Shown: positions 1-62,454 of the stretch, one piece after another | Layout: the number at the start of each line of letters is the position of its first letter | Numbering within the stretch: position 1 is the first letter of the stretch | Notes under the pieces: generated by a model | The model's database searches: none | What the model saw: the letters and a program-made list of their open reading frames with translations, nothing else | Told to the model about the DNA's origin: nothing | Assembly (NCBI GenBank): GCA_002087915.1 | Contig: LWDP01000006.1 | Location: 1-62,454, forward strand | Length of the DNA: 62,454 bases | From: Enterospora canceri | Taxonomy: Eukaryota > Microsporidia > Enterocytozoonidae | Direction: 5' to 3' | Program-made: the position numbers and the translations under genes

Positions 1-566
1 TATAAAAGAACCCTAAGAATAGAACCGGAATCTTTAATAAACAGTACACACAACAACACCACTAGTAAGACTCAAATTATCTGGCTAAATATCGTGATTA
101 ATTAGATAGGTTTACGCAAACGATCACAATAGTGAACCCTATATCACTACCTATTTAAGGAAATTATACAAAAATGATGATTACAGCTTCTAAAGAGGTG
201 TCAGACACCTCTCGATTCCGATACCACCAAGAAATCAAGTATTGTAGTTGAGGGTTTGTCGTAATCTGAAACTACATCCTTTTCATGTGAATAAAGAACA
301 AGTTTTAACCCCAGATCTTATGCCATTAACTATTTTACCTAAAGTATACCAACAATACTTCGAAGAATCTAAGGAAGTGATGTCACCAGACACTTTCCAG
401 TCAGTGGCCCACGACGATTTTACGAGCGACGTCCCGTCACTCCTCTGAAAACCCAGCTGAACCTGAAAACCTTTCATGAATTGCTAATGGCGATGCGGAA
501 TACTTAACGAGGCCCGGACTGTGGTAGAGTTTATTTCAACTGTTATATAATTATCAACATATTCTT
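1..566. other. Left-edge region with transposon debris, no intact gene
   Basis: No complete gene is visible here. Bases 248-448 carry a short coding remnant that has a partner in inverted orientation near 5.3 kb (see those entries). A short perfect palindrome with 8-base arms (gaggtgtc / gacacctc) lies at 196-212. The rest of the stretch, including 1-195 and 449-566, shows nothing I recognise. Confidence 0.5.
248..448 (+). pseudogene. Transposase fragment (amino-terminal part), copy 1
   Basis: This 66-codon open stretch is probably not a functional gene. Its protein carries LTPDLMPL followed by PKVYQQYF. The minus strand at about 5241-5440 encodes the matching LTPDLMLL and PKVYREYF, so both are decayed copies of one mobile-element protein. 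The LHPFHV...LTPD pattern is reminiscent of the region before the catalytic core of Tc1/mariner-like transposases, and a fragment with the DDE hallmark of that superfamily lies at 5493-5783. Assignment to that superfamily rests mainly on the neighbouring fragment, so it is inference. No catalytic residues are present in this piece. Confidence 0.5.
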
Positions 567-1268
567 TTAATCATTAACATCAAATTTTGTGTAAATATCC
601 CTTACACCTGGAATAGACAACATTTCCTCCTCCTTTTTCAATATTTCCTGTCTAATTTCATCATATATGACTTTTTCCTTCGCATAGATTTCTTCCTTTT
701 CACACAATTGGATTAGTTTACCGTAAACAGAAAATTCCTTAATTTCTTTCTCAATCGCATCCAGCTTTTGTCTTAAATCTAGTGCTACTTCACAATTGCT
801 ATCACAGTACATTTTAAATACACCATCCATATTTCTTACTCCTTCAATTGTCATGTTTTTATACTGATCAATACTGATGATGTAAGTCAGGTTCTCTTTG
901 ATTTCAACATCTGTTGTTTCTTCATTTGCTAATCTTCTAATAATCACGTTAAACTTATTAATCCCATCAATTTGTTTCATCAATGTCTCTTTTCTCTCTT
1001 TCAATTTCTTTGCTTTGTCTTTCATTTCTTCTTTTTGATCTCCTACTTCAATTTCAGCATTTATTTTATCCAATAACGCATCAGTTAATTTTTTTTCAGC
1101 CTCAGGCAACTTGACCATACGCAAATTGGTAAGCGTGATAACACTTTGAAGCAATTGTTCACCTTCTTCGGGTTTGCTCTCAAAGTACTCCTTCAGATCA
1201 TCGATGGTGCTCTGCATTTTAAATAAAACATATGAACACCTTATCACTGTAATCAGTTGCAATAACAT
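567..1268 (-). CDS. Coiled-coil protein of unknown function
   Basis: The product is a 233-residue, Lys/Glu-rich, mostly helical protein. Long charged stretches at about residues 50-100 and 165-225 look like coiled coils. No domain is recognised. I chose the ATG at 1268 because it directly follows ttaaccc, the CCC-type start signal seen before many genes in this window. The next in-frame ATG (1217) would remove a hydrophobic 17-residue leader and leave a 216-residue soluble protein, which remains possible. The gene is transcribed divergently from the WD40 gene to its right. A structural role in the cytoskeleton or kinetochore is conceivable but not shown. Confidence 0.75.
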   Translation of the reverse strand: MLLQLITVIRCSYVLFKMQSTIDDLKEYFESKPEEGEQLLQSVITLTNLRMVKLPEAEKKLTDALLDKINAEIEVGDQKEEMKDKAKKLKERKETLMKQIDGINKFNVIIRRLANEETTDVEIKENLTYIISIDQYKNMTIEGVRNMDGVFKMYCDSNCEVALDLRQKLDAIEKEIKEFSVYGKLIQLCEKEEIYAKEKVIYDEIRQEILKKEEEMLSIPGVRDIYTKFDVND

Positions 1269-1555
1269 GGGTTAATAAATGATTGTTCTTTTATACTTGT
1301 CTAATATTGAAAATCTAATACGAATACTCTTTTCACTGTTCCTGACAATATCCTTCTTTCAGCAGAATATATAAAGTATCTGTTTTCCATCATATTTTGA
1401 CTTCTCCTTACCAAAATTATTGTTAACATGTCTTAAAATACCATATAATCATTCATACACCTAATTTTATGTTATTTTTCTAGAGTTTTTTAAACACCTC
1501 GTAAAACAATCACACTCATTTCATCCTTCTTTGAACATTCATTTTCATCCCCAAT

Positions 1556-2756
1556 ATGAAAAAAATGCTTTGCAACGACGTATGACAGATATTTCAGACA
1601 TAGAAAAAGAATCTTCTGTCATACTGATAGTATTCATGCTATTGAATTATCAGAAACAGGCAAAATAATAGTAACTGCTGGTGAAGATGACTACGTAAAT
1701 GTTATGGATTGTTACACATTTGAAAGAGCATTCATTAATACACCACACATTGAACCAATATTAGATCTAAAGATTGAGAATGAACAAGTATTGTATACCA
1801 CAGGAATAGATGGTCAGACTCATGTATTCGATTTATACAAAGAAGCATTCATTAGGTCGTATCACACAGAAGGACGAAATACCAAAATATCTATAGACCA
1901 GAATTCAAGTACAATAGGAATAAGTAACAGCAAATCAATATTGTTCTATGATAGATGTTCACCAACACATAAATCAGTCAGCAAAATGATGATCAAAAAC
2001 AACGATGATTGTAAAATGGATTTTAGGCCAAATTATACAACTAAAACAGAATTCATTGTCACAAATGGAACTGATGAATTGAATATGTTTGATCATAGGA
2101 ATTATAACACTCCAATATACAAATATTCTACAAGAAATATTCTGGCTGGAATATCAAATGTAGAGTGGAATAAAGCAGGAACACATTTTCTGGTATCAGA
2201 ATGTTTCGATACTGCTTCATTGTATTCTGCAAAAAGAAACAAAGCACAGATGAAATTCGTAAAGAACAAACCAAATAATCACAAAACAGGTAAAACATTT
2301 AGATTTGGTGGACCTGATGATGAATACGTTTTAGGAGGATTTGATGATAAGAAATTGTGTTATTGGAAAATACTACCTGATCCAAGTTGGAAGAATCTGT
2401 TCAATATAAAGAACAAGTCGATTGAATTATTTGATCATGAAATGAGTAGTTCAGAAGAAATGAATATAGAGAAAGATGCATTCACGTATGGAATATGTAG
2501 AACAATATGTTCAAAAACTAAAGATAACATCGTTATGAACAATATGAGAATGGAATTGATGGGATTCAATAGCATTGTAAATCAAGCTGTAATGCATCCT
2601 AAAATACCAAGAATATTTGCAACAGGAATTGAAAATATTCTGTATGCATTCTCACCAGACTATTTAGGTCAAGATGATCCACATTTACTTTTGAATTCAG
2701 ATACAATTGAAGTATTTGATCAACTAGAAATAGACATGTATGATTTCCTGATATAA
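1556..2756 (+). CDS. WD40-repeat protein, DCAF-like; apparent frameshift near the start
   Basis: This is a beta-propeller protein resembling the DCAF5/6/8 group of substrate receptors for DDB1-CUL4 ubiquitin ligases. Visible cues are GPDDEYVLGGFDDKKLCYWKI near the middle and HPKIPRIFATGIE near the carboxy end. The intact reading frame from the ATG at 1704 gives 350 residues. The same frame stays open upstream to 1560 and encodes a convincing WD repeat (HTDSIHAIEL, then IVTAGEDDYV) with no in-frame ATG. An ATG at 1556, preceded by tttcatccccaat, lies one base out of frame. A run of seven A at 1559-1565 separates the two frames, so one extra A in the sequence, or a genuine frameshift, explains the break. 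The DCAF assignment is moderate; a WD40 fold is near certain. Confidence 0.82.
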
Positions 2757-2924
2757 CTTTGGTTGGAGTAACAGGTGACATCATTGTCTTTATAAAGCAC
2801 TTTTTGAACCAGGTTATTCACTTGAAGAATAATAATTTATTTACAGTTGTTCAGCAGGAGCTAAATGCATACCTTATTAACTCATTTTTCTGCCTCTACA
2901 TGAATTAATATGTTATGATGGATA

Positions 2925-3596
2925 TTATATTGATTGATTATTCATATGGCACTCTATATTCCTCATATTCAGCAGAATCATTGGTTCTTGAATGATTTGT
3001 CTGTCTCTGATTAGTTGGAAAATCACTTGAATTGTTCCTGTAATTGTTTCGGTAGTTGTTACCAGTATTTGGTGAATAATTATTGTTATTTCTCTGACTA
3101 ACTGACTATTCTGACTACTCTGCCCATTTTGATTTCTCTGATAATTCTGATCACCTTGATAACCATGACTGCTATAATTGTTTCTACTGAAATCATTCCT
3201 ATTACTTCTATTATCTCTTTTATAGTTGCCTCTAATATCACTCTGGAACTGTTTTATTTCCCCATACACTTTGTTGCTATCAAAAGGAATACAGAATGAT
3301 CTATAACTTGGAATTGTGAAATTGCTGCTGTTCTTGTATTCTGTAATGAGCTGAATGTAATTATCAACCCAAATAGCATCAGCCTGTTCCTGTAGATTGT
3401 TATACATGCATCCAATACGTAATTCATCTGGATGAATGTCATTTGTTTTAGACGCATAAATATAATATGGATGTGTCTCAGGATGAAAGAACTTACAATT
3501 AGTTCTAGTGCATATTCCATTGATCCAATCTAAACATGTCTTATTCTGTCGATTATAGTCATTTCTGTTATATCTTCCATCATTTCTTCGTTGCAT
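2925..3596 (-). CDS. CCCH zinc-finger protein, low-complexity tail probably frameshifted
   Basis: This is probably an RNA-binding protein. A single CCCH finger is visible as C21-x7-C29-x4-C34-x3-H38, and a low-complexity Asn/Gln/Arg/Tyr-rich tail follows from about residue 120. The ATG at 3596 was chosen because ataccccaaaatt lies directly in front of it; an ATG 30 bases upstream lacks this signal. After about 3125 the reading frame turns hydrophobic (REITIIIHQILV). The other frame of the same DNA continues the Asn/Arg/Tyr-rich composition (RNNNNYSPNTGNNYRNNYR) and stops at 2938. A one-base indel in the repetitive part is therefore likely and the true carboxy end differs from this frame. The specific function is unknown. 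Confidence 0.75.
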   Translation of the reverse strand: MQRRNDGRYNRNDYNRQNKTCLDWINGICTRTNCKFFHPETHPYYIYASKTNDIHPDELRIGCMYNNLQEQADAIWVDNYIQLITEYKNSSNFTIPSYRSFCIPFDSNKVYGEIKQFQSDIRGNYKRDNRSNRNDFSRNNYSSHGYQGDQNYQRNQNGQSSQNSQLVREITIIIHQILVTTTETITGTIQVIFQLIRDRQIIQEPMILLNMRNIECHMNNQSI

Positions 3597-3775
3597 AATT
3601 TTGGGGTATTCTAAAACACTCTTCAAAATAAATTTGACTATAAATAAAACTGACCTGATTTAATTTTGTTACGAACATCTCATAGATCAACAGTATTACT
3701 CATGTAGATATTTGTTCTTAGGAACCTAGAATATGTACACTTTCCGATACAACTAATTCTACAAAATACAAACCC

Positions 3776-4855
3776 ATGTCAGTTGAGAATAGTGAAAATA
3801 TTACTGAAGAAAAGTATAATCCAAAAATACTAAACAACATCATGAGAAAGATGCGTGCCAATGCAAATGCTGGTCCATTTCTACAACCAGTAGATCCAGT
3901 TGCACTTGGTATTCCAGATTATTCAGAAAAAATTAAAGAACCAATGGATTTAGGAACAATAAAAAAGAAACTCGCTGATAACAGTTATACATCAAATGAA
4001 CAGTTTAAAACAGATATGAATTTGATATTCAACAATTGCTATTTGTACAATGGAAAAAGTAGTCCAGTTGGACAGATGGGAGTAGAATTAGAAAAGGCTT
4101 TCATAAATGCATATGAAGCAATTGAGAATACAAAAGAAGAAGTTGAACAAAACAAGAAACCAACCTTAAAGAATAAGGTTAAAGCAGTGAAAATGTCTCA
4201 AAGTGACTTTGAACTCGCCAATGGTGTTCTGAATGAATTAGAGAAGGCGAAATACAAAAAGACAACATGGGCATTCACGCAACCTGTTACAGATGCTGAA
4301 GCACCAGGATACTCTGCAATAATTAAGATTCCTATGGATATGAGTAGAATACGATCAAAGTTAACCAGTAGAGAATATGAGAACTTACAAGGATTCAAAA
4401 ATGACCTGATTCTAATTGTTGAGAACTGTAAACTGTACAATCCAGAGAATTCTGAAATATTCAGGCTGGGAGTGGAGTTTGAAAAGTTATTTAAGAGAGA
4501 ATTGAGTAAAAAGGAATTGGGACCTGATGCAGAGATTGAGGAACTCAGGAAGAAGATAAGTGACCTGATGATGAAATTGAATTCATTAGAGGAAGCAAAA
4601 AGACTGGAAAATGACCTGATTTTTGGAATTGAAATCAGAGAATCATTAGGAAACAAGATATTGGCTGTTGGAAGAGAAGAAAGTGATAAGATTGTTGAAA
4701 TTATTCAGAGAAGTTGCAGCAGTTTCAGTTACGTTGGTAATGATGAGATTGAAGTGAATATGTTGACATTACCTGATCACGTAGTTGGTGAAATCAAGGA
4801 GTTTATGGACAGATTAGAGAACAAGACAGTGGAAAGCAATGAGAGCTGTGATTGA
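3776..4855 (+). CDS. BDF1: BET-family double bromodomain protein (Bdf1-like)
   Basis: This nuclear protein reads acetyl-lysine on histones and links chromatin to transcription initiation. Two bromodomains are visible at about residues 15-112 and 145-242. Each keeps the acetyl-lysine-binding Tyr-Asn pair (Y91-N92 and Y221-N222) and the PMD motif of the ZA loop (PMDLGTI, PMDMSRI). A helical linker follows, then an ET-like segment at about 300-345 (LTLPDHVVGEIKEFM), which defines the BET group. At 359 residues it is about half the length of yeast Bdf1, as expected in a reduced genome. The start follows caaaccc directly. Double bromodomain plus ET makes the family call firm; orthology to Bdf1 specifically is inference. 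Confidence 0.93.
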   Translation: MSVENSENITEEKYNPKILNNIMRKMRANANAGPFLQPVDPVALGIPDYSEKIKEPMDLGTIKKKLADNSYTSNEQFKTDMNLIFNNCYLYNGKSSPVGQMGVELEKAFINAYEAIENTKEEVEQNKKPTLKNKVKAVKMSQSDFELANGVLNELEKAKYKKTTWAFTQPVTDAEAPGYSAIIKIPMDMSRIRSKLTSREYENLQGFKNDLILIVENCKLYNPENSEIFRLGVEFEKLFKRELSKKELGPDAEIEELRKKISDLMMKLNSLEEAKRLENDLIFGIEIRESLGNKILAVGREESDKIVEIIQRSCSSFSYVGNDEIEVNMLTLPDHVVGEIKEFMDRLENKTVESNESCD

Positions 4856-4909
4856 ATTGGATATTAATTTTTTGATAACAAGTATATTTTTCGTTCTTCA
4901 GTTTTGCCC

Positions 4910-5107
4910 ATGCCACCTTACGTCAGTTTTAAGAGACCACCTCAACCTACAACTGAGGTTCCCATTGAGATCTTTACAGAGAAGCCTGGTTTAACACATG
5001 CTGATTTCGTAATCATCTGCAAGGCATCGTGTATGCTCTTAATTGTGATTTCTCTAATCACTTTATTTTACAAAAGCTTTAAACTGATTCAAAGAGAACT
5101 CCGTTAA
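4910..5107 (+). CDS. SSS1: Small tail-anchored membrane protein, Sec61-gamma/Sss1-like
   Basis: The product has 65 residues with one membrane segment near the carboxy end (CMLLIVISLITLFY, about residues 41-54) and a short basic tail. The order KP...ADF..I.KAS, then the membrane segment, then K.FKLI matches the layout of the Sec61-gamma/SecE subunit of the ER translocon (KP...EF.KI.KA, membrane helix, VKLI). The amino-terminal part is Pro-rich and unlike typical Sss1. The ATG at 4910 directly follows ttttgccc. The gene lies between the bromodomain gene and transposon debris. Another small tail-anchored ER protein is possible; the Sss1 call is by pattern only. Confidence 0.6.
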   Translation: MPPYVSFKRPPQPTTEVPIEIFTEKPGLTHADFVIICKASCMLLIVISLITLFYKSFKLIQRELR

Positions 5108-5240
5108 ATTGAATTAAGTGTACAATAACTATTCTTATCTTATTGCCATGGTCTATCTCGCATTACACCTTCTCATTTTAGGTTTTTAACTTACTATACG
5201 GTTCTTGAACGTCTCTTGGCGATTCGTCTCAACATATGTT

Positions 5241-5440
5241 TGGAATATATCTAGTTATCGTTTAATCCTTAGACTCCTTAAAGTATTCTCGGTACACTTT
5301 AGGAAAGTAATTTAATAGCATTAGATCTGGGGTTAAAACTAATCCTTTATCCCCAGGAAAATGGCGTAGTCCCTGACTACGACAATCACATTAAATAGTG
5401 GCCTGCAATCGTAGTTTCAGGTGGACCCTTCTTGGAGTTC
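5241..5440 (-). mobile_element. Transposase fragment, copy 2, inverted relative to copy 1
   Basis: The minus strand encodes LTPDLMLL and PKVYREYF, matching the plus-strand remnant at 248-448. The DNA also matches when reverse-complemented: agttttaaccccagatct occurs at 300-317 on the plus strand and here on the minus strand. A small inverted repeat (cgtagtc / gactacg) lies at 5365-5381. Twenty bases covering part of it, 5367-5386, recur exactly at 26411-26430, which suggests part of an element end. No intact frame survives. Confidence 0.6.
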
Positions 5441-5492
5441 ATTAACATCAGAATCGACACTTTTAAGTACATTGGATTGAAGAAATGGACAT

Positions 5493-5783
5493 TTGTCAGG
5501 TAAATTCATTCTAGTGATCAACAAAATGATGCTTTGTTTCACACAATTGAAAATATGGGAAGGTATTAAGGTGCTCAATAGGCCTAACAATTCTCCAGAC
5601 ACGAATCCCATTGAGAACATGTGGGACTGGATGATCAAATGGATTTCTGATATGGGAAAATTGCATAATCAAATTGATTGTTCAAAAGTAATTGTCCAAA
5701 AGAACCCGGGATGTAATTCCACAGGTCCCAATAAACATTTTGAGCTTGTCAATACCAAAGATGAGGGAATGTTTAAACCTTAA
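5493..5783 (+). pseudogene. Tc1/mariner-like transposase fragment (carboxy-terminal catalytic part)
   Basis: This is a decayed DDE transposase. The hallmark NSPDTNPIENMWDWM, preceded by WEGIKVLNRP, corresponds to the SPDLNPIEN signature of the Tc1/mariner/IS630 superfamily, which surrounds the third acidic catalytic residue. Just upstream, in a different frame (about 5516-5545), the DNA encodes QQNDALFHT, the degenerate counterpart of the QQDNAPxH motif around the second acidic residue. The element therefore carries at least one frameshift and is not functional. The fragment points rightwards, opposite to the adjacent remnant at 5241-5440, which suggests rearrangement or a nested insertion. 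Confidence 0.8.
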
Positions 5784-6186
5784 AACCTACATTTAGTATT
5801 CTATCATAACCGGTAGAATACTTATTCCATTCCACAAACGATTTTAACAAAATATAAAATGATTAGGCGAATTCTGGATGATATGTTGTGAATTACACCT
5901 AGTTTCACACATTAATTGAACTGAAAGATAACACATATAGTTAGCGCCCGAATATCTTTTCTATTGGAATGCACCTGTACTGTTTTAATACGATTATTGA
6001 TCTGATAAAATATGTTTCCAATCAAGAATTATCGTACAACCTGAGACATTTCATTGCTCTGCGATTGATTGGTGATCTAGAAAATACGCCTGACGCAAAT
6101 AAGTTGTTAACGCATCCATTCATAACAGGAAAATGTCATATTTCTTGAATCTGTAATAAATTATGTTTGTTCAATATTGTTTATTA
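5784..6186. other. Intergenic stretch, nothing recognised
   Basis: About 400 bases between the transposase remnant and the stop codon of the next gene. I see no open frame with a start signal, no tRNA and no repeat. It may be the decayed right end of the mobile element. Confidence 0.5.
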
Positions 6187-6831
6187 TTACAATTCATCAA
6201 ATTCCTCTGGCTCAGTCACCTTCATCTCTTTACTGTACTGTGATAGGTACAAATTCAGTCCTATTCCACCCAATACCATTGTAATCATCGTAGTTGTGCC
6301 CATTTTAGAGAATGAGGCGAGTTTCATGGATGTGCTACTGTACAAACACGCCATCTCCATGATTGTGAAAACTGTGGTATTGTAGAGACCAATTCTTTCC
6401 TTCTTTGTTGCATAATACGCAGCCAATAACCCTATAGCCATTCCACTTCCAAATGCAACATATTCAGCCTGTTTAACAGTAAGTAAAGCAATGAGACCAC
6501 TAAGGAATGATGCACCGCATATTCCTGTTACGTCACCATGACCACTAAAAATGTTGAATATGGCTATTCCTCCTATTATTAGTGGATGAAATAGGATATA
6601 TCCATCCTCAATGTTCTTCATGAAGACGTATTCTACGAAGAATGTGAATGCAACTGCATTGGCTACCTTAGTCTGGATTTTCTTGAATTTCACAGTTGGA
6701 ACAAGAAGCATAGCCAAAATGGCCAGATTCACTGCAATTGCTGCCACACGCTGCTTCTTGGAAAGCAGCTGATGACTCGTGTTGACGAACTTCACTGCGT
6801 TATCGTACAACTTCGCACTCTTCCTTGGCAT
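6187..6831 (-). CDS. Multi-spanning membrane protein, unknown family
   Basis: The product has 214 residues and about seven hydrophobic segments (roughly residues 28-47, 56-72, 77-97, 102-118, 123-140, 146-165 and 177-197). A basic amino terminus and an acidic tail (EPEEFDEL) flank them. The start follows attaccc. No transporter motif is recognised. Its middle (GASFLSG, LLTVKQAEYVAFGSGM, AAYYATKKERIGLYNTT) loosely resembles the same part of the membrane protein at 10174-10941, so the two may be distant paralogues. Location in an internal membrane or the plasma membrane cannot be told apart. Confidence 0.8.
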   Translation of the reverse strand: MPRKSAKLYDNAVKFVNTSHQLLSKKQRVAAIAVNLAILAMLLVPTVKFKKIQTKVANAVAFTFFVEYVFMKNIEDGYILFHPLIIGGIAIFNIFSGHGDVTGICGASFLSGLIALLTVKQAEYVAFGSGMAIGLLAAYYATKKERIGLYNTTVFTIMEMACLYSSTSMKLASFSKMGTTTMITMVLGGIGLNLYLSQYSKEMKVTEPEEFDEL

Positions 6832-6865
6832 GGGTAATATTATCTATATCAAAACAAATGCCATC

Positions 6866-7759
6866 TCATTTCATTACCTTTGCTATCTTCTTATGCAACT
6901 CATTCAACTCGTAGTCGTTTTTCAGTATCGAATAAATCTCCTTGCTGAACATTCCCTCTGGCATTTTGTCTTCGAGTATCTTGGTCCTCACGTTGCTCTT
7001 CTCACACAGCTTCAAGTAGATTCTGAATACGTTCTTAAGCAATAGTGGATTGCGAGTATTCACCCCATGCATCACTAGTGGCCCTATCACCATATCTACG
7101 GCATTGAATCTGTCTACAGTTTGTACCGTATATTCGAGACCCCTGCTTGAATACTTCTGATGGGTCTCTTCAGTGGCAACTTGGACTGAGATTATCAGGA
7201 ATAGAAGATACGTTCCCTTCACTTTCAGTCTCGTCTCAGGCTGGTTGATGACACGAAGCGTAATTGGAAGAATGTCACTGAATGGAATCAGGTTGCAATG
7301 GGTGTTTGTGACTGTCTTGAGAATCGAGCAATAAATTTCTAGGACACTAAGCTTAATTCGCTCTGAGAAGTCGACTGAGGCAGCACACAGAAATGGGTGA
7401 AGTGAGGTATCAAGCTTGTGCTGGAGGATGTTTCTGACGACTACGTACTCCTCACAGAGCAATGTAACCAGTTTAAGGATGCTTTCGAGACTACTTGGCG
7501 TATTGGTGGTGTAAGCACTACAAATGCTGTTTAGGAGACTCAATTGAAATCCAGGATAGAACCAGACAAAGACGTAGATCTCTCTGATCGACTCCTTAGC
7601 AGTCTCCTTCTTGCACTGTAGGAACTCGTAGAGCTCACTGGCTGCACTCTCGTTCTGCATCACGCTGGTTACCAGATGAGTCAGCAAATTGAGAGTATTT
7701 GGCTCAATTTTCTCAATTTCAAAATCAGCTGCAGTGAAATTCTCCTTGCTTTTCATCAT
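6866..7759 (-). CDS. CAF40: CCR4-NOT complex subunit Caf40/CNOT9 (Rcd1 family)
   Basis: Caf40/CNOT9 is an armadillo-repeat subunit of the CCR4-NOT complex, which shortens mRNA poly(A) tails and represses translation in the cytoplasm. The 297-residue protein follows the Rcd1 pattern. Around residues 95-125 it has ILQHKLDTSLHPFLCAAS, then a helical block ending ILPITLRVI, then a segment with YTVQTVDRFNAVDMVIGPLV, and finally LLKNVFRIYLKLCEKSNVR. Each aligns by eye with the corresponding CNOT9 stretch (HIPLYLYPFL, IIPLCLRIME, QTYERFSHVAMILGKMV, LLKHVVRCYLRLSDN). Length is close to the family norm. The start follows tttcccc. A plus-strand gene begins only 27 bases from this start, so they share a very short divergent promoter. 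Confidence 0.9.
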   Translation of the reverse strand: MMKSKENFTAADFEIEKIEPNTLNLLTHLVTSVMQNESAASELYEFLQCKKETAKESIREIYVFVWFYPGFQLSLLNSICSAYTTNTPSSLESILKLVTLLCEEYVVVRNILQHKLDTSLHPFLCAASVDFSERIKLSVLEIYCSILKTVTNTHCNLIPFSDILPITLRVINQPETRLKVKGTYLLFLIISVQVATEETHQKYSSRGLEYTVQTVDRFNAVDMVIGPLVMHGVNTRNPLLLKNVFRIYLKLCEKSNVRTKILEDKMPEGMFSKEIYSILKNDYELNELHKKIAKVMK

Positions 7760-7786
7760 GGGGAAATAATTGCACTCTTTTTGCCC

Positions 7787-8077
7787 ATGTATAGAATTGT
7801 TTCTATCCTATCCATTGATATGTCACTCCTAAGTCAACTTACGACTAAAACACCTTCTTCTGGAACACAGAAGGCACTTCTACTCAATTTAGAGACTAAA
7901 GAAGAGTCAATCCACTACTTTGTATCTGAATCAAAGATGCTTGGAATTGGAACAACCTTGATTCTTCATTCCAATTCAAGGATTCTTTATAAAAATGACT
8001 ACAAAATATCGCACCAGGAGGAATACAACCACAATACCAAATTCATTACCAGATTACTAACTCAGACCGATGACTAA
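7787..8077 (+). CDS. Small protein of unknown function
   Basis: The product has 96 residues with no signal peptide or membrane segment. An amino-terminal alternating hydrophobic pattern (YRIVSILSID, ALLLNLE, SIHYFV) suggests beta strands. The ATG at 7787 is preceded by ttttgccc, the strong start signal of this genome, which makes it a real gene. The open frame extends upstream, but that part only mirrors Caf40 on the other strand. It ends 15 bases before the stop codon of the convergent cyclin gene. I do not recognise a family. Confidence 0.72.
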   Translation: MYRIVSILSIDMSLLSQLTTKTPSSGTQKALLLNLETKEESIHYFVSESKMLGIGTTLILHSNSRILYKNDYKISHQEEYNHNTKFITRLLTQTDD

Positions 8078-8092
8078 TTCCATCAATATCAA

Positions 8093-8767
8093 TCACATCA
8101 TTGGTCTCTGTTGCATGCAGAATACCTTCCGGAGTATTCTTCTTAATCCCCTCTTCTCTGTCTTGTTGCATTCTTCCATTCCCAATGCTGCATGGATCTC
8201 CTTCTCAATCTCTCTTTCTCCTTCAAAATACAAATTGTATTCAAGTGCCTCTAAAATCACCTTTTCCATCAAATTGATTCTGGTGCACTCAATTCCAGTC
8301 ACAGTCTCCCAGCTCTCATTCGTGTAGGAGACATCGTTGTACATCTTTAGGGAAACTACAAAACACCCAATCAGCACCAAGGTGCTGTCATAGAACAGTT
8401 CACGTATCACATCCTTCTCGTATTCAGCTGTTACCTTACTATTCTGCTCGTATTTAGCATATACGCTTCTATAAGAGTGGCCTTTTGGAATACGTCTCGT
8501 TGCAACCTGTTTCTCCTTGTTTCTGTAGTATTCAACTGACATTCTGCTACTGTCGTATCCAACCAGATATTTATCAAGGCGCCTATGCATTCTCCTGTAT
8601 ATTTTCACAGCAGTAAGCACAGATGGATACGTCACGCCTGCTGATTTGATCACTCGCATCAGTCGTGCGACCTGACTCTCCTCCTGAAGCACCAGCACCA
8701 GAAACGGCTTCAATCTGTCTACCAGCTCATCATTTGGTACGTAGTTCAGCCTTGAATAGTACGCCAT
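8093..8767 (-). CDS. Cyclin of the Pho80/PCL type
   Basis: This is probably a regulatory subunit of a cyclin-dependent kinase. The 224-residue protein carries a cyclin-box-like helical region. The clearest part is at about residues 130-180: LIGCFVVSLKMYNDVSYTN, then a short spacer, then RINLMEKVILEALEYNLYF. This follows the Pho80/PCL pattern (AL..A.K..DD..YTN..WA.....L..LN.LE...L..L.F.L). The first half is basic and less typical. The start codon overlaps the stop of the upstream gene (TAATG), so expression of the pair may be coupled, although eukaryotic overlap of this kind usually just reflects compaction. The kinase partner is not in the window with certainty. Confidence 0.78.
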   Translation of the reverse strand: MAYYSRLNYVPNDELVDRLKPFLVLVLQEESQVARLMRVIKSAGVTYPSVLTAVKIYRRMHRRLDKYLVGYDSSRMSVEYYRNKEKQVATRRIPKGHSYRSVYAKYEQNSKVTAEYEKDVIRELFYDSTLVLIGCFVVSLKMYNDVSYTNESWETVTGIECTRINLMEKVILEALEYNLYFEGEREIEKEIHAALGMEECNKTEKRGLRRILRKVFCMQQRPMM

Positions 8768-8994
8768 TAAGGAGTATCCTTGGATTCTCTCCTATTAAGG
8801 GACTTCTTTGATTTTTGTTCTCTTTCTTGAATTTCCTTACACTTTTCTACCTCACTTTCTGTTCTTGCCAATTTCATCTTCTCTAACTCTTCCTTTGAAT
8901 AGGAGACAATCTTCATCGCCTGAATTGCTCTGGTCCAGTCTGCCTTGATTCTCTCAACCAGCTCGCTGCTTCTTGTTGCCATCTTGTTGGACAT
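8767..8994 (-). CDS. Small charged helical protein, unknown
   Basis: The product has 75 residues, rich in Lys, Glu, Ser and Arg, with predicted helix throughout and no membrane segment. The ATG at 8994 follows tttttggcc. A second ATG four codons on is an alternative. The stop codon shares one base with the start of the downstream cyclin gene. It belongs to a run of five minus-strand genes (10941 down to 8093) with short gaps. No domain is recognised. Confidence 0.65.
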   Translation of the reverse strand: MSNKMATRSSELVERIKADWTRAIQAMKIVSYSKEELEKMKLARTESEVEKCKEIQEREQKSKKSLNRRESKDTP

Positions 8995-9029
8995 GGCCAA
9001 AAATAGTCGAATATTTTTATCAAATCATT

Positions 9030-9314
9030 TCATTCTGCAACGAGTCTCTCAACCTGTACGTAGTGAATTCGATTATTCTGATACACAGCAAGTATCAGCA
9101 TCTTGTTGCTTCCAGTGCATACGCGTTGATACGCCACAATCTCCCTGTACGTCATACCCTCCTCAAAAAGAACTAGGCCGTACTTCGAGTGGACTGCATC
9201 GCAGCTGGCCGTGTAAACGAGCAGATCCAATCCGTATTTCAGTGCATCGTTGTAGAGGAGACTGTTCTTATCCAGGTCTTTTTTTACCAAATCCAGTACC
9301 ACTTCCCGGATCAT
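9030..9314 (-). CDS. tRNA-splicing endonuclease catalytic subunit (Sen2/Sen34-like), minimal
   Basis: It would cut introns from precursor tRNAs in the nucleus as part of the Sen complex. The 94-residue protein is essentially only the catalytic nuclease domain. The pattern GLDLLVY, then VHSKYGLVLF, then NKMLILAVY fits the tRNA-intron endonuclease fold. The triad is present as Y34, H42 and K71. The Tyr-His spacing of 8 matches yeast Sen2 (Y289, H297) and Sen34 (Y209, H217). The amino-terminal domain found in yeast and archaeal relatives is missing. The start at 9314 is the first ATG in frame; the open frame extends 12 codons further without one. Sen2 and Sen34 cannot be told apart from this fragment. 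Confidence 0.8.
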   Translation of the reverse strand: MIREVVLDLVKKDLDKNSLLYNDALKYGLDLLVYTASCDAVHSKYGLVLFEEGMTYREIVAYQRVCTGSNKMLILAVYQNNRIHYVQVERLVAE

Positions 9315-9346
9315 AAAGGAGGCAGAACAAAATAGAAATATTTTAC

Positions 9347-10051
9347 TCAAACCATCTCATTCGTCTTCTCAACTGCGTCATTCTGGATCTCTTCAACCTT
9401 CTTCTTGTTTCGTACGACGAATACGGCCAATGCGTCCAGAAGAAGAAGCACAATCCGTGGAATCAGGGATAGTAGGAGGCCATTTGCAACCTGATCAATG
9501 AGTTTGTTGAATGAGACCACGTCGATCAGGCAGAAGAGGATCCATCCAGTAAAGAGCACTCCCAGGAGATCATTTGAGTCCTTGTTCATTCTGCTGAGAC
9601 CAAACGAGATCACTATGCCCAGAAGAACTGCGATCAGAAATTGAATCACGCCTGAAAAACCAAGGAAAATCGAAAGCTGGCAGCCAGTCAAGTACCCCGT
9701 AGATGCAATGCTAGTCAGTTCAAGAATGGATGATCTCGTATTCAACATGAATAGCAGTCCATAGGCCAGAAGATAGAAGAAGATGGTTCCTACCACTGCC
9801 TGAATTCCACTAACGAATCCTTTTGTGATTGCATAATGAGTCAATGCCAGTACACACGTGTATGTTGCAATACAATTCTTCTTGTATGAATCGTACTTCT
9901 GCCATGGAATGATCATTGCAACACCAACTGCCGCAAATGATGCAATCGTAGTTGCCTTTGTGAAGTAGTCTGGGACTGCTGTGTAACCTGGTGGCATCGC
10001 ATACATCACGCCTAGGTCTGATGCAGCTGCTGTTCTGAAAAACTGTAGCAT
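9347..10051 (-). CDS. Multi-spanning membrane protein, paralogue of the next gene
   Basis: The product has 234 residues with about seven hydrophobic helices, a short amino-terminal segment ending in a Pro-rich stretch (MPPGYTAVPDYF) and a charged carboxy tail ending NEMV. The gene at 10174-10941 has the same layout: LPPPIYMHPETLF near the amino end, GW followed by a hydrophobic stretch and LI near the middle, and a basic tail ending KEMVI. The two therefore look like a diverged tandem pair. No transporter or enzyme motif is recognised. A stop codon lies five codons upstream of the chosen ATG, which follows ctctctcctat. Confidence 0.8.
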   Translation of the reverse strand: MLQFFRTAAASDLGVMYAMPPGYTAVPDYFTKATTIASFAAVGVAMIIPWQKYDSYKKNCIATYTCVLALTHYAITKGFVSGIQAVVGTIFFYLLAYGLLFMLNTRSSILELTSIASTGYLTGCQLSIFLGFSGVIQFLIAVLLGIVISFGLSRMNKDSNDLLGVLFTGWILFCLIDVVSFNKLIDQVANGLLLSLIPRIVLLLLDALAVFVVRNKKKVEEIQNDAVEKTNEMV

Positions 10052-10173
10052 ATAGGAGAGAGTGGTTCAGTTAAATACCATTGAATAATCACTAACCAAT
10101 AAAAATGCACCATTAATGGTGGACATATTTGCTAAATATCTGCCTATAAAAATAAAAATACGAATATTCTTTA

Positions 10174-10941
10174 CTAAATCACCATTTCCTTCACGTTCTT
10201 CACTGCTGGTAACTTCTTTTGCTTCTTTCCGCTCTTTTTCTTGCGAAATAATACCCGTAGTACTGTATAACACATGAAAGTAGTCGACAGAATCCCAATC
10301 AGGTAGACTGCTCCAATTTTCTTGCTTTCTTGATCACCCTGATAAAAGTATCCAATCAATTTCCCACCAGTTAGAACGTTGGCCAGGCTGTAGAAGAGCC
10401 ATCCTGCCATTGTTCCAAATAGAATGAACTTCCTGATTCTTCTTGCTACGTAATACAGTACCACGTATAGCACCGTAAATCCTAACATTGTTCCCATAGC
10501 TGATTCCTTGGTTTCTAAATCAAGTAGAAGGTAAAGGGTGATTCCATTAGCGTATGCTCCACCCAGTGAACTCGTAAGTACCTTTACACGCCTATAAAAC
10601 ATGTTCATCACAGTCACCACAAGTATGATCATGGCACTGATGAAGTATGGACTCCATGATGCAGGTGTCACGCTATCAAGCCTATGAACCAGAGTGTCGT
10701 ACATTCCAAAGTGATTCAATCCCATTATTATTCCTGATATTGCAACTGCATTGTACTTGATGTTCTTTAGGTAGAAAGTTGGATACAAAATGATGGAGCC
10801 TGTGATTGCGAAATCAAGGGCATTTTTGGTCTGTTTGAAGAGAGTCTCAGGGTGCATGTAGATTGGAGGAGGGAGCTCGCGGACTGTTTCTGCTGGTAGC
10901 AGCATTGCTGCAAATGCAGTATGGATCATCTGAAGCAACAT
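10174..10941 (-). CDS. Multi-spanning membrane protein with amino-terminal signal-like segment
   Basis: The product has 255 residues. It begins with a hydrophobic leader (MLLQMIHTAFAAMLLPAE), then a Pro-rich loop, about seven membrane helices and a Lys-rich tail. The first in-frame ATG is at 10941; the frame is open for eight more codons but lacks an ATG there. It shares layout and short motifs with the gene at 9347-10051, and more loosely with the one at 6187-6831. The function is unknown. The neighbouring genes run in the same direction at short spacing, and the next gene to the right is divergent. Confidence 0.8.
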   Translation of the reverse strand: MLLQMIHTAFAAMLLPAETVRELPPPIYMHPETLFKQTKNALDFAITGSIILYPTFYLKNIKYNAVAISGIIMGLNHFGMYDTLVHRLDSVTPASWSPYFISAMIILVVTVMNMFYRRVKVLTSSLGGAYANGITLYLLLDLETKESAMGTMLGFTVLYVVLYYVARRIRKFILFGTMAGWLFYSLANVLTGGKLIGYFYQGDQESKKIGAVYLIGILSTTFMCYTVLRVLFRKKKSGKKQKKLPAVKNVKEMVI

Positions 10942-10995
10942 AAAGGAGTGGAGTAGACTGGTCAATTGGTTGATATATGAATAATTGGTTCCTTT

Positions 10996-11487
10996 ATGCC
11001 TGAAAATAAGAAGAGTGGAATAAGAATACGCTACGTGAAGAACATTTTGAATGAGCCATTTGAGAAGAAGGAGAGAAGAGCACCGCTGAGTGCGTATGAG
11101 AAGCTGATGAAGAGAGCTGAGAAGGAGTCAGAGGAGGATGAGCACGACAGTCTCGAAAGAATGGAGAGAATGGTAGCACATGAGTTCAAAACTGTTGAGA
11201 ATTCGTCTCGAATAAATTTAACAGGTGAATTTGAGGACAAGGTGAAACCAGTCAAAATGGGTTGGATGAAGCGTATTGTGAAACTGATGAAGAGGAAGAA
11301 GGTTGAGGAAGAGCAAGCGAGTGAAGACAGGACACTGTTGGAAGGTGTACCATACGAAAATGTAGATGTAAATAAGAATAGAAGCAAAATGAGTAGAATA
11401 GGGAAGTGTGTCCAGGTTGTAGTGAATAAGAGTGTGAAACAGACGTGTAAAATAGCAAAGAGCATCTCAAGAAAGATGAAGCAGTGA
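10996..11487 (+). CDS. Basic protein of unknown function
   Basis: The product has 163 residues, strongly charged, with alternating acidic (KESEEDEHDSLERMERM) and Lys/Arg-rich stretches (WMKRIVKLMKRKK, SISRKMKQ) and no membrane helix or signal peptide. The ATG at 10996 follows ggttccttt. High charge and a basic carboxy end suggest a nucleic-acid or ribosome-associated role, but this is inference from composition only. It lies 32 bases ahead of another plus-strand gene. Confidence 0.7.
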   Translation: MPENKKSGIRIRYVKNILNEPFEKKERRAPLSAYEKLMKRAEKESEEDEHDSLERMERMVAHEFKTVENSSRINLTGEFEDKVKPVKMGWMKRIVKLMKRKKVEEEQASEDRTLLEGVPYENVDVNKNRSKMSRIGKCVQVVVNKSVKQTCKIAKSISRKMKQ

Positions 11488-11519
11488 TACGAAATATGGG
11501 CAAGTTATAAATTTTACCC

Positions 11520-12992
11520 ATGTTTGGTGAGAGTGTGGCTTACTACTATGGAAACGTATTCAGAAGTCATTTTATAGCACCAGATAAAAGATACAGAATA
11601 AGTGGATTGGATATGGGTGTATTGGAGGAGTCAGGAGCAGAAGATATCAGAGCAGTGGGACGAGTGAATCAGAACAACGAGATTGAGCTATTCAACTGCG
11701 ACTTGAGAGTGGTAAATACGTTTGTGATTGGTGAGACTGATCAATATTATGAGGTGTATGGAACAGAGGGAATAAAGACGGTGATAGAGAAGCCAGTGGA
11801 ATTGAGAAGGAATAAGATGTATTTATGCACAGTTGTAGGGGAAAAAGATGAAATGAGAATTTTGAAACTGGTGAAAAATGGAGAGAAGAAGAGGATTCCT
11901 GGTACATTTCTGACTGGTGAATTGGTGATAAAAGAGCATGGCCATTGGATCAAGACAGCCGTAGGAAGTGGACCAATTCAGTTACAGAGCAATAGAGAGT
12001 ACAAGAATGGTGAGAGTGTGACTGCTATACTGAATTATGCCTGTGGAAATAAAACTGGATTTGTTGAGACAAACAATCCAATACGTCACAGCAGAGTCAA
12101 CGTAGTGGCAACAAGAGGCGGAATCCACTGGGTTGAGAGTGGAAATGTGCGTGGAATTGTCCTTGAGACCGAAGATACCAAGAACAAGAATGAGCTTGTT
12201 GTGAAGGTGGAAAAGGTGAGACTGGGCCACTACGTGTTCAGAGAGAGTGGACTAGAAATTGGAGGAAGACGCCTCTTTCGAATTGTAGGAAGAACGGCAG
12301 CAACAGACTGCTTTCTGCTACGAATTCAGAAGACGAAGGAGAAGCTGAAGGCGAGAGTGATTGGAGACCACAGAATAAAGCAGTTTCGAGGATCAATCGT
12401 AGACTACGACGATACGACTGATCTATATCTCGTTGAAATTGAGAAAGAAGAAGAAAGGGAGGAAGCAGCAAACAAGTCAGAAACAAACAAGGAGGTTCTT
12501 GATGAAATCAGGGAGTCGTTGCTTCTGAACAACTACGCTGTCTTTGCCAAATACGACAGTCTCCTCTACACCGACGTGGAAGTGCTCTTTCTGTTTCTGT
12601 CTCATTTGCTCTCCCAAAACAAGCTTGATTTGGAGGACATCAGCAAATACCTTCCAGGGCACCTCAAGAACGAGAATACCACGAGAAAACTGGCTGAAAT
12701 CAGGAACAAACCCCTCAGGGAGCACATTTTCAGGAAAACGGGGAAGAAGAGTGCGTTTCTGGCACTGTCTGAGATGCTTAGTCCCGCTGAACTACGCGAA
12801 TACTGCAAAAACAGACGAAATCTGGCCTATTTGGCAACACAGGCAGCAAACAGCAAAACAGTCAAAAAGTTACTTGATTCAGGCGTAGTTGAAACAGAGG
12901 AGCAGCTTCGAATTGTCCTGAGCAAAGTCAGAGACGATTCAGAACGAGCCACTCTCCAGGCCAATGCTCCTCCACTAACTAACCAATATTAG
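11520..12992 (+). CDS. Unknown 490-residue soluble protein, beta-rich then helical
   Basis: The first about 310 residues alternate short beta-like stretches and loops, with repeating units such as RYRISGLDM, KTGFVETN and GRTAATDCFLLRI. These are compatible with several small beta-barrel (OB or S1-like) modules, but no signature is decisive. Residues from about 325 to the end are helical (EVLFLFLSHLL, FLALSEMLSPAELREY, TVKKLLDSGVV). No signal peptide or membrane segment is seen. The start directly follows ataaattttaccc, one of the clearest start signals in the window. The gene ends eight bases before the stop of a convergent gene. Confidence 0.8.
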   Translation: MFGESVAYYYGNVFRSHFIAPDKRYRISGLDMGVLEESGAEDIRAVGRVNQNNEIELFNCDLRVVNTFVIGETDQYYEVYGTEGIKTVIEKPVELRRNKMYLCTVVGEKDEMRILKLVKNGEKKRIPGTFLTGELVIKEHGHWIKTAVGSGPIQLQSNREYKNGESVTAILNYACGNKTGFVETNNPIRHSRVNVVATRGGIHWVESGNVRGIVLETEDTKNKNELVVKVEKVRLGHYVFRESGLEIGGRRLFRIVGRTAATDCFLLRIQKTKEKLKARVIGDHRIKQFRGSIVDYDDTTDLYLVEIEKEEEREEAANKSETNKEVLDEIRESLLLNNYAVFAKYDSLLYTDVEVLFLFLSHLLSQNKLDLEDISKYLPGHLKNENTTRKLAEIRNKPLREHIFRKTGKKSAFLALSEMLSPAELREYCKNRRNLAYLATQAANSKTVKKLLDSGVVETEEQLRIVLSKVRDDSERATLQANAPPLTNQY

Positions 12993-12999
12993 CGTATTG

Positions 13000-13872
13000 C
13001 TACAAATCCAGTATTGTGTAGTGTTTTGCCTTTTCTCTTCTATATTTTATGAGAACAGTCACAATCACGATCACCAGAAAGAGGGGCAACACCACCCCAA
13101 ATGCAATTGCGAACTTGTGTCTTCTCCACCACGACCTGAACTTCTCGCTCTTCGTGTCTGCTGCTGCAAATGGCGACTCCTTCAGCATCTCAATTCCTGT
13201 GATTGGCTGATCTGCCTCCTTTTTGTTCCTGATCACCATGAAGTAGTTTGACTTGGTTTCAACCAGAATGTTGTACCGTGGATCGTACGCCTTCATCTCG
13301 AACCAGTAGCGACTATCCACCCCTTTCTGTGTTCCAGCATCCTTGGTCAACACGCCCAACAGCTCCTGAAGTGATACGAATGCGTACTGCCTACAGACCA
13401 ACTTGACGCAGTCGTAGACTGTGGAAGTTGGAAGAAGCCTGTCCTTGAACCACGGCTTCAGGGCAATGAAGTTCTTGATCACTGCCGTAACCACGGTGTG
13501 ATTTGGGTTTAGGGTTCTTTTGTACAAATTTGTTCTCAATTCCAGGAAGGAAGAAAGCACCAGAAATCTGGTGCTTTTTGTCACGTCCTCGAGAAGACAG
13601 TCCTTGTTCTCTCCATCCATTCCGTAGACGTAGGTGGACTCGTCGAAGCTGGCAACCACCTTCTCTGCCTCCTTGCTTCTCAGTGCGACCGATCGTATCA
13701 TTTTTGGTGTTGCAAACTCAACTGCCACGGTGTACGACGTGACATGAACTTCCTTGATCATTGTCTCGTCCACGATGCTCTGCTTCCTCTCCTCTTCCTC
13801 GTAGTCGAAGTCATCTGCTCTGACTGATCCAATGAGGAGTCCAATTCCACTTATTTTTTTTAATATCCACAT
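13000..13872 (-). CDS. Type I membrane protein, unknown
   Basis: The product has 290 residues. A signal peptide (ILKKISGIGLLIGSVRA, residues 3-19) is followed by an acidic stretch, a mixed ectodomain to about residue 250, one membrane helix (FAIAFGVVLPLFLVIVIVTVLI, about 251-272) and a short basic cytoplasmic tail. The start follows attccccct. It is one of three genes with this topology between 13 and 17.1 kb. The ectodomain has no recognised domain. Cell-surface or secretory-pathway location is inferred from topology. Confidence 0.82.
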   Translation of the reverse strand: MWILKKISGIGLLIGSVRADDFDYEEEERKQSIVDETMIKEVHVTSYTVAVEFATPKMIRSVALRSKEAEKVVASFDESTYVYGMDGENKDCLLEDVTKSTRFLVLSSFLELRTNLYKRTLNPNHTVVTAVIKNFIALKPWFKDRLLPTSTVYDCVKLVCRQYAFVSLQELLGVLTKDAGTQKGVDSRYWFEMKAYDPRYNILVETKSNYFMVIRNKKEADQPITGIEMLKESPFAAADTKSEKFRSWWRRHKFAIAFGVVLPLFLVIVIVTVLIKYRREKAKHYTILDL

Positions 13873-13984
13873 AGGGGGAATTGAGAATGCTCGTAGAGTA
13901 GTAGGATAATTCGTAAAGATAGGGGATTAGGAAGTGCCATATTTTATTCACATGAATACACTATTTACAATCTCTTATTTACAT

Positions 13985-14773
13985 TTAGTCTCCCTTGCAG
14001 CACATCACAAAGACCAGGAGCAATGCAACCAGTGCAATTGCAATCAGGGCGTAGAACCACCACTGCTTGTAAATTGCCGTTCCAGAAGCAAACTTGTACT
14101 TTCCGCCTTCTTCAGCCAGAATCACCTTGCTCTGCACCAGAAACTCCTTCTGGTCCGCCCCAACGCAGAGGAACTCGAGCACGTTGAGCGTGTTCTCGTC
14201 CTCAATCGCAGCAGACAGGTCGACCTTGAACTCCTTGAAGGCCACCTTGCTCTCCAGGAACTCCTTCTTCTGCGTATCGCTCATTTTGTCCCAGTCTGCC
14301 TGACTTGGCACGTCCTTGTCGTCAAGCACGCTGCTGATCGATGAAAGGGTCACGTCACCAGTGATCATCTTCTTTGGTTCGGTGATGATCTTCTCTACGT
14401 CCAAATCATCAGCAGTGATTCCACTACTGCTGCTTGCCTTATCGGTATCATCCTCTTCACCCTTCTTCTTATCCTTAGAACTGTCTTTCTTAGAATCATC
14501 TTTCTTTGAATCATCTTTCTTAGATGAGTCACTCTTCTTTGGTTTTGAGTACAGTTTCACTGATGAAATAGTCACAATCGCCTTGTCTCCCTTCATTGCC
14601 AGCACAGTCTTGTCAATTGAGCCAGTGAAGTCCTTCGTATATTTCAACTTGTCAAATTCCATCTTATCAACATCAGTGTGTTCTACTGAGCTATCGTCTT
14701 TCGCCTTGACGGTATCAAACAGCTGTGTGAGTATCTGCCAGGTGATCATGAATGGGCTTTGTTTCCAAAACAT
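13985..14773 (-). CDS. Type I-like membrane protein with Lys/Asp/Ser repeat
   Basis: The product has 262 residues. An amino-terminal hydrophobic segment (MITWQILTQLF), a repetitive charged region at about residues 80-115 (units of SKKDD and SKKDS) and a membrane helix near the end (WWFYALIAIALVALLLVFVMCC, about 239-260) give a type I topology with almost no cytoplasmic tail. Two starts are possible: the ATG at 14773, or the ATG at 14749, which follows aagcccattc and would place the hydrophobic leader at the very amino end. The 12-base DNA repeat behind the charged region is at about 14475-14530. The function is unknown. Confidence 0.78.
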   Translation of the reverse strand: MFWKQSPFMITWQILTQLFDTVKAKDDSSVEHTDVDKMEFDKLKYTKDFTGSIDKTVLAMKGDKAIVTISSVKLYSKPKKSDSSKKDDSKKDDSKKDSSKDKKKGEEDDTDKASSSSGITADDLDVEKIITEPKKMITGDVTLSSISSVLDDKDVPSQADWDKMSDTQKKEFLESKVAFKEFKVDLSAAIEDENTLNVLEFLCVGADQKEFLVQSKVILAEEGGKYKFASGTAIYKQWWFYALIAIALVALLLVFVMCCKGD

Positions 14774-15043
14774 TTATAATGTTTGATCAATAAACAATGC
14801 ATGATGGTGTGATCTGGTAGGGTGATAGTGGTGATGCCTGGTGCAATGGCGGTGGTAGCAGCCTACGATCCAAGACGTAAACAAACAAAGAGTAAACAAA
14901 CAAGCAGAAACAACTTACAGGGTGAAATGGCAATTTAATTAGCGAATCAGAAATTAAAAAGGAATTCAAGGCGTATTCAGGCAGACTGTAACTCCCCTGG
15001 TCAACTGTGGTAGTGCAATTTTCCACTCTGAAAATCAGCCCAA

Positions 15044-15592
15044 ATGTCGATCTGCCGCAAGACGGATGTGCCCATGAATCAGCAAAATGCACCAAAGAAG
15101 AGCTGCCCAGAAAAGGAGTGGATCTGCAAGAAGCAGGACAAGCTGCTGAACAGGAACATCGGATACTCGATGCGTGGGTATCTCGATGCACCAGTGGGCG
15201 TCCTACGCTCTCGAAAGAAGGCTGGGACTCAATTTGACTACGGAATCACGTTTGAGAACGAAGGCGGAGAGGACGGGATGGGAGAGGCTGGTTCAGAGGG
15301 TCGACTCCTTGGCTGCGGCGGAGACTGCTGCGCCCTGGCCTGCAGCCGCTGTTCCAAGGTCTTTCTGTCTGAACAGGGATTCAGGTACCACGCTACGACG
15401 GTGCATGCTGCCGCAAGGGAGCAGCCACAGCCAGCAGTGGTGCTCGTGAAGCAGAAGAGCCACCAGAAGGCGCCAAAAGAGTACAGGTGCATTCCATGCA
15501 ACAAGCACTACAAGAACCACAATGGGCTGAAGTATCACAGGCAGAAGCACCACGCAGGTGAGTTACAGGAGAAGAAGAATGGCACCAAATAG
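15044..15592 (+). CDS. C2H2 zinc-finger protein, Sfp1/JAZF1-like
   Basis: This is probably a sequence-specific DNA-binding transcription regulator in the nucleus. Two C2H2 fingers occupy the carboxy half: C100/C103/H116/H121 and C149/C152/H165/H170. The second (EYRCIPCNKHYKNHNGLKYHR) carries the YKN.NGLKYHR pattern typical of yeast Sfp1, which controls ribosomal protein genes, and of animal JAZF1. The widely spaced 'split' fingers also fit Sfp1. The start at 15044 follows atcagcccaa. The amino-terminal 90 residues have no recognised domain. Orthology to Sfp1 is inference from the second finger. Confidence 0.82.
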   Translation: MSICRKTDVPMNQQNAPKKSCPEKEWICKKQDKLLNRNIGYSMRGYLDAPVGVLRSRKKAGTQFDYGITFENEGGEDGMGEAGSEGRLLGCGGDCCALACSRCSKVFLSEQGFRYHATTVHAAAREQPQPAVVLVKQKSHQKAPKEYRCIPCNKHYKNHNGLKYHRQKHHAGELQEKKNGTK

Positions 15593-15700
15593 ATTTGTTA
15601 GGAAGACGAATCCAAGTAAATTATAGGAGAATTGTTGTAGGGGTAGTTAGCTAGATCGTATTACGCCCAATAAATTGTATTATGCCTCCTTTTATCCCCA

Positions 15701-17068
15701 ATGATACTGTTCATAAGAGTATCGTATGCAATTGAATTTGGCATAGGAATGGAGACCAGGATGGATGACGTCTTCTTCTCAATGAATCAGAGTGAGAATC
15801 GGGCGATGAGGCTGGCCAACGAGGAGGAGCTGGCTGAATTTGATCAATTTAGGGAGGGAGAAAGGGGAGCCAGATTTCCAACCTACAGTGAGAGATACGC
15901 TATAAACGTGATTCACGATATGGGAATAGTGGCAGTACAGAGGAATAGGGCAGTATACGACAGCAATATTGATGATTTGAGACGGTCTTATCGGTATATT
16001 ATGGATGACTGTAATGAAAATGAAAGAGGGAAGTTTGCGATTCTGAGAATGGCACAGGGAAGCACGTTTGAGGGAATGAGGCACTGCAACGACTTCATCG
16101 CAAACAGGGCATTGAGTTTGGGGGTGAAGGTGCGAGGAGACCACGCCAGAAGAAACTACGTGTTGTTGGAGATGGTTGGAGACGATCCAATGGTGCTCAT
16201 GGTTCAGTTTGAGATAGCCAACCTGCGATTGGTCAACAGGGGGGCTCGGACTCGCATATTTAGGTTAGTAAAAGACAATTTGGTGATCAAACTATGCAAC
16301 CAAACGAGATACACCGATATCAAGATCTATAAAAATAGTGTTGCAGGCAGGTTCGAACCAGAGGAGCTGGTTGATGGCAATGCTGAAAATGAGGTGTTCT
16401 ACGTGAATCTCAGTCAAAGAACCACAGTTGATAAGGAGATGGACGTCTTCAGCAATTACATGAATCTAACAGTGAAATGGTGGGAATACGAGTACAAGAA
16501 GGACATAGTACGGGCAATAAGACAGGTTGGAACAGATCACATCATAACTGACTACACGGGTACGATACAAAGTGTACTAACCAAGTTGGTGATGAAATTA
16601 GGGTGGACCAGGGAGCAGGCTGAAATGAGACTTCTTGGCCTATTTGGGTCGTATGAGATCATCAGAATAATCTCCAGTGCGTACACCCCCTTGGAATACG
16701 ACTTCTGGTACACACAAAATATCAATCCTGATCAATGGTTTCATGATGAGGTGATGGCAATAGATGATTCGATGAAAATGGTAGAAAACAGAATAATGAA
16801 CGAGAAGGAGAACAGAATTGAACTCGCAAATGCATTTTCCAAGATGAATAACGTGCCAGAAGTAGAGAATCCAGTTGTAGCCAGAAATGTACAAATAGAG
16901 TTGGAAGACAGTGACTGTATTGGACCAGATAGGAGCAGTAACATGCCATACGTCCTGTTCTTCTGTGGAATAGGCCTCTCCTTCTGCTTCAGCCTCGTTG
17001 CCCTTCTCTACAACATCTGGATCGTAAACAAAACCAGGGACAAAACCAAGGCCAATTCCCCAAAATAA
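15701..17068 (+). CDS. Type I membrane protein, unknown, 455 residues
   Basis: A short amino-terminal hydrophobic stretch (MILFIRVSYAIEFGIG) acts as a likely signal peptide. A long, mostly polar ectodomain with several Arg-rich segments follows. One membrane helix near the carboxy end (YVLFFCGIGLSFCFSLVALLYNIWIV, about residues 413-438) precedes a Lys-rich tail. The start follows tttatcccca. No domain is recognised. Together with the genes at 13000-13872 and 13985-14773 it makes a local group of single-pass surface-type proteins, although sequence similarity among the three is not evident. Confidence 0.8.
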   Translation: MILFIRVSYAIEFGIGMETRMDDVFFSMNQSENRAMRLANEEELAEFDQFREGERGARFPTYSERYAINVIHDMGIVAVQRNRAVYDSNIDDLRRSYRYIMDDCNENERGKFAILRMAQGSTFEGMRHCNDFIANRALSLGVKVRGDHARRNYVLLEMVGDDPMVLMVQFEIANLRLVNRGARTRIFRLVKDNLVIKLCNQTRYTDIKIYKNSVAGRFEPEELVDGNAENEVFYVNLSQRTTVDKEMDVFSNYMNLTVKWWEYEYKKDIVRAIRQVGTDHIITDYTGTIQSVLTKLVMKLGWTREQAEMRLLGLFGSYEIIRIISSAYTPLEYDFWYTQNINPDQWFHDEVMAIDDSMKMVENRIMNEKENRIELANAFSKMNNVPEVENPVVARNVQIELEDSDCIGPDRSSNMPYVLFFCGIGLSFCFSLVALLYNIWIVNKTRDKTKANSPK

Positions 17069-17101
17069 CCTTATTTCAACCAAATTGGTTTGAAATGAAT
17101 C

Positions 17102-17851
17102 TCATGCATCCAATATTCTCTCAAACTTCTTCTTGTACAGTTCCAACCCCTTTTTAAGAATCTCCTTTGGCTTCCCAACTCCCTCTACGACCTCTACGTT
17201 CATCACAACACGTTCAACCTTCCTGAGATCGTAGACACCGCTGTCCTCGTTCACGAATGGCCACGACTCTCCCACCGTCTCGTTGTTCTCCTTCCACAGC
17301 ACCGTGTGCTTCTTCACGTTCTCCTCGTCGTAGCTGAATGCCACTGCTGTCACTGGACTGAATTTCGCATGCCTCGAATTCGCACTCACGCAGCTCTCTC
17401 TCCTGGCCACGCATCTCAGCTTTATCGACTGCTTTGGTGCCAATTTGCAGATCAACACGTTGCTTCCTCCCATTTGGAGCCCATGCGAGTTCGTCAAGTC
17501 CCTTCCCAACACGTCCATGTTTTCCACCGTATTGTTCGTCCTGTTCAACTGGAATACGACTGCACACTTCTCACAGTGCTCGTCGCAGTCACACGCGTCC
17601 TTCTCGATGAGACTGATTCGATCATCGAGTGGAAGCAGTCCCAGTCTATTTGCGACCATTTCGTCAGCGAAGACTGAGGTATTTTCTGTGATTTCGACGT
17701 AGTCGATTGCGAGGGTCGCCAGTTCGCCTAGGAGGATTCTTCTCAGTCCGTTTGCGAAGGAGACGTTGCACTGGAGTGCGAACTTGATGGATGTCTCCGT
17801 GAGCTCGATGAACTCGAACTTGACTGAGTTGACTGGATTCTCATTTGTCAT
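17102..17851 (-). CDS. RPB3: RNA polymerase II subunit RPB3
   Basis: RPB3 is part of the assembly platform of RNA polymerase II, pairing with RPB11. The 249-residue protein matches the alpha-like family. The dimerisation motif reads SFANGLRRILLGELATLAID (residues 31-50). A zinc-binding cluster follows as C87, C89, C93 and C96 (CDCDEHCEKCAVVF), corresponding to the CxC-x3-C-x2-C of yeast Rpb3. Further on are VLICKLAPKQSIKLRCVA and KFSPVTAVAFSYD. The cysteine cluster separates it from the Pol I/III subunit AC40. Yeast Rpb3 is about 70 residues longer at the carboxy end. The start follows ataaccccaaa. Confidence 0.95.
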   Translation of the reverse strand: MTNENPVNSVKFEFIELTETSIKFALQCNVSFANGLRRILLGELATLAIDYVEITENTSVFADEMVANRLGLLPLDDRISLIEKDACDCDEHCEKCAVVFQLNRTNNTVENMDVLGRDLTNSHGLQMGGSNVLICKLAPKQSIKLRCVARRESCVSANSRHAKFSPVTAVAFSYDEENVKKHTVLWKENNETVGESWPFVNEDSGVYDLRKVERVVMNVEVVEGVGKPKEILKKGLELYKKKFERILDA

Positions 17852-18020
17852 TTTGGGGTTATACTATTTTATGCAACAATTAAGCTTAAGTGGTATATAT
17901 AGATAGTAGTGTGAAATGTAGTAGTAATAATAGTATAGTAATAGTAGTAGTGTGAAATAGGTGCACCTACAATCATATTGAACAATCCAATCCTTTACTA
18001 ATCCACTACTATCTCCCTTA

Positions 18021-18083
18021 TAATCCCTTATAATCCCCTATAATCCCCTATAATCCCCTATAATCTCCCTTATAATCCCTTAC
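18021..18083. repeat. Short tandem repeat, unit taatcccc(t)ta
   Basis: About six imperfect copies of a 10-base unit (taatcccta / taatccccta), one of them 12 bases long, lie just beyond the 3' end of the Argonaute gene. The last copies touch its stop codon. The sequence is transcribed, if at all, as the 3' untranslated region of that gene. Confidence 0.85.
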
Positions 18084-20482
18084 AAGTAAAATAGGTTACT
18101 GCTAATCTTCCTGATCACATCCCTCATCTCCACTACGTCACCCTCGTTTCTCTCAAAGTAGGCCTTTCCCCTGACTGCTGCCAAATTGGCGTAGTAAATT
18201 GGTGGCACCACCGATACGCTCTTGGTTGCCCTGGCATAGAGGTGGCACAAGGAGAAGATGCTGGTGTGAAGTGCCTCCTGGGTGAATCCACTCTCGTTGA
18301 GAAGCACCTTGTAGCGAGTTGGCCTTGCTGTGCCCTGGAGAGCATGGGCACTGACGAGGAAGAAGTCGATTGGAGCCTCGTTTCCCATTCCGCCTACGAG
18401 TGTCCCTGGTGCCAGATTCCCCATGTCCTGTTCACCAGCAAACCTGACTGAATGCCTCTTCTGCGCCACGATGAAGTTCAATTCCGGATGGTAGTTTTTT
18501 TCCATTGCTGCAAGTGCCTCCTTCATTGCACTGATTTCCTGGGTGAAGACGGCCTCAAAGGCGGAGTCTCCGAGGCCGTCCCTGAAGAAGACAATTCGCT
18601 CTGGCTTCTTCTTCGTGGCCGTGAAATGCGCCCTGAGCAATGACGTCACTGTCTCCTTCAACGATGCCACTATCTCAGTCCTCCTCTTCTGCGTCCCAAT
18701 GACTGTCTTGTAGTTGACGAAGTCGTAGTCGATGCTGCCTACTGCTGCTACCACCGTAGGGGAGTCTACGTCTGTGACACCAGGATGCTGGACATTGAGA
18801 CCAATGAGCATCGTGGCCTTATCGGAGAAGATGCCCTCAGAAAGGGAGTGGTTCTCACCACCCATTTTTGCGTTTATTTTCAGGAGGATGTTTCCTATGA
18901 AATTTGGATTGGCCATCTTCGACGATGCATTTGCCCCCAGGACGCACTGGGTGACGTGGCCCGTGTACGTCTCGGCCACTCTCTTGATCTCCTCGTAGCG
19001 CATGGCCGACTTGTCAGGGAGGACGACCATGTTGAACTCCTCCTTCTCGGAAGCAAAGAACTCGTCCACGACTGAAATCTGCTCCTGAACAGGGTGCTCC
19101 CTTGGAAACCTGATTCCGTACCTGGTTGCCACCTCGATGAACTTGTCCAACACGTCATTTCGTAGGCGATCTCGCCCCCTGAAATAGAACACCTTCCACT
19201 TTCCAATTTCAACTGGTCTCAGGGCAGCCACGTCCCTCAGGTTCCACGATCCACCTGAAACCTGAACAGTCGTGTTCGAATACTTCACCACTGGTGGAGG
19301 CAGAATCATCCCCTTGCAGTTTGTGAACTTGTTGTCGAAGGCGACTCCGAAGGAGGAGAGCAGCTCGTTGCTGAAGACTCGCAGCTCCTCTGCCTTCTGC
19401 TGGATGATTCTGAATCGGTCATCTGGCTTCTTGGCCGCTATTTTGATCATCGAGGCAGTCATTGCCTCGTTCAGCTTTGGCGAGTATCGCTGCATCGGTG
19501 CCACCTCAAGCACCTCAATTGGGAAGTAGAGCTGCTGGTCTCTGACTCTGATTTCCACCAGTGGAAGATGGGGGTGCTTCAGCTCAAAATACTGTTTCTT
19601 GAAGTAGTCGGCCACAGACATCTCCTCCTCAGTCGAATTGTCCCTGTTGCTGAATTTCACCATTTTTCGGGTGGCAGAGTCCTCGACCAGGCCGCTGCAC
19701 GTGAACGACTTGTTTCTCTCGCCACGGTGCACCGTCCTCACCCTCAGCTTCCTCACGTATCGCTCCAGGTGGTGGTGGAACTCCTGCGTGGGCGAGCCAA
19801 GTGACCCGTAGAGGCGCGAGGACGCAACCAGATCGCTGACCAGGTCGATCAGCCGCTGTGGGCGGTAGAAGACGCCAAACGACTGGTCCAGGTTCAGAAA
19901 GAGGCCGTCTGTTCCGAGGCTGAAGGAGGCTGTGACTCCGCTCAGCACGTCCAGGCCGACTCCAATTGGAACTGGCCTCGTTGATGGAACAATCATCTTC
20001 CTCCTGTCCACGAAGAAGTGCTCCCTCTGGTGGTGTCTGATCAGCGCATTGAAGCAGTTCAGCAGCTCAAGTGGATTTCCGTTCTCGGATTTCACCGCGT
20101 TTCGGAACTCGATTTTGCACTTCTGGACGCCCTCCCTCAGCGGGAACTCCAGCTCGACGTCGTCGATCTGCTCCTTCGTCACGAGCGTGTCGTTTCCGTC
20201 AAAGGCGTAGGCCGTCTCGGCCAGGGCGCCGTTGTGCGCCAGGATCTTCTTCAGTCTCTCGAAGATGAAGGCGCTTCTCTTCACCTCAGGCGTAATTCGA
20301 ACAGTGTACTGGAAGAAGGTGATAGGGGGGCCAGTGTACCTGAACATGTTCGAGTAGACCTGGACCTCAGTTGGCTCGCTCACAGTCACAACCCTCGCTC
20401 GGGGCGCACTGCTTGCGCCCCTTCGGTCGTCAAAGCGTCTTCCTCGATCTCCACGGTCTCTGTCGCGTGCATCAAATGACAT
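18080..20482 (-). CDS. AGO: Argonaute protein with altered slicer residues
   Basis: Argonaute binds small guide RNAs and silences complementary RNA. The 800-residue protein has an Arg/Asp/Gly-rich amino end, a PAZ domain at about 225-345 (VADYFKKQY, HPHLPLVEI), a MID domain at about 480-560 and PIWI from about 555. The guide 5'-phosphate pocket is intact: Y496, K500, Q512, K535, K539. The catalytic tetrad is not. The first Asp is Asn (GLNVQHP, N563, codon at 18794-18796), Glu603 and Asp635 (FFRDG) are kept, and the last His is Asn (YYANL, N766, codon at 18185-18187). Guide binding is therefore likely but target cutting doubtful. The start at 20482 follows gtgacccca. No Dicer gene is in the window. 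Codon use is visibly more GC-rich than in flanking genes. Confidence 0.95.
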   Translation of the reverse strand: MSFDARDRDRGDRGRRFDDRRGASSAPRARVVTVSEPTEVQVYSNMFRYTGPPITFFQYTVRITPEVKRSAFIFERLKKILAHNGALAETAYAFDGNDTLVTKEQIDDVELEFPLREGVQKCKIEFRNAVKSENGNPLELLNCFNALIRHHQREHFFVDRRKMIVPSTRPVPIGVGLDVLSGVTASFSLGTDGLFLNLDQSFGVFYRPQRLIDLVSDLVASSRLYGSLGSPTQEFHHHLERYVRKLRVRTVHRGERNKSFTCSGLVEDSATRKMVKFSNRDNSTEEEMSVADYFKKQYFELKHPHLPLVEIRVRDQQLYFPIEVLEVAPMQRYSPKLNEAMTASMIKIAAKKPDDRFRIIQQKAEELRVFSNELLSSFGVAFDNKFTNCKGMILPPPVVKYSNTTVQVSGGSWNLRDVAALRPVEIGKWKVFYFRGRDRLRNDVLDKFIEVATRYGIRFPREHPVQEQISVVDEFFASEKEEFNMVVLPDKSAMRYEEIKRVAETYTGHVTQCVLGANASSKMANPNFIGNILLKINAKMGGENHSLSEGIFSDKATMLIGLNVQHPGVTDVDSPTVVAAVGSIDYDFVNYKTVIGTQKRRTEIVASLKETVTSLLRAHFTATKKKPERIVFFRDGLGDSAFEAVFTQEISAMKEALAAMEKNYHPELNFIVAQKRHSVRFAGEQDMGNLAPGTLVGGMGNEAPIDFFLVSAHALQGTARPTRYKVLLNESGFTQEALHTSIFSLCHLYARATKSVSVVPPIYYANLAAVRGKAYFERNEGDVVEMRDVIRKISSNLFYL

Positions 20483-20691
20483 TGGGGTCACAAAAATTTA
20501 TTTTGCATAAGGAAATGATTAAACAGGCGCAAATGATTTATAGGGCAGAATACGAATAAGGTTAACAGATCAGGATAAGCTTAAATTGTTTGCAAACAAT
20601 GGGGTGTATTTGGCTTATTCAGGTGTGAGTGGGTGAATTGGGCTGGTTTCAGCCTGTTTCGTTCTCTATCTCTGCCTTCTCTATCTCTGCC

Positions 20692-21600
20692 TTAGACACT
20701 CGTCTCGCTGTATCCACTTCGTTCACCCGAGTTGGACCCAAACAAGGTGTTCAAGTGGTACGATGAGTCAGAATCACCCTCAATGAACTCGTTGTTGCCT
20801 GCTTTCGTGTTGAAACTGACCTCAAAAATGCACCTCTTCAACAAATGGAGCATGGCCATCGAATCCTTCTCTTTTGACTCTGAGTGCCCTGACAAGTCAT
20901 CCAGGATGTCACCTGAATCGATTGCAAGCGTGTAGGAACTCTCGCTTCCTTCTGATTCAGTCTGATCAGATGGTCCATCAACTGCATCAGCTGCAGTAAC
21001 CTCAACATACGCCGTATGCTGCATTCCATAGAGTGATTTGAGGAAAACAGTCAATGGCTCCCTCATTTTCTTCAGACTCTGCTTCCTTGGTGCTGACGTA
21101 CTGCACTTGACACTCTTTTCGTACGCAACACCTCCTTTCTTAACTGGATCAAATGACACATTCAGCTCAACATCAACGTCACAGATCAGTGGATCCATTT
21201 TCACTTTTAATACGTCCTTGATTTTGAATCCAGTTGGAATGTACGTTTCATCACAGTCTCGCAGCAGTCGAATCAGCCGTTTGATTATGGGATTCCTCAT
21301 TTCAGTCTTCAGCAACCACAACCTGACGCAGGCGTCCGTTTCAGGTGGGCCCATTGTCAAACAGTTGTCCCTGATGGTGATTTTTGCTTCTACCCTGATT
21401 TCTAGGCGATATTTGTTCTCAATTTTGATGTAGAATTTGAAGCCAGTTCCAAGGGAGACCTCTTTTTCTTCCCTTTTCTTATTGAGATTCTCTAGCACGC
21501 TCTCTTCAACAAGGAATTCATCCGTGTGAGTTATGCCAGTGGCTGAGACTGTTACAGCCTGAACCATTTTGATGAGTGGTAGTATGCGTACTATAAACAT
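20692..21600 (-). CDS. Predicted secreted protein, unknown
   Basis: The product has 302 residues. The ATG at 21600 opens with a signal-like leader (FIVRILPLIKMVQAVTVSA). A beta-rich middle follows (FKFYIKIENKYRLEIRVEAKITI, then PLICDVDVELNVSFD), and then a Ser/Glu/Asp-rich acidic tail from about residue 205. No carboxy-terminal membrane segment and no recognised domain are seen. An alternative start at the next Met would give a shorter leader. It lies divergently next to the first gene of the ricin-B-like array and could be part of the same secreted set, but it lacks the cysteine signature of that family. Confidence 0.72.
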   Translation of the reverse strand: MFIVRILPLIKMVQAVTVSATGITHTDEFLVEESVLENLNKKREEKEVSLGTGFKFYIKIENKYRLEIRVEAKITIRDNCLTMGPPETDACVRLWLLKTEMRNPIIKRLIRLLRDCDETYIPTGFKIKDVLKVKMDPLICDVDVELNVSFDPVKKGGVAYEKSVKCSTSAPRKQSLKKMREPLTVFLKSLYGMQHTAYVEVTAADAVDGPSDQTESEGSESSYTLAIDSGDILDDLSGHSESKEKDSMAMLHLLKRCIFEVSFNTKAGNNEFIEGDSDSSYHLNTLFGSNSGERSGYSETSV

Positions 21601-21806
21601 ATGGATCAATAGTTGTAAACAAATTGATATTATTTATTTGTTAGGGTGATTAATCTACTAACAGAGTGATACGAGTACAGTAGTGATTTCTACTCCTAAT
21701 TCTGCTAGATTGATGTAATTGAATATTTACTAATAAATAGAAAATAATCATTATTATATAACACGTGTTTCATAAATGGGATTTATGACGCATTTCGGCC
21801 ACACAA

Positions 21807-23708
21807 ATGCGCATTGATTTGCCGAACACATTCCACAGGCCAGTTCTCTTCAGGAAAGCAGGAACCACGGAATACGTGGGATCATTTGATGTGAAGCAGG
21901 GTAGGCTTGAGATGCTTGGAAAGGAGTACGCCCAGCCATTTGAGATCATGAAGTACGCAGCAGAGGGAGTTGATGGTACTGCGGCGTACACTGAGACAGT
22001 TGGAATAAAGCTGGCTGATTCTGTTGAGTTTCTGACCAATTCTGATCATAATCCAGTGAAATCAGGTTATCAGCAACAATACGAAATTATTCAAATGAAT
22101 CAGGGGAGCATTTCAACCAAAACACTCGTCCAAATCAGGTCAGTGACTGATGGATCATGTTTGACCGCTAGTTTGGAGGAGAATCTGCTCTTTTACGATT
22201 GTAATTTGGGTAATGGTGATCAGATATTTGAGATTGAGGAAGTTGGTCTGGCTGATTTCAGTGATGGATTCTTCATCAAGAACTTCGTAGACGACAAGTT
22301 CATCACGTTCAACAGGAACGGGGTTGGAGCAGCATTGGGGACTGAGAAGGAGTTGGCGCACCTGTTTTATACGGCAGAAGGAGGAGACGTGGGTGATACG
22401 AGGAATCAGGTTGTGATTGATGCAAATGGAACTGATGAAATCTACGATAGAAACAGGGATTTGATTCGTAAGCAGAGTGGACACGTGTATGATGTTCAAA
22501 CAGGAGAGATGCCATTGACAGGATACGAGAAGGAGTATGCGCTGTTCAGGGAGTCAGACGGGAATCTGATGACAGAGAGGGCACATCTTGGCAGTACCAA
22601 ATCAACAAATTTATTTAGAATTGATCAGGTGAATGAAAATGTGTACAAAATACGCACAGGGAAAGGAGCGTGTTTGGAGTACGATAATGTGAGCAGAGGA
22701 TACAAATTCAAGAAGTGTGAGACCACAAACATGCAGTTGTTTGAGCTACTGAATATTGAACAGAAGGAGGTGTTTGATAGAATACGGCCAGAGGTGTTAG
22801 TTAGTGAGGAAGGTATTTTTGTTGAATTAGCTAGTAAAACAGGAGGAGCAGCCTACCTTGGAAACAAGGACAACAGACTTGGAGTTGTAGGAAACAAGAA
22901 GAAGGCATTGCACCTGAATGATCGTCTTGAGTTTGTTGATACGCTGGTGTATCAGGATGGTGGAATATTGATCACACCAAGTGATCATATTGATGGGATA
23001 ATGGAAGTGAGGATGGTAAAGAATCAAAATGATCATAAAAGCACCAATTTGATTGTAGGAGGGAAGTGTTTGACCTATAAGAGCGTAAGTCAGGAATTCA
23101 GTTTGGAGCCATGCAAGAACAAGGAAGGACAGAATTACAGGGTGGTTGAAGAGAGATACAAGGACAATTTGTATGGGAATCAAACAAGAAGGGTTGATAC
23201 GGTGAATTCTGACATATTTGTGGTTGTAAGATACATAAAACACGGTGAAATGTTCAAAACAGAACCAGTTGACTTGGGAAATGGTGGAGAAAGTGGGGTA
23301 GAGAGCAAACCTGAAACACAGAGCAGCAAAACAAGGACCAATCCATCACTACATGACGTAATGACCATAACTAACAGTGATAAAATGAATATGAGACAGG
23401 CCTACAGAAACACGCCTTTTGACAAACTGACTGAGACAGAATTGAGACAATTCGAAAATAAGCAGGTTCATAGAATGAAGATGTCGGAAATACAGAGGTT
23501 GACGCACAACAAGCTGTCTGAGACAGAAATAGAAGACGTAAAAGAGAGATCCAAATCAATGGTGCACATCAATACACACTACAACAATAACAGGTTTATC
23601 AAGAGCAACTGGTGTCTCCTACAAGACAACTTCAAAATGAACTACATGAAGGAAAACAAGGTGAATGAAACCAAAGCAGCCAGGTGGATAGCACCAAACA
23701 ACCAATAG
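21807..23708 (+). CDS. Ricin-B-lectin-like protein, three trefoil units, no signal peptide
   Basis: This is the first and longest member of the local beta-trefoil family. The 633-residue protein has three copies of the family signature Cys-x(8-16)-Cys-x(4-8)-Q-x-F. They start near residue 117 (GSCLTASL...QIFEI), residue 288 (GACLEYDN...QLFEL) and residue 418 (GKCLTYKS...GQNYRV). Such domains usually bind carbohydrate; no toxin A-chain is present. From about residue 495 the tail is polar and helical and ends MNYMKENKVNETKAARW, related to the LxYMKSGT tails of two shorter paralogues. Unlike its neighbours it has no visible signal peptide, and a stop codon lies seven codons upstream of the ATG. 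Confidence 0.85.
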   Translation: MRIDLPNTFHRPVLFRKAGTTEYVGSFDVKQGRLEMLGKEYAQPFEIMKYAAEGVDGTAAYTETVGIKLADSVEFLTNSDHNPVKSGYQQQYEIIQMNQGSISTKTLVQIRSVTDGSCLTASLEENLLFYDCNLGNGDQIFEIEEVGLADFSDGFFIKNFVDDKFITFNRNGVGAALGTEKELAHLFYTAEGGDVGDTRNQVVIDANGTDEIYDRNRDLIRKQSGHVYDVQTGEMPLTGYEKEYALFRESDGNLMTERAHLGSTKSTNLFRIDQVNENVYKIRTGKGACLEYDNVSRGYKFKKCETTNMQLFELLNIEQKEVFDRIRPEVLVSEEGIFVELASKTGGAAYLGNKDNRLGVVGNKKKALHLNDRLEFVDTLVYQDGGILITPSDHIDGIMEVRMVKNQNDHKSTNLIVGGKCLTYKSVSQEFSLEPCKNKEGQNYRVVEERYKDNLYGNQTRRVDTVNSDIFVVVRYIKHGEMFKTEPVDLGNGGESGVESKPETQSSKTRTNPSLHDVMTITNSDKMNMRQAYRNTPFDKLTETELRQFENKQVHRMKMSEIQRLTHNKLSETEIEDVKERSKSMVHINTHYNNNRFIKSNWCLLQDNFKMNYMKENKVNETKAARWIAPNNQ

Positions 23709-23786
23709 TAAGTAAACCGTATTTATTGACACAAATACATCATTGTTACAGGTTTGTTTAAATTGTTTCCATACAACAGTTGTAAC

Positions 23787-24317
23787 ATGATTTGCGTGGC
23801 TTTGTCGTTGTTGTCAACTGCAACTTGCTCAATCCAGCTTGGTGATGAATTCTCTCTCTCAGTGGGTGAGAAGTATCTTACGGCCCAAGATGGATCAATT
23901 GTTGCTGGACAGAAGGAAGACAGTCCGTTTTGGGTTGGAAGACCAAATGACCTGGGTGGACTCAATTTCGAAAGTGACGTCATGAATCAGGCACTGAACT
24001 ACAGTCCAGGAAGTCATAAACTGGTTTTATGGCGAAATGGATCAAATGTAACCACAAACAAGTGGGATGTGATAAAACGAGGTGAGAAGGTACAGCTGGT
24101 CTCGTTGAAGGGAACGTGTGCAGCACTGGATGGTACGGCATTTAAGGGCGTTAAGTGCGATCCAGATGACAGAAATCAACTGTTTACAGTTCACAAGAAG
24201 GGAGAGGAAAAGAAGGTGACACCAACAGGAAGTGGATTGACGTACGGAAAGTGCTCAAATCACAAGAAAAGCAACGAGACGTTTCCACAGGCTGAAACAT
24301 GGGGTAGTACAGAATAA
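23787..24317 (+). CDS. Secreted ricin-B-lectin-like protein, single trefoil
   Basis: The product has 176 residues. A short signal peptide (MICVALSLLSTATCS) leads directly into the trefoil (GDEFSLSVGEKYLTA). The last trefoil strand has the family signature GTCAALDGTAFKGVKCDPDD followed by NQLFTVHKKGE. The tail (NHKKSNETFPQAETW) resembles the YMKSGT...W tails of other members. The ATG at 23787 is the first in frame. It is closest to the next gene, with which it shares AGDEFxLSVG-like, ALNYSP and QLFTVHKKGE segments, so the two are a recent tandem duplication. Carbohydrate binding is inferred from the fold only. Confidence 0.85.
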   Translation: MICVALSLLSTATCSIQLGDEFSLSVGEKYLTAQDGSIVAGQKEDSPFWVGRPNDLGGLNFESDVMNQALNYSPGSHKLVLWRNGSNVTTNKWDVIKRGEKVQLVSLKGTCAALDGTAFKGVKCDPDDRNQLFTVHKKGEEKKVTPTGSGLTYGKCSNHKKSNETFPQAETWGSTE

Positions 24318-24387
24318 AACAACCTGTAATATATCATTGTTTAGCATATCATTGTTTTATGATGACTCCTGTGGTATAAATTGGAGA

Positions 24388-24395
24388 CTGTTTTG
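24388..24395 (+). promoter_or_regulatory. CTGTTTT box before a lectin-like gene
   Basis: ctgttttg lies 13 bases ahead of the ATG at 24401. The same core ctgtttt occurs before the lectin-like genes at 25160, 29701 and 38831, and cagtttt before 26605. A shared promoter element is inferred; the AT-rich background makes chance hits possible. Confidence 0.3.
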
Positions 24396-24400
24396 TTTCT

Positions 24401-25078
24401 ATGGTGCTACTTAATTTGTTGAGTGGTTTGATTCACTGTGAAATAAACGCAGGTGACGAATTCACCCTATCAGTTGGTGATCAATATTTCTACTATGACT
24501 CAAACAATGATGGTGTGAGTGGAACGAAGAGTAATACGCCAACATGGGTTGCCAAGAACCACAGTAAAGGGGGATTGACGTTTGAAAGCACTGAATTGAA
24601 GAAGGCACTGAATTATAGTCCAAGGTATAGGGGTCTTGTACTGTACTCCAGGGGAGTTAGAAAGCCAAACAACAACTGGACTGTGATAGAACAGAAGAGT
24701 GGGAAGGTTCAGCTCAAAGGAAACTATGGGAAATGCGGACTATTGACTAATGGGAAATTTAAGGCAGCAAAATGTAATGAAAATAATAAGAATCAGCTCT
24801 TTACAGTTCACAAGAAGGGTGAAGAGGTTTCAAGTGAAGATATTACGACACCATTGAAGGATGAGCAGCCTAAAAAGCAGTCAGGAGATAACTTTATAGC
24901 CAATAACGCGGCACAGAGCACTAAAACACCTAAAAAGAAACCTCAGGTTGAGAAGAGTAACAAAATGCCGCTTACCAAAGTGGAAACAAACCAAAACAAA
25001 CCACCAAAAAAGCTGAAAATGAATGGAAATGCTGAAATCAATGATAGCATGGTTAAAAATGGAAGTGTACTTGATTAA
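24401..25078 (+). CDS. Secreted ricin-B-lectin-like protein with Lys/Pro/Asn-rich tail
   Basis: The product has 225 residues: a signal peptide (VLLNLLSGLIHCEI), one trefoil (GDEFTLSVGDQYFYYD ... GKCGLLTNGKFKAAKCNENN ... NQLFTVHKKGEE), and from about residue 140 a polar tail rich in Lys, Pro, Asn and Thr. The tail ends KLKMNGNAEINDSMVKNGS, which fits the L-x-M-[DN]-G ... NG motif that closes the two large paralogues at 27219-29114 and 29701-31563. It is a tandem copy of the preceding gene with a different tail. Confidence 0.85.
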   Translation: MVLLNLLSGLIHCEINAGDEFTLSVGDQYFYYDSNNDGVSGTKSNTPTWVAKNHSKGGLTFESTELKKALNYSPRYRGLVLYSRGVRKPNNNWTVIEQKSGKVQLKGNYGKCGLLTNGKFKAAKCNENNKNQLFTVHKKGEEVSSEDITTPLKDEQPKKQSGDNFIANNAAQSTKTPKKKPQVEKSNKMPLTKVETNQNKPPKKLKMNGNAEINDSMVKNGSVLD

Positions 25079-25129
25079 ACTAGGACAATCACAATATTAC
25101 CAGTATAAACTGAAACAGTGTATCAAATG

Positions 25130-25138
25130 CTGTTTTAA
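25130..25138 (+). promoter_or_regulatory. CTGTTTTAA box before a lectin-like gene
   Basis: ctgttttaa lies 30 bases before the ATG at 25160. The surrounding stretch 25118-25139 (gtgtatcaaatg, then the box) closely matches 26564-26585 in front of the next paralogue, with only three differences. The promoter was therefore probably copied with the gene. Confidence 0.4.
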
Positions 25139-25159
25139 TATGGCAATTCAATCTCATCA

Positions 25160-26383
25160 ATGCTGGTGTTTCTGAATGCTGTGAATTGTATTATGCAGCC
25201 AGGTGATACATTCCGCCTGAAGAGTGGCAAAATGCATATTGGATCAAAAAGAAACAAGATGATTCTGAAGCCAAGGGCAGAGGATACGCCATACACTGCA
25301 ACCACCAATTCAAAGGGGAATGTCTCGTTTTCTACTTCTGATCCGTCTGAATACGGTGCGATCAAACAGATATTCATGGACGTATTCAGGCCAGGGCGAG
25401 CTGATGCTAAAAATAACTGGGAAGTTACTGAAAAAGGGGGATTAGCAACAGTTAAAAACAGTAGAGGAAAGTGTCTGACACGAGTTGGAGAGCGTTTGGT
25501 GAAAAAGGCCTGTAAGAACAAGAAGGAACAGCAGTTTGGAGTAGAATACGTGAAAAAAGCAGATCAAAATAGTGGAAGTGATCAATCAAAGAATGAAGGA
25601 GATAAAACACAAGAAGGAAATAGTCAGTCACAAGGTGCAAATACATCACATGATGAGCCAAAAGAGACTGAACTTCCAGGTGGAAGCACAGCTGTAGGAG
25701 GATCACAAACATCTCATCAGACATCTCATCAGACATCTCATCAGACTCAATCAGCTCATCAGACTCAAACAGGTCATCAGACTCATCAGGATCAGTCACC
25801 TCAGTCATCTTATCAAACACAAACATTTCATAGGATCCATCCATCTCATCAGGCACAATCATTTCATCACACCCATCCATCTCATCAAACTCATTCATCT
25901 CATCAAACTCATTCATCACATCCATCACATCCATCACATCCATCACATCCATCACATCCATCACATCCATCACATCCATCACATCCATCACATCCATCAC
26001 ATCCATCACATCCATCACAAACAAGCCAAACAAGCCAGAAGCCACAGTTGGACCACTCATTTGAATTCAAAAGACCAAGAATCATAAAAAGAACCATTTA
26101 CAGAGACAAATCCCTAGGAGAAGATTCACGAAAACTGCCTTATTCAGCAACGAAACCAGGTGAGACACCTGCATCCTCATCACCGGTGCAAGCAACGCAA
26201 GAAGCAATCAAAAACAGGAAACCAATTGAACCAGCAACTTGTGGTCTGGGAAAGGATCATGATCATGGATCAAACCCAGAAGTGCACCTGAATTACATGA
26301 AAAGTGGTACAGCAATGAGACCAGCAAACAGGATGCCAAACACAGAGAGGTGGCACGAAACAACACTTGTAAATGATTGGTAG
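25160..26383 (+). CDS. Secreted ricin-B-lectin-like protein with His-Gln-Thr and His-Pro-Ser repeats
   Basis: The product has 407 residues: a short signal peptide (MLVFLNAVNCIM), one trefoil (GDTFRLKSGKMHIG ... GKCLTRVGERLVKKACKNKKEQQF, to about residue 130) and a long low-complexity region. This region has Ser/Gln/Glu, then SHQT-type units (about residues 182-255), then about eleven HPS tripeptides, then SQT units. The end carries LNYMKSGTAMRPANRMPNTERW, the same tail motif as the gene at 26605. His-rich repeats can bind metals or interact with charged surfaces, but this is inference. A wall or coat role is plausible for such a secreted repeat protein. Confidence 0.85.
   Translation: MLVFLNAVNCIMQPGDTFRLKSGKMHIGSKRNKMILKPRAEDTPYTATTNSKGNVSFSTSDPSEYGAIKQIFMDVFRPGRADAKNNWEVTEKGGLATVKNSRGKCLTRVGERLVKKACKNKKEQQFGVEYVKKADQNSGSDQSKNEGDKTQEGNSQSQGANTSHDEPKETELPGGSTAVGGSQTSHQTSHQTSHQTQSAHQTQTGHQTHQDQSPQSSYQTQTFHRIHPSHQAQSFHHTHPSHQTHSSHQTHSSHPSHPSHPSHPSHPSHPSHPSHPSHPSHPSHPSQTSQTSQKPQLDHSFEFKRPRIIKRTIYRDKSLGEDSRKLPYSATKPGETPASSSPVQATQEAIKNRKPIEPATCGLGKDHDHGSNPEVHLNYMKSGTAMRPANRMPNTERWHETTLVNDW
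25916..26019 (+). repeat. 9-base tandem repeat (catccatca frame), about 11 copies
   Basis: Near-identical copies of a nine-base unit encode the His-Pro-Ser tripeptide array inside the lectin-like gene. Copies are almost uniform, which points to recent expansion and likely length variation between strains. Confidence 0.95.
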
Positions 26384-26604
26384 AAAGAAGTGATTACCAT
26401 AATAAGCCATTAGTCCCTGACTACGACAATAATACAATATATTGGTATGTAACTGTTTATAGGGTTTTCATTTACTTTTATACCACTGTTTATCAAATTG
26501 TAAGTAAACAATATCGGGTGTGAGAGTGGTATTACATTACTCAATGTCATATTCTATGAAACGGTGTATCAGAAGCAGTTTTAATTTCGATTTAATCCCT
26601 CATA
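26384..26604. other. Intergenic region with a 20-base match to the transposon remnant
   Basis: Bases 26411-26430 are identical to 5367-5386 in the transposon debris near 5.3 kb (tagtccctgactacgacaat). The match covers tagtc...gacta arms. It may be a solo terminal repeat or the footprint of a small element. The rest is AT-rich promoter sequence of the next gene. Confidence 0.6.
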
Positions 26605-27159
26605 ATGATCCACTTACTAAGGCTGATATGGGCCGTAATTGAGCCAGGTGACAAGCTGTACCTATCGGTGAACAGCCAGTACATCACGTTTGACGGAAAC
26701 AACAGCGGTGTTGGGGGAGCAAAGGACGACTCGCTCGAGTACACGGCAGTGAGACACGACTCAGGCGGAATCAGCTTCTTGAGCGAATCTGAAAATAGGG
26801 CACTTAATTTCAGTGCCAATAAAAACAGTTTCAACATGTACTACACTGGAACAGAGAAGGCGAATAACAACTGGGTGACGGATGAGAAGGGCGGATACAC
26901 GCGACTCATCAACCAGTACGGAAAGTGCGACACTCTCGTGGGACGGAGTTTCGACTTCAAAATGTGCGATAACGGGGCCAACCAGAAGTTCAGGGTGGAA
27001 TTCACGAATAAGCAGCACCCAAATTACCAGAAAGCAGGGGCAGAATCAGGCTACGTTTCAAAGAATTCGTTACAGTACATGAAGAGTGGGACTGGGCCAC
27101 ACCGGTACAGGATGAATCCGCAGATTATCACGTGGCTGGGGAATACGGTGAGCTACTGA
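26605..27159 (+). CDS. Secreted ricin-B-lectin-like protein with YMKSGT tail
   Basis: The product has 184 residues. A short signal peptide (MIHLLRLIWAVI) runs into the trefoil (GDKLYLSVNSQYITF ... GKCDTLVGRSFDFKMCDNGANQKF). The tail reads LQYMKSGTGPHRYRMNPQIITW, sharing LxYMKSGT, an R-x-M/N-P stretch and a final Trp with the preceding gene. Its body is closest to the 23787 and 24401 genes (GVGGAKDDS versus GVSGTKSNT). The start follows aatccctcata. Confidence 0.85.
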   Translation: MIHLLRLIWAVIEPGDKLYLSVNSQYITFDGNNSGVGGAKDDSLEYTAVRHDSGGISFLSESENRALNFSANKNSFNMYYTGTEKANNNWVTDEKGGYTRLINQYGKCDTLVGRSFDFKMCDNGANQKFRVEFTNKQHPNYQKAGAESGYVSKNSLQYMKSGTGPHRYRMNPQIITWLGNTVSY

Positions 27160-27218
27160 GGCAGAATTAAAACACGAGTGAAACAATCAGTGATTTAATC
27201 AGAAATTGTTTTGTAAAC

Positions 27219-29114
27219 ATGTTTTCGATAGTGCGTTTTATGGCTGTACTTGGGGCAGAGGAGGAGATTCACCTCTTCAGCCTGTGGGGAGACAAGGGGC
27301 TGAAGGCCACTGGGAAGGAGGGAGCGGCTACTGGAATCGTAGACCACAGCGAGGCCACTGAATTCGCCTACACAAAAAGCAACAAGTTCGTCCTGACTGG
27401 TGCAAGAAAGTACGTCTTGGATTGGAATAGGGGGAATGATAGCATAATCTCGTGGACTAACAACAGCCACGGGGACTCAAACCAGAAATTCAGGTTTGAA
27501 AAGGCCCTATCAGATCCAAGGTACCTCAAGGTGACGGATGGAAGGAGGTGTATGACATTCAACTACAGCAAAAACACCGTTGAATTCAACCAATGCAACA
27601 AGTCGTTGGAACAGGTCTTCCTAAAGAAGATCAGGCAGGCAACAAACACGTTTTTGGTGTACACGAAGAAGGGGCCTCATGGAATACGAGCCAAGTTGGA
27701 GGTGAATACACCAATTGAACTGGTGGATCCAGGGAAGACAGAGAGCATCTACTGCGATGGATCTACGACAAAAGTTGGACTGGCGTACGCACAGCAGTCG
27801 GCATTTGAGTTCAACAGCAGCACAGGTGAATTTGTGCTGAAATTGGAGTCAGCTGGGCAAGTACGACAGGATGTGACATGTGAAATGGGGGTTGGTAACG
27901 AATTCAGGCTAAAACACGATGGAAAGTGTTTAACAGTAGACGAGAGCAAAATGAGACTGGTTCTGGAGCCATGTAGTGACAAAATTGAACAGATTTTCAT
28001 GAAGAGCCTGAAAGAGAAGGAAAAGGATGTTGGGGTAGTGGAACCAAGGGCATTTAAGTTGACAAACAGGGACAATACAAGGGCATTGAAGGGTATTGCA
28101 GAGTCAGGGGAGGAAATACGCGTAAAGAACAGGGAAGAGGGAACACTCTGGAACGAGGATAAGGAGGCACCATCAGTGGACATGAAGGGCGGAAACTACT
28201 CCATGGACTACTTGGAGAAGGCGCAAACAATGGGAATGTGGAAGAAGGTGCCAGGAGCAGAAGACCAGAGGGTGACACTTGAACCAGATGGCAATGGGCT
28301 GTTTTATCTCAAAAACAAGGGGCTTTGTGGGACATTTGAAGGAGACGTCATAAAAATGAGGAAGTGCGATGGATCGGCTGAACAGAAATTCAACAAATTG
28401 ACAGCTGAGGACGAGATGGCATTGGCAAAGGGAAGCAAGGCAAATCCAGAGACAGGGGGACACCACTACGACATTCACATTACGGGGCCAGGTGAGGAGC
28501 ACGTGGATGGGAAGAATCCAACAATTCACGTAGATGGGTCACATACAGTGAAGATAAAACCATCAAAAGACGATTCAAAGGAGCCTGAAATAGTAATAGA
28601 GCCAATGGAAGGAAAGGAAGGGGTTGAAGAGCAGCCAATAGCAGTGGCAGGCGTGAGGGAGCTAGCAGTAGGTGAAAATGGATTATATGGAGATTTGGGA
28701 AGAAGTGGAAGACCAGGGTCAGCCATGAGACCACGAAGAGGGGTGAAAGGAATGAGAGAGGGCGATCCAAGTGGAAGAGGCTCCTTGAACAAAGCAGCTG
28801 AAGCACTTGGAGCAGCGAATCCATTGGGAAAGGGGACTGAGAAGGTAAGCGATCCATTGGATAAGGCAACTGGAGCAGAGAAAGTGGCTGAAATAACGAG
28901 CAAAGCAGGTGCAACAAATGACAAGACACCTTCAACAGGAAGTGGTATGAGAAAGATAAATAAGAATGCAAATGGAGCAGGAAATAAGGAAACAGCTGGA
29001 GACAACAAGAATGACGGGGCAAAAGGACGTCTAAGAATGGATGGGCGAACAGGAGTGTCATGCACTGATGACACGTGTTTGAATGGACACATTTCGCCAG
29101 CAAGTGATTTGTAA
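27219..29114 (+). CDS. Secreted ricin-B-lectin-like protein, three trefoil units
   Basis: The product has 631 residues, a clear paralogue of the 620-residue gene at 29701. A short leader (FSIVRFMAVLGA) is followed by three trefoil units, each ending in the Cys...Cys...Q-x-F signature. These are RCMTFNYS...NKSLEQVF near residue 110, GKCLTVDE...DKIEQIF near 246 and GLCGTFEG...GSAEQKF near 371. A linker (HYDIHITGPGEEH) and a Gly/Ala/Lys-rich tail with repeated L-x-KA units follow. The end is RMDGRTGVSCTDDTCLNG, whose two cysteines and M-D-G...NG frame recur in the paralogue. Carbohydrate binding is presumed from the fold. Confidence 0.88.
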   Translation: MFSIVRFMAVLGAEEEIHLFSLWGDKGLKATGKEGAATGIVDHSEATEFAYTKSNKFVLTGARKYVLDWNRGNDSIISWTNNSHGDSNQKFRFEKALSDPRYLKVTDGRRCMTFNYSKNTVEFNQCNKSLEQVFLKKIRQATNTFLVYTKKGPHGIRAKLEVNTPIELVDPGKTESIYCDGSTTKVGLAYAQQSAFEFNSSTGEFVLKLESAGQVRQDVTCEMGVGNEFRLKHDGKCLTVDESKMRLVLEPCSDKIEQIFMKSLKEKEKDVGVVEPRAFKLTNRDNTRALKGIAESGEEIRVKNREEGTLWNEDKEAPSVDMKGGNYSMDYLEKAQTMGMWKKVPGAEDQRVTLEPDGNGLFYLKNKGLCGTFEGDVIKMRKCDGSAEQKFNKLTAEDEMALAKGSKANPETGGHHYDIHITGPGEEHVDGKNPTIHVDGSHTVKIKPSKDDSKEPEIVIEPMEGKEGVEEQPIAVAGVRELAVGENGLYGDLGRSGRPGSAMRPRRGVKGMREGDPSGRGSLNKAAEALGAANPLGKGTEKVSDPLDKATGAEKVAEITSKAGATNDKTPSTGSGMRKINKNANGAGNKETAGDNKNDGAKGRLRMDGRTGVSCTDDTCLNGHISPASDL

Positions 29115-29700
29115 GGGAAATAAAAAATAAAATAATTGTTGTCAGGTACAAGAATACGACTGTGATTCAGACTGTTTAATATGGAAAGGAGTTGAATATG
29201 TACTACAATTACAACTATTATAGGTTTATATTGCATATTACAAGTAAGCTTAAAATACATAAAAGAAAATGTAATCAAAGAAACACCCTTCTAAGAGCAA
29301 TTCATTAGTAAACTGCTACATACTGGTCATTAGACTACAACAAGTTTATTATATTACTCAACTGACACAAAAACAGGTACCGTAATATACGTAATACTCT
29401 AAATAATATGCATAAATAGCATAAAAATAGGAAATAACAAGAAATCACAGCAGAAACAAACCAAAATAACTCTTTTAAGCGTATTTAACAAGCATAAATA
29501 CGCATATTACACATATAAACAATTCATTAACAATAAAACAAATCAAAACAAGATAAACAGCAACCTCAATACTCTAAGAATGCGATATGACTGTACTGTA
29601 TTCAGACCAAACATGTGTCACAATCCCATATTACAGCAGCAAGACAGAGTTAAAACGCTCTTGAAACGGACATTAATTTAATCTCAGACCTGTTTTACAC
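29115..29700. other. Long intergenic region, no gene seen
   Basis: These 586 AT-rich bases are unusually long for this gene-dense part. No start signal, tRNA or conserved frame is visible. Several A-rich and aaacaa-type runs occur at 29440-29570. It may hold the promoter of the large lectin-like gene that follows, or the remains of a lost family member. Confidence 0.5.
29690..29698 (+). promoter_or_regulatory. CTGTTTTAC box at a lectin-like gene start
   Basis: ctgttttac lies 11 bases before the ATG at 29701, the closest spacing among the copies of this box in the array. It could be promoter, initiator or part of a very short leader. Confidence 0.3.
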
Positions 29701-31563
29701 ATGAATGCAATGCTATTCCTCCTGGATGTGATGGCCAAGACTGGGAATGTCCACCTCTACACGGTGTGGGGAGACAAGGGACTGAAGGCTACTGCCAGAA
29801 ATGGGGCTGATCTGAGACTTGTGGAGCCCAAGGATGCAACGCTCTTCTTTCTGGAAGGCAACAACAAGTTCTTCATGGTCGACAACAAGAAATACGTCTT
29901 AGACTGGAACCAGGGAAACAACCACATCATCACGTGGACCAACAAGAGCTGGGGAGACGCCAACCAGAAGTTTGCGAGCGAGAAGGCGCTGGCTGATCCG
30001 GCGTACATCAAGTTGACGAACGGCTCGAGATGCTTCACGGCTGATCCAAAAAGCGGCCTGATCAACTACGACAAATGCAATGGATCATTGAACCAGGTTT
30101 TCCATAAGGAAATCAGGGAGGCAAAAGAGACGTTCAAATTCTACACGAAAAAGGGCCCATTTGGAATAAAAATGAAGTTGGAGGTGAAGGCGAGAATTGA
30201 GCTGATTTCGCCTGACACCACTGATGAGATCTACTACGACGAGGAGACAAACAGGGCTGGCCTGGCCACTGCGACACAATCTGCCTTTGAATACGACAGC
30301 AAATCAAAGGCATTCGTGATCAAGTTGGAGACCAAATCAGCGAACAAACAGACCATTTCAATGAAGAAGTTGAATGAGAACGAGTTCAAATTGATGCACG
30401 ATGGGAAGTGCCTGGCAGCTGACAGCACTGCCAGAAGCCTGAAACTGGAAGACTGTGCTGATAACAGAACGGAACAGGTCTTCTCGAAGGTGAAGCCACC
30501 GAAGGAGATGCCTGTGAGCGTGGATCCACCAGTTGATTTCAAACTCACGAACAAGGACAACACGAAGGCACTGAAAGGGGGCACCACGAACAATAAGCCA
30601 ATTGACGTGGTGGAACTGAGTGATGGATCGATGTGGTCGGCTGATGAGAATGTGCCATCAGTTGATTTACAGGGAAAGAAGCATTCGATGGACTACATGT
30701 CTGATAAAAAGGTGATGGGAATGTGGAGCAGGGTGCCTGGTGCCCGAGACCAGCGAGTGACACTCGAGAAGGACGATACGGGCTTCTTCTTGCTCAAAAT
30801 AATGGGACTGTGTGGCGCATTTGATGGAAAAGTGATCAAAATGAAGACGTGTGATGAATCAGATGAGCTGAAATTCAACAAGTTGACGGCAGATGACGAA
30901 GAGAAGCTGAAATCAGAGAAGGCGAATCCTGAAACAGTGCCAGACCACTACGAAATCCAAATCACTGGGCCATCTGGTGGACCAAAGCAGCCTACGATTC
31001 GAGTGGATGCGTCCCACCGTGTCAGAATCAACCCAGCTGTGAATGAATCGGACAAGCCTGAAATTGTGGTGGAACCAGCAGAAGCCAGGTCAAACGAGAA
31101 CTGTTGTGGCCCACAGCCAATTGGCCTAGTTCGACTGGATGGATCTGCCCTTCCTCTCTACGAAAATGGCTACTTTGGAAATCCACTAAAAAGAAGAAAC
31201 AGCCTTTGGGAAAGGGGACTGTACGGGAAAGTGCGTCGTAGGAGGAGACAGCCCCTGACTGGGGCCAACAGAAGGGGCGGTGCCGACCGATTGGAAATCG
31301 AAGACGAAGAAGACGAAAACATCGTTCCAGCACCAATTGGAAACAGAAACCTGCCTGATTTCATCAAATCAAAGAATCCGCCTGGATCAAACCAGTTTGA
31401 CCGTCAGGCAGCAGTGGCAACGAGCCAGGTGCTTGACGACCTGATTGATGAGGAAGTGAGGGATCCACACGTCCATGGGAAGCTGATCATGGACGGAAGC
31501 ACAGACATGCAGTGCCAGGGCAAACACTGCCTAAATGGGGTGGCCATAACACAGCGAGATTGA
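29701..31563 (+). CDS. Secreted ricin-B-lectin-like protein, three trefoil units, paralogue of the previous one
   Basis: The product has 620 residues. Signal-like start (NAMLFLLDVMA), then the same order of blocks as the 27219 gene: WGDKGLKAT, KYVLDWNQGNNHIITWTN, three cysteine signatures (RCFTADPK...LNQVF, GKCLAADS...TEQVF, GLCGAFDG...DELKF), and HYEIQITGP before the tail. The tail is Arg-rich (KVRRRRRQ) and then acidic (EDEEDEN), unlike the Gly/Ala tail of its partner, yet it ends in the same motif (IMDGSTDMQCQGKHCLNG). Strong conservation of the lectin part and of the last 20 residues, with free change between them, suggests that both ends are functionally important. Confidence 0.88.
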   Translation: MNAMLFLLDVMAKTGNVHLYTVWGDKGLKATARNGADLRLVEPKDATLFFLEGNNKFFMVDNKKYVLDWNQGNNHIITWTNKSWGDANQKFASEKALADPAYIKLTNGSRCFTADPKSGLINYDKCNGSLNQVFHKEIREAKETFKFYTKKGPFGIKMKLEVKARIELISPDTTDEIYYDEETNRAGLATATQSAFEYDSKSKAFVIKLETKSANKQTISMKKLNENEFKLMHDGKCLAADSTARSLKLEDCADNRTEQVFSKVKPPKEMPVSVDPPVDFKLTNKDNTKALKGGTTNNKPIDVVELSDGSMWSADENVPSVDLQGKKHSMDYMSDKKVMGMWSRVPGARDQRVTLEKDDTGFFLLKIMGLCGAFDGKVIKMKTCDESDELKFNKLTADDEEKLKSEKANPETVPDHYEIQITGPSGGPKQPTIRVDASHRVRINPAVNESDKPEIVVEPAEARSNENCCGPQPIGLVRLDGSALPLYENGYFGNPLKRRNSLWERGLYGKVRRRRRQPLTGANRRGGADRLEIEDEEDENIVPAPIGNRNLPDFIKSKNPPGSNQFDRQAAVATSQVLDDLIDEEVRDPHVHGKLIMDGSTDMQCQGKHCLNGVAITQRD

Positions 31564-31650
31564 ATGGTCTAATAGGCGTGATCATATTAATTCTGTTTCA
31601 TTTTCTGACGGTTTCATGTTCCATCACAAAAGTGATCACTATTTTATAGT

Positions 31651-32478
31651 ATGCTTTTTGTAAGGTGGATAGCAGCAAACTACTTTGAGGTAGTCAGGGA
31701 GAATGGCCCATCAGCCAATAAAGCAGCAGAATACCAGAAAGAGGAGTGGGAGTGCTACCTGGCAACAAGGGGCCTTGATAGGGCACTGGTTGCAGACAAC
31801 AGGATTCAGAGCAGAATTGGGCTGGGAGCCCTGAAGAAGGGGACGAAGCTGATTCAGAACCAGAACAGCGGGATGCTGAAGCTCGATGCTGATTTGTCAC
31901 TGGTGATTGAGATGGACGGAGACTGGCTCGTGATCAGTCGAATGGAGCCAAACAAGAGGAGTCAGCGGTGTGAGATCAGGCGAGACAGGGACGACCTGGT
32001 TTCAATCAGGTACGGAAACAGGTGCATGACGTACAGTGGTGCAACAAGCAGGGTGTCACTGGAGCACTGCATTGTTGGGGCGGATGAGCAGCTCTTTCGT
32101 GAGATTTATTCGGTGAAGATGTTCAGGCTGTTTTCGTACGACATGAAGAAGAGCGTAGGGGAGTTAGTGGTTGGGAAGAAGATGGAGATTGTGGATCCAA
32201 TGAGAAGGAGGAGTGGGACATTCCACTACAACAGGAGCGAGGGGCAGCTGGGGTCTGGGGAGCACCAGAGACGCGTGATCGAGGCCAATGCGGATGAGGT
32301 GGTGGCTGCCCTGAAGAACGAGAGCAGGGAGCAGCAGTTTGTGGTCGACTACTTTGGGGTTGATCAGATGGTGATCAGGTACAAGGGAGACTGTGCCACC
32401 TGGGACTACGAGAAAGGGGTGATTGAAATGAGGCCATGTGACAACTCGGTTGATCAGCTGTTCAGGAAGAAGCATTAG
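31651..32478 (+). CDS. Secreted ricin-B-lectin-like protein, two trefoil units
   Basis: The product has 275 residues with a weak leader (MLFVRWIAA). Two family signatures are present: NRCMTYSGATSRVSLEHC...DEQLF near residue 127 and GDCATWDYEKGVIEMRPCDNS...DQLF at the carboxy end. It stops directly after the second unit, without the low-complexity tail of other members. The next gene starts about four bases after the stop and has the same two-unit architecture in its carboxy half. The pair is a tandem duplication, or the two could once have been one longer gene. Confidence 0.82.
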   Translation: MLFVRWIAANYFEVVRENGPSANKAAEYQKEEWECYLATRGLDRALVADNRIQSRIGLGALKKGTKLIQNQNSGMLKLDADLSLVIEMDGDWLVISRMEPNKRSQRCEIRRDRDDLVSIRYGNRCMTYSGATSRVSLEHCIVGADEQLFREIYSVKMFRLFSYDMKKSVGELVVGKKMEIVDPMRRRSGTFHYNRSEGQLGSGEHQRRVIEANADEVVAALKNESREQQFVVDYFGVDQMVIRYKGDCATWDYEKGVIEMRPCDNSVDQLFRKKH

Positions 32479-32482
32479 GGAA

Positions 32483-33628
32483 ATGGGTGAAACAGTTTCA
32501 GGTGGAATAGAATTGTGGGATGGATTGCTCAGTATGTGGACGCCACTCGTAGAATGCAGCATATTCAGTCTGGAACACACTGATCCAAATGAAGAGGCAA
32601 GGAAGCCACCAGTGAGTTTGGATGCAATGGATCATTTGATGAAAGTGAAGGAGCAATATGGGGTGGATGTAGGAATGGGAAGAGTAGGAGAAAAGGGTGA
32701 TAAGAGGGATAAGGGTGATAAACCAGAAAGAGAGAATACGCCTAGATTATCACAGGAACAGAAGGGTGATAGAAATATGACAGAAAAAGGTGACAGTAAG
32801 AGATATACGCCACAGAATCCAGTAACTACCCCTACTACCCCAACAACTACTACTACCACCACTCCATTGATCAATAGTAGATCACCAGGAGTAGAATACT
32901 TCTATATCACATCACCAGATCAGAAATACGGGATATCAGTCCATGAAGATGGAACTGCCATTCTAAGGAAACCAGAGGAATCAACCAATTTCAAGTACGA
33001 GAATATGCAACTGCATTTGGGAAGTAGAGATCACATGATACTGGAATACAGTGAGAGAGAAAAGAGACTGGTTATAGGAAATAAAGGAAATAAAAATCAA
33101 AATGGGACAATATTGATCAAATTGATCAATGATGGTGTGAATGAGATAAGGGTGAATGGCAGCTGTGTGACAAGGGTGGATGAGACCATTCAGCTGAGAC
33201 CGTGTAAATTGACTGAACTGTCCCAGCAGTGGATGAAGACGTACAGTTTAATCAGAATGAGACTGCTGAATTCAGGTGGAACCAGAAGTGTGGCATTTGG
33301 TGAATTGAATAAGCCAATTGGAATTGTTCAGGTGGAAGATGGGATGGATTTGTACTACGATCCACAATCCATGCAACTGGGTCTCTTTGACAGCCAGGGA
33401 GTGGTGGCAAAGAGCAACAACTTCAGCAGGGACATTCTGACTGGTAGCATCGACAGAAAGGGCGGTGGCCACTTTGTGATGGATGAGATTGAGAGAGGCA
33501 GATTCAGAATCAAGCAGGATGAGAAGTGTGTGGAGTGGGACTACGATGGTGGCAAATTGGTACTGGAAGTCTGTGATAGGAAGGAATCACAGGTGTTTGT
33601 GAAACAGGAAGCAGTAAAAGAGCAATAG
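32483..33628 (+). CDS. Ricin-B-lectin-like protein with Thr-rich linker, two trefoil units
   Basis: The product has up to 381 residues. After an amino-terminal part without a clear signal peptide come a Lys/Asp/Gly-rich region (GEKGDKRDKGDK) and a Thr/Pro linker (about residues 115-135, where TTTPTT-type runs would be candidates for O-mannosylation). Two trefoil units follow, with signatures GSCVTRVDETIQLRPC...SQQW and EKCVEWDYDGGKLVLEVCDRK...SQVF. The first ends in Trp, the classical QxW form. The ATG at 32483 is the first in frame within the spacer. An ATG at 32534 (MWTPLVECSIF) would give a more hydrophobic amino end and is a fair alternative. Confidence 0.78.
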   Translation: MGETVSGGIELWDGLLSMWTPLVECSIFSLEHTDPNEEARKPPVSLDAMDHLMKVKEQYGVDVGMGRVGEKGDKRDKGDKPERENTPRLSQEQKGDRNMTEKGDSKRYTPQNPVTTPTTPTTTTTTTPLINSRSPGVEYFYITSPDQKYGISVHEDGTAILRKPEESTNFKYENMQLHLGSRDHMILEYSEREKRLVIGNKGNKNQNGTILIKLINDGVNEIRVNGSCVTRVDETIQLRPCKLTELSQQWMKTYSLIRMRLLNSGGTRSVAFGELNKPIGIVQVEDGMDLYYDPQSMQLGLFDSQGVVAKSNNFSRDILTGSIDRKGGGHFVMDEIERGRFRIKQDEKCVEWDYDGGKLVLEVCDRKESQVFVKQEAVKEQ

Positions 33629-33677
33629 AGGTAAAACAGGCTGTTTCAGGGTATTTGGGTAGAACGAATTATTCAGA

Positions 33678-34112
33678 ATGGATTGGATGAGTTTGGGACT
33701 GATTGGATTGGTCCATGGGAGTGATGGGGTGTTTCTGAAGACTAAGCGTGATCTATTCGTGTACTCCCATGATAATGTGGCACATACTGGGCTAAGGAGT
33801 CTTGCTACCCCATACATTATTGAGTACAGTGGTGGTAGAATATCATTCAGAATTATAGGCACAAACAGACAACTGGTGGTAGATGAATCAACTCACATTC
33901 TACACAACTGTGATAGTAGAAGTGGAATGAATCACCAGTTTAGACTGGAATACAAGAATGATGGACTATTTCAGCTTCAGATGGCCGTGAATGGGTTCTA
34001 CTATTGTGTAACTGATATCAATAATGATTTGAAACTGATGGAATGTGATGATGATGAGGGTGATAGACAGCTATTTAGATTGGAGGCAACTCACAGGTTG
34101 GTGATGCAATAA
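33678..34112 (+). CDS. Secreted ricin-B-lectin-like protein, short form
   Basis: The product has 144 residues. A signal peptide (DWMSLGLIGLVHG) is followed by a single trefoil ending FYYCVTDINNDLKLMECDDDEG...RQLFRLE. It lacks a tail. The segment YIIEYSGGRIS recurs as HYIEYSRSGVS in the gene at 34565, which therefore looks like a truncated relative. The preceding intergenic stretch (aaacaggctgtttcagg) is similar to gaaacagtttcagg inside the start region of the gene before. Confidence 0.8.
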   Translation: MDWMSLGLIGLVHGSDGVFLKTKRDLFVYSHDNVAHTGLRSLATPYIIEYSGGRISFRIIGTNRQLVVDESTHILHNCDSRSGMNHQFRLEYKNDGLFQLQMAVNGFYYCVTDINNDLKLMECDDDEGDRQLFRLEATHRLVMQ

Positions 34113-34146
34113 ATTGGTAGTGATTAATCAATACTGTTTAACTACT

Positions 34147-34211
34147 AGTTAGTAATATTGGTAGTAATATTACTGCTACAATTAATATTACTATCAATAT
34201 TACTACTAACT
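34147..34211. repeat. Long imperfect inverted repeat, possible hairpin
   Basis: Arms at 34147-34172 (agttagtaatattggtagta...) and 34183-34211 (reverse complement agttagtagtaatattgata...) pair almost completely around a 10-base loop (ctgctacaat). One arm has a three-base insertion. It lies 35 bases after a lectin-like gene, so it may form the 3' end of that transcript or be a small palindromic element. Confidence 0.8.
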
Positions 34212-34289
34212 AATTACTACCCTGTATGTGATACATAAGTGGTTTCACATTCACAGCTGTTACAACATAGTGACCATTCAACCATTTTC

Positions 34290-34493
34290 ATGTTTCTGAC
34301 ATTTCTTGGAATTCTCTACTGCTCCAATCCAAGGACATCTCAACCATCCCACAGGCGACAAAGTGGTGAATTAGAACAGAGACGCGTGATGTACAAACCA
34401 CGAGACTGGTACTACAAAAATGTGTATGGAATGGGGGATCGAACCCACAGGGCTCTGGAATACCGAAACATCTACAAGACACCTAGACAGTAA
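34290..34493 (+). CDS. Small secreted protein, unknown
   Basis: The product has 67 residues. A clear signal peptide (MFLTFLGILYCS) is followed by a basic, Arg/Tyr-rich mature part (RRQSGELEQRRVMYKPRDWYYKNVYGMGD) with no cysteine signature. The ATG at 34290 is the first in frame. Position within the lectin-like array and the signal peptide make it a plausible secreted member of the region, perhaps a lectin-like gene that lost its fold, but no homology is visible. Confidence 0.6.
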   Translation: MFLTFLGILYCSNPRTSQPSHRRQSGELEQRRVMYKPRDWYYKNVYGMGDRTHRALEYRNIYKTPRQ

Positions 34494-34564
34494 TGGATTT
34501 TTGTTATTGAATCATAAAACAGTGTTTCTTATGGAATAATATGGTTTCATTGGAGTAAAATAGC

Positions 34565-35005
34565 ATGATATTGGGACTGATTGGTTCAATTGGAGTTGTT
34601 TTCTCAAAAGACTACGGGGCTGGAATCAGTCTTGATTTCGGGATAAAGAAGGCACCAAATCCCCACTATATTGAGTACAGCAGAAGTGGGGTGAGCAAAC
34701 TGGTGCCACCAGAACATGATACAAAAAACAGGAGTGTGATAGCAGGGAACCTGGGCAATCCGATAGTGAGAAAGGTGCCATCATCTGATCAATACGAGTC
34801 AGGGCAGACTACCAGGAATCAACCAAAATTGTTAGGAGAGAGGGTGGTTATAGGAAGAGAGGGTACGAATACGTCAGTTGTAGAGAATGAGGTATTTGAT
34901 TTATCAACCAAACAGCATGAGCCAATTGAGTACAACCAATATGCAGTGGTTCCTGGATCACTGATGTATAAAACAGCTCACCCTGGGGAGGTGTTCTTTG
35001 TCTAA
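34565..35005 (+). CDS. Secreted protein, truncated relative of the lectin-like family
   Basis: The product has 146 residues with a signal peptide (MILGLIGSIGVVFS). After it, KKAPNPHYIEYSRSGVS matches TPYIIEYSGGRIS of the gene at 33678, and the leaders are also alike (LGLIG). The remainder is polar and has no cysteine at all, so the trefoil core with its Cys...Cys...QxF ending is missing. This is either a family member whose lectin domain was replaced or a decayed copy still open as a frame. It ends six bases from the stop of a convergent gene. Confidence 0.68.
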   Translation: MILGLIGSIGVVFSKDYGAGISLDFGIKKAPNPHYIEYSRSGVSKLVPPEHDTKNRSVIAGNLGNPIVRKVPSSDQYESGQTTRNQPKLLGERVVIGREGTNTSVVENEVFDLSTKQHEPIEYNQYAVVPGSLMYKTAHPGEVFFV

Positions 35006-35011
35006 TCACTG

Positions 35012-35461
35012 CTACTTGTGCTCTACCCTGAATCCACCGTCTTTTGAGTAAACGCATTTGATGGCGTTTCTGGGGCAGTTTCTGTAGAGGCGCGAGACGC
35101 AGTCTGCGTACGCATCCTCAATTCCCCTCTTGGTGCTGCTGAATTCCCTCTTTATTTTCTTAAGGAGCTGATCATCCTTGTTTCCAGTAGCAGACTCAAA
35201 CTGCCTCATCAGGGAAGTGGCGTAGTTGAAGATTGGGCCGAATTCACTGGCTGCTTCCTCGAAATCTTCTTCATTATCACCCGTAACTGCCCTGAGTCTC
35301 TCTTTCAGTATTCTACAGTCAGCAAATACCCTATGCATGTGTCCTATGTAGTATAATCGTGGCTGGTTCGACTCAAGGCGTGATGCTTCAACTGTGTAGT
35401 CAAAGAGTGAGCAATTGCTCGATTCAAACGTGTTTGTGACGAATTGGGGAGCTGGATACAT
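35012..35461 (-). CDS. Unknown helical protein with cysteines
   Basis: The product has 149 residues, mainly helical, with no signal peptide or membrane segment. Six cysteines, three of them in the last 30 residues (DCVSRLYRNCPRNAIKC). The start at 35461 is preceded by ttaacccatctcttc, the CCC-type signal of non-lectin genes. It is a housekeeping-type insertion in the lectin array together with MLH1 and the Ase1-like gene. No domain is recognised. Confidence 0.72.
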   Translation of the reverse strand: MYPAPQFVTNTFESSNCSLFDYTVEASRLESNQPRLYYIGHMHRVFADCRILKERLRAVTGDNEEDFEEAASEFGPIFNYATSLMRQFESATGNKDDQLLKKIKREFSSTKRGIEDAYADCVSRLYRNCPRNAIKCVYSKDGGFRVEHK

Positions 35462-35532
35462 GAAGAGATGGGTTAACTAATTTTATAGGCAATTTCTACC
35501 AGAATACTGTGGTAGAAGTTGCCCACGTTGAG

Positions 35533-36816
35533 ATGAACAGAATAGTTAGACTTGATTCAAAGATTGTTAGACAAATAAGTGCTGGTGAAGTGGTTACGTC
35601 TCTATTTAGCGTAGCAAAGGAGCTGATAGAGAACGCATTGGATGCAGGTGGAACAGAAATTATGGTTAGGGTAGAGGGAACAGGGATGGTGGTAGAGGAT
35701 AATGGAACAGGAATAGGGGAGGACGACTTTGATAGGGTGTGTATGGCACATAATACATCAAAATACACGGATAGAATACTATTGGAGCAGGAGTATGGGT
35801 CATTTGGGTTCAGGGGAGAGGCACTCTACTCAATAAACCAGGTAGGAGAAGTAGAAGTGACAACAAGGGCAATTGGGGTGGATGTAGGATATAGGCTGAG
35901 TTACAGGAATGGGGAATTGGTAGAGAAGAGTAAGGTGGCAGTGAAGAGAGAGGGGACACGAATAGGAGTAATGGGAATATTCAGTAACAATTATATTCGA
36001 AAGAATGAGTATTATAGGGGAGATAGAATAAGAAGTAGGGAATTGGGAAGAATAGTGGATTTGGTGGAAGCGTACAACATAAATTATTCAGGAAGAATAA
36101 GAATGAAACTGGTAGATGGAGATACAGGAAGAGAATATGGGGAAGAAGTGGGAATAGGAAACAGGGTGTTGGATGTAGATGAGGAAGGATTGAGGATTGT
36201 GGTTGGAAATGGGAAGGGGAGATTTCACCTGTTGATAAATAACAGATTGGTAGAAGATAAGGTATTGAGGAAGATGATTTGTGGTAGAATAGGCAGGAAT
36301 AGGTTTGTGTTTATTTCAACGAAGGTGGAGAAGATTGATGCGAATATTGAGCCAAGTAAGAGAAAGGTGCTGGTTTATGGGAGAGAGAAGATGCACCAGA
36401 AAATAATGAAGGAGATTGACAAAATAGGCGAAACAAAGGTGGTAGAAGAGAGCAAGAGAGTGGGGAATATTGAGCAGAAGATGAGGAAAGTGAGTGAGAA
36501 GATATACGTGGATCCATCAAACAGGAGATTGGATGAATATGAAAATAATAAGGTGGAAGAAGTGAGGGTGAATAAGGTTAAAAGAGTGGAAGATGAGGCA
36601 ACTACAGGTAGAAAGAGGCTGAGTTTGAAGGAGACAGTTTACATTGGATCTGATGGGAATACGACGTATGTTCAACTGAATGACTCATTGGTTCAGTTGA
36701 ATGATATTGTAGTGGAGAACCTGAAGGAATTTAACAAAATCAAAATGGGGGAAGAAAGCGTAGACTACGAGGTGGTAGGAAGTCTACGAGAATTCTACAA
36801 TCGATTTGGAAGATAA
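35533..36816 (+). CDS. MLH1: DNA mismatch repair protein MutL homologue, MLH1-like, short carboxy end
   Basis: MutL homologues couple mismatch recognition to strand removal through an ATP-driven clamp in the nucleus. The GHKL ATPase motifs are all visible: KELIENALDA with E30 and N34, DNGTG at 56-60, and FGFRGEALYSIN at 91-102. LLINNRLVEDKVLRKMI, later in the amino-terminal half, matches the MLH1 version (FINHRLVEST..LRK) better than PMS1. The protein has only 427 residues. The carboxy-terminal dimerisation region is reduced to about 80 recognisable residues (LSLKETVYIGSD...), and the MLH1 ending FERC is absent. The start at 35533 follows gcccacgttgag. Choice of MLH1 over PMS1 is inference. 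Confidence 0.88.
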   Translation: MNRIVRLDSKIVRQISAGEVVTSLFSVAKELIENALDAGGTEIMVRVEGTGMVVEDNGTGIGEDDFDRVCMAHNTSKYTDRILLEQEYGSFGFRGEALYSINQVGEVEVTTRAIGVDVGYRLSYRNGELVEKSKVAVKREGTRIGVMGIFSNNYIRKNEYYRGDRIRSRELGRIVDLVEAYNINYSGRIRMKLVDGDTGREYGEEVGIGNRVLDVDEEGLRIVVGNGKGRFHLLINNRLVEDKVLRKMICGRIGRNRFVFISTKVEKIDANIEPSKRKVLVYGREKMHQKIMKEIDKIGETKVVEESKRVGNIEQKMRKVSEKIYVDPSNRRLDEYENNKVEEVRVNKVKRVEDEATTGRKRLSLKETVYIGSDGNTTYVQLNDSLVQLNDIVVENLKEFNKIKMGEESVDYEVVGSLREFYNRFGR

Positions 36817-36871
36817 ATTAGAATAGGCTTATTTGATTGATTTATGCAAAGAGTAGAATTTGGCCCATCGA

Positions 36872-38170
36872 ATGTCAAACATACACGCAGACCTAAACCA
36901 CATCAAAATACTCCTCATAGACCTAGTACGAGGAGTTGCTGACGTATGTGCTGATATAAATGATAACAAGTATGTTAAGAGTGTTACGGAGGCAATAAAG
37001 AGTCAGTTGACTGAGATAGAATGGGAAAGAACGAAAATGCTGGATGAAATAGAAAGAATCAAGGAGGAAACAGATGGATTGGTGGAAGAGATATACGGGG
37101 AAGATGGAGTTGATAGAGCAGAAAGAGTCAGTTTGGAGAGGACTATTCTGTGTAAGATGCAATATGGTGAGGAATTAGAGAAATACAAAAAGACGAAAAT
37201 GGAGTATGAGATAAAGAATGGTGAGTTGAATAGGGAAATTGAGAAGTATGGGGTGATACTGGACGGATATACGGTGGAAAATGGGAGTAGTATGGATAAG
37301 GTGGATGAAAACAACTGCAATAATCCAGAAATAAGCTTAATTCATACAAACAAATTGCTAAAATCAAGACTAGATAGCATAAAACAGAAGTTGCAACAAA
37401 ATGAGTCGTATAGGACGTACTTCTACACGAACATCAAGATGGTTTCGAGAGACCTGAAGATCGACTGCCCCATTTCATACGATGAAACAGTTCAAGAACT
37501 CGATAAGTTGTATAACACCCTCAAGAATGAGCTTGAAACCAATAAGAACGAGTTCATCAGAATCAGAGAGGAGATATCTGCCAGAGAGGAGCTGTTTGGT
37601 GATACAGCATGCTGCTTTGATGAGTGCTACAGCAGAAAGTACCTGAAAATGATGATCAGCCACCTTGAACAGGTGAAACAAAATGAGGTAACCAAAATAC
37701 AAGAAATCAAGTCGACCCTTCTCACAGAATACCACAACGAATTAGCGGAATATCAAACCAATATCACCAAAATAGGAGTCCCTGATCACCAACTGAGCAA
37801 TCAAACCAATATAGACGAACTGAATCAGGTCAACGAACTAATTGAGTTCAAATCCACCCTGATCAAAATGAAGGAGACCAACTCAAAGCTGTCTGATATC
37901 TCCGACCTGATGGGAAAGAGAGATGGTCTCCTCAGTGCAATAGACGAGTTTGAGAAGCTGGCTGCTGATCCCCGCCGTCTCTTCAAATCCTCCTTCCAAC
38001 TGAATAAGGAGGAGAAATTCAGAAAAACAGCCATTCCAACCCTAATCAAAATTGAAACCGAAATCACCAAAATGGCGTCATCCCCTGATTTGGACCCATC
38101 CATCTCCTCTGCCATCTCACACCTCATCCAACACAACCAAATCAACAGAAAGCTCTTCAAATGGTATTGA
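36872..38170 (+). CDS. ASE1: Microtubule-bundling protein, Ase1/PRC1/MAP65 family
   Basis: Members of this family cross-link antiparallel microtubules in the spindle midzone. The 432-residue protein is a long coiled coil (residues about 30-130 and 170-330). The most diagnostic segment, at about 350-395, reads KRDGLLSAIDEFEKLAADP, then RRLF, then LNKEEKFRK. It matches the conserved microtubule-binding region of Ase1/PRC1 (EFE..AsDP.RLF....EEK.RK). Ase1 and PRC1 are 600-900 residues, so the disordered tail is missing. The start at 36872 follows tggcccatcga. It lies 55 bases after MLH1 on the same strand. Confidence 0.85.
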   Translation: MSNIHADLNHIKILLIDLVRGVADVCADINDNKYVKSVTEAIKSQLTEIEWERTKMLDEIERIKEETDGLVEEIYGEDGVDRAERVSLERTILCKMQYGEELEKYKKTKMEYEIKNGELNREIEKYGVILDGYTVENGSSMDKVDENNCNNPEISLIHTNKLLKSRLDSIKQKLQQNESYRTYFYTNIKMVSRDLKIDCPISYDETVQELDKLYNTLKNELETNKNEFIRIREEISAREELFGDTACCFDECYSRKYLKMMISHLEQVKQNEVTKIQEIKSTLLTEYHNELAEYQTNITKIGVPDHQLSNQTNIDELNQVNELIEFKSTLIKMKETNSKLSDISDLMGKRDGLLSAIDEFEKLAADPRRLFKSSFQLNKEEKFRKTAIPTLIKIETEITKMASSPDLDPSISSAISHLIQHNQINRKLFKWY

Positions 38171-38248
38171 GCCCGTCATTCTGTAAAACCAATTGTCTTT
38201 CAAACAATCCCAGTTTCACCTTTTTTAAAACGGCTTCCTTCCCATTCC

Positions 38249-38764
38249 ATGATATTCAGTCACATCTCAGTCGCATACGGATTCTACCTGGCCCACCATG
38301 GGACACAAAACTACGTTGGAATTGTCGATAACAAGGTGATGCTGGTAGACAGAATGGCAGATAGCGTAGACGTCAACATGATGAAGACGGAGGATAAGTC
38401 GATTCTCCATTCTGTGCTCTCATTGGGGCAGTCTGCCATTGCTATGGGAGACACGAATGTGCTGGTTAAGGCGGGTCTAAACGCATCTGATTCAAAGCAG
38501 GCAGCTGTGGTTGTTCTAACTCACAATGGGACATACGTGGTGAAGTTCGCTGATAAGTGCCTAGGGGAGAGCACTGACTCAATTGTAGGCATAGAATGCA
38601 CGAGACCAGACGTATTGGAGTTTGACAGGGTCGATATGAAGAGTAGGCCATACGGAAATCCACAGACTACGTCCTACAGTAGAACAACCAGAACAACTAC
38701 GTCCTATACGACTCCAATGAGCAGTCACACTGGATTCACAGGTGGAAGCAGTGGAATGTACTAA
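38249..38764 (+). CDS. Secreted ricin-B-lectin-like protein with Ser/Thr-rich tail
   Basis: The product has 171 residues. A short leader (MIFSHISVAYG) runs into a single diverged trefoil (YLAHHGTQNYVGIVDNKVML ... DKCLGESTDSIVGIECTRPDVLEF). The last 40 residues are Thr, Ser, Tyr and Gly-rich (TTSYSRTTRTTTSYTT), a likely O-glycosylation stretch. The start follows ttcccattcc, so this member has the CCC-type signal that most of the array lacks. Confidence 0.78.
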   Translation: MIFSHISVAYGFYLAHHGTQNYVGIVDNKVMLVDRMADSVDVNMMKTEDKSILHSVLSLGQSAIAMGDTNVLVKAGLNASDSKQAAVVVLTHNGTYVVKFADKCLGESTDSIVGIECTRPDVLEFDRVDMKSRPYGNPQTTSYSRTTRTTTSYTTPMSSHTGFTGGSSGMY

Positions 38765-38785
38765 ATCACATTGATGGTTTTACTT

Positions 38786-38794
38786 CTGTTTTAT
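38786..38794 (+). promoter_or_regulatory. CTGTTTTAT box before a lectin-like gene
   Basis: ctgttttat lies 45 bases ahead of the ATG at 38831 and repeats the box found before other members of the array. Spacing is looser than in the other copies, so support is weak. Confidence 0.25.
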
Positions 38795-38830
38795 AATTTA
38801 AACAGATTTAAACACGGTTGAAACCATTTG

Positions 38831-39418
38831 ATGAATATTCTGTTTGCCTTGGTCTTAGTCGTTGGGGCAGAATACATTCGTGTTGCAGGAAGCAGGCAGT
38901 ATCTGGGGCACAGAAACGGTCGAATTGTGCTTACAGGGAGAAGTGGGGCAGCCCATTTCTATCGAGAACGTGCTGGATTCAGTGATGCATTTTATACCAG
39001 AATTAAATTCATGGCAAATGGGGCATGGCATGTTCTGGGGGGCGGAAGTCGTCTTGGGGCTGTTCACTACCCAGGGGGACAAGAGGACAGGTTTAAGATC
39101 ACCCTGAACAGCAAAAACAGCTTCGAACTGAGAAATAGTCGAGGTGGATGCGTATCAGGGGGAAGAAGCAGCGTTGGAATGGGCAGCTGCTACCGTCCAA
39201 TGCGATTTGTATTCGAAAACAGGTTCAAAGTCCCAGATTTGCGCAGATCAAAGGCAACGAGGAGTGCAATGGCAGTATCAGACTGGATCAAGGAGGAGAT
39301 GTTGAGTGGGCACTATGGGCGCAGAAGTGGGATGCTGGAGACGTATGAGCGACGAGTGGGGCGGATGAGAAGGTATAGGAGGCCAATAATAGCAGAATAC
39401 TACGTTGAGATAATATAA
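38831..39418 (+). CDS. Secreted ricin-B-lectin-like protein, Arg-rich
   Basis: The product has 195 residues. A strong signal peptide (MNILFALVLVVGAEY) precedes one trefoil in which GGCVSGGRSSVGMGSCYRPMRFVF keeps the two cysteines and the final F but has lost the Gln. The tail is rich in Arg and Tyr (MRRYRRPIIAEYY). The first in-frame ATG is at 38831. Overall pI appears very basic, unlike the acidic tails elsewhere in the array. Confidence 0.8.
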   Translation: MNILFALVLVVGAEYIRVAGSRQYLGHRNGRIVLTGRSGAAHFYRERAGFSDAFYTRIKFMANGAWHVLGGGSRLGAVHYPGGQEDRFKITLNSKNSFELRNSRGGCVSGGRSSVGMGSCYRPMRFVFENRFKVPDLRRSKATRSAMAVSDWIKEEMLSGHYGRRSGMLETYERRVGRMRRYRRPIIAEYYVEII

Positions 39419-39498
39419 TAAATTGATCAATATTGATCACTAATATATTTCAGAAAAATCAACCTAAAACAAAATAGGTCAAAACAGCATTCAGTTTC

Positions 39499-40599
39499 AT
39501 GTTGTCAAACACAATGCTATTCCTTACCACAATCCGGGCAGTCTATTTCGTGCAGAAGGATACAGGGCTCTTTCTCTCAACCACAGGAGACAAGTTTGTG
39601 ATAAATCACGAGCCAAATGATTTTGAGATAGCAGACACGAAGGAGAAGGAGAAGAAGGTGATAAAGTACAATGGGAAGGCAATGACGAACAGTTTCAAGG
39701 CATTCAGAAACAACCAGGCCAAGTTGAAGAGTGCCAGTGGGCGAGACAACCAGGAAATGCGAGTTGTATTCACAGGAAGGGGAACTGTTGGAATTGCGAA
39801 TGGATGGAAGTGTCTCATAAACAAGGAAGGACAAGCCAAGTTCAAATGGTGCAGCAGTGGTGGAATGGCTGAATTCAGAATGTGCTATGATCACTATTGT
39901 TTAAGAAGATATGGAAGATTAGGAGGAATGGGTCATGGAGGAGGCCATGGCGGATTCGGAGGTGGATTTGGTGGCGGTGGCTACGGATTTGGATTCGGAG
40001 GTGGATTTGATGACGGATTTGATGGTGGATTTGATGGATATGGCGGATTTGGAGGAGGTTTCGGTCACGGTGGTGGATTTGGAGGCGGATTTGGTCACGG
40101 TGGTGGCTATGGCGATGGCTACGGTGGATTTGAAGACGACTGCTTTGGTGGTGGATACGGTCACGGTGGTGGCTACAACAGGGGACATGGTAGACGTAGA
40201 TTTGATGACTACAGTGATAACGGATTTGGATCAGATTTCTATGATTCATGTTCAGATGATGAATTTGATAAGGAAGCAGCAAGAAAGCAGTCTCCTTATA
40301 AGGATATTGCATTCAAAAGCAGAAAAGTGAGACGTATTCGAGACAACTATGCTACAGTTGATGAATACAATATGAGGAAGAATATGCCATTGAACAAGAA
40401 GCAGCTTCAGAATTTGGGGAACCTGAGAAGATGTGGAGCAATGCACTGTCCTTTGGATGCAGAATCACAGGCACTGTTTGACAAATTGTGTATGGGAATA
40501 AAAATAAAGACAGGTTTGGAAAACGGGGAAATAAGTGGAAACCCAATGAATTACGTAAGATGTTGTAGCACAAATCCACTATGCCCAGTATGTGCATGA
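39499..40599 (+). CDS. Secreted ricin-B-lectin-like protein with large Gly/Phe-rich region
   Basis: The product has 366 residues. A leader (NTMLFLTTIRAVYF) and one trefoil (DTGLFLSTTGDKFVI ... WKCLINKEGQAKFKWCSSGG...EFRM, to about residue 130) are followed by about 95 residues of Gly, Phe, Asp, His and Tyr (GGFGGG, GFGHGG). An acidic spacer and a Cys-rich end (MNYVRCCSTNPLCPVCA) complete it. The Gly/Phe/Tyr composition is typical of structural coat or wall proteins, and the clustered cysteines could cross-link. A spore-wall or polar-tube-related role is inference from composition. Confidence 0.82.
   Translation: MLSNTMLFLTTIRAVYFVQKDTGLFLSTTGDKFVINHEPNDFEIADTKEKEKKVIKYNGKAMTNSFKAFRNNQAKLKSASGRDNQEMRVVFTGRGTVGIANGWKCLINKEGQAKFKWCSSGGMAEFRMCYDHYCLRRYGRLGGMGHGGGHGGFGGGFGGGGYGFGFGGGFDDGFDGGFDGYGGFGGGFGHGGGFGGGFGHGGGYGDGYGGFEDDCFGGGYGHGGGYNRGHGRRRFDDYSDNGFGSDFYDSCSDDEFDKEAARKQSPYKDIAFKSRKVRRIRDNYATVDEYNMRKNMPLNKKQLQNLGNLRRCGAMHCPLDAESQALFDKLCMGIKIKTGLENGEISGNPMNYVRCCSTNPLCPVCA
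39931..40215 (+). repeat. Imperfect repeat region coding for Gly/Phe-rich protein segment
   Basis: Repeated ggatttgg, ggtggatt and ggtcacggtgg units make a low-complexity stretch inside the lectin-like gene. The unit length is irregular and wobble bases vary, so it is older than the His-Pro-Ser array at 25.9 kb. Confidence 0.8.
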
Positions 40600-40647
40600 G
40601 ATAGTGATCAGGAATATTGATCAAAGATAGTGATCAATAATATCGAT

Positions 40648-41394
40648 TTAAGCATAGTCACTCTCGATGCTTCTTTCTCTAAAACCATCTGCCTTTTCAC
40701 CACTGAACTCATCTCTATCAAATCTCCTTCGTGGCCCAGAATTGTTCAGGCTTCTTATTTTCTTCCTCACCAATTCCACTCCATCACTCTTTTCCTCTGA
40801 ATTGTAGTCTCGTCTTGGTCTCTTGTTCCTGCTACGGTCTTGTGGCTCGTCAAACTCACCATTGTTCTCCTTCTCTGTCTCACAATCACGTTCATCAAAC
40901 ATGAATTGCTGCCTATTGCTACTACTCACCTCAAAGCTGTTTGATTCCTCCCTTCTTCCACGATGCTGTGGTCTTCTACCTTCTCTCTTCTCCATTTCAT
41001 CTACTGGTGCAATACTGAACTTGATCACACTCTTCTGATTGCACCTATCGAGTCTAATTTTGCCACTGGTGTAAGCCAAGCATCCATTTGTGTTTCTGAA
41101 TATCACATGGAATCCCTGTATATCTGGTATAAATATCATGTAAAACGGCGTCTTCTTTGTTGGATGCATCTTCAGAACACCATCATCAAAGTGGATGAAT
41201 TTGTGGTTGATTTTGATCAGGTGGCTCAGGTGATCGGTTTTGATCAGCTCAATCGCATGTTTCTGTGGGGTAAGGTGAACTGTATTTCCACGAAGGCCTA
41301 GGAATCCTCTGTGTGCTCCTCTAGCATCAATATCAGCTCTCAAATAGTATCTGGCTGCAGAAAGTATATTACATAAATGCAACCATATTCCCAT
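40648..41394 (-). CDS. Secreted ricin-B-lectin-like protein with charged tail, opposite strand
   Basis: The product has 248 residues. A leader (MGIWLHLCNILSAARYY) precedes one trefoil (GFLGLRGNTVHLTPQKHAI ... GCLAYTSGKIRLDRCNQKSVIKF), and from about residue 130 a tail rich in Arg, Glu, Ser and Asp. It is the only array member on the minus strand and marks the right end of the family in this window. The tail resembles nuclear-localisation-like basic runs (RNKRPRRDY), though a secreted protein would need host-cell uptake for that to matter. Confidence 0.8.
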   Translation of the reverse strand: MGIWLHLCNILSAARYYLRADIDARGAHRGFLGLRGNTVHLTPQKHAIELIKTDHLSHLIKINHKFIHFDDGVLKMHPTKKTPFYMIFIPDIQGFHVIFRNTNGCLAYTSGKIRLDRCNQKSVIKFSIAPVDEMEKREGRRPQHRGRREESNSFEVSSSNRQQFMFDERDCETEKENNGEFDEPQDRSRNKRPRRDYNSEEKSDGVELVRKKIRSLNNSGPRRRFDRDEFSGEKADGFRERSIESDYA

Positions 41395-41464
41395 GATTCA
41401 CTAGTTCATAATATTTTAAAACTGAGTTTCATCTGGTTTATTTATTTTGAAGGAATCCTACAGA

Positions 41465-43711
41465 ATGGTAGCAGAAGAGACAAATGAAACTATGGCGGTA
41501 CAGGCGGGAGAGATGGAAACTAAAACAGCTGCAAATAAAATTGGAACAGTCAGGCCATTTTATGCAACAAGAACAGAAAGCAGTCAGCATCTGGTTTCAC
41601 AGGAGAATCTCGTAGGAGAAGGCAGAGTGGATCTGATTGATTTCAGGGAGTCAGATGATCAGACTGACTCCAGTGTATTCAACAACTTGCTAATTGATCT
41701 ATCATTGGATTCAGTTAATACACTAAGGAAAATCAACAAATTCACCAAATACAGTCCATTGGAACAAAGGCAATTTATGTTGGCGATGAAAGTGTATCAG
41801 GATAGTGGGACACTGGGTGCATCACTGATATTTGAAATATTCATCAAAATACACTTACACAATAAGATCACCAAAAATAGTCTAGAAATTACAGACATTA
41901 ATCACGAAGCAACTAATATGATACGAAATCTAGCTGATAAACACATCAATATCGAGAGAGACGGCAAAATAAACATTCTGGCATTCATAGTCAGCAAAAT
42001 AACCACAAACCAAATCAATAGTGCAATATTCAAGTACGACATCTACTATTACATTGAAATAGAATTCATCAATCAGTCTAATTTCAATAGGAACATCATC
42101 TACGAAATGAATCAACTGAATCAGAACACCCTTATAAATTGGAGTAAGGCAACTGAGAGCAAATACAAGTTCATCAATGAGACGAATGAAGTATTGCTCA
42201 ATCAGATTAAGCACATGTCAAATGCATCTGTTTTGGTCACACTGTTGGAGAACCTGAGGAACTATGAGTATGTATGGATCAAAATTGATTTCATACAGAA
42301 GAACTGTCTCTACTGTGTGGAGAAATTGCTGATTGATGTTTATTTGAATGGAAATAGGGTAGTTGGCAGCAATTCGAATAAGCTAGGAAACAGTCTAGAA
42401 AATATCACTGGAACAGATCTAGCAACATTTATCAGTCCAAAAGAAAAGAAAAGTGGAACAAACTACAAGACACTGATAAGAATACTGAAGAAGTTGGATA
42501 ACTTCCCACTATTGATCAATTTTATACGAAAAACAGGGTGTACTGAAGTAAGCAGGCTCTTTTACGATATGGCAAACAACAATAAGATTCAGAACTGCTA
42601 CTTTGTGGAAGCATTGATAATCAATTTGGAGGAATTACATCTTCTTAATGAGACTAAGCTACAGGAATTAGTTGGAACATGTTATTTGATCTATATTCTG
42701 GATGAATACAAGAACTACAAGAGGACAATGAGAGTCCTAGTTGGTAGGAAGATGATCAATTACGTGATTATTGATTCCATCAACAAGAATCCAAACAAGA
42801 GCCTGAGAAACACCAATCAAACAATTAAGAAAATTGATTATTTGTTGGGGCTGATTGAAATCAGTGAGCTTGAGAAAATAACAGAAAAAGATGGCAACAA
42901 AACAGCAGCACAGTTACTGAACAGAATGTACCAAAAAGAGATCAGGATTCTCTTAGAAGATCACAATGTTGATTTCAACACCAAAACGAGTTTGATCAAC
43001 ATATTCATGGGATTAAGAAACCCAAAGTACCTGGATGAAGTATTCAAAATAACTGGATCAATATTAATCAATAGAATCAAACATATTCTAGAGGATGATA
43101 CATTCAATACGTTTGTGATAGAATTGATCAGGTCATTGATCAGGAAGAATATTTGTGTACAGAATATTCAGAATAGCATTGGGGATGAAATGATAAGGAA
43201 CATCCTGGAAAACTCAGGTGAAATGGAAGATGGACACTACCTCAGGGATGCCAAGGTGGAAATTGAAACTAAAGAAAAGGAATTTACACTGATACTGCTA
43301 GGAAATAATTTGAATGAGTTGGTAGTTGAATTCACAGATGAAATGGGGATGATTGAAACATATTGTGACATGAATGTGGGTGATAGAATGCAAATTCAGT
43401 ACAAAAACAAGGTGCTTAAGACAACAAACAAACAGATCAGTATGAAAAACATTAGGAAAATAGTGATAAAGAACAGGACAACAAACCATGTGCTACTAAA
43501 GCAGCTCTTCTATTACGAAGTAGCAATTGATATCGACTATCCCAAGAATGAGACTGATCTATATCAGCTATACGTGAAACCACTGATGAAATTGCTTGAA
43601 TTCCACCGGAAAAATGGTGTTGCAATTAGGAAGCACATTGTGAATCTCAGTAAGGAGAATGTACAGTTGAAAATGCATAACGTGATGGCGTTGCAGCAGA
43701 ATAAAGAGTGA
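41465..43711 (+). CDS. Large helical protein, unknown (748 residues)
   Basis: After a polar amino-terminal 70 residues the protein is almost wholly helical and rich in Asn, Ile, Lys and Leu, with no membrane segment or signal peptide. A short beta-rich section occurs at about residues 590-690 (KEFTLILLGNNLNELVVEF, then DRMQIQYKNKVL), followed by a final helix (HIVNLSKENVQLKMHNVM). No repeat signature is decisive, although a helical solenoid of the HEAT/armadillo kind would fit. The ATG at 41465 follows aatcctacaga. The next gene is of similar size, composition and orientation, but I see no clear sequence match between the two. Confidence 0.82.
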   Translation: MVAEETNETMAVQAGEMETKTAANKIGTVRPFYATRTESSQHLVSQENLVGEGRVDLIDFRESDDQTDSSVFNNLLIDLSLDSVNTLRKINKFTKYSPLEQRQFMLAMKVYQDSGTLGASLIFEIFIKIHLHNKITKNSLEITDINHEATNMIRNLADKHINIERDGKINILAFIVSKITTNQINSAIFKYDIYYYIEIEFINQSNFNRNIIYEMNQLNQNTLINWSKATESKYKFINETNEVLLNQIKHMSNASVLVTLLENLRNYEYVWIKIDFIQKNCLYCVEKLLIDVYLNGNRVVGSNSNKLGNSLENITGTDLATFISPKEKKSGTNYKTLIRILKKLDNFPLLINFIRKTGCTEVSRLFYDMANNNKIQNCYFVEALIINLEELHLLNETKLQELVGTCYLIYILDEYKNYKRTMRVLVGRKMINYVIIDSINKNPNKSLRNTNQTIKKIDYLLGLIEISELEKITEKDGNKTAAQLLNRMYQKEIRILLEDHNVDFNTKTSLINIFMGLRNPKYLDEVFKITGSILINRIKHILEDDTFNTFVIELIRSLIRKNICVQNIQNSIGDEMIRNILENSGEMEDGHYLRDAKVEIETKEKEFTLILLGNNLNELVVEFTDEMGMIETYCDMNVGDRMQIQYKNKVLKTTNKQISMKNIRKIVIKNRTTNHVLLKQLFYYEVAIDIDYPKNETDLYQLYVKPLMKLLEFHRKNGVAIRKHIVNLSKENVQLKMHNVMALQQNKE

Positions 43712-43757
43712 AATAATTCAGGGAAGTTTTTGAAGGAATTTGAGAAATTTATGCCCT

Positions 43758-46049
43758 ATGGAAAAGATATCAGAATCTCAAAAATCAGCAGATGCTGAAT
43801 TGTACCAATTGTATTCAAACAAGACAAATAACGAGTTACTTGAAGAAGAAACCAATTACAGCGTAATAGCTAGAATATTTCACAGTAGAAATAACATCAA
43901 AGAATATTTGGTGTTTCTAAGGAATAAGCTGGCATATGGATTGGAACACGAGAAGACTGTTGCATACAAAATAATTTTAGATCACTTAATTGAATTGGAT
44001 GATGAATACATCAACGAATTTGTCAATTACAACAACATAGAACTAGAAAGACTCTATGGTGGAATATGCAGAAGTAGAAAGGAAAAAATAACCAATTTGA
44101 TGAGTTACAGCACTGGTGTCTATTTAGGATACACCAAAAACAACACAGATTCAACCAAGGCAATCAAAGAATATTGGATTAAGATCAATAGTGATATTGC
44201 TGAATATTTCAGTGAAGAAGATATCAAAGATAATATCAAATACTGCCAAAAGTATTTGAGCAAAATCACTGATTACAGTGATATTGATTACGAATACGTG
44301 ATGTACATGATAGAAAATAGGATAGGAAATGTAATAGAAAATATCAGGACAATTTGTGATAAGAATGTTGTTATGAAAATAGCAATGAACACAAGCAATA
44401 AAAAGGTGTTCAATGAATGCCGTAAGAAATGCGTGATAATGAACTGGAACAATAGTGAGATTGAAATACTCAGATGCTACCATAATGGAAGCAAAATGGA
44501 TGGTGTTGAACAGATTAAAGAGAGCAAAGGTAACAAATTACTAGAACTAGCAATATCATTCCAGTATTTCATCAGATCAAATTACACCATTCATGACATC
44601 ATTGATCTACCAGAAACATTCTTCAATTATGGCTTGAATATTATCAAGGAAGATGACACCTGTAACAAACTAATCTACAAATGGTATAGCAACAGGTTGT
44701 ACAAAAAGAAACTAATTAGAATAGAGCGAGAAATAGATCAAAGTGGCGTAAAGAGTGAAATTATGGAATTAAGACAGAGAATAATGAATAGAAAAGCAGT
44801 TGAAATGCAATCCGGTAACAAAAACAGGGCTGAATTTATTACGGTGAAATATGAAACAGAATTATTCAAGAAAGACCTGAGAAACACTGAAGAGCCAAAA
44901 GAATCTGAACAAACAGTGAAATCAGAAAATGAGAAATACATCAAAATATATGATACAGTATTCAATTTCATCAATGTGAGTGATAACTACAGGGACAAAC
45001 TGATATCATTGCTGGAAAATATCAGTTATAGAATATTCATCAAAATGTTCAATGATTTCTACAGATGCGCCAAAATGAACAACAGACTGAATTATTTAGA
45101 GCAGTTTGTTCTGGCTACGTTTGATCAATACACCATAAAATACGCTGATGTCAAAAAGGAATTCTGTGATATAGCACGTACCAGCAAAAACAAAGGTGAA
45201 TTAATCAAAATACTAGCAGGATCAGTTGAAGATATCAGTGACCTTGTTTCAGATCACATCAGTAACATGCATGATGAACTAATTGATGCAGTATCAGAGG
45301 GAATAAGCAGAAATCGGAGTATTAAAACAGGCAAATTTAATCAGAAATGGGATAAAATTACAACACTAATACTATTGAAAGCAGGCAAAATAGAAAACAA
45401 GAATGATGTTCTAACAATATACGAGGATGATAGAATACTAGAAGAGATATTGACCAACATTGATCAGAACACTGATGATTGTATCAACGCCAAACTGGTC
45501 AGAATATTCATCAATAGAGGTTCATTGGATTATATTGGTGCGTTATTAATCAGTAGAATCAACATCATGAAAGTTGATAAGGATGATTTTGGTAGAATCA
45601 GGGAAGCATGCTACATGGATGTTGTAAGATACGTTACGAGTGGAATCCATTCTATTTGTGAGGTAGATCAAAATAGAATCTGTAGGAAGCTGTTGTATGA
45701 ACTGAGTAACGTCTTTCATAGCAGCATATTTGATACTGTGGTTGAATATCTGAATAGAAATATGAAAAATATCAATTCTGGTGAAATATTTGCAGATGCT
45801 CTGTATAAAAACAACGGTGCCAGTTACCTATTTAGAACATTTGCGATAGAACAAATTAATATAAACCATTTGGATGAAGTTGGATTCAGCAAACTGATGC
45901 ATTACATGATGAGAGAAAAAGAGGTGATTGATTTGAATAGGACATGGATTCAGAGAAATAAGACTGTAATAGAAAAGAAGTACAGCAAATTGCTTGAAAA
46001 ATGGTTTAAGAATGAGAAAATACGATTTGCAATGAATGAGTTGATATGA
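43758..46049 (+). CDS. Large helical protein, unknown (763 residues)
   Basis: The product is helical throughout and rich in Asn, Ile, Lys and Glu, with a charged, less ordered section at about residues 340-400 (EPKESEQTVKSENEK). No membrane segment, signal peptide or enzyme motif is seen. The ATG at 43758 directly follows ttatgccct, which supports it over the longer open frame. A large scaffold such as a nuclear-pore, condensin-associated or vesicle-coat solenoid protein is possible, but nothing in the sequence decides. Confidence 0.82.
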   Translation: MEKISESQKSADAELYQLYSNKTNNELLEEETNYSVIARIFHSRNNIKEYLVFLRNKLAYGLEHEKTVAYKIILDHLIELDDEYINEFVNYNNIELERLYGGICRSRKEKITNLMSYSTGVYLGYTKNNTDSTKAIKEYWIKINSDIAEYFSEEDIKDNIKYCQKYLSKITDYSDIDYEYVMYMIENRIGNVIENIRTICDKNVVMKIAMNTSNKKVFNECRKKCVIMNWNNSEIEILRCYHNGSKMDGVEQIKESKGNKLLELAISFQYFIRSNYTIHDIIDLPETFFNYGLNIIKEDDTCNKLIYKWYSNRLYKKKLIRIEREIDQSGVKSEIMELRQRIMNRKAVEMQSGNKNRAEFITVKYETELFKKDLRNTEEPKESEQTVKSENEKYIKIYDTVFNFINVSDNYRDKLISLLENISYRIFIKMFNDFYRCAKMNNRLNYLEQFVLATFDQYTIKYADVKKEFCDIARTSKNKGELIKILAGSVEDISDLVSDHISNMHDELIDAVSEGISRNRSIKTGKFNQKWDKITTLILLKAGKIENKNDVLTIYEDDRILEEILTNIDQNTDDCINAKLVRIFINRGSLDYIGALLISRINIMKVDKDDFGRIREACYMDVVRYVTSGIHSICEVDQNRICRKLLYELSNVFHSSIFDTVVEYLNRNMKNINSGEIFADALYKNNGASYLFRTFAIEQININHLDEVGFSKLMHYMMREKEVIDLNRTWIQRNKTVIEKKYSKLLEKWFKNEKIRFAMNELI

Positions 46050-46418
46050 TACTATCATTAGGAATAAAAAATATTGCTAGGTAAAATATTGTTTATTACA
46101 AGGTGGCTCTTTTGAATAGGTCATTTTATAGGTTCAAGCAACATTTACTGGCATCAATTCAACCATATTACGAATACGGTTACTAAACAAGGTGTTATAT
46201 ACCTGTTGTTGAATATAATCATACCTGTCATATGGTGCTCGATATCATTTTTACCTTGTTTGTTTCTGATCAAAACAAAAACAACCCTTCAACAAACAAC
46301 CTGATTTATTCTCATCAATCCACAAACAGCCCAATAAATTAGTCCAAAACAATCAACATTTGCTCCTTTAATTTAATTCACCACTAATTAAATTTGATTG
46401 CTGAAAAATAACCCCTAT
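46050..46418. other. Intergenic region, nothing recognised
   Basis: These 369 bases between two plus-strand genes hold no open frame with a start signal and no tRNA-like structure. The part before 46418 is A/C-rich (caaaacaaaaacaaccc). Only the acccctat just before the next ATG is a recognisable signal. Confidence 0.5.
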
Positions 46419-47015
46419 ATGCCTACAATCAAAGTATCACACAGAAACAAAAACAAAGAGATAACACTGGTTTGTAAGGACAACGAAAGCGTAGGAGGCG
46501 TTCGAGCCATGTTGATGAGCAATAAGTTCGTAACATCTGTTGAAAACTGTGTTCTGACATGCAATGGAATTGGAATCAAGGACAGTGATGTGGTAGTGGA
46601 TGAAATGCATCTGGTTGTTCAGGACAACAGCAACTCGACGTACATTGATCCCGATGACTCGAATATACTAATAAATAACGGAAAGAGATACAGAATCAAG
46701 GAAATCAGAAAGAAACTCACATACAAGGAGCGAATTGATCGGATGAGAAATAGAACTCGTAGAACAATCAATAGAGTGGTGCAGCAGTATGCGACACTCA
46801 CGAACGTGAATATGGCGATTATGATGGCATTTCTGGCCAAATTCAACACGCAAATGTTCATGTTTGTTCTCTTTATAAAAATGATACGATTTTTCAGTAG
46901 AAGCCTGAACGACCCTGAGGAGTGGAAGCAGATGAACAGATGGGTCAAGGTGCCACTGATGTTCTTCTGCTCCCTCTTCTTCATAGATCACCAGCGCTTC
47001 ATCCAGAAGGAGTAG
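46419..47015 (+). CDS. Ubiquitin-like domain protein with carboxy-terminal membrane segments
   Basis: The product has 198 residues. The first about 75 residues have a ubiquitin-like layout: TIKVSHRNKNKEITLVCKD, a helix with VGGVRAML, then NCVLTCNGIGIKDSDVV and MHLVVQD. A basic helical linker follows, and then two hydrophobic stretches near the end (NMAIMMAFLAKFNTQMFMFVLFI and VPLMFFCSLFFI). A ubiquitin-like head with a membrane hairpin is the layout of Herp/Usa1-type proteins in ER-associated degradation. That role is inference from architecture. The start follows ataacccctat. Confidence 0.75.
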   Translation: MPTIKVSHRNKNKEITLVCKDNESVGGVRAMLMSNKFVTSVENCVLTCNGIGIKDSDVVVDEMHLVVQDNSNSTYIDPDDSNILINNGKRYRIKEIRKKLTYKERIDRMRNRTRRTINRVVQQYATLTNVNMAIMMAFLAKFNTQMFMFVLFIKMIRFFSRSLNDPEEWKQMNRWVKVPLMFFCSLFFIDHQRFIQKE

Positions 47016-47053
47016 TAATTTACGGTAATAAATTTTAAGCACTTTTTATTGGA

Positions 47054-48157
47054 TTATTCTGATTCCTGGCTGAACTTGATTTTGGAGCTCTGCTTCACTG
47101 GATCTCCCCCAGTCGCCCTCTCTGACTCCTCGCTCTTCCTCTTCTTGGCCATGCTGATCTTCTCACCCTTTGAGAATGTCGTCGTACTGTGCTCGTCCAG
47201 GTCAAACTTGTCCTTCTTGTCACCGCTCTTCTTCTTCACAATCCTCTTTTTGGTTCCCTCCTTGTAGAACACCTCTGACTGCTGTGAATCACCGTTGTTC
47301 CTATGGCCTCTCTTTCTTCCTTCCCTATCGCCCTTCTTCTTGCTCTTGTCGCCTATGTTCATGAAACACTTCCTGTCATTGATAACCACATTGCTATTCA
47401 ATGCCTTCGCTGCATCCTCCTCGTTCTTGAAGTCCACAAATCCAAATCCCTTGTTTCTACCCTCATTCTTCCTGTCCTGTGGAACTGAGATTGAGATGAT
47501 TTCACCAAATGGCTCAAACGCCTTACGCAAATCACCCTTGTTCGCAGAAAATGGGAGATTCTTCACAAAAAGTGTCGCCTTCTTCGACTCAACGTGCTGC
47601 TTCTTGGCCATTTCAACGCCAATTTCTCGTCCTAGCACCTCCTTTCCGTCCAGTTTCAGTGCCATCTTCGCGCTATTCTCCTCCTTGAACTCCACAAACG
47701 CAAATCCGCTGTTTCGTGCTCCACCGTGGTGCATTGGCACCTCGCATCGCACAACTTCCCCCACTTTCGAGAACTCAGCCTCCAAATCATTCTCCTTGAT
47801 ATCGTAGTTGAGGTTTTTGATAAAGATCGTCTTGTTCGATTCATTGGTTTCACTCTGGGCGTAGCTTTCACTTTCAGTCAGATCCTGCAGCTCCTTCTGC
47901 GCCTGCTGTAGCGCATCATCCGTGATCGATGGCATCTCTGCCTCTGTCGACGCTGTTTCTTCCTCATTGGTCTCCTTCACTGGTTTCAAATCAGCAGGCT
48001 TCTTTTCAATTTGATTATTTTCTCTCTGAAATCCCTTTTCTTCTCCACTTTCTTCCTGTGGTACTTTCTCGTTGATGGCTTCGACTGAACTCGTCTCTGA
48101 TTCCTGTTTCTTGGTTGCTTTCTTCTGCTGCTTTTTGGGCACACTCTTCTTTGCCAT
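47054..48157 (-). CDS. Nucleolin-like protein with two RRM domains
   Basis: This is an RNA-binding protein probably active in the nucleolus in ribosomal RNA maturation. Residues 1-108 are rich in Lys, Glu, Gln and Ser. Two RRMs follow at about 109-184 (RNP2 IFIKNL, RNP1 NSGFAFVEF) and 194-270 (RNP2 LFVKNL, RNP1 KGFGFVDF), then a Lys/Arg-rich end. This acidic/basic head plus tandem RRM layout matches yeast Nsr1 and animal nucleolin, but the tail lacks their RGG repeats. The start follows ttttaccccactatt. The ribosomal protein gene beside it is divergent, sharing the same intergenic space. Confidence 0.86.
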   Translation of the reverse strand: MAKKSVPKKQQKKATKKQESETSSVEAINEKVPQEESGEEKGFQRENNQIEKKPADLKPVKETNEEETASTEAEMPSITDDALQQAQKELQDLTESESYAQSETNESNKTIFIKNLNYDIKENDLEAEFSKVGEVVRCEVPMHHGGARNSGFAFVEFKEENSAKMALKLDGKEVLGREIGVEMAKKQHVESKKATLFVKNLPFSANKGDLRKAFEPFGEIISISVPQDRKNEGRNKGFGFVDFKNEEDAAKALNSNVVINDRKCFMNIGDKSKKKGDREGRKRGHRNNGDSQQSEVFYKEGTKKRIVKKKSGDKKDKFDLDEHSTTTFSKGEKISMAKKRKSEESERATGGDPVKQSSKIKFSQESE

Positions 48158-48351
48158 AATAGTGGGGTAAAAATTTGCTAAATTAATATTCAGTAGAATT
48201 AGTGCATGGATATTGAAGTAGCCACGTATGGTCTCATTTGACTAAACAGTACTTGCAGTAGACACATCTATTAATTGGATTTTGATCACTTTCTTAGTCA
48301 AAATGATTGGCTTTGGAATTTGTCCTGGCTTGTTTTTATTTTCACTATTTT

Positions 48352-48358
48352 TACCCCA
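48352..48358 (+). promoter_or_regulatory. CCC-type start-proximal motif of the eL34 gene
   Basis: taccccaATG: a C-run ends two bases before the start codon. The same arrangement occurs before most non-lectin genes here, for example 11520 (ttttaccc), 3776 (caaaccc), 52973 minus (tacccaact) and 17851 minus (ataaccccaaa). CCC or GGG motifs at this position are known start-proximal signals in microsporidia. Confidence 0.7.
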
Positions 48359-48667
48359 ATGAAATCAGTATTAATCCATAGGGGAAACACTTATAAAACC
48401 AAGAGCAACAGACGTGTGAGGAAAGTGACGCCAAGCAAGAAGGTGGTGAATGTGCGAGTGGGAAAGAAGGGAGCGATGCACAGGTGCCACGACTGCAACC
48501 AGAAAATAACGAGCATCATTCAAATGAGAACTGCCAAATTCTCAAGGCAAAAAGTGTCAAAGAGAAGGGTGAGCAGACCACTTGGTGCAACACATTGCTC
48601 CAAATGCGTAGCAAAGAAGATTACAGTGGACTTCTTCAACAACGAGACCAGGGCAGTTAATAAATAA
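48359..48667 (+). CDS. RPL34: Large-subunit ribosomal protein eL34
   Basis: eL34 is a zinc-binding protein of the 60S ribosomal subunit. The 102-residue protein has the expected order. It starts with a basic stretch ([17 protein letters not shown], like yeast RRRNPYNTRSNKIKVV). The first zinc pair is C43-x2-C46 ([10 protein letters not shown]), the block [16 protein letters not shown] follows, and the second pair is C80-x2-C83. It is about 20 residues shorter than yeast eL34 at the carboxy end. I chose the ATG at 48359 because the C-run motif precedes it directly. The open frame upstream codes for a hydrophobic stretch alien to the family. Confidence 0.93.
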
Positions 48668-48694
48668 TCTACTCAACTGATTAGTATAAAAAAG

Positions 48695-48766
48695 TGCCTT
48701 TAGCGAGAATTGAACTCGCGCTTGTAGATTATGAGACTACTGTACTAACCATTATACGATAAAGGC
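48695..48766 (-). tRNA. trnM: tRNA-Met(CAT), elongator type
   Basis: The minus strand folds as a 72-base tRNA without encoded CCA. The acceptor stem is GCCTTTA with TAAAGGC, the D arm GTA...TAC, and the anticodon arm GTAGT-CTCATAA-TCTAC with anticodon CAT (one T-T mismatch at the stem top). The T arm is GCGAG-TTCAATT-CTCGC. The anticodon arm nearly equals that of yeast elongator tRNA-Met. No intron is present. Confidence 0.93.
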
Positions 48767-48911
48767 GATAAATTTGTTAGCTGAGTATAAATGTATCTTT
48801 TTTTGGTATACGTTATCTTGTCTCATTATTGCAGCATATTCAGAAGAATTCCTTTCCCAGGCTACTTTTTCTCTTTTCTTTCTTGGCTTCCAAACTGCCA
48901 ATTTCAGGCCC

Positions 48912-49346
48912 ATGAAGACGTTACAGACAAAATTTGAAATGGACAAATTCTACAAACCACTCAGAGTCTACGTTGATAAGAAGTACAAGGGAACCAAAGA
49001 GGAGTACTCCAAGGAGTTGGAGGAATCGTGCACCATTTACATCCAGAATATCCCACTTCATGTCAGAGAAGAGAGACTTTGGAACATATTCAAGTTAGTT
49101 GGTGAAATTGATAAGGTGATAATGGGAGTGAATAAGCAGCACTATTTCGTAGGATTCGCGTTCATCATATTCAAAAGCAAAGAAGATGCTACCAGTGCAC
49201 TCTACTACATGAATGGAATCAAAATAGATGGAAATCAACTTGCTTTGGATAGGGATATTGTATTCACTGAAGAAAGGCGATATGGAAGAGGAGAAGGAGG
49301 CGATACGATGCGCACCTCGATGTCCAAAAGAAGAAGAAATAGATAA
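48912..49346 (+). CDS. CBC2: Nuclear cap-binding complex small subunit CBP20
   Basis: CBP20 binds the m7G cap of nascent transcripts in the nucleus together with CBP80. The 144-residue protein has one RRM with RNP2 TIYIQN (41-46) and RNP1 VGFAFIIF (80-87). It has the family-specific preceding block (VDKKYKGTKEEYSKELEESC) and the ending ERRYGRGEGGDTMR, like human RQYGRGRSGGQVRDEY. Cap-stacking tyrosines have candidates in Y20 or Y14 and in Y43. The Arg-rich tail is short. The ATG at 48912 directly follows ttcaggccc. The open frame upstream, mostly hydrophobic, is not part of the protein. Confidence 0.92.
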   Translation: MKTLQTKFEMDKFYKPLRVYVDKKYKGTKEEYSKELEESCTIYIQNIPLHVREERLWNIFKLVGEIDKVIMGVNKQHYFVGFAFIIFKSKEDATSALYYMNGIKIDGNQLALDRDIVFTEERRYGRGEGGDTMRTSMSKRRRNR

Positions 49347-49380
49347 TCATTGGCTGATTTGATTTAAAAAGTGGGTGGCT

Positions 49381-49995
49381 ATGGCCGTAATGGAGATCTA
49401 TGAGAGCATCTACAAGAAGCACCTGGTAGACAAGAAGATCATTGGATTTGGAGCAAGTAGTAGAATCAAGATGTTTACTGAGACACTGCCACCTGATTCA
49501 AACAAGACGTACGTTCCAACAGACATGCAGTCTGAAATGATGCTGAGTGACTACGATTTGCGCATTCTTCCTAAATACGTGGATTTGTACGTTGATACGA
49601 CAGACCTGTTTGTTGAACTGGAAAACGGTAGGAGATTCCTTGTGAAGGGACTCAGCCATTCTGCGGTGAAAGAAAAGATACTGTACAGTTTGGCAGATAA
49701 GAAACTGGTATTGTACGATAGCAAGAAGATAACTAGGACAGTGGCGGGACTGTACATACCTGTTGAGATCATAAAAGAGAGCTATTACCACGTGTGTGAC
49801 GTGATAGCAAGGAAGTACAAGCTGAAACAGAGAATAAGGCTAAATGGACCAAATCCATACGTGAACAGTATGGGGCATTTTGTACTGATGGTGGAGTACA
49901 GCGAGAAGTTCATAAAGGAATGTGAGAAGATTGTTGGAGTGGTTGAGCATGGAGTATTCGAAATAGACGAGAATACGATTTTGGAGGGGATATAA
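49381..49995 (+). CDS. RKI1: Ribose-5-phosphate isomerase A, divergent
   Basis: RpiA interconverts ribose 5-phosphate and ribulose 5-phosphate in the non-oxidative pentose phosphate pathway of the cytosol. The 204-residue sequence is divergent but follows the family in order: IGFGASSRIKMF (phosphate loop), YVPTDMQS, YVDLYVDTTDLF (for IDLAIDGADEV), FLVKGLSHSAVKEKI (for LIKGGGGCLTQEKI), LYIPVEII and GVVEHGVF. Catalytic positions are kept as D72, D75, K89 and E98, matching E. coli D81, D84, K94 and E103. The Gly-rich loop is degenerate (KGLSHSA for KGGGGA). It ends three bases before a tRNA gene on the other strand. Confidence 0.88.
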   Translation: MAVMEIYESIYKKHLVDKKIIGFGASSRIKMFTETLPPDSNKTYVPTDMQSEMMLSDYDLRILPKYVDLYVDTTDLFVELENGRRFLVKGLSHSAVKEKILYSLADKKLVLYDSKKITRTVAGLYIPVEIIKESYYHVCDVIARKYKLKQRIRLNGPNPYVNSMGHFVLMVEYSEKFIKECEKIVGVVEHGVFEIDENTILEGI

Positions 49996-49998
49996 AAA

Positions 49999-50071
49999 TA
50001 ACATGGCTTGGAATTGAACCAAGGACCTCTGGGTTATGAGCCGAGCACGCTAACCACTGCGCCACCATGTT
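49999..50071 (-). tRNA. trnM: tRNA-Met(CAT), initiator type
   Basis: A 73-base tRNA on the minus strand. The acceptor stem AACATGG/CCATGTT gives an A1-U72 pair, an initiator hallmark in eukaryotes. TGGCGCAG and GCGTGCT in the D arm region and CTCATAACCCAGAGGTC around anticodon CAT are nearly those of eukaryotic initiator tRNA. The T loop reads TTCAATT instead of the initiator A54/A60 pattern. The anticodon stem has one C-C mismatch. Confidence 0.88.
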
Positions 50072-50124
50072 GAAAAATACGTGAACATTCATTAAAAGCT
50101 AGTGGGATTTCATCTTTGTAAAAA

Positions 50125-52482
50125 ATGGCCATGGAAATTGAAAATAAAAGAGACACTCGTATAGAATACAGGTTTGACAGAAATAATGAGCTTAAGACAA
50201 CCATTACAGAGAGATACCGTAGAGATATCACACCAGAACTCATTGATGAGTCACAAAAGACCATATATCTCGTTGAATATGGAACTATTCAGGAATATTT
50301 TGGACTGATTTATATTCTTGAGAAACAGCTCATTGTTCTACAATCTGATATTTTGGACATGAATGAACAGGCATACAGTGTAATGAAGAACAACATGGAT
50401 AAATACAACTTATTTTATGACGAATTCCATAATTCGCCTGAAAATGAGATCAGAGGAGGAAAGAAGATAAAAACAGAAGAAAGGTCGAAATACAGGAGGA
50501 TTTTGATGCTGTATCAAGAGAAATACACCAATAAAACATTTGAAATATTGGACAAGAAGAAGATGGGAACACTACAAAACAGTCTAATTGATGATTTATT
50601 GCTAAATCCAATAAAACCAGTTGAAATCAAAATGGTAGAGGTGGAGTATGATGTTGGATTCTTTAGGGTGAACACATACGACAAGAGAACTGGTTTCTTT
50701 GTAACAGATGAGAAATCAATTAAGGTGATCAATATTAAGAGATTCATGAATGGAGACAGGTTGAAGTTGAGAAAGAACTTCAACAACGATATAGTGGATG
50801 AGGATGAGTTTCTGGAACTGAACAGTCTGAAAGTTAGAACACTTGTTGGTTCTGTTGTGGAAAGTAAGAAGCAGGGATTGGTTCAAATCAAATCAATTCA
50901 AACGATATTTGGTGAATTCGAGTATAAAACTGAAAATAGTACACTGATTGGCAAAAAGGTGATCTTTCTGGCACATAATTCAACTGAAATAGAAGTAGTT
51001 CGTGTACTAGGAAACACATGGGTCTATGAGGATGAAGTTGATGCCATATTTGAGCATTTTGGACAGAATTACTACAAGAACAAGCATCTGAATGTGGATG
51101 TGAGTGAAGAAGTAAGTGAGAGAACGTATCAGATCAGAAAGAATGAGTCAATTTTCAGTGGAATACAAAATAGTGGGCTAATTGATTTGACTGATAAACT
51201 GATATGCTCAATTGATCCACCAGGGTGTGTAGACGTAGACGATGCATTGCATCTTGAGGAATTTGATGACTTCTATGAAATTGGAGTACATATTGCTGAT
51301 GTAACACATTACATAAAGGAAGGAAGTGAAATAGATAGAGATGCATTTTATAGGGCAACAACGATATATTTTCCAGAACTACGAATTGATATGATTCCAC
51401 CAAAATTGAGTACAGAAATATGCAGTTTGAGAGAAGATAAAACAAGTAGAGCATTTTCAGTCATATTTAAGGTGAAGAAGGAGACATATGAAATTGATAA
51501 TGTGGCCTACACAAAATCAATTATTAAAAACAAGAGAGCGTTTACATACGAGGAGGCAACAAAGGTGGTTTATGAGGGAGAGGAAGACGAATTCAAGTGG
51601 AGTTTGACGAGGATGCTTGAGTTTACAGAACACCTGAAAACAAAGAGAATTGAGAATGGAGCATTACTGTTGAATAAGGGAGATGGTAGCGAGAAGGTGT
51701 ATCATCTAAAGAGTTTGATAGAGGAAATGATGCTGTTAGCGAACATAAATGTGGCAAGGAAGATATTTGAATACAACAAGGGCTATTCCATACTAAGGAA
51801 GCACCCAAAACCATCCAAAATAGCCATTGAAGGGTATGGTATGGAGGGAATAGAGACAGGACCAGAAATCAACGAGTTTTTGAAGGAAAACAAGGGCAAT
51901 TTATATTTAGGAGCATTAATGACTAGGAATCTACAACAGGCGTATTATTTTGCAAGTGGAACTGAGACAGATTACAGTCACTTTGGTATTGGCTGTGACA
52001 TATATACGCATTTTACGTCACCAATCAGACGATATGCAGATATTCTGGTTCATAGGACACTTGCAGATGTCGTCAAGTTTGATCAAGAGAATCAAGGTTG
52101 CTGTTTATTGAACATGGAAAACAAGATAGTGAGGAATAAGGAATTGTTGCGTAGAATAGACCATTATAGTGGAATAATAAACGAAGAGTCTTGCAGGTGG
52201 ATCAATCATCGTAATATAGCAGCAAAGAGAGCATCATTCATGGCAAATGAGCTATTTATTGCCTACAACCTGAATGAATATAAAGCAAAGGAGTATGTTG
52301 GTGTGATAGCAGCAGTGAATGATACAGTGATGGTCTATGTTCCAGATCATGAAATAGAAGCTGTATTGATTAAGAAGAATAGAACAGAATACAAGATGTA
52401 TGACACAATCAAGGTGCAGTTTATAGGAGACTTCTCTAACTGGTGTGTAGACAGGGTGTTTAAGCTTAATGAGGTTAGTTAG
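50125..52482 (+). CDS. DIS3: Exosome nuclease Dis3/Rrp44
   Basis: Dis3 is the processive 3'-5' exoribonuclease of the RNA exosome. The RNB catalytic centre is intact: D364, D370, D372 and D373 in SIDPPGCVDVDDALH, with the same spacing as yeast D543, D549, D551 and D552. The block IGVHIADVTHYI, the HFTSPIRRYADILVHR motif and a short S1-like end (VIAAVNDTVMVYVPDHEIEAV) follow. The first 130 residues occupy the place of the PIN endonuclease domain, but the acidic catalytic residues are not there: YLVEYGTIQEY stands for the YLVLDTNVVLH block, and TEERSKYRR for the NDRNDRAIR block. This enzyme is therefore probably exonuclease only. Length 785 versus about 1000 in yeast. Confidence 0.93.
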   Translation: MAMEIENKRDTRIEYRFDRNNELKTTITERYRRDITPELIDESQKTIYLVEYGTIQEYFGLIYILEKQLIVLQSDILDMNEQAYSVMKNNMDKYNLFYDEFHNSPENEIRGGKKIKTEERSKYRRILMLYQEKYTNKTFEILDKKKMGTLQNSLIDDLLLNPIKPVEIKMVEVEYDVGFFRVNTYDKRTGFFVTDEKSIKVINIKRFMNGDRLKLRKNFNNDIVDEDEFLELNSLKVRTLVGSVVESKKQGLVQIKSIQTIFGEFEYKTENSTLIGKKVIFLAHNSTEIEVVRVLGNTWVYEDEVDAIFEHFGQNYYKNKHLNVDVSEEVSERTYQIRKNESIFSGIQNSGLIDLTDKLICSIDPPGCVDVDDALHLEEFDDFYEIGVHIADVTHYIKEGSEIDRDAFYRATTIYFPELRIDMIPPKLSTEICSLREDKTSRAFSVIFKVKKETYEIDNVAYTKSIIKNKRAFTYEEATKVVYEGEEDEFKWSLTRMLEFTEHLKTKRIENGALLLNKGDGSEKVYHLKSLIEEMMLLANINVARKIFEYNKGYSILRKHPKPSKIAIEGYGMEGIETGPEINEFLKENKGNLYLGALMTRNLQQAYYFASGTETDYSHFGIGCDIYTHFTSPIRRYADILVHRTLADVVKFDQENQGCCLLNMENKIVRNKELLRRIDHYSGIINEESCRWINHRNIAAKRASFMANELFIAYNLNEYKAKEYVGVIAAVNDTVMVYVPDHEIEAVLIKKNRTEYKMYDTIKVQFIGDFSNWCVDRVFKLNEVS

Positions 52483-52508
52483 ACTTAAACAAGTAGTAAA
52501 CCATTTTA

Positions 52509-52973
52509 TTAGCACCTTCTTCCTCTGTGTCCTCCCTTTCTCCTACACGTATCGTGTGGAATTGGTGTTGCTACGATAATTCGTCCAACTCTCATTCCTT
52601 CTGTTGCAACAAACGTCCTGATTGCAGCCTGTGCTCCAGCACCAGGATGCCTACGCTTCAGACCACCCCTTCCTCTTAGTTTAATGTGGCATCTTGTTAT
52701 TCCACATGCAATGGCCTTGTTTGCTGCATCCTGTGCTGCCTGAATTGCAGCATATGGTGATCCCTCGTCCTTCTTAGACTTCACTTTCATTCCACCAGTG
52801 AATTTGGCATATGTGGTTCTACCAGTCAGATCAGTCACATGGATGAATGTTGCATTCTTGGTGCTCAGAATGTGGCATACTCCTATTCTATCATCCTTAG
52901 GTGCCTTATCTGGCACTTCAGCCGTCTTTGGTTCCTCAATCACCTTTGGCTCTTCAACAATTGGTTCTGCCAT
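52509..52973 (-). CDS. RPS14: Small-subunit ribosomal protein uS11 (RPS14)
   Basis: uS11 sits on the platform of the 40S subunit and is needed for late 18S rRNA maturation. The 154-residue protein has the full family core: FIHVTDLTGRTTYAKFTGGMKVK, SPYAAIQAAQDAANKAIACGI, HIKLRGRGGLKRRHPGAGAQAAIR and the basic end TCRRKGGHRGRRC. The amino-terminal about 27 residues are acidic and Pro-rich (EEPKVIEEPKTAEVPDKAP), as in some eukaryotes. The carboxy-terminal Cys replaces the usual Leu. The start is preceded by aaatttacccaact. It is convergent with Dis3, with 26 bases between the stops. Confidence 0.96.
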   Translation of the reverse strand: MAEPIVEEPKVIEEPKTAEVPDKAPKDDRIGVCHILSTKNATFIHVTDLTGRTTYAKFTGGMKVKSKKDEGSPYAAIQAAQDAANKAIACGITRCHIKLRGRGGLKRRHPGAGAQAAIRTFVATEGMRVGRIIVATPIPHDTCRRKGGHRGRRC

Positions 52974-52977
52974 AGTT

Positions 52978-52980
52978 GGG
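52978..52980 (-). promoter_or_regulatory. CCC-type start-proximal motif of the RPS14 gene
   Basis: On the minus strand aaatttacccaactATG places the C-run four bases before the start codon, as at other housekeeping genes of this window. Confidence 0.65.
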
Positions 52981-53047
52981 TAAATTTTTGTAGAATTTTA
53001 TAAGGGAAATTCTGCTTTATAAAAGAGTACTATAAGCGCATTTTTAG

Positions 53048-53440
53048 TCAATCTGCAGCTACCAAAGTGACATCCTCGGCTAATAAGGTGTTTGAGCATT
53101 GAACGAATTTCGTACAAGCACCTGTTACAGTGCTCTTACTCACCCCTTTGACTTCAATCCAATAATAGTAGCCTCTTTTTGGAAAATCTTCATTACACAG
53201 CTTGTTATGTTTCATATTAAATATAATTGGTGTACTGAATCTAATTGCCTCGTATACATTTCTGCTTTTAGGTGTTTTAGATTCCTTTAATGTAATATCC
53301 ACAGGAACATCATACCGTAAGGTGCTATCTTCATCCTTGAATTCATAAAACATTTCAACGTACTCACATTGGTCATTGCGCCTGACACTGTGTAACATTA
53401 TTTCAATTGCTGTCATTAACGAAATAAAAATGTTAAACAT
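53048..53440 (-). CDS. Predicted secreted protein, unknown
   Basis: The product has 130 residues. A hydrophobic leader (MFNIFISLMTAIEIML) suggests a signal peptide. The mature part is beta-rich (YVEMFYEFKDE, RYDVPVDITL, IRFSTPIIFNM, YYWIEVKGVS) and contains four cysteines, which could form two disulfide bonds. No membrane segment follows and no family is recognised. The start follows attttagtcc, without a C-run of three. It stands between RPS14 and the kinase gene, all on the minus strand. Confidence 0.7.
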   Translation of the reverse strand: MFNIFISLMTAIEIMLHSVRRNDQCEYVEMFYEFKDEDSTLRYDVPVDITLKESKTPKSRNVYEAIRFSTPIIFNMKHNKLCNEDFPKRGYYYWIEVKGVSKSTVTGACTKFVQCSNTLLAEDVTLVAAD

Positions 53441-53508
53441 GGACTAAAATACCTGATTTTTCTAATCAAATAAAAATTGTTTTTTTGATATTCTACAAAA
53501 TGCTTTAC

Positions 53509-54720
53509 TTATCTCGATGGCTCTGAGTTCGATGACGACCCAAATATGTCGTAACTCTCCGATGTTGATAGATTCTGTTTTTCCCCAGTAATAAATGGAT
53601 GGTTCAATAATTCATCCACAGTTGGCCTCTTCTTGTAGTCCACATGCATGCATTCCTTAACAAAATTGATTAATTCGGGTGACGTACGTTCTCTAAATAG
53701 GAACCTGTGGTTCTTAATCCCGTTATGTGTGTTTGTCTTATTTGATATAAATCGCATGTATTCTGAGTCGTCCTTGTTTCCATCTGAGTCGTAAAACATG
53801 ATGTTGCCTAGTGACATGTACCAGACAGATGCTCCCAATGCCCAGATGTCAGACATAGCCCCGTGTACGTTCTTCTTGATCACTTCTGGTGCCTTAAACG
53901 GGTATGTGCCGTAATTCTTTCTCGGTATCACAGCCATTTTCTCTTGGAAATACTGCGTATATCCAAAGTCAATCAACTTGTATTGGACACTTCCGTCTTT
54001 CTGTGTTACTCCCATTATATTTGCTATTTTTATGTCTAAATGCGCATAATTATTGTCATGCAAGTATTTGAGCCCAAGCAACGCATCGTGTACGATGTGT
54101 TTGATGACCTCTTCGCTCCCACTGACGTGTCTCTCGTTGATCTTGATGTCCATGAACTCGAAGAATATCCAGATGAGCGTCTGCTTCTCCTTCTTTTGCG
54201 GATCCTTTGGATTCGATACCATTCGGAAGCTTCTTGTGCTCATGAGCGCATTCACAAGGTACCTGCTCTTTCCTTTCAGCATTGTGCACGTCTCATCCTC
54301 GTTCAGGCCGTTGTTCTTGTTCCAGATGACTCTCTTTAGAATCACAGGCTTACTCGTATACGTGTATTTGAAGACTGCCGTAGTAGTCGACATTCGTATA
54401 GGCTGGATGGGCAGACTCGTCTTGATCTGCCTGAATGCCTTGTTCTGCTTCGTCCTCGTCTCAAGCAGCAATATCTCGTCTAATTCCTTGTTAATAAATT
54501 CCATACACCTATCTAACATCTTTGACTTGAGAATTGTGGGTTGGAACTGTTTTGAAAAAAAATCGGAAACAAACCAGGTAGCCAATGCAATGAACAAGAG
54601 CACCAAAACAACTGTGATACTGCGTTTGATTCGCTTAAATGTGTTGCGGATGCTCTCGTACATACTATCCTTCTTTTTGTGTTCGTCCATTTCGAAGTAT
54701 ATCCCTCTCATTAATTCCAT
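53509..54720 (-). CDS. Membrane-anchored protein kinase
   Basis: The product has 403 residues. One membrane helix lies near the amino end (ITVVLVLLFIALATWFVSDF, about 35-54). A Ser/Thr kinase domain follows from about residue 105 to 385: K129 (PVILKRVIW), HLD at 227-229 in place of HRD with N234 (AHLDIKIANI), DFG at 251-253, APE at 277-279 and DIWALGASVWYM. The Gly-rich ATP loop is not recognisable (TTTAVFKYTYTSK). The kinase domain faces the side opposite a 34-residue basic head. It could be a reduced ER-stress or spindle-pole type kinase, but no lumenal sensor domain exists; the family is undecided. Activity is likely because catalytic K, D, N and DFG are all present. Confidence 0.87.
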   Translation of the reverse strand: MELMRGIYFEMDEHKKKDSMYESIRNTFKRIKRSITVVLVLLFIALATWFVSDFFSKQFQPTILKSKMLDRCMEFINKELDEILLLETRTKQNKAFRQIKTSLPIQPIRMSTTTAVFKYTYTSKPVILKRVIWNKNNGLNEDETCTMLKGKSRYLVNALMSTRSFRMVSNPKDPQKKEKQTLIWIFFEFMDIKINERHVSGSEEVIKHIVHDALLGLKYLHDNNYAHLDIKIANIMGVTQKDGSVQYKLIDFGYTQYFQEKMAVIPRKNYGTYPFKAPEVIKKNVHGAMSDIWALGASVWYMSLGNIMFYDSDGNKDDSEYMRFISNKTNTHNGIKNHRFLFRERTSPELINFVKECMHVDYKKRPTVDELLNHPFITGEKQNLSTSESYDIFGSSSNSEPSR

Positions 54721-54867
54721 TTTATAAACAAAACAAATAGCGTGTTATCAAAATAGGACAGCTTGTTTTAGTTTCCAAACAAACACTTGTTTATCGATCA
54801 ATATTGATTACGCACATACAAATCCATATATGATCAAATTCTAATATTTCAAATTTTGCACCGTAGA

Positions 54868-56950
54868 ATGACTGAAGATAAGAAGCCAGTTGGCTACAAG
54901 AAAGTCATAGGGATGCACAGCAAAAAGTACAGTAGTGTAAGCTGGAGTCAAAGAAGGCCAAACGCCGATCAAGGTGCAAATAATGAGACACAGAAGAAGC
55001 TAAAAATAAACGAGGCAAAAAGAGTTACGTGTTACATGCCTACTCCAAAGAACAATGAAATAATTGATTTAGATCCGGAAATAAAGCAACCTAAGATGAA
55101 TAAGGTGTCCAACTTCAACATTTCAATCAAGTTCAAGTTAAACAAAACAGGAATGGTCTGTGCTGCACCATCGATAGACGTGTTAGCAAATTATTTGAGC
55201 AAAAAAGAAGGAGCCAAATTTGTGTACAAAGAGAATATATGGCAATTCAGGCCACGTGACTACAAGGAGGTTATTGCATTATTGAAGACAAATGGGATCA
55301 AATTCAACAAGATACCAGAGCCAGTGATCAATATTGCACTGAAGCCGGTGTATAAAAGAAATTATAACCTACAAGGGGGCATTTACGACAAATTGATTGA
55401 TTTTCAAATAGAAGCGGTAGAATTTGGAATATCAAAAAGTGGTAGAGTTTTACTTGGTGATGAAATGGGACTTGGTAAAACAATACAGGCATTGGCTATA
55501 GCCAAATACTACGATTCTGACTGGCCACTGCTTGTGATATGTCCAGCTGGTTTGTTACATGACTGGCGGGAAGCAATAGGTCTGTTCTTGGATGCTAGTA
55601 GTACGATAGTACGAGATAGTGTTGACTTTGGTGATAAAATAAGCATTATTAGCAATGTAATGGCCATAAAATATAGTGATATGATTACAGCTGACAATTA
55701 TAAGGTGATTATTGTAGATGAGTGTCATGGTTTGAAATCAACCAAAACACAGCGAACTAAGGCACTATTACCAATTTTACAGAAGTCAACTAGGCTAATT
55801 ATGTGTTCAGGAACGCCAGCGGTCAGTAGGCCTGTTGAATTGTATCCTATTATACAGGCACTTCATAAGGGACCCTTTATTAGTTACAATGAGTATGGAA
55901 TGAGATACTGCAATGGTAGACTCGTGAATGGCAGATATGACTTCCAAGGCTGTTCTAATGCTGATGAATTGTCATATTTTATGGAGAAGGAATTTATGAT
56001 TAGAAGAAGAAAAGAAGCTGTTCTAAGCAAGTTGCCTAAGAAAAACAGGAAAAAGATAGAATTGAGCTTAGAGAATGTGGAATTAACTGAAGGAATGGTT
56101 GACAACAAAACAGTGATAGGTAATGATGTTGCACTGGCCTATAGAAAGGCATGCGAAGTGAAAGTGGATCCAGTTTTAGCATATATTAATTCNTGGCAGA
56201 TATGACTTCCAAGGCTGTTCTAATGCTGATGAATTGTCATATTTTATGGAGAAGGAATTTATGATTAGAAGAAGAAAAGAAGCTGTTCTAAGCAAGTTGC
56301 CTAAGAAAAACAGGAAAAAGATAGAATTGAGCTTAGAGAATGTGGAATTAACTGAAGGAATGGTTGACAACAAAACAGTGATAGGTAATGATGTTGCACT
56401 GGCCTATAGAAAGGCATGCGAAGTGAAAGTGGATCCAGTTTTAGCATATATTAATTCATTAGTGGAGAAAGAAACTAAATTCTTAGTATTTGCTCACCAC
56501 AAAATGATGATTGATGCAATAGCAGAGAATATTAAGAGTATGAACATAAAATACATGAAAATAGATGGAAATGTACCAGTGGCAAAAAGAAAGATCTTAG
56601 TAGATGCATTTCAAAAGGATGACAGTTATAAAGTGGCCGTATTGAGTCTAACAGCTGCATCTACTGGATTAACATTGACAGCAGCATCATTGGTTGTATT
56701 TGCTGAATTATTCTGGAATCCAGGTGTATTGATGCAGGCAGAAGATAGAGCACATAGAATAGGACAAACTAAACCAGTAGAAGTGCTATATTTAGTATGT
56801 GAAAAGACAATAGATGAGATAGTATGGCCTTATTTATTAAGGAAATTGAGTGTATTAGAAAAAATAGGTCTCAGCAAAAATGAATTGAAGCAAATAAAGG
56901 GACAAACTACAGGTCAGAAAGCAATAGATGAGTATTTCAATATGAAATGA
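54868..56950 (+). CDS. SMARCAL1: SMARCAL1-like annealing helicase, interrupted by an assembly duplication
   Basis: This SNF2-family enzyme rewinds single-stranded DNA at stalled replication forks in the nucleus. A HARP-like domain lies at about 82-140 (FNISIKFKLNKTGMVCAAPS ... ENIWQFRPRDYKEVI). The SNF2 motifs are Walker A GDEMGLGKT (197-205), DECH (284-287) and SGTPAVSRP in the first lobe, and AEDRAHRIGQ in the second. In the deposited sequence the frame is broken at 56193 by one N, after which 264 bases (55929-56192) are repeated exactly (56194-56457). Leaving out one copy plus the N restores a single frame of about 605 residues. The start is the ATG at 54868, the first in frame. There is one gene here, not two. 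Confidence 0.9.
55929..56457. repeat. Exact 264-base direct repeat joined by one N (probable assembly artefact)
   Basis: 55929-56192 and 56194-56457 are identical, with a single N at 56193. Identical ends of two contigs placed side by side without merging would give exactly this. The copy length is a multiple of three only by chance. Confidence 0.93.
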
Positions 56951-59900
56951 ATGTTGATAAATTATCTAAAATAACGATTTATAAAAATGTAGTCAACCGA
57001 AGGATTAAATCATTCATTTACCAAATAAAGTATAATAAACTGTAATTGGCTTGATCCACCTTCAAAATTATACAACTGTATCTAATTAATATCGAACTTG
57101 CACTATAACGTTTTGGTTCTTTGTTAATTAAATATAAAAAGTATATCTTGTTAGAAATTATTTTTTCCAAATATATGCTATATTCGATACGATATTTGTT
57201 CATATAAATATCGAGACATGAAATTTTTAAATTACACATTCCTTTATTTCAAATAAATTAAACTCTATGTTTTTTATAAATATATTTGCATTTAGTATGT
57301 AATAATGTTGTTGATATACGTTCTCTAAACCATAACAGAATATAATTATATTCCATTGAGGAGAATATGCTGAAGCACAAAATACATTACAAAAATACAA
57401 CAGTAAACGAAAGAAACACAATATGGTAAAATGAAATACAAAATATTTTGTTTCTTCTTTATAACAATGCTTCAATACAAAACCCTATCATTTTCTCGAT
57501 ATAATCTAAGCATTTGAAATAAAATATATGGCATTTTAAAAATGTGTAGAGTATCTACAAAACGAAATTGTGATACAGTGTCAATAAAACACCACTGTAT
57601 TATAAATGTCATCTGAAATAGATTCTTTGGTTAATAATAGTTATAAAATGAACATTTTAGGTCGTGATAATTACCACCAATCAACTTTTTATAAAATCAT
57701 TTAAAATCTTAGAAGCCCAGACGAATTAAAATATTGTTTGAATTGATTGAAAATACCAAAATTTTTAGAATTAGATACTAGAATAGTAAGAATTACAAAT
57801 AAAAATTTAGATAAATAAACTAAACAAAATTAAACTGAATTAGTTAAATCAAATTAAAAAAATCAAACCACCGATTAAAAACGATCTTGCCACTTATTAT
57901 TAACCTTAAAATCATGTTTTTGTTGTTTAATGACAATAAAGGGAATTTATGATATTTATAATACGTTATGACTAATTTAGAGAGTAAACTAGACACATAT
58001 AGTTTAATATCATGTATTCATTAAATTATATGAATACATTATTCTTACAGCATAATATAGTTATTGAATAGGATATATAAAAATATATAGTGAATTCAAA
58101 AATTCATATAAATTAACTTGTTGGAGAAGATCAGATCATGCTTTTATAGTTTGAATACAATAAAATAGAATAGATCACTATACATTCAAAAAGCCTGCAT
58201 TTTCACTAAAATGAGCGTATTTGAATTGGGGTAAAGCAATATATTTCATTTTAATCCTTTAAAACAAAAATAGTAGTGCTAAACAAAATAATATTGTTGT
58301 AGGCTTTATTTTTATTTTTATCTTTAACATTATGAATATAATTAAAGATGTGGCGAATGTTACTAGTAGTAACAAAATACACAATTGTTTACTCGAATAG
58401 ATTTATTGAAAATAATCTCAAATGTTAGACTTTGTCTTAAATATTAAAATAACAATATTATTGATAACCCTGCATACTTAAAAAAATATGTTTTTACATA
58501 AAAGTTTACTCAAAAACATTTTTATAGCAATGTTATAAAGACACTCTAAGTATTTTCATGTTATGAAAAATATGTTTATAATACATTTAGATGTTTTAAT
58601 TTATGTTTGGCCTTTTACATTTATTGATAAAATCATTAGTTTTTACTGTATTTAAATCAACGAACCATATATCATTCCTATAATATTTAGTGAAATTGTG
58701 TATTAAATGTAAAATAAAAACACGATATTATATTGTTCATAAACAAAGTATTTTAATTAATATTTAAAATACTTTGTTAGATTATAAATATGAAGCACAC
58801 ACTACGATATATAAATACAACAAGTAATTATTCATTGACAAATAATTTGATAATATCCGTATCAGCTGTATTTAATAAAAACACACAGTTTCACACAGTA
58901 AAATAAAAAGTTAAATGATATTATTCAGAAAATACATATAATGAATTGGTGAAGAGTTCAATTAATGATACGATAAAAGGATTTAATATAAAAATAGTGT
59001 TTTGTCATTATGTTCTACCTTTTAATAAATCATTTTATTTATTCGTTACTTAATTTTTATATTTAAGATAAAGTAGTAATATAAACTTATTATATAGTGT
59101 TGTGATCTGCGTTTATTTATGAAAATATTTTACAACGAAACTTTTTATTCAAAACATAAATGTTGGGAAATACATAAATATATGGTATAGTCAGAGCGTA
59201 TACGAATATGTTTGGTATGTAACTGCATATAACATAAATTGAATGAAAAACATTTTTAGAATTGTTGAGTGAATGGTTTAAGTATCATCGTGTGTAACAA
59301 ACCCTAAATGAAATCACGACATTTTAGTTCTATTAGATAAAAACAGCTAATAATTTGGAAAAAATACAAAACTTGTAAAATTCCATAAAACTAGTGGTTT
59401 TAATAATTCATAACTAGAATTTGTGTAAATAGAAAGCTGATAGCGCTGAAACTGTATATCTACAACCGACCTATAACAAATNTGGTATAGTCAGAGCGTA
59501 TACGAATATGTTTGGTATGTAACTGCATATAACATAAATTGAATGAAAAACATTTTTAGAATTGTTGAGTGAATGGTTTAAGTATCATCGTGTGTAACAA
59601 ACCCTAAATGAAATCACGACATTTTAGTTCTATTAGATAAAAACAGCTAATAATTTGGAAAAAATACAAAACTTGTAAAATTCCATAAAACTAGTGGTTT
59701 TAATAATTCATAACTAGAATTTGTGTAAATAGAAAGCTGATAGCGCTGAAACTGTATATCTACAACCGACCTATAACAAATATAAATTTTGTGTCTAGCT
59801 GTTAGTTTGATCGACCCTAAAAAGAGGGCAATATTGAAACTTTATTCCTCCACGGTTCGGTAAGGTCTAATTACAGGTTTTTAGAAACGGAATTTTCTCG

Positions 59901-62454
59901 ATTTTTTCTTTCACCACAAGAATGAGAATAGATAAACTAAAATGTGAATGATCTAATTTTGATAATGGTTACCATATTAATACTTTCAAGTAATGTTTGT
60001 TAACTCGCCTTTGGCCTTTTTGTTTTAAACCACCAGTCATAAAATACTAATTGCCTTTTAATTTTCTGTCATTTTGTTTGATCTACTATTACAAAACCCA
60101 GTTGTTTTATTAATGAAGGCCCTTAAAGTCTTTAGTGTTTGTGCCGTTAGAATAATCAATTCTATATTTTTAAAATTTAATCTTATTACTGCGGCATTGG
60201 GAATATGATAAAGATATAATTGCGTTTATAAAAACTTTACAGTTGCCCACAATATCTATCATGCATATACAGAGATGTGTTATCATTTAATATGCTTACA
60301 AAAACCTTATTAAATTATATTAAAAATAAATATAATGATAAAGTTATACTTATTGTTTGTTATAGTTATTATTATAGAGCGCATAGTTAAATAAAACATG
60401 TAATAATTATAGTGTGTTATTAAGCAGAATATTAGCCTTATATGATGAGAAGTGCATAGAGTTATATATTCATTTTATCGTAATACCTATAAAAACTCTT
60501 TTACATAAAAATTCATGGGTTTTCAGTGAATTTTATTAGTAGTTTGTTAATAACTTTTGCATTTATTTTTTCAAAAGCAATACGGAGCATTTGGGTTTAT
60601 AGACGTATAATTTTAATTTATAATAATCAATGTTGTGTATTTTGAATAAAATTATTTTATTTCTAAATTGGAAAAACGGTGTATATTAACGTATATCTAT
60701 ATTTCTTTACACTGAATATAGAAATGTATATGTATATTGATTAGCTTCAACAAAAATCAATATTATGCTATCTCCAGTATTAAAGTATGTTTATGTAATT
60801 TTCATTATTCTTGATGGTTGTGATGAATTTATATTTCGTAAGATATCATAAATATATACCAAAGAATCTTTTTAAATTACACAATCTATTTGGCATTGGT
60901 TTAGAATGCGTATTTATCAAGAAGTTTATCAACCAACAAATAGGAGTTGTAATTTTTATTAATTTTAACGATTCGTTTCACTACATTATTGTATTTTTTA
61001 TTCTTTATTATAATGATATATTAAAAATAAAAGATATTCATCATAATTAATATATGGAACTAATTTTTATTTGACACATTATTTATATTTTTTTGTTACT
61101 TTTTTGTATATAATTTTAGGAAGCTTAATGTGTGTTATTACTATTTTTATTACTTATACCTCTATATACATATTGTAGTTTAGAGGCTTGTTATAATAAA
61201 TATTTTAATATATATAAGATAGTACATCTATAGTGTATTAACTTTACTGGCTTATGATGTTATTATAGCAACCCACTTGTGAGAAAGAAATTCTGGATTC
61301 TAAATTTTACAGTGGTGTAACTTTTACATTTTTATGTTAAACGCAGATTTTATATGCTAGGCGACCTCAAAATCACGAGTAGTATGAATATCAAAATGTG
61401 CACCCGGTGTTTTTTCTACTAATGCATTTAAGCTCTGAGCATTATTAACCAACGCATAAATAACTTATTCATTTAAGTTGTATAACCAACAATGTTAATT
61501 ATTGCACAAACCATATTGGTCAAATTGGTATAGGATTTTATAAAAACCAATTTTTGTTTATGAGTAAACGTAAAGTAAGAATGGAGTATATTATTGTATG
61601 AAATGTGAGTCTGTGCATATTTTTTGGGTCGATGAATATAATTGCGTAACTATATCAATATGTGTTGAATTTTTTAGGTAGTTGACAATGTTCTCAATTT
61701 TGAAGTTCTTATCATATGCAGGTACTTCAAGATTGTGCATATCAAGTAATATTTCTGGAAATATTATTATCAAATAGAATTTTTATCGACTAATAAACTT
61801 GTTTTAAATTAGAAAAAACCTCAAATATTCCAAATATCATCATGCGCTAGTTTTGAATTCATATGTTATTGGATCTTAAGATGATCTTCCACAAATTTAA
61901 ATTCATCAAAAATCCGTTTAATCTTTTTACTCTAAATTTCAAATAATTTTAAACTTGCTCATTGTACAATGATGTTTATAATGACGAATGGACATTTCAA
62001 GTTCTTTTACAAATCAACATTATTTAAAAAATTAGTTGTTTTAATCGCTTGTGTTTTTAGCATGTTTATTGCAACATACTTTATGTTGAACGTAAAAAAC
62101 GAATAGCACATTTTATTATATTTTAAATGAATTCCTATTGGTTATATTGCCTGCAAACATTCCTGTATTATTAAATGATGCATTGCTCTTGTATTTTAGA
62201 GCAAAAAATCTAGCAAAAGGGCTCAAAGCAATTTGTTTTTTGCGTAAATATGCGATATTGATTGTTTAGCGGGAAAATCATTGCACAAAGTGTTTCTAAC
62301 AGAGTAAGTCAAGTTTGGCATTACACAGTAGTTACTTTACTTTGTCGCTTCAATAATTAAAATTTACACACTTAAAAGTGGATATTTTTGTTAAAAATAT
62401 TTATTGAAGCACATATTTCACTGATTTAAGCTACAAATTCAAGTATGATAATTA
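56951..62454. other. Long very AT-rich region without credible genes
   Basis: About 5.5 kb follow the helicase gene without any protein I can support. Open frames are at most about 80 codons, of Ile/Phe/Tyr/Asn-rich random-looking composition, and none has a C-run start signal. No tRNA or rRNA is seen. Base composition is visibly more AT-rich than anywhere to the left. A less extreme patch with more G and C lies at about 59790-59900. The region contains a second N with duplicated flanks. Confidence 0.7.
59183..59781. repeat. Exact 299-base direct repeat joined by one N (probable assembly artefact)
   Basis: 59183-59481 and 59483-59781 are identical and separated by the N at 59482, the same construction as at 56193. 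The duplication should be collapsed unless long reads show otherwise. Confidence 0.92.

What the first reader, a model, noticed from the sequence alone, without database searches (positions are those of the whole stretch)
18080..20482. Argonaute with a doubly altered slicer centre (N-E-D-N) but an intact guide pocket
The first catalytic Asp (GADVTHP in slicing Argonautes) reads GLNVQHP, and the last His (YYAHL) reads YYANL. Both altered codons are AAT. The middle Glu and Asp and the 5'-phosphate-binding Tyr, Lys, Gln, Lys, Lys residues are kept. The protein is full length, so this is not simple decay. It suggests a guide-binding, non-cutting Argonaute in a genome expected to shed unused genes, perhaps silencing by recruitment; the CCR4-NOT subunit Caf40 is also encoded in this window.
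Basis: partly seen in the sequence, partly recalled or inferred. Interest (0 to 1): 0.8.

Follow-up and report, generated by a model that had tools for sequence, protein, structure and literature searches.

The report
Argonaute that lost its cutting site
A crab parasite and its relatives keep a complete, conserved Argonaute, the protein that holds small guide RNAs in gene silencing, although residues it would need to cut RNA have been replaced, so it probably silences by binding rather than cutting.

Summary
Window 18080-20482 (minus strand) encodes an 800-residue Argonaute whose slicer tetrad reads N-E-D-N; both Asn codons are AAT. The genome is Enterospora canceri, family Enterocytozoonidae, and no second Argonaute was found.
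The change is not private to this species. The first Asp is Asn in 4 of 4 members of one clade (tetrads NEDN, NEDD, NEDE, NDEE; support 100/100) and Asp in 31 of 31 other rows, so it was most simply lost once, on that clade's stem. The fourth residue changed separately; one member kept Asp.
The losses are selective. Of 44 columns identical in 22 other microsporidian and 8 distant Argonautes, E. canceri changes 2: the first catalytic Asp and a Ser-to-Thr. All seven guide 5'-end residues are kept in all four, and the predicted fold matches human AGO2. Dicer keeps both RNase III centres. RdRP is cut by a contig end, its catalytic part not found.
Best reading: a guide-binding, non-slicing effector downstream of Dicer, WAGO-like in operation. 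The silencing step is inferred. Caf40's presence says nothing.

The parts
18080..20482 (-). Argonaute coding sequence, 800 aa plus stop, ATG start
18161..19030 (-). PIWI domain (PF02171, E 2.8e-74 in the genome search)
19448..19786 (-). PAZ domain (PF02170, residues 233-345)
18794..18796 (-). codon AAT, N563: first catalytic position, Asp in 31 of 31 rows outside the clade
18674..18676 (-). codon GAG, E603: glutamate finger, kept
18578..18580 (-). codon GAC, D635: third catalytic position, kept
18185..18187 (-). codon AAT, N766: fourth catalytic position, His (19) or Asp (12) in the 31 rows outside the clade
18866..18997 (-). MID part of the guide 5'-phosphate pocket: Y496, K500, Q512, K535, K539, all kept
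18170..18232 (-). PIWI arginines R751 and R771 (human R792, R812; numbers recalled), Arg in 35 of 35 rows

Best explanation
This is the Argonaute of Enterospora canceri, a microsporidian of the family Enterocytozoonidae. On the stem of the clade that holds E. canceri, Ecytonucleospora hepatopenaei and two unnamed relatives, the first catalytic aspartate became asparagine. With that, the two-metal RNase H-like centre could most likely no longer cut RNA, and the other catalytic positions were free to drift. The rest of the protein stayed under selection as a guide-loaded RNA-binding platform. Mechanism I think most likely: Dicer (catalytic acids intact), perhaps helped by the RdRP, makes small RNAs; Argonaute binds their 5' phosphate and 3' end; the passenger strand leaves without being sliced; the guide-loaded protein binds complementary RNA and silences by blocking it or by bringing other proteins to it. 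In operation this resembles the slicer-less WAGO Argonautes of C. elegans. Shown here: residue states, a single change on the tree, selectivity of the losses, predicted fold, Dicer catalytic acids. Inferred: absence of slicing, guide loading in life, and the whole silencing step.
Against: No activity or small-RNA data. H712 (kept in 22 of 22 other microsporidian rows) is also lost in all four, and E. hepatopenaei has changed F277 (PAZ) and H566, so guide or target handling may be changed too. Not every clade-wide change is catalytic: 8 of 161 columns changed in all four rows, only one of them catalytic; S576T is shared by three of four. For E. canceri alone the enrichment is not significant (1 of 3 against 1 of 41, p 0.13). 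The catalytic half of RdRP was not found. No dN/dS was possible because I found no held collection with nucleotide sequences of the relatives.
Confidence: 0.72

Rival explanations
1. A gene on its way out: slicing was lost because RNAi is no longer used, and the remaining protein is decaying slowly before deletion, as happened to the whole pathway in other microsporidia.
For: E. hepatopenaei has changed all four tetrad positions and H566. Many microsporidia lack Dicer, or Dicer and Argonaute (PMC8206274, PMC7313128, PMC12663654, passages).
Against: 42 of 44 near-universal columns are kept in E. canceri. About 283 replacements on its end branch without a stop, against a rough neutral expectation of 12.7 stops; this is conditioned on the gene having been seen because it is intact. 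Dicer RNase III centres are intact. GC by codon position 0.54, 0.39, 0.71. The clade is deep: the three relatives are 55-62% identical to this protein.
Confidence: 0.13
2. Residual or altered catalysis: Asn plus Glu and Asp still hold a metal ion, giving weak or conditional slicing, perhaps with special guides as in human AGO3.
For: E603 and D635 are kept in 3 of 4 clade members, and P0003 has N-E-D-D. Human AGO3 slices well only with certain short guides (PMC10772731, passage).
Against: The first Asp binds the metal (PMC10772731, passage). The glutamate finger is kept even in inactive human AGO1 and AGO4 (PMC9262622, passage), so keeping it is no sign of activity. E. hepatopenaei changed the other positions too.
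Confidence: 0.1
3. The DNA codons are not what is translated (RNA editing), or they are a sequencing error, and the protein made is a normal slicer.
For: Both altered codons are AAT; no reads could be examined.
Against: The same first-position Asn occurs in three relatives, and the Glu residues at positions three or four of P0004 and P0005 do not fit one kind of editing.
Confidence: 0.03

Closest known systems
Ecytonucleospora hepatopenaei AGO2 (P0005) and unnamed relatives P0003, P0004
   Same: Same clade, same Asn at the first catalytic position, full length, same guide pocket
   Different: Other tetrad positions differ: NDEE, NEDD, NEDE against NEDN
Other microsporidian Argonautes (Enteropsectra breve, Vittaforma corneae, Nosema and Vairimorpha species, and unnamed rows)
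   Same: Same architecture and guide pocket; 37-48% identity
   Different: Tetrad DEDH or DEDD in 22 of 22 rows P0006-P0027; P0028 reads DDDH
WAGO Argonautes of C. elegans
   Same: No catalytic tetrad, yet effectors of silencing (PMC4245922, passages)
   Different: Paralogues beside Argonautes that keep the tetrad, in one animal; here one Argonaute without it is all that was found. WAGO sequences were not in my trees
Human AGO1 and AGO4
   Same: Catalytically inactive, glutamate finger kept (PMC9262622, passages); same overall fold
   Different: They act beside AGO2 and bind TNRC6/GW182 proteins (PMC9262622, passages); no GW/WG partner was found here (a weak test)

Membership tests
Eukaryotic Argonaute (Ago) | N-L1-PAZ-L2-MID-PIWI architecture | tested here: met
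   Pfam: ArgoN, ArgoL1, PAZ, Piwi above cut-off; ArgoL2 and ArgoMid below cut-off but in order
Eukaryotic Argonaute (Ago) | Bilobed Argonaute fold | tested here: met
Eukaryotic Argonaute (Ago) | Guide 5'-phosphate pocket (Y, K, Q, K, K) | tested here: met
   5 of 5 kept, also in the three relatives
Slicing Argonaute | DEDH or DEDD catalytic tetrad | tested here: not met
   NEDN
Slicing Argonaute | Guide-directed RNA cleavage | not testable with these tools
   needs a biochemical assay
WAGO-like silencing (works like) | Effector Argonaute without the tetrad | tested here: met
   tetrad NEDN; feature taken from PMC4245922. That it is an effector is inferred
WAGO-like silencing (works like) | RdRP that makes the guides | tested here: inconclusive
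   RdRP positions 1-209 of 582 at a contig end; 28 of 28 DxDGD pattern sites read, none looks like an RdRP
WAGO clade (membership) | Groups with nematode WAGOs in a tree | not tested
   no WAGO rows in the trees; it groups with microsporidian Argonautes
GW182-type recruitment | Tryptophan pockets on PIWI and a GW/WG-rich partner | tested here: inconclusive
   Some pocket positions match human AGO2 (residue list recalled), in slicing and non-slicing microsporidian rows alike; WG-repeat pattern gave 13 sites against 7 for the reversed pattern, 9 of the 13 one DNA repeat

The most novel reading that the evidence does not exclude
In one family of highly reduced parasites, RNA interference lost slicing once, in the family's ancestor, and has run since then on a single non-slicing Argonaute fed by an intact Dicer: a natural experiment showing that in a minimal eukaryotic RNAi pathway the conserved part is guide binding and target binding, not cutting.
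Probability: 0.5. Interest if true: 0.75.

Novelty: new variant of a known kind. Interest (0 to 1): 0.62.

Why it matters
Slicer-less Argonautes are known mostly as extra paralogues beside slicing ones (WAGOs, human AGO1 and AGO4). A clade that shares a lost slicer, with no slicing Argonaute found beside it in E. canceri, while the guide pocket, the fold and Dicer stayed intact, would separate what RNAi needs from what it can do without. It would also bear on how gene-knockdown experiments in these parasites of crabs and shrimp are read, since double-stranded RNA could not act through Argonaute slicing in the parasite itself (inference). One published survey of 20 microsporidia lists 11 species that keep Dicer and Argonaute, without E. 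canceri or E. hepatopenaei among them although both are named in its species list (PMC8206274, passages); the present calls show an Argonaute in both and a Dicer in E. canceri.

Tried and rejected
Rejected: sequencing error at the first position (three relatives agree). Rejected: simple pseudogene. Rejected: Caf40 in the window as evidence for recruitment. Rejected on present evidence: a second, slicing Argonaute (one hit each with the Piwi family and with the E. hepatopenaei protein; the assembly is 2.24 Mb in 75 contigs and may be incomplete).

Led nowhere: the rest of RdRP. Of 28 DxDGD sites (20 for the reversed pattern), all 28 were read in frame; those at C16 and C33 look by eye like RNA polymerase largest subunits, none like an RdRP. 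A WG-repeat partner. A paper on an Asp-to-Asn mutant of Thermus Argonaute (0 papers) and on slicer-independent fungal Argonaute (0 papers). No paper on slicer loss in microsporidian Argonaute was seen in the listings (40 of 94 listed; 20 of 22; 12 of 12; 20 of 22; 25 of 26; 3 of 3); the library holds open-licence papers only, and the two most relevant papers (Huang 2018; Wiredu Boakye 2017) were seen only as references, not read.

Rows dropped: P0002 (the window's own protein, 527 aa) was left out of alignment A1; P0028 (divergent, tetrad DDDH) was left out of the 22-row reference set. Its Asp at the glutamate-finger position, and the DDDD tetrad of Chlamydomonas AGO1 that its authors think likely active (PMC6668577, passage), mean that E603D of E. 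hepatopenaei need not itself be a loss.

Not used: the second structure job, two of three Foldseek jobs, and the viral contigs and genome-contig scans (these hold viruses, bacteria and archaea).

Full report
What is there. The minus strand of window 18080-20482 encodes an Argonaute of 800 residues without an internal stop. Pfam finds ArgoN, ArgoL1, PAZ and Piwi above cut-off, with ArgoL2 and ArgoMid weaker but in the right order. The window is contig C57 of a 2.24 Mb, 75-contig genome. That genome is Enterospora canceri: its Dicer is the protein named DCL1 of that species, and its RdRP frame is 100% identical over 92% of its length to the one named RDR1, on contigs of the same lengths, 63,332 and 13,162 bases. 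NCBI places it in Enterocytozoonidae. The window's own protein is listed as a 527-residue piece (P0002); the full frame adds 273 residues at the start.

A clade-wide loss. The nearest rows are P0003 (62%), P0004 (58%) and E. hepatopenaei AGO2, P0005 (55%). Their tetrads are NEDD, NEDE and NDEE. Of the 31 other rows, 31 have Asp at position one; position four is His in 19 and Asp in 12. With catalytic columns left out, the four form one clade with SH-aLRT 100 among 35 rows and bootstrap/SH-aLRT 100/100 among 27 rows. Position one needs a single change on the tree, position four needs seven. P0003 and P0004 carry no names, so their membership of the family is taken from the tree, as is the word microsporidian for the unnamed rows.

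Selective, not general, decay. In the 22 rows P0006-P0027, 161 columns are invariant; E. canceri changes 16, P0003 18, P0004 18, E. hepatopenaei 23. Of these, 44 are also invariant in 8 distant rows (alga, plant, fungi): E. canceri changes D563N and S576T only; E. hepatopenaei changes F277I, N537V, D563N, H566R, E603D, D635E. Catalytic columns are hit more than others: 3 of 3 against 3 of 41 in E. hepatopenaei (p 0.0015), 3 of 3 against 5 of 41 for any of the four rows (p 0.004); for E. canceri alone 1 of 3 against 1 of 41 is not significant (p 0.13). H566 stands three residues after the first position and corresponds to the His that contacts target position t10 in AtAGO10 (PMC10772731, passages). 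Against a purely catalytic story, eight of the 161 columns changed in all four rows, and only one is catalytic; another, H712, also lies in PIWI. The end branch of E. canceri (0.37 changes per column) stands for about 283 replacements; neutral drift would give about 12.7 stops where none is seen. That figure is rough and conditioned on an intact gene having been noticed. GC at codon positions is 0.54, 0.39, 0.71.

The rest of the pathway. Dicer (1290 aa, C30) has two RNase III domains, and the eight catalytic acids (recalled) are among the columns invariant in 10 of 10 aligned Dicers. Pfam saw no helicase, PAZ or dsRNA-binding domain in it. RdRP is present up to profile position 209 of 582, where the contig ends; its similarity to plant RDR2 is clear, but the catalytic motif lies beyond and was not found: all 28 DxDGD sites of the genome were read and none looks like an RdRP. 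No second Argonaute was found. There is an HP1-like protein with chromo and chromo-shadow domains, two SET proteins and four reverse-transcriptase loci, so both a possible nuclear route and possible targets exist; nothing links them to Argonaute yet.

How it probably works. The first Asp binds a catalytic metal in human AGO2 and AtAGO10 (PMC10772731, passages), so Asn there should abolish slicing; this is inference. Keeping the Glu finger is no sign of activity, because human AGO1 and AGO4 keep it and are inactive (PMC9262622, passages). The closest working model is the WAGO Argonautes of C. elegans, which lack the tetrad and are nonetheless effectors of silencing (PMC4245922, passages). I therefore propose a guide-loaded, non-slicing effector fed by Dicer, and perhaps by RdRP. 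Which proteins it brings to the target is open. The tryptophan-pocket positions (list recalled) are partly human-like in the microsporidian rows generally, slicing or not, and the WG-repeat scan was negative but weak.

What is known. In the passages seen, papers on microsporidian RNAi discuss presence or absence of Dicer and Argonaute, not the catalytic residues of Argonaute (PMC7313128, PMC8206274, PMC12663654). PMC8206274 lists 11 of 20 species with both genes, without E. canceri or E. hepatopenaei. I cannot say that the loss is unpublished: Huang 2018 and Wiredu Boakye 2017 were not read.

Verdict. Observation confirmed; interpretation partly supported; a new variant of a known kind (non-slicing Argonaute), notable because it is clade-wide and because no slicing Argonaute was found beside it in E. 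canceri. Whether the other three members hold a second Argonaute or a Dicer was not tested.

Noticed in passing
window 18080-20482: The protein listed for the window in the protein database is a 527-residue piece (P0002) starting at residue 274 of the full 800-residue frame, so that gene model is probably too short.
   Followed up: partly
L006 2-3073 (G000:C48): RdRP frame has about 790 residues before its RdRP domain, without a Pfam match; by eye a stretch with LHRLGRQ resembles a helicase motif, which would recall the Dictyostelium helicase-RdRP fusions (recalled).
   Followed up: partly
L005 3264-7136 (G000:C30): Dicer of 1290 residues with two RNase III domains but no Pfam-detectable helicase, PAZ or dsRNA-binding domain. 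Its C-terminal part is far more diverged than Argonaute: the best relatives are 29-32% identical, against 55-62% for Argonaute.
   Followed up: partly
L038 1456-2871 (G000:C2): SET protein with a cysteine-rich stretch before SET that looks by eye like the CXC region of E(z)-type methyltransferases; the genome also has an HP1-like chromo plus chromo-shadow protein (L030 1252-1761).
   Followed up: partly
L032, L033, L034, L035: Reverse-transcriptase domains at four loci (five matches) in open frames of 1041 to 1546 residues, possible targets of silencing; not checked for host origin.
   Followed up: no
window 21807-33628: Four frames with ricin B lectin matches, two above the Pfam cut-off (27219-29114, 29701-31563) and two below it (21807-23708, 32438-33628).
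   Followed up: no
window 17989-18082: Tandem repeat of about 10 bp (TCCCTTATAA) just downstream of the Argonaute coding frame, reaching its stop codon.
   Followed up: no
L041, L042, L045 and G000:C60, C69, C72: A repeat TGGGGAAAAAAAGGGAC... recurs on several contigs, near their starts at C18 and C46; perhaps subtelomeric.
   Followed up: no
P0028 in alignment A1: A divergent microsporidian-side Argonaute has Asp at the glutamate-finger position (DDDH) and a long arginine- and asparagine-rich insert.
   Followed up: no
P0001, P0020 N-termini: Some microsporidian Argonautes start with an Arg/Gly-rich stretch (P0020 strongly), although PMC6668577 states that this GR-rich N-terminal domain is generally absent in microsporidia (passage; alignment).
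   Followed up: no
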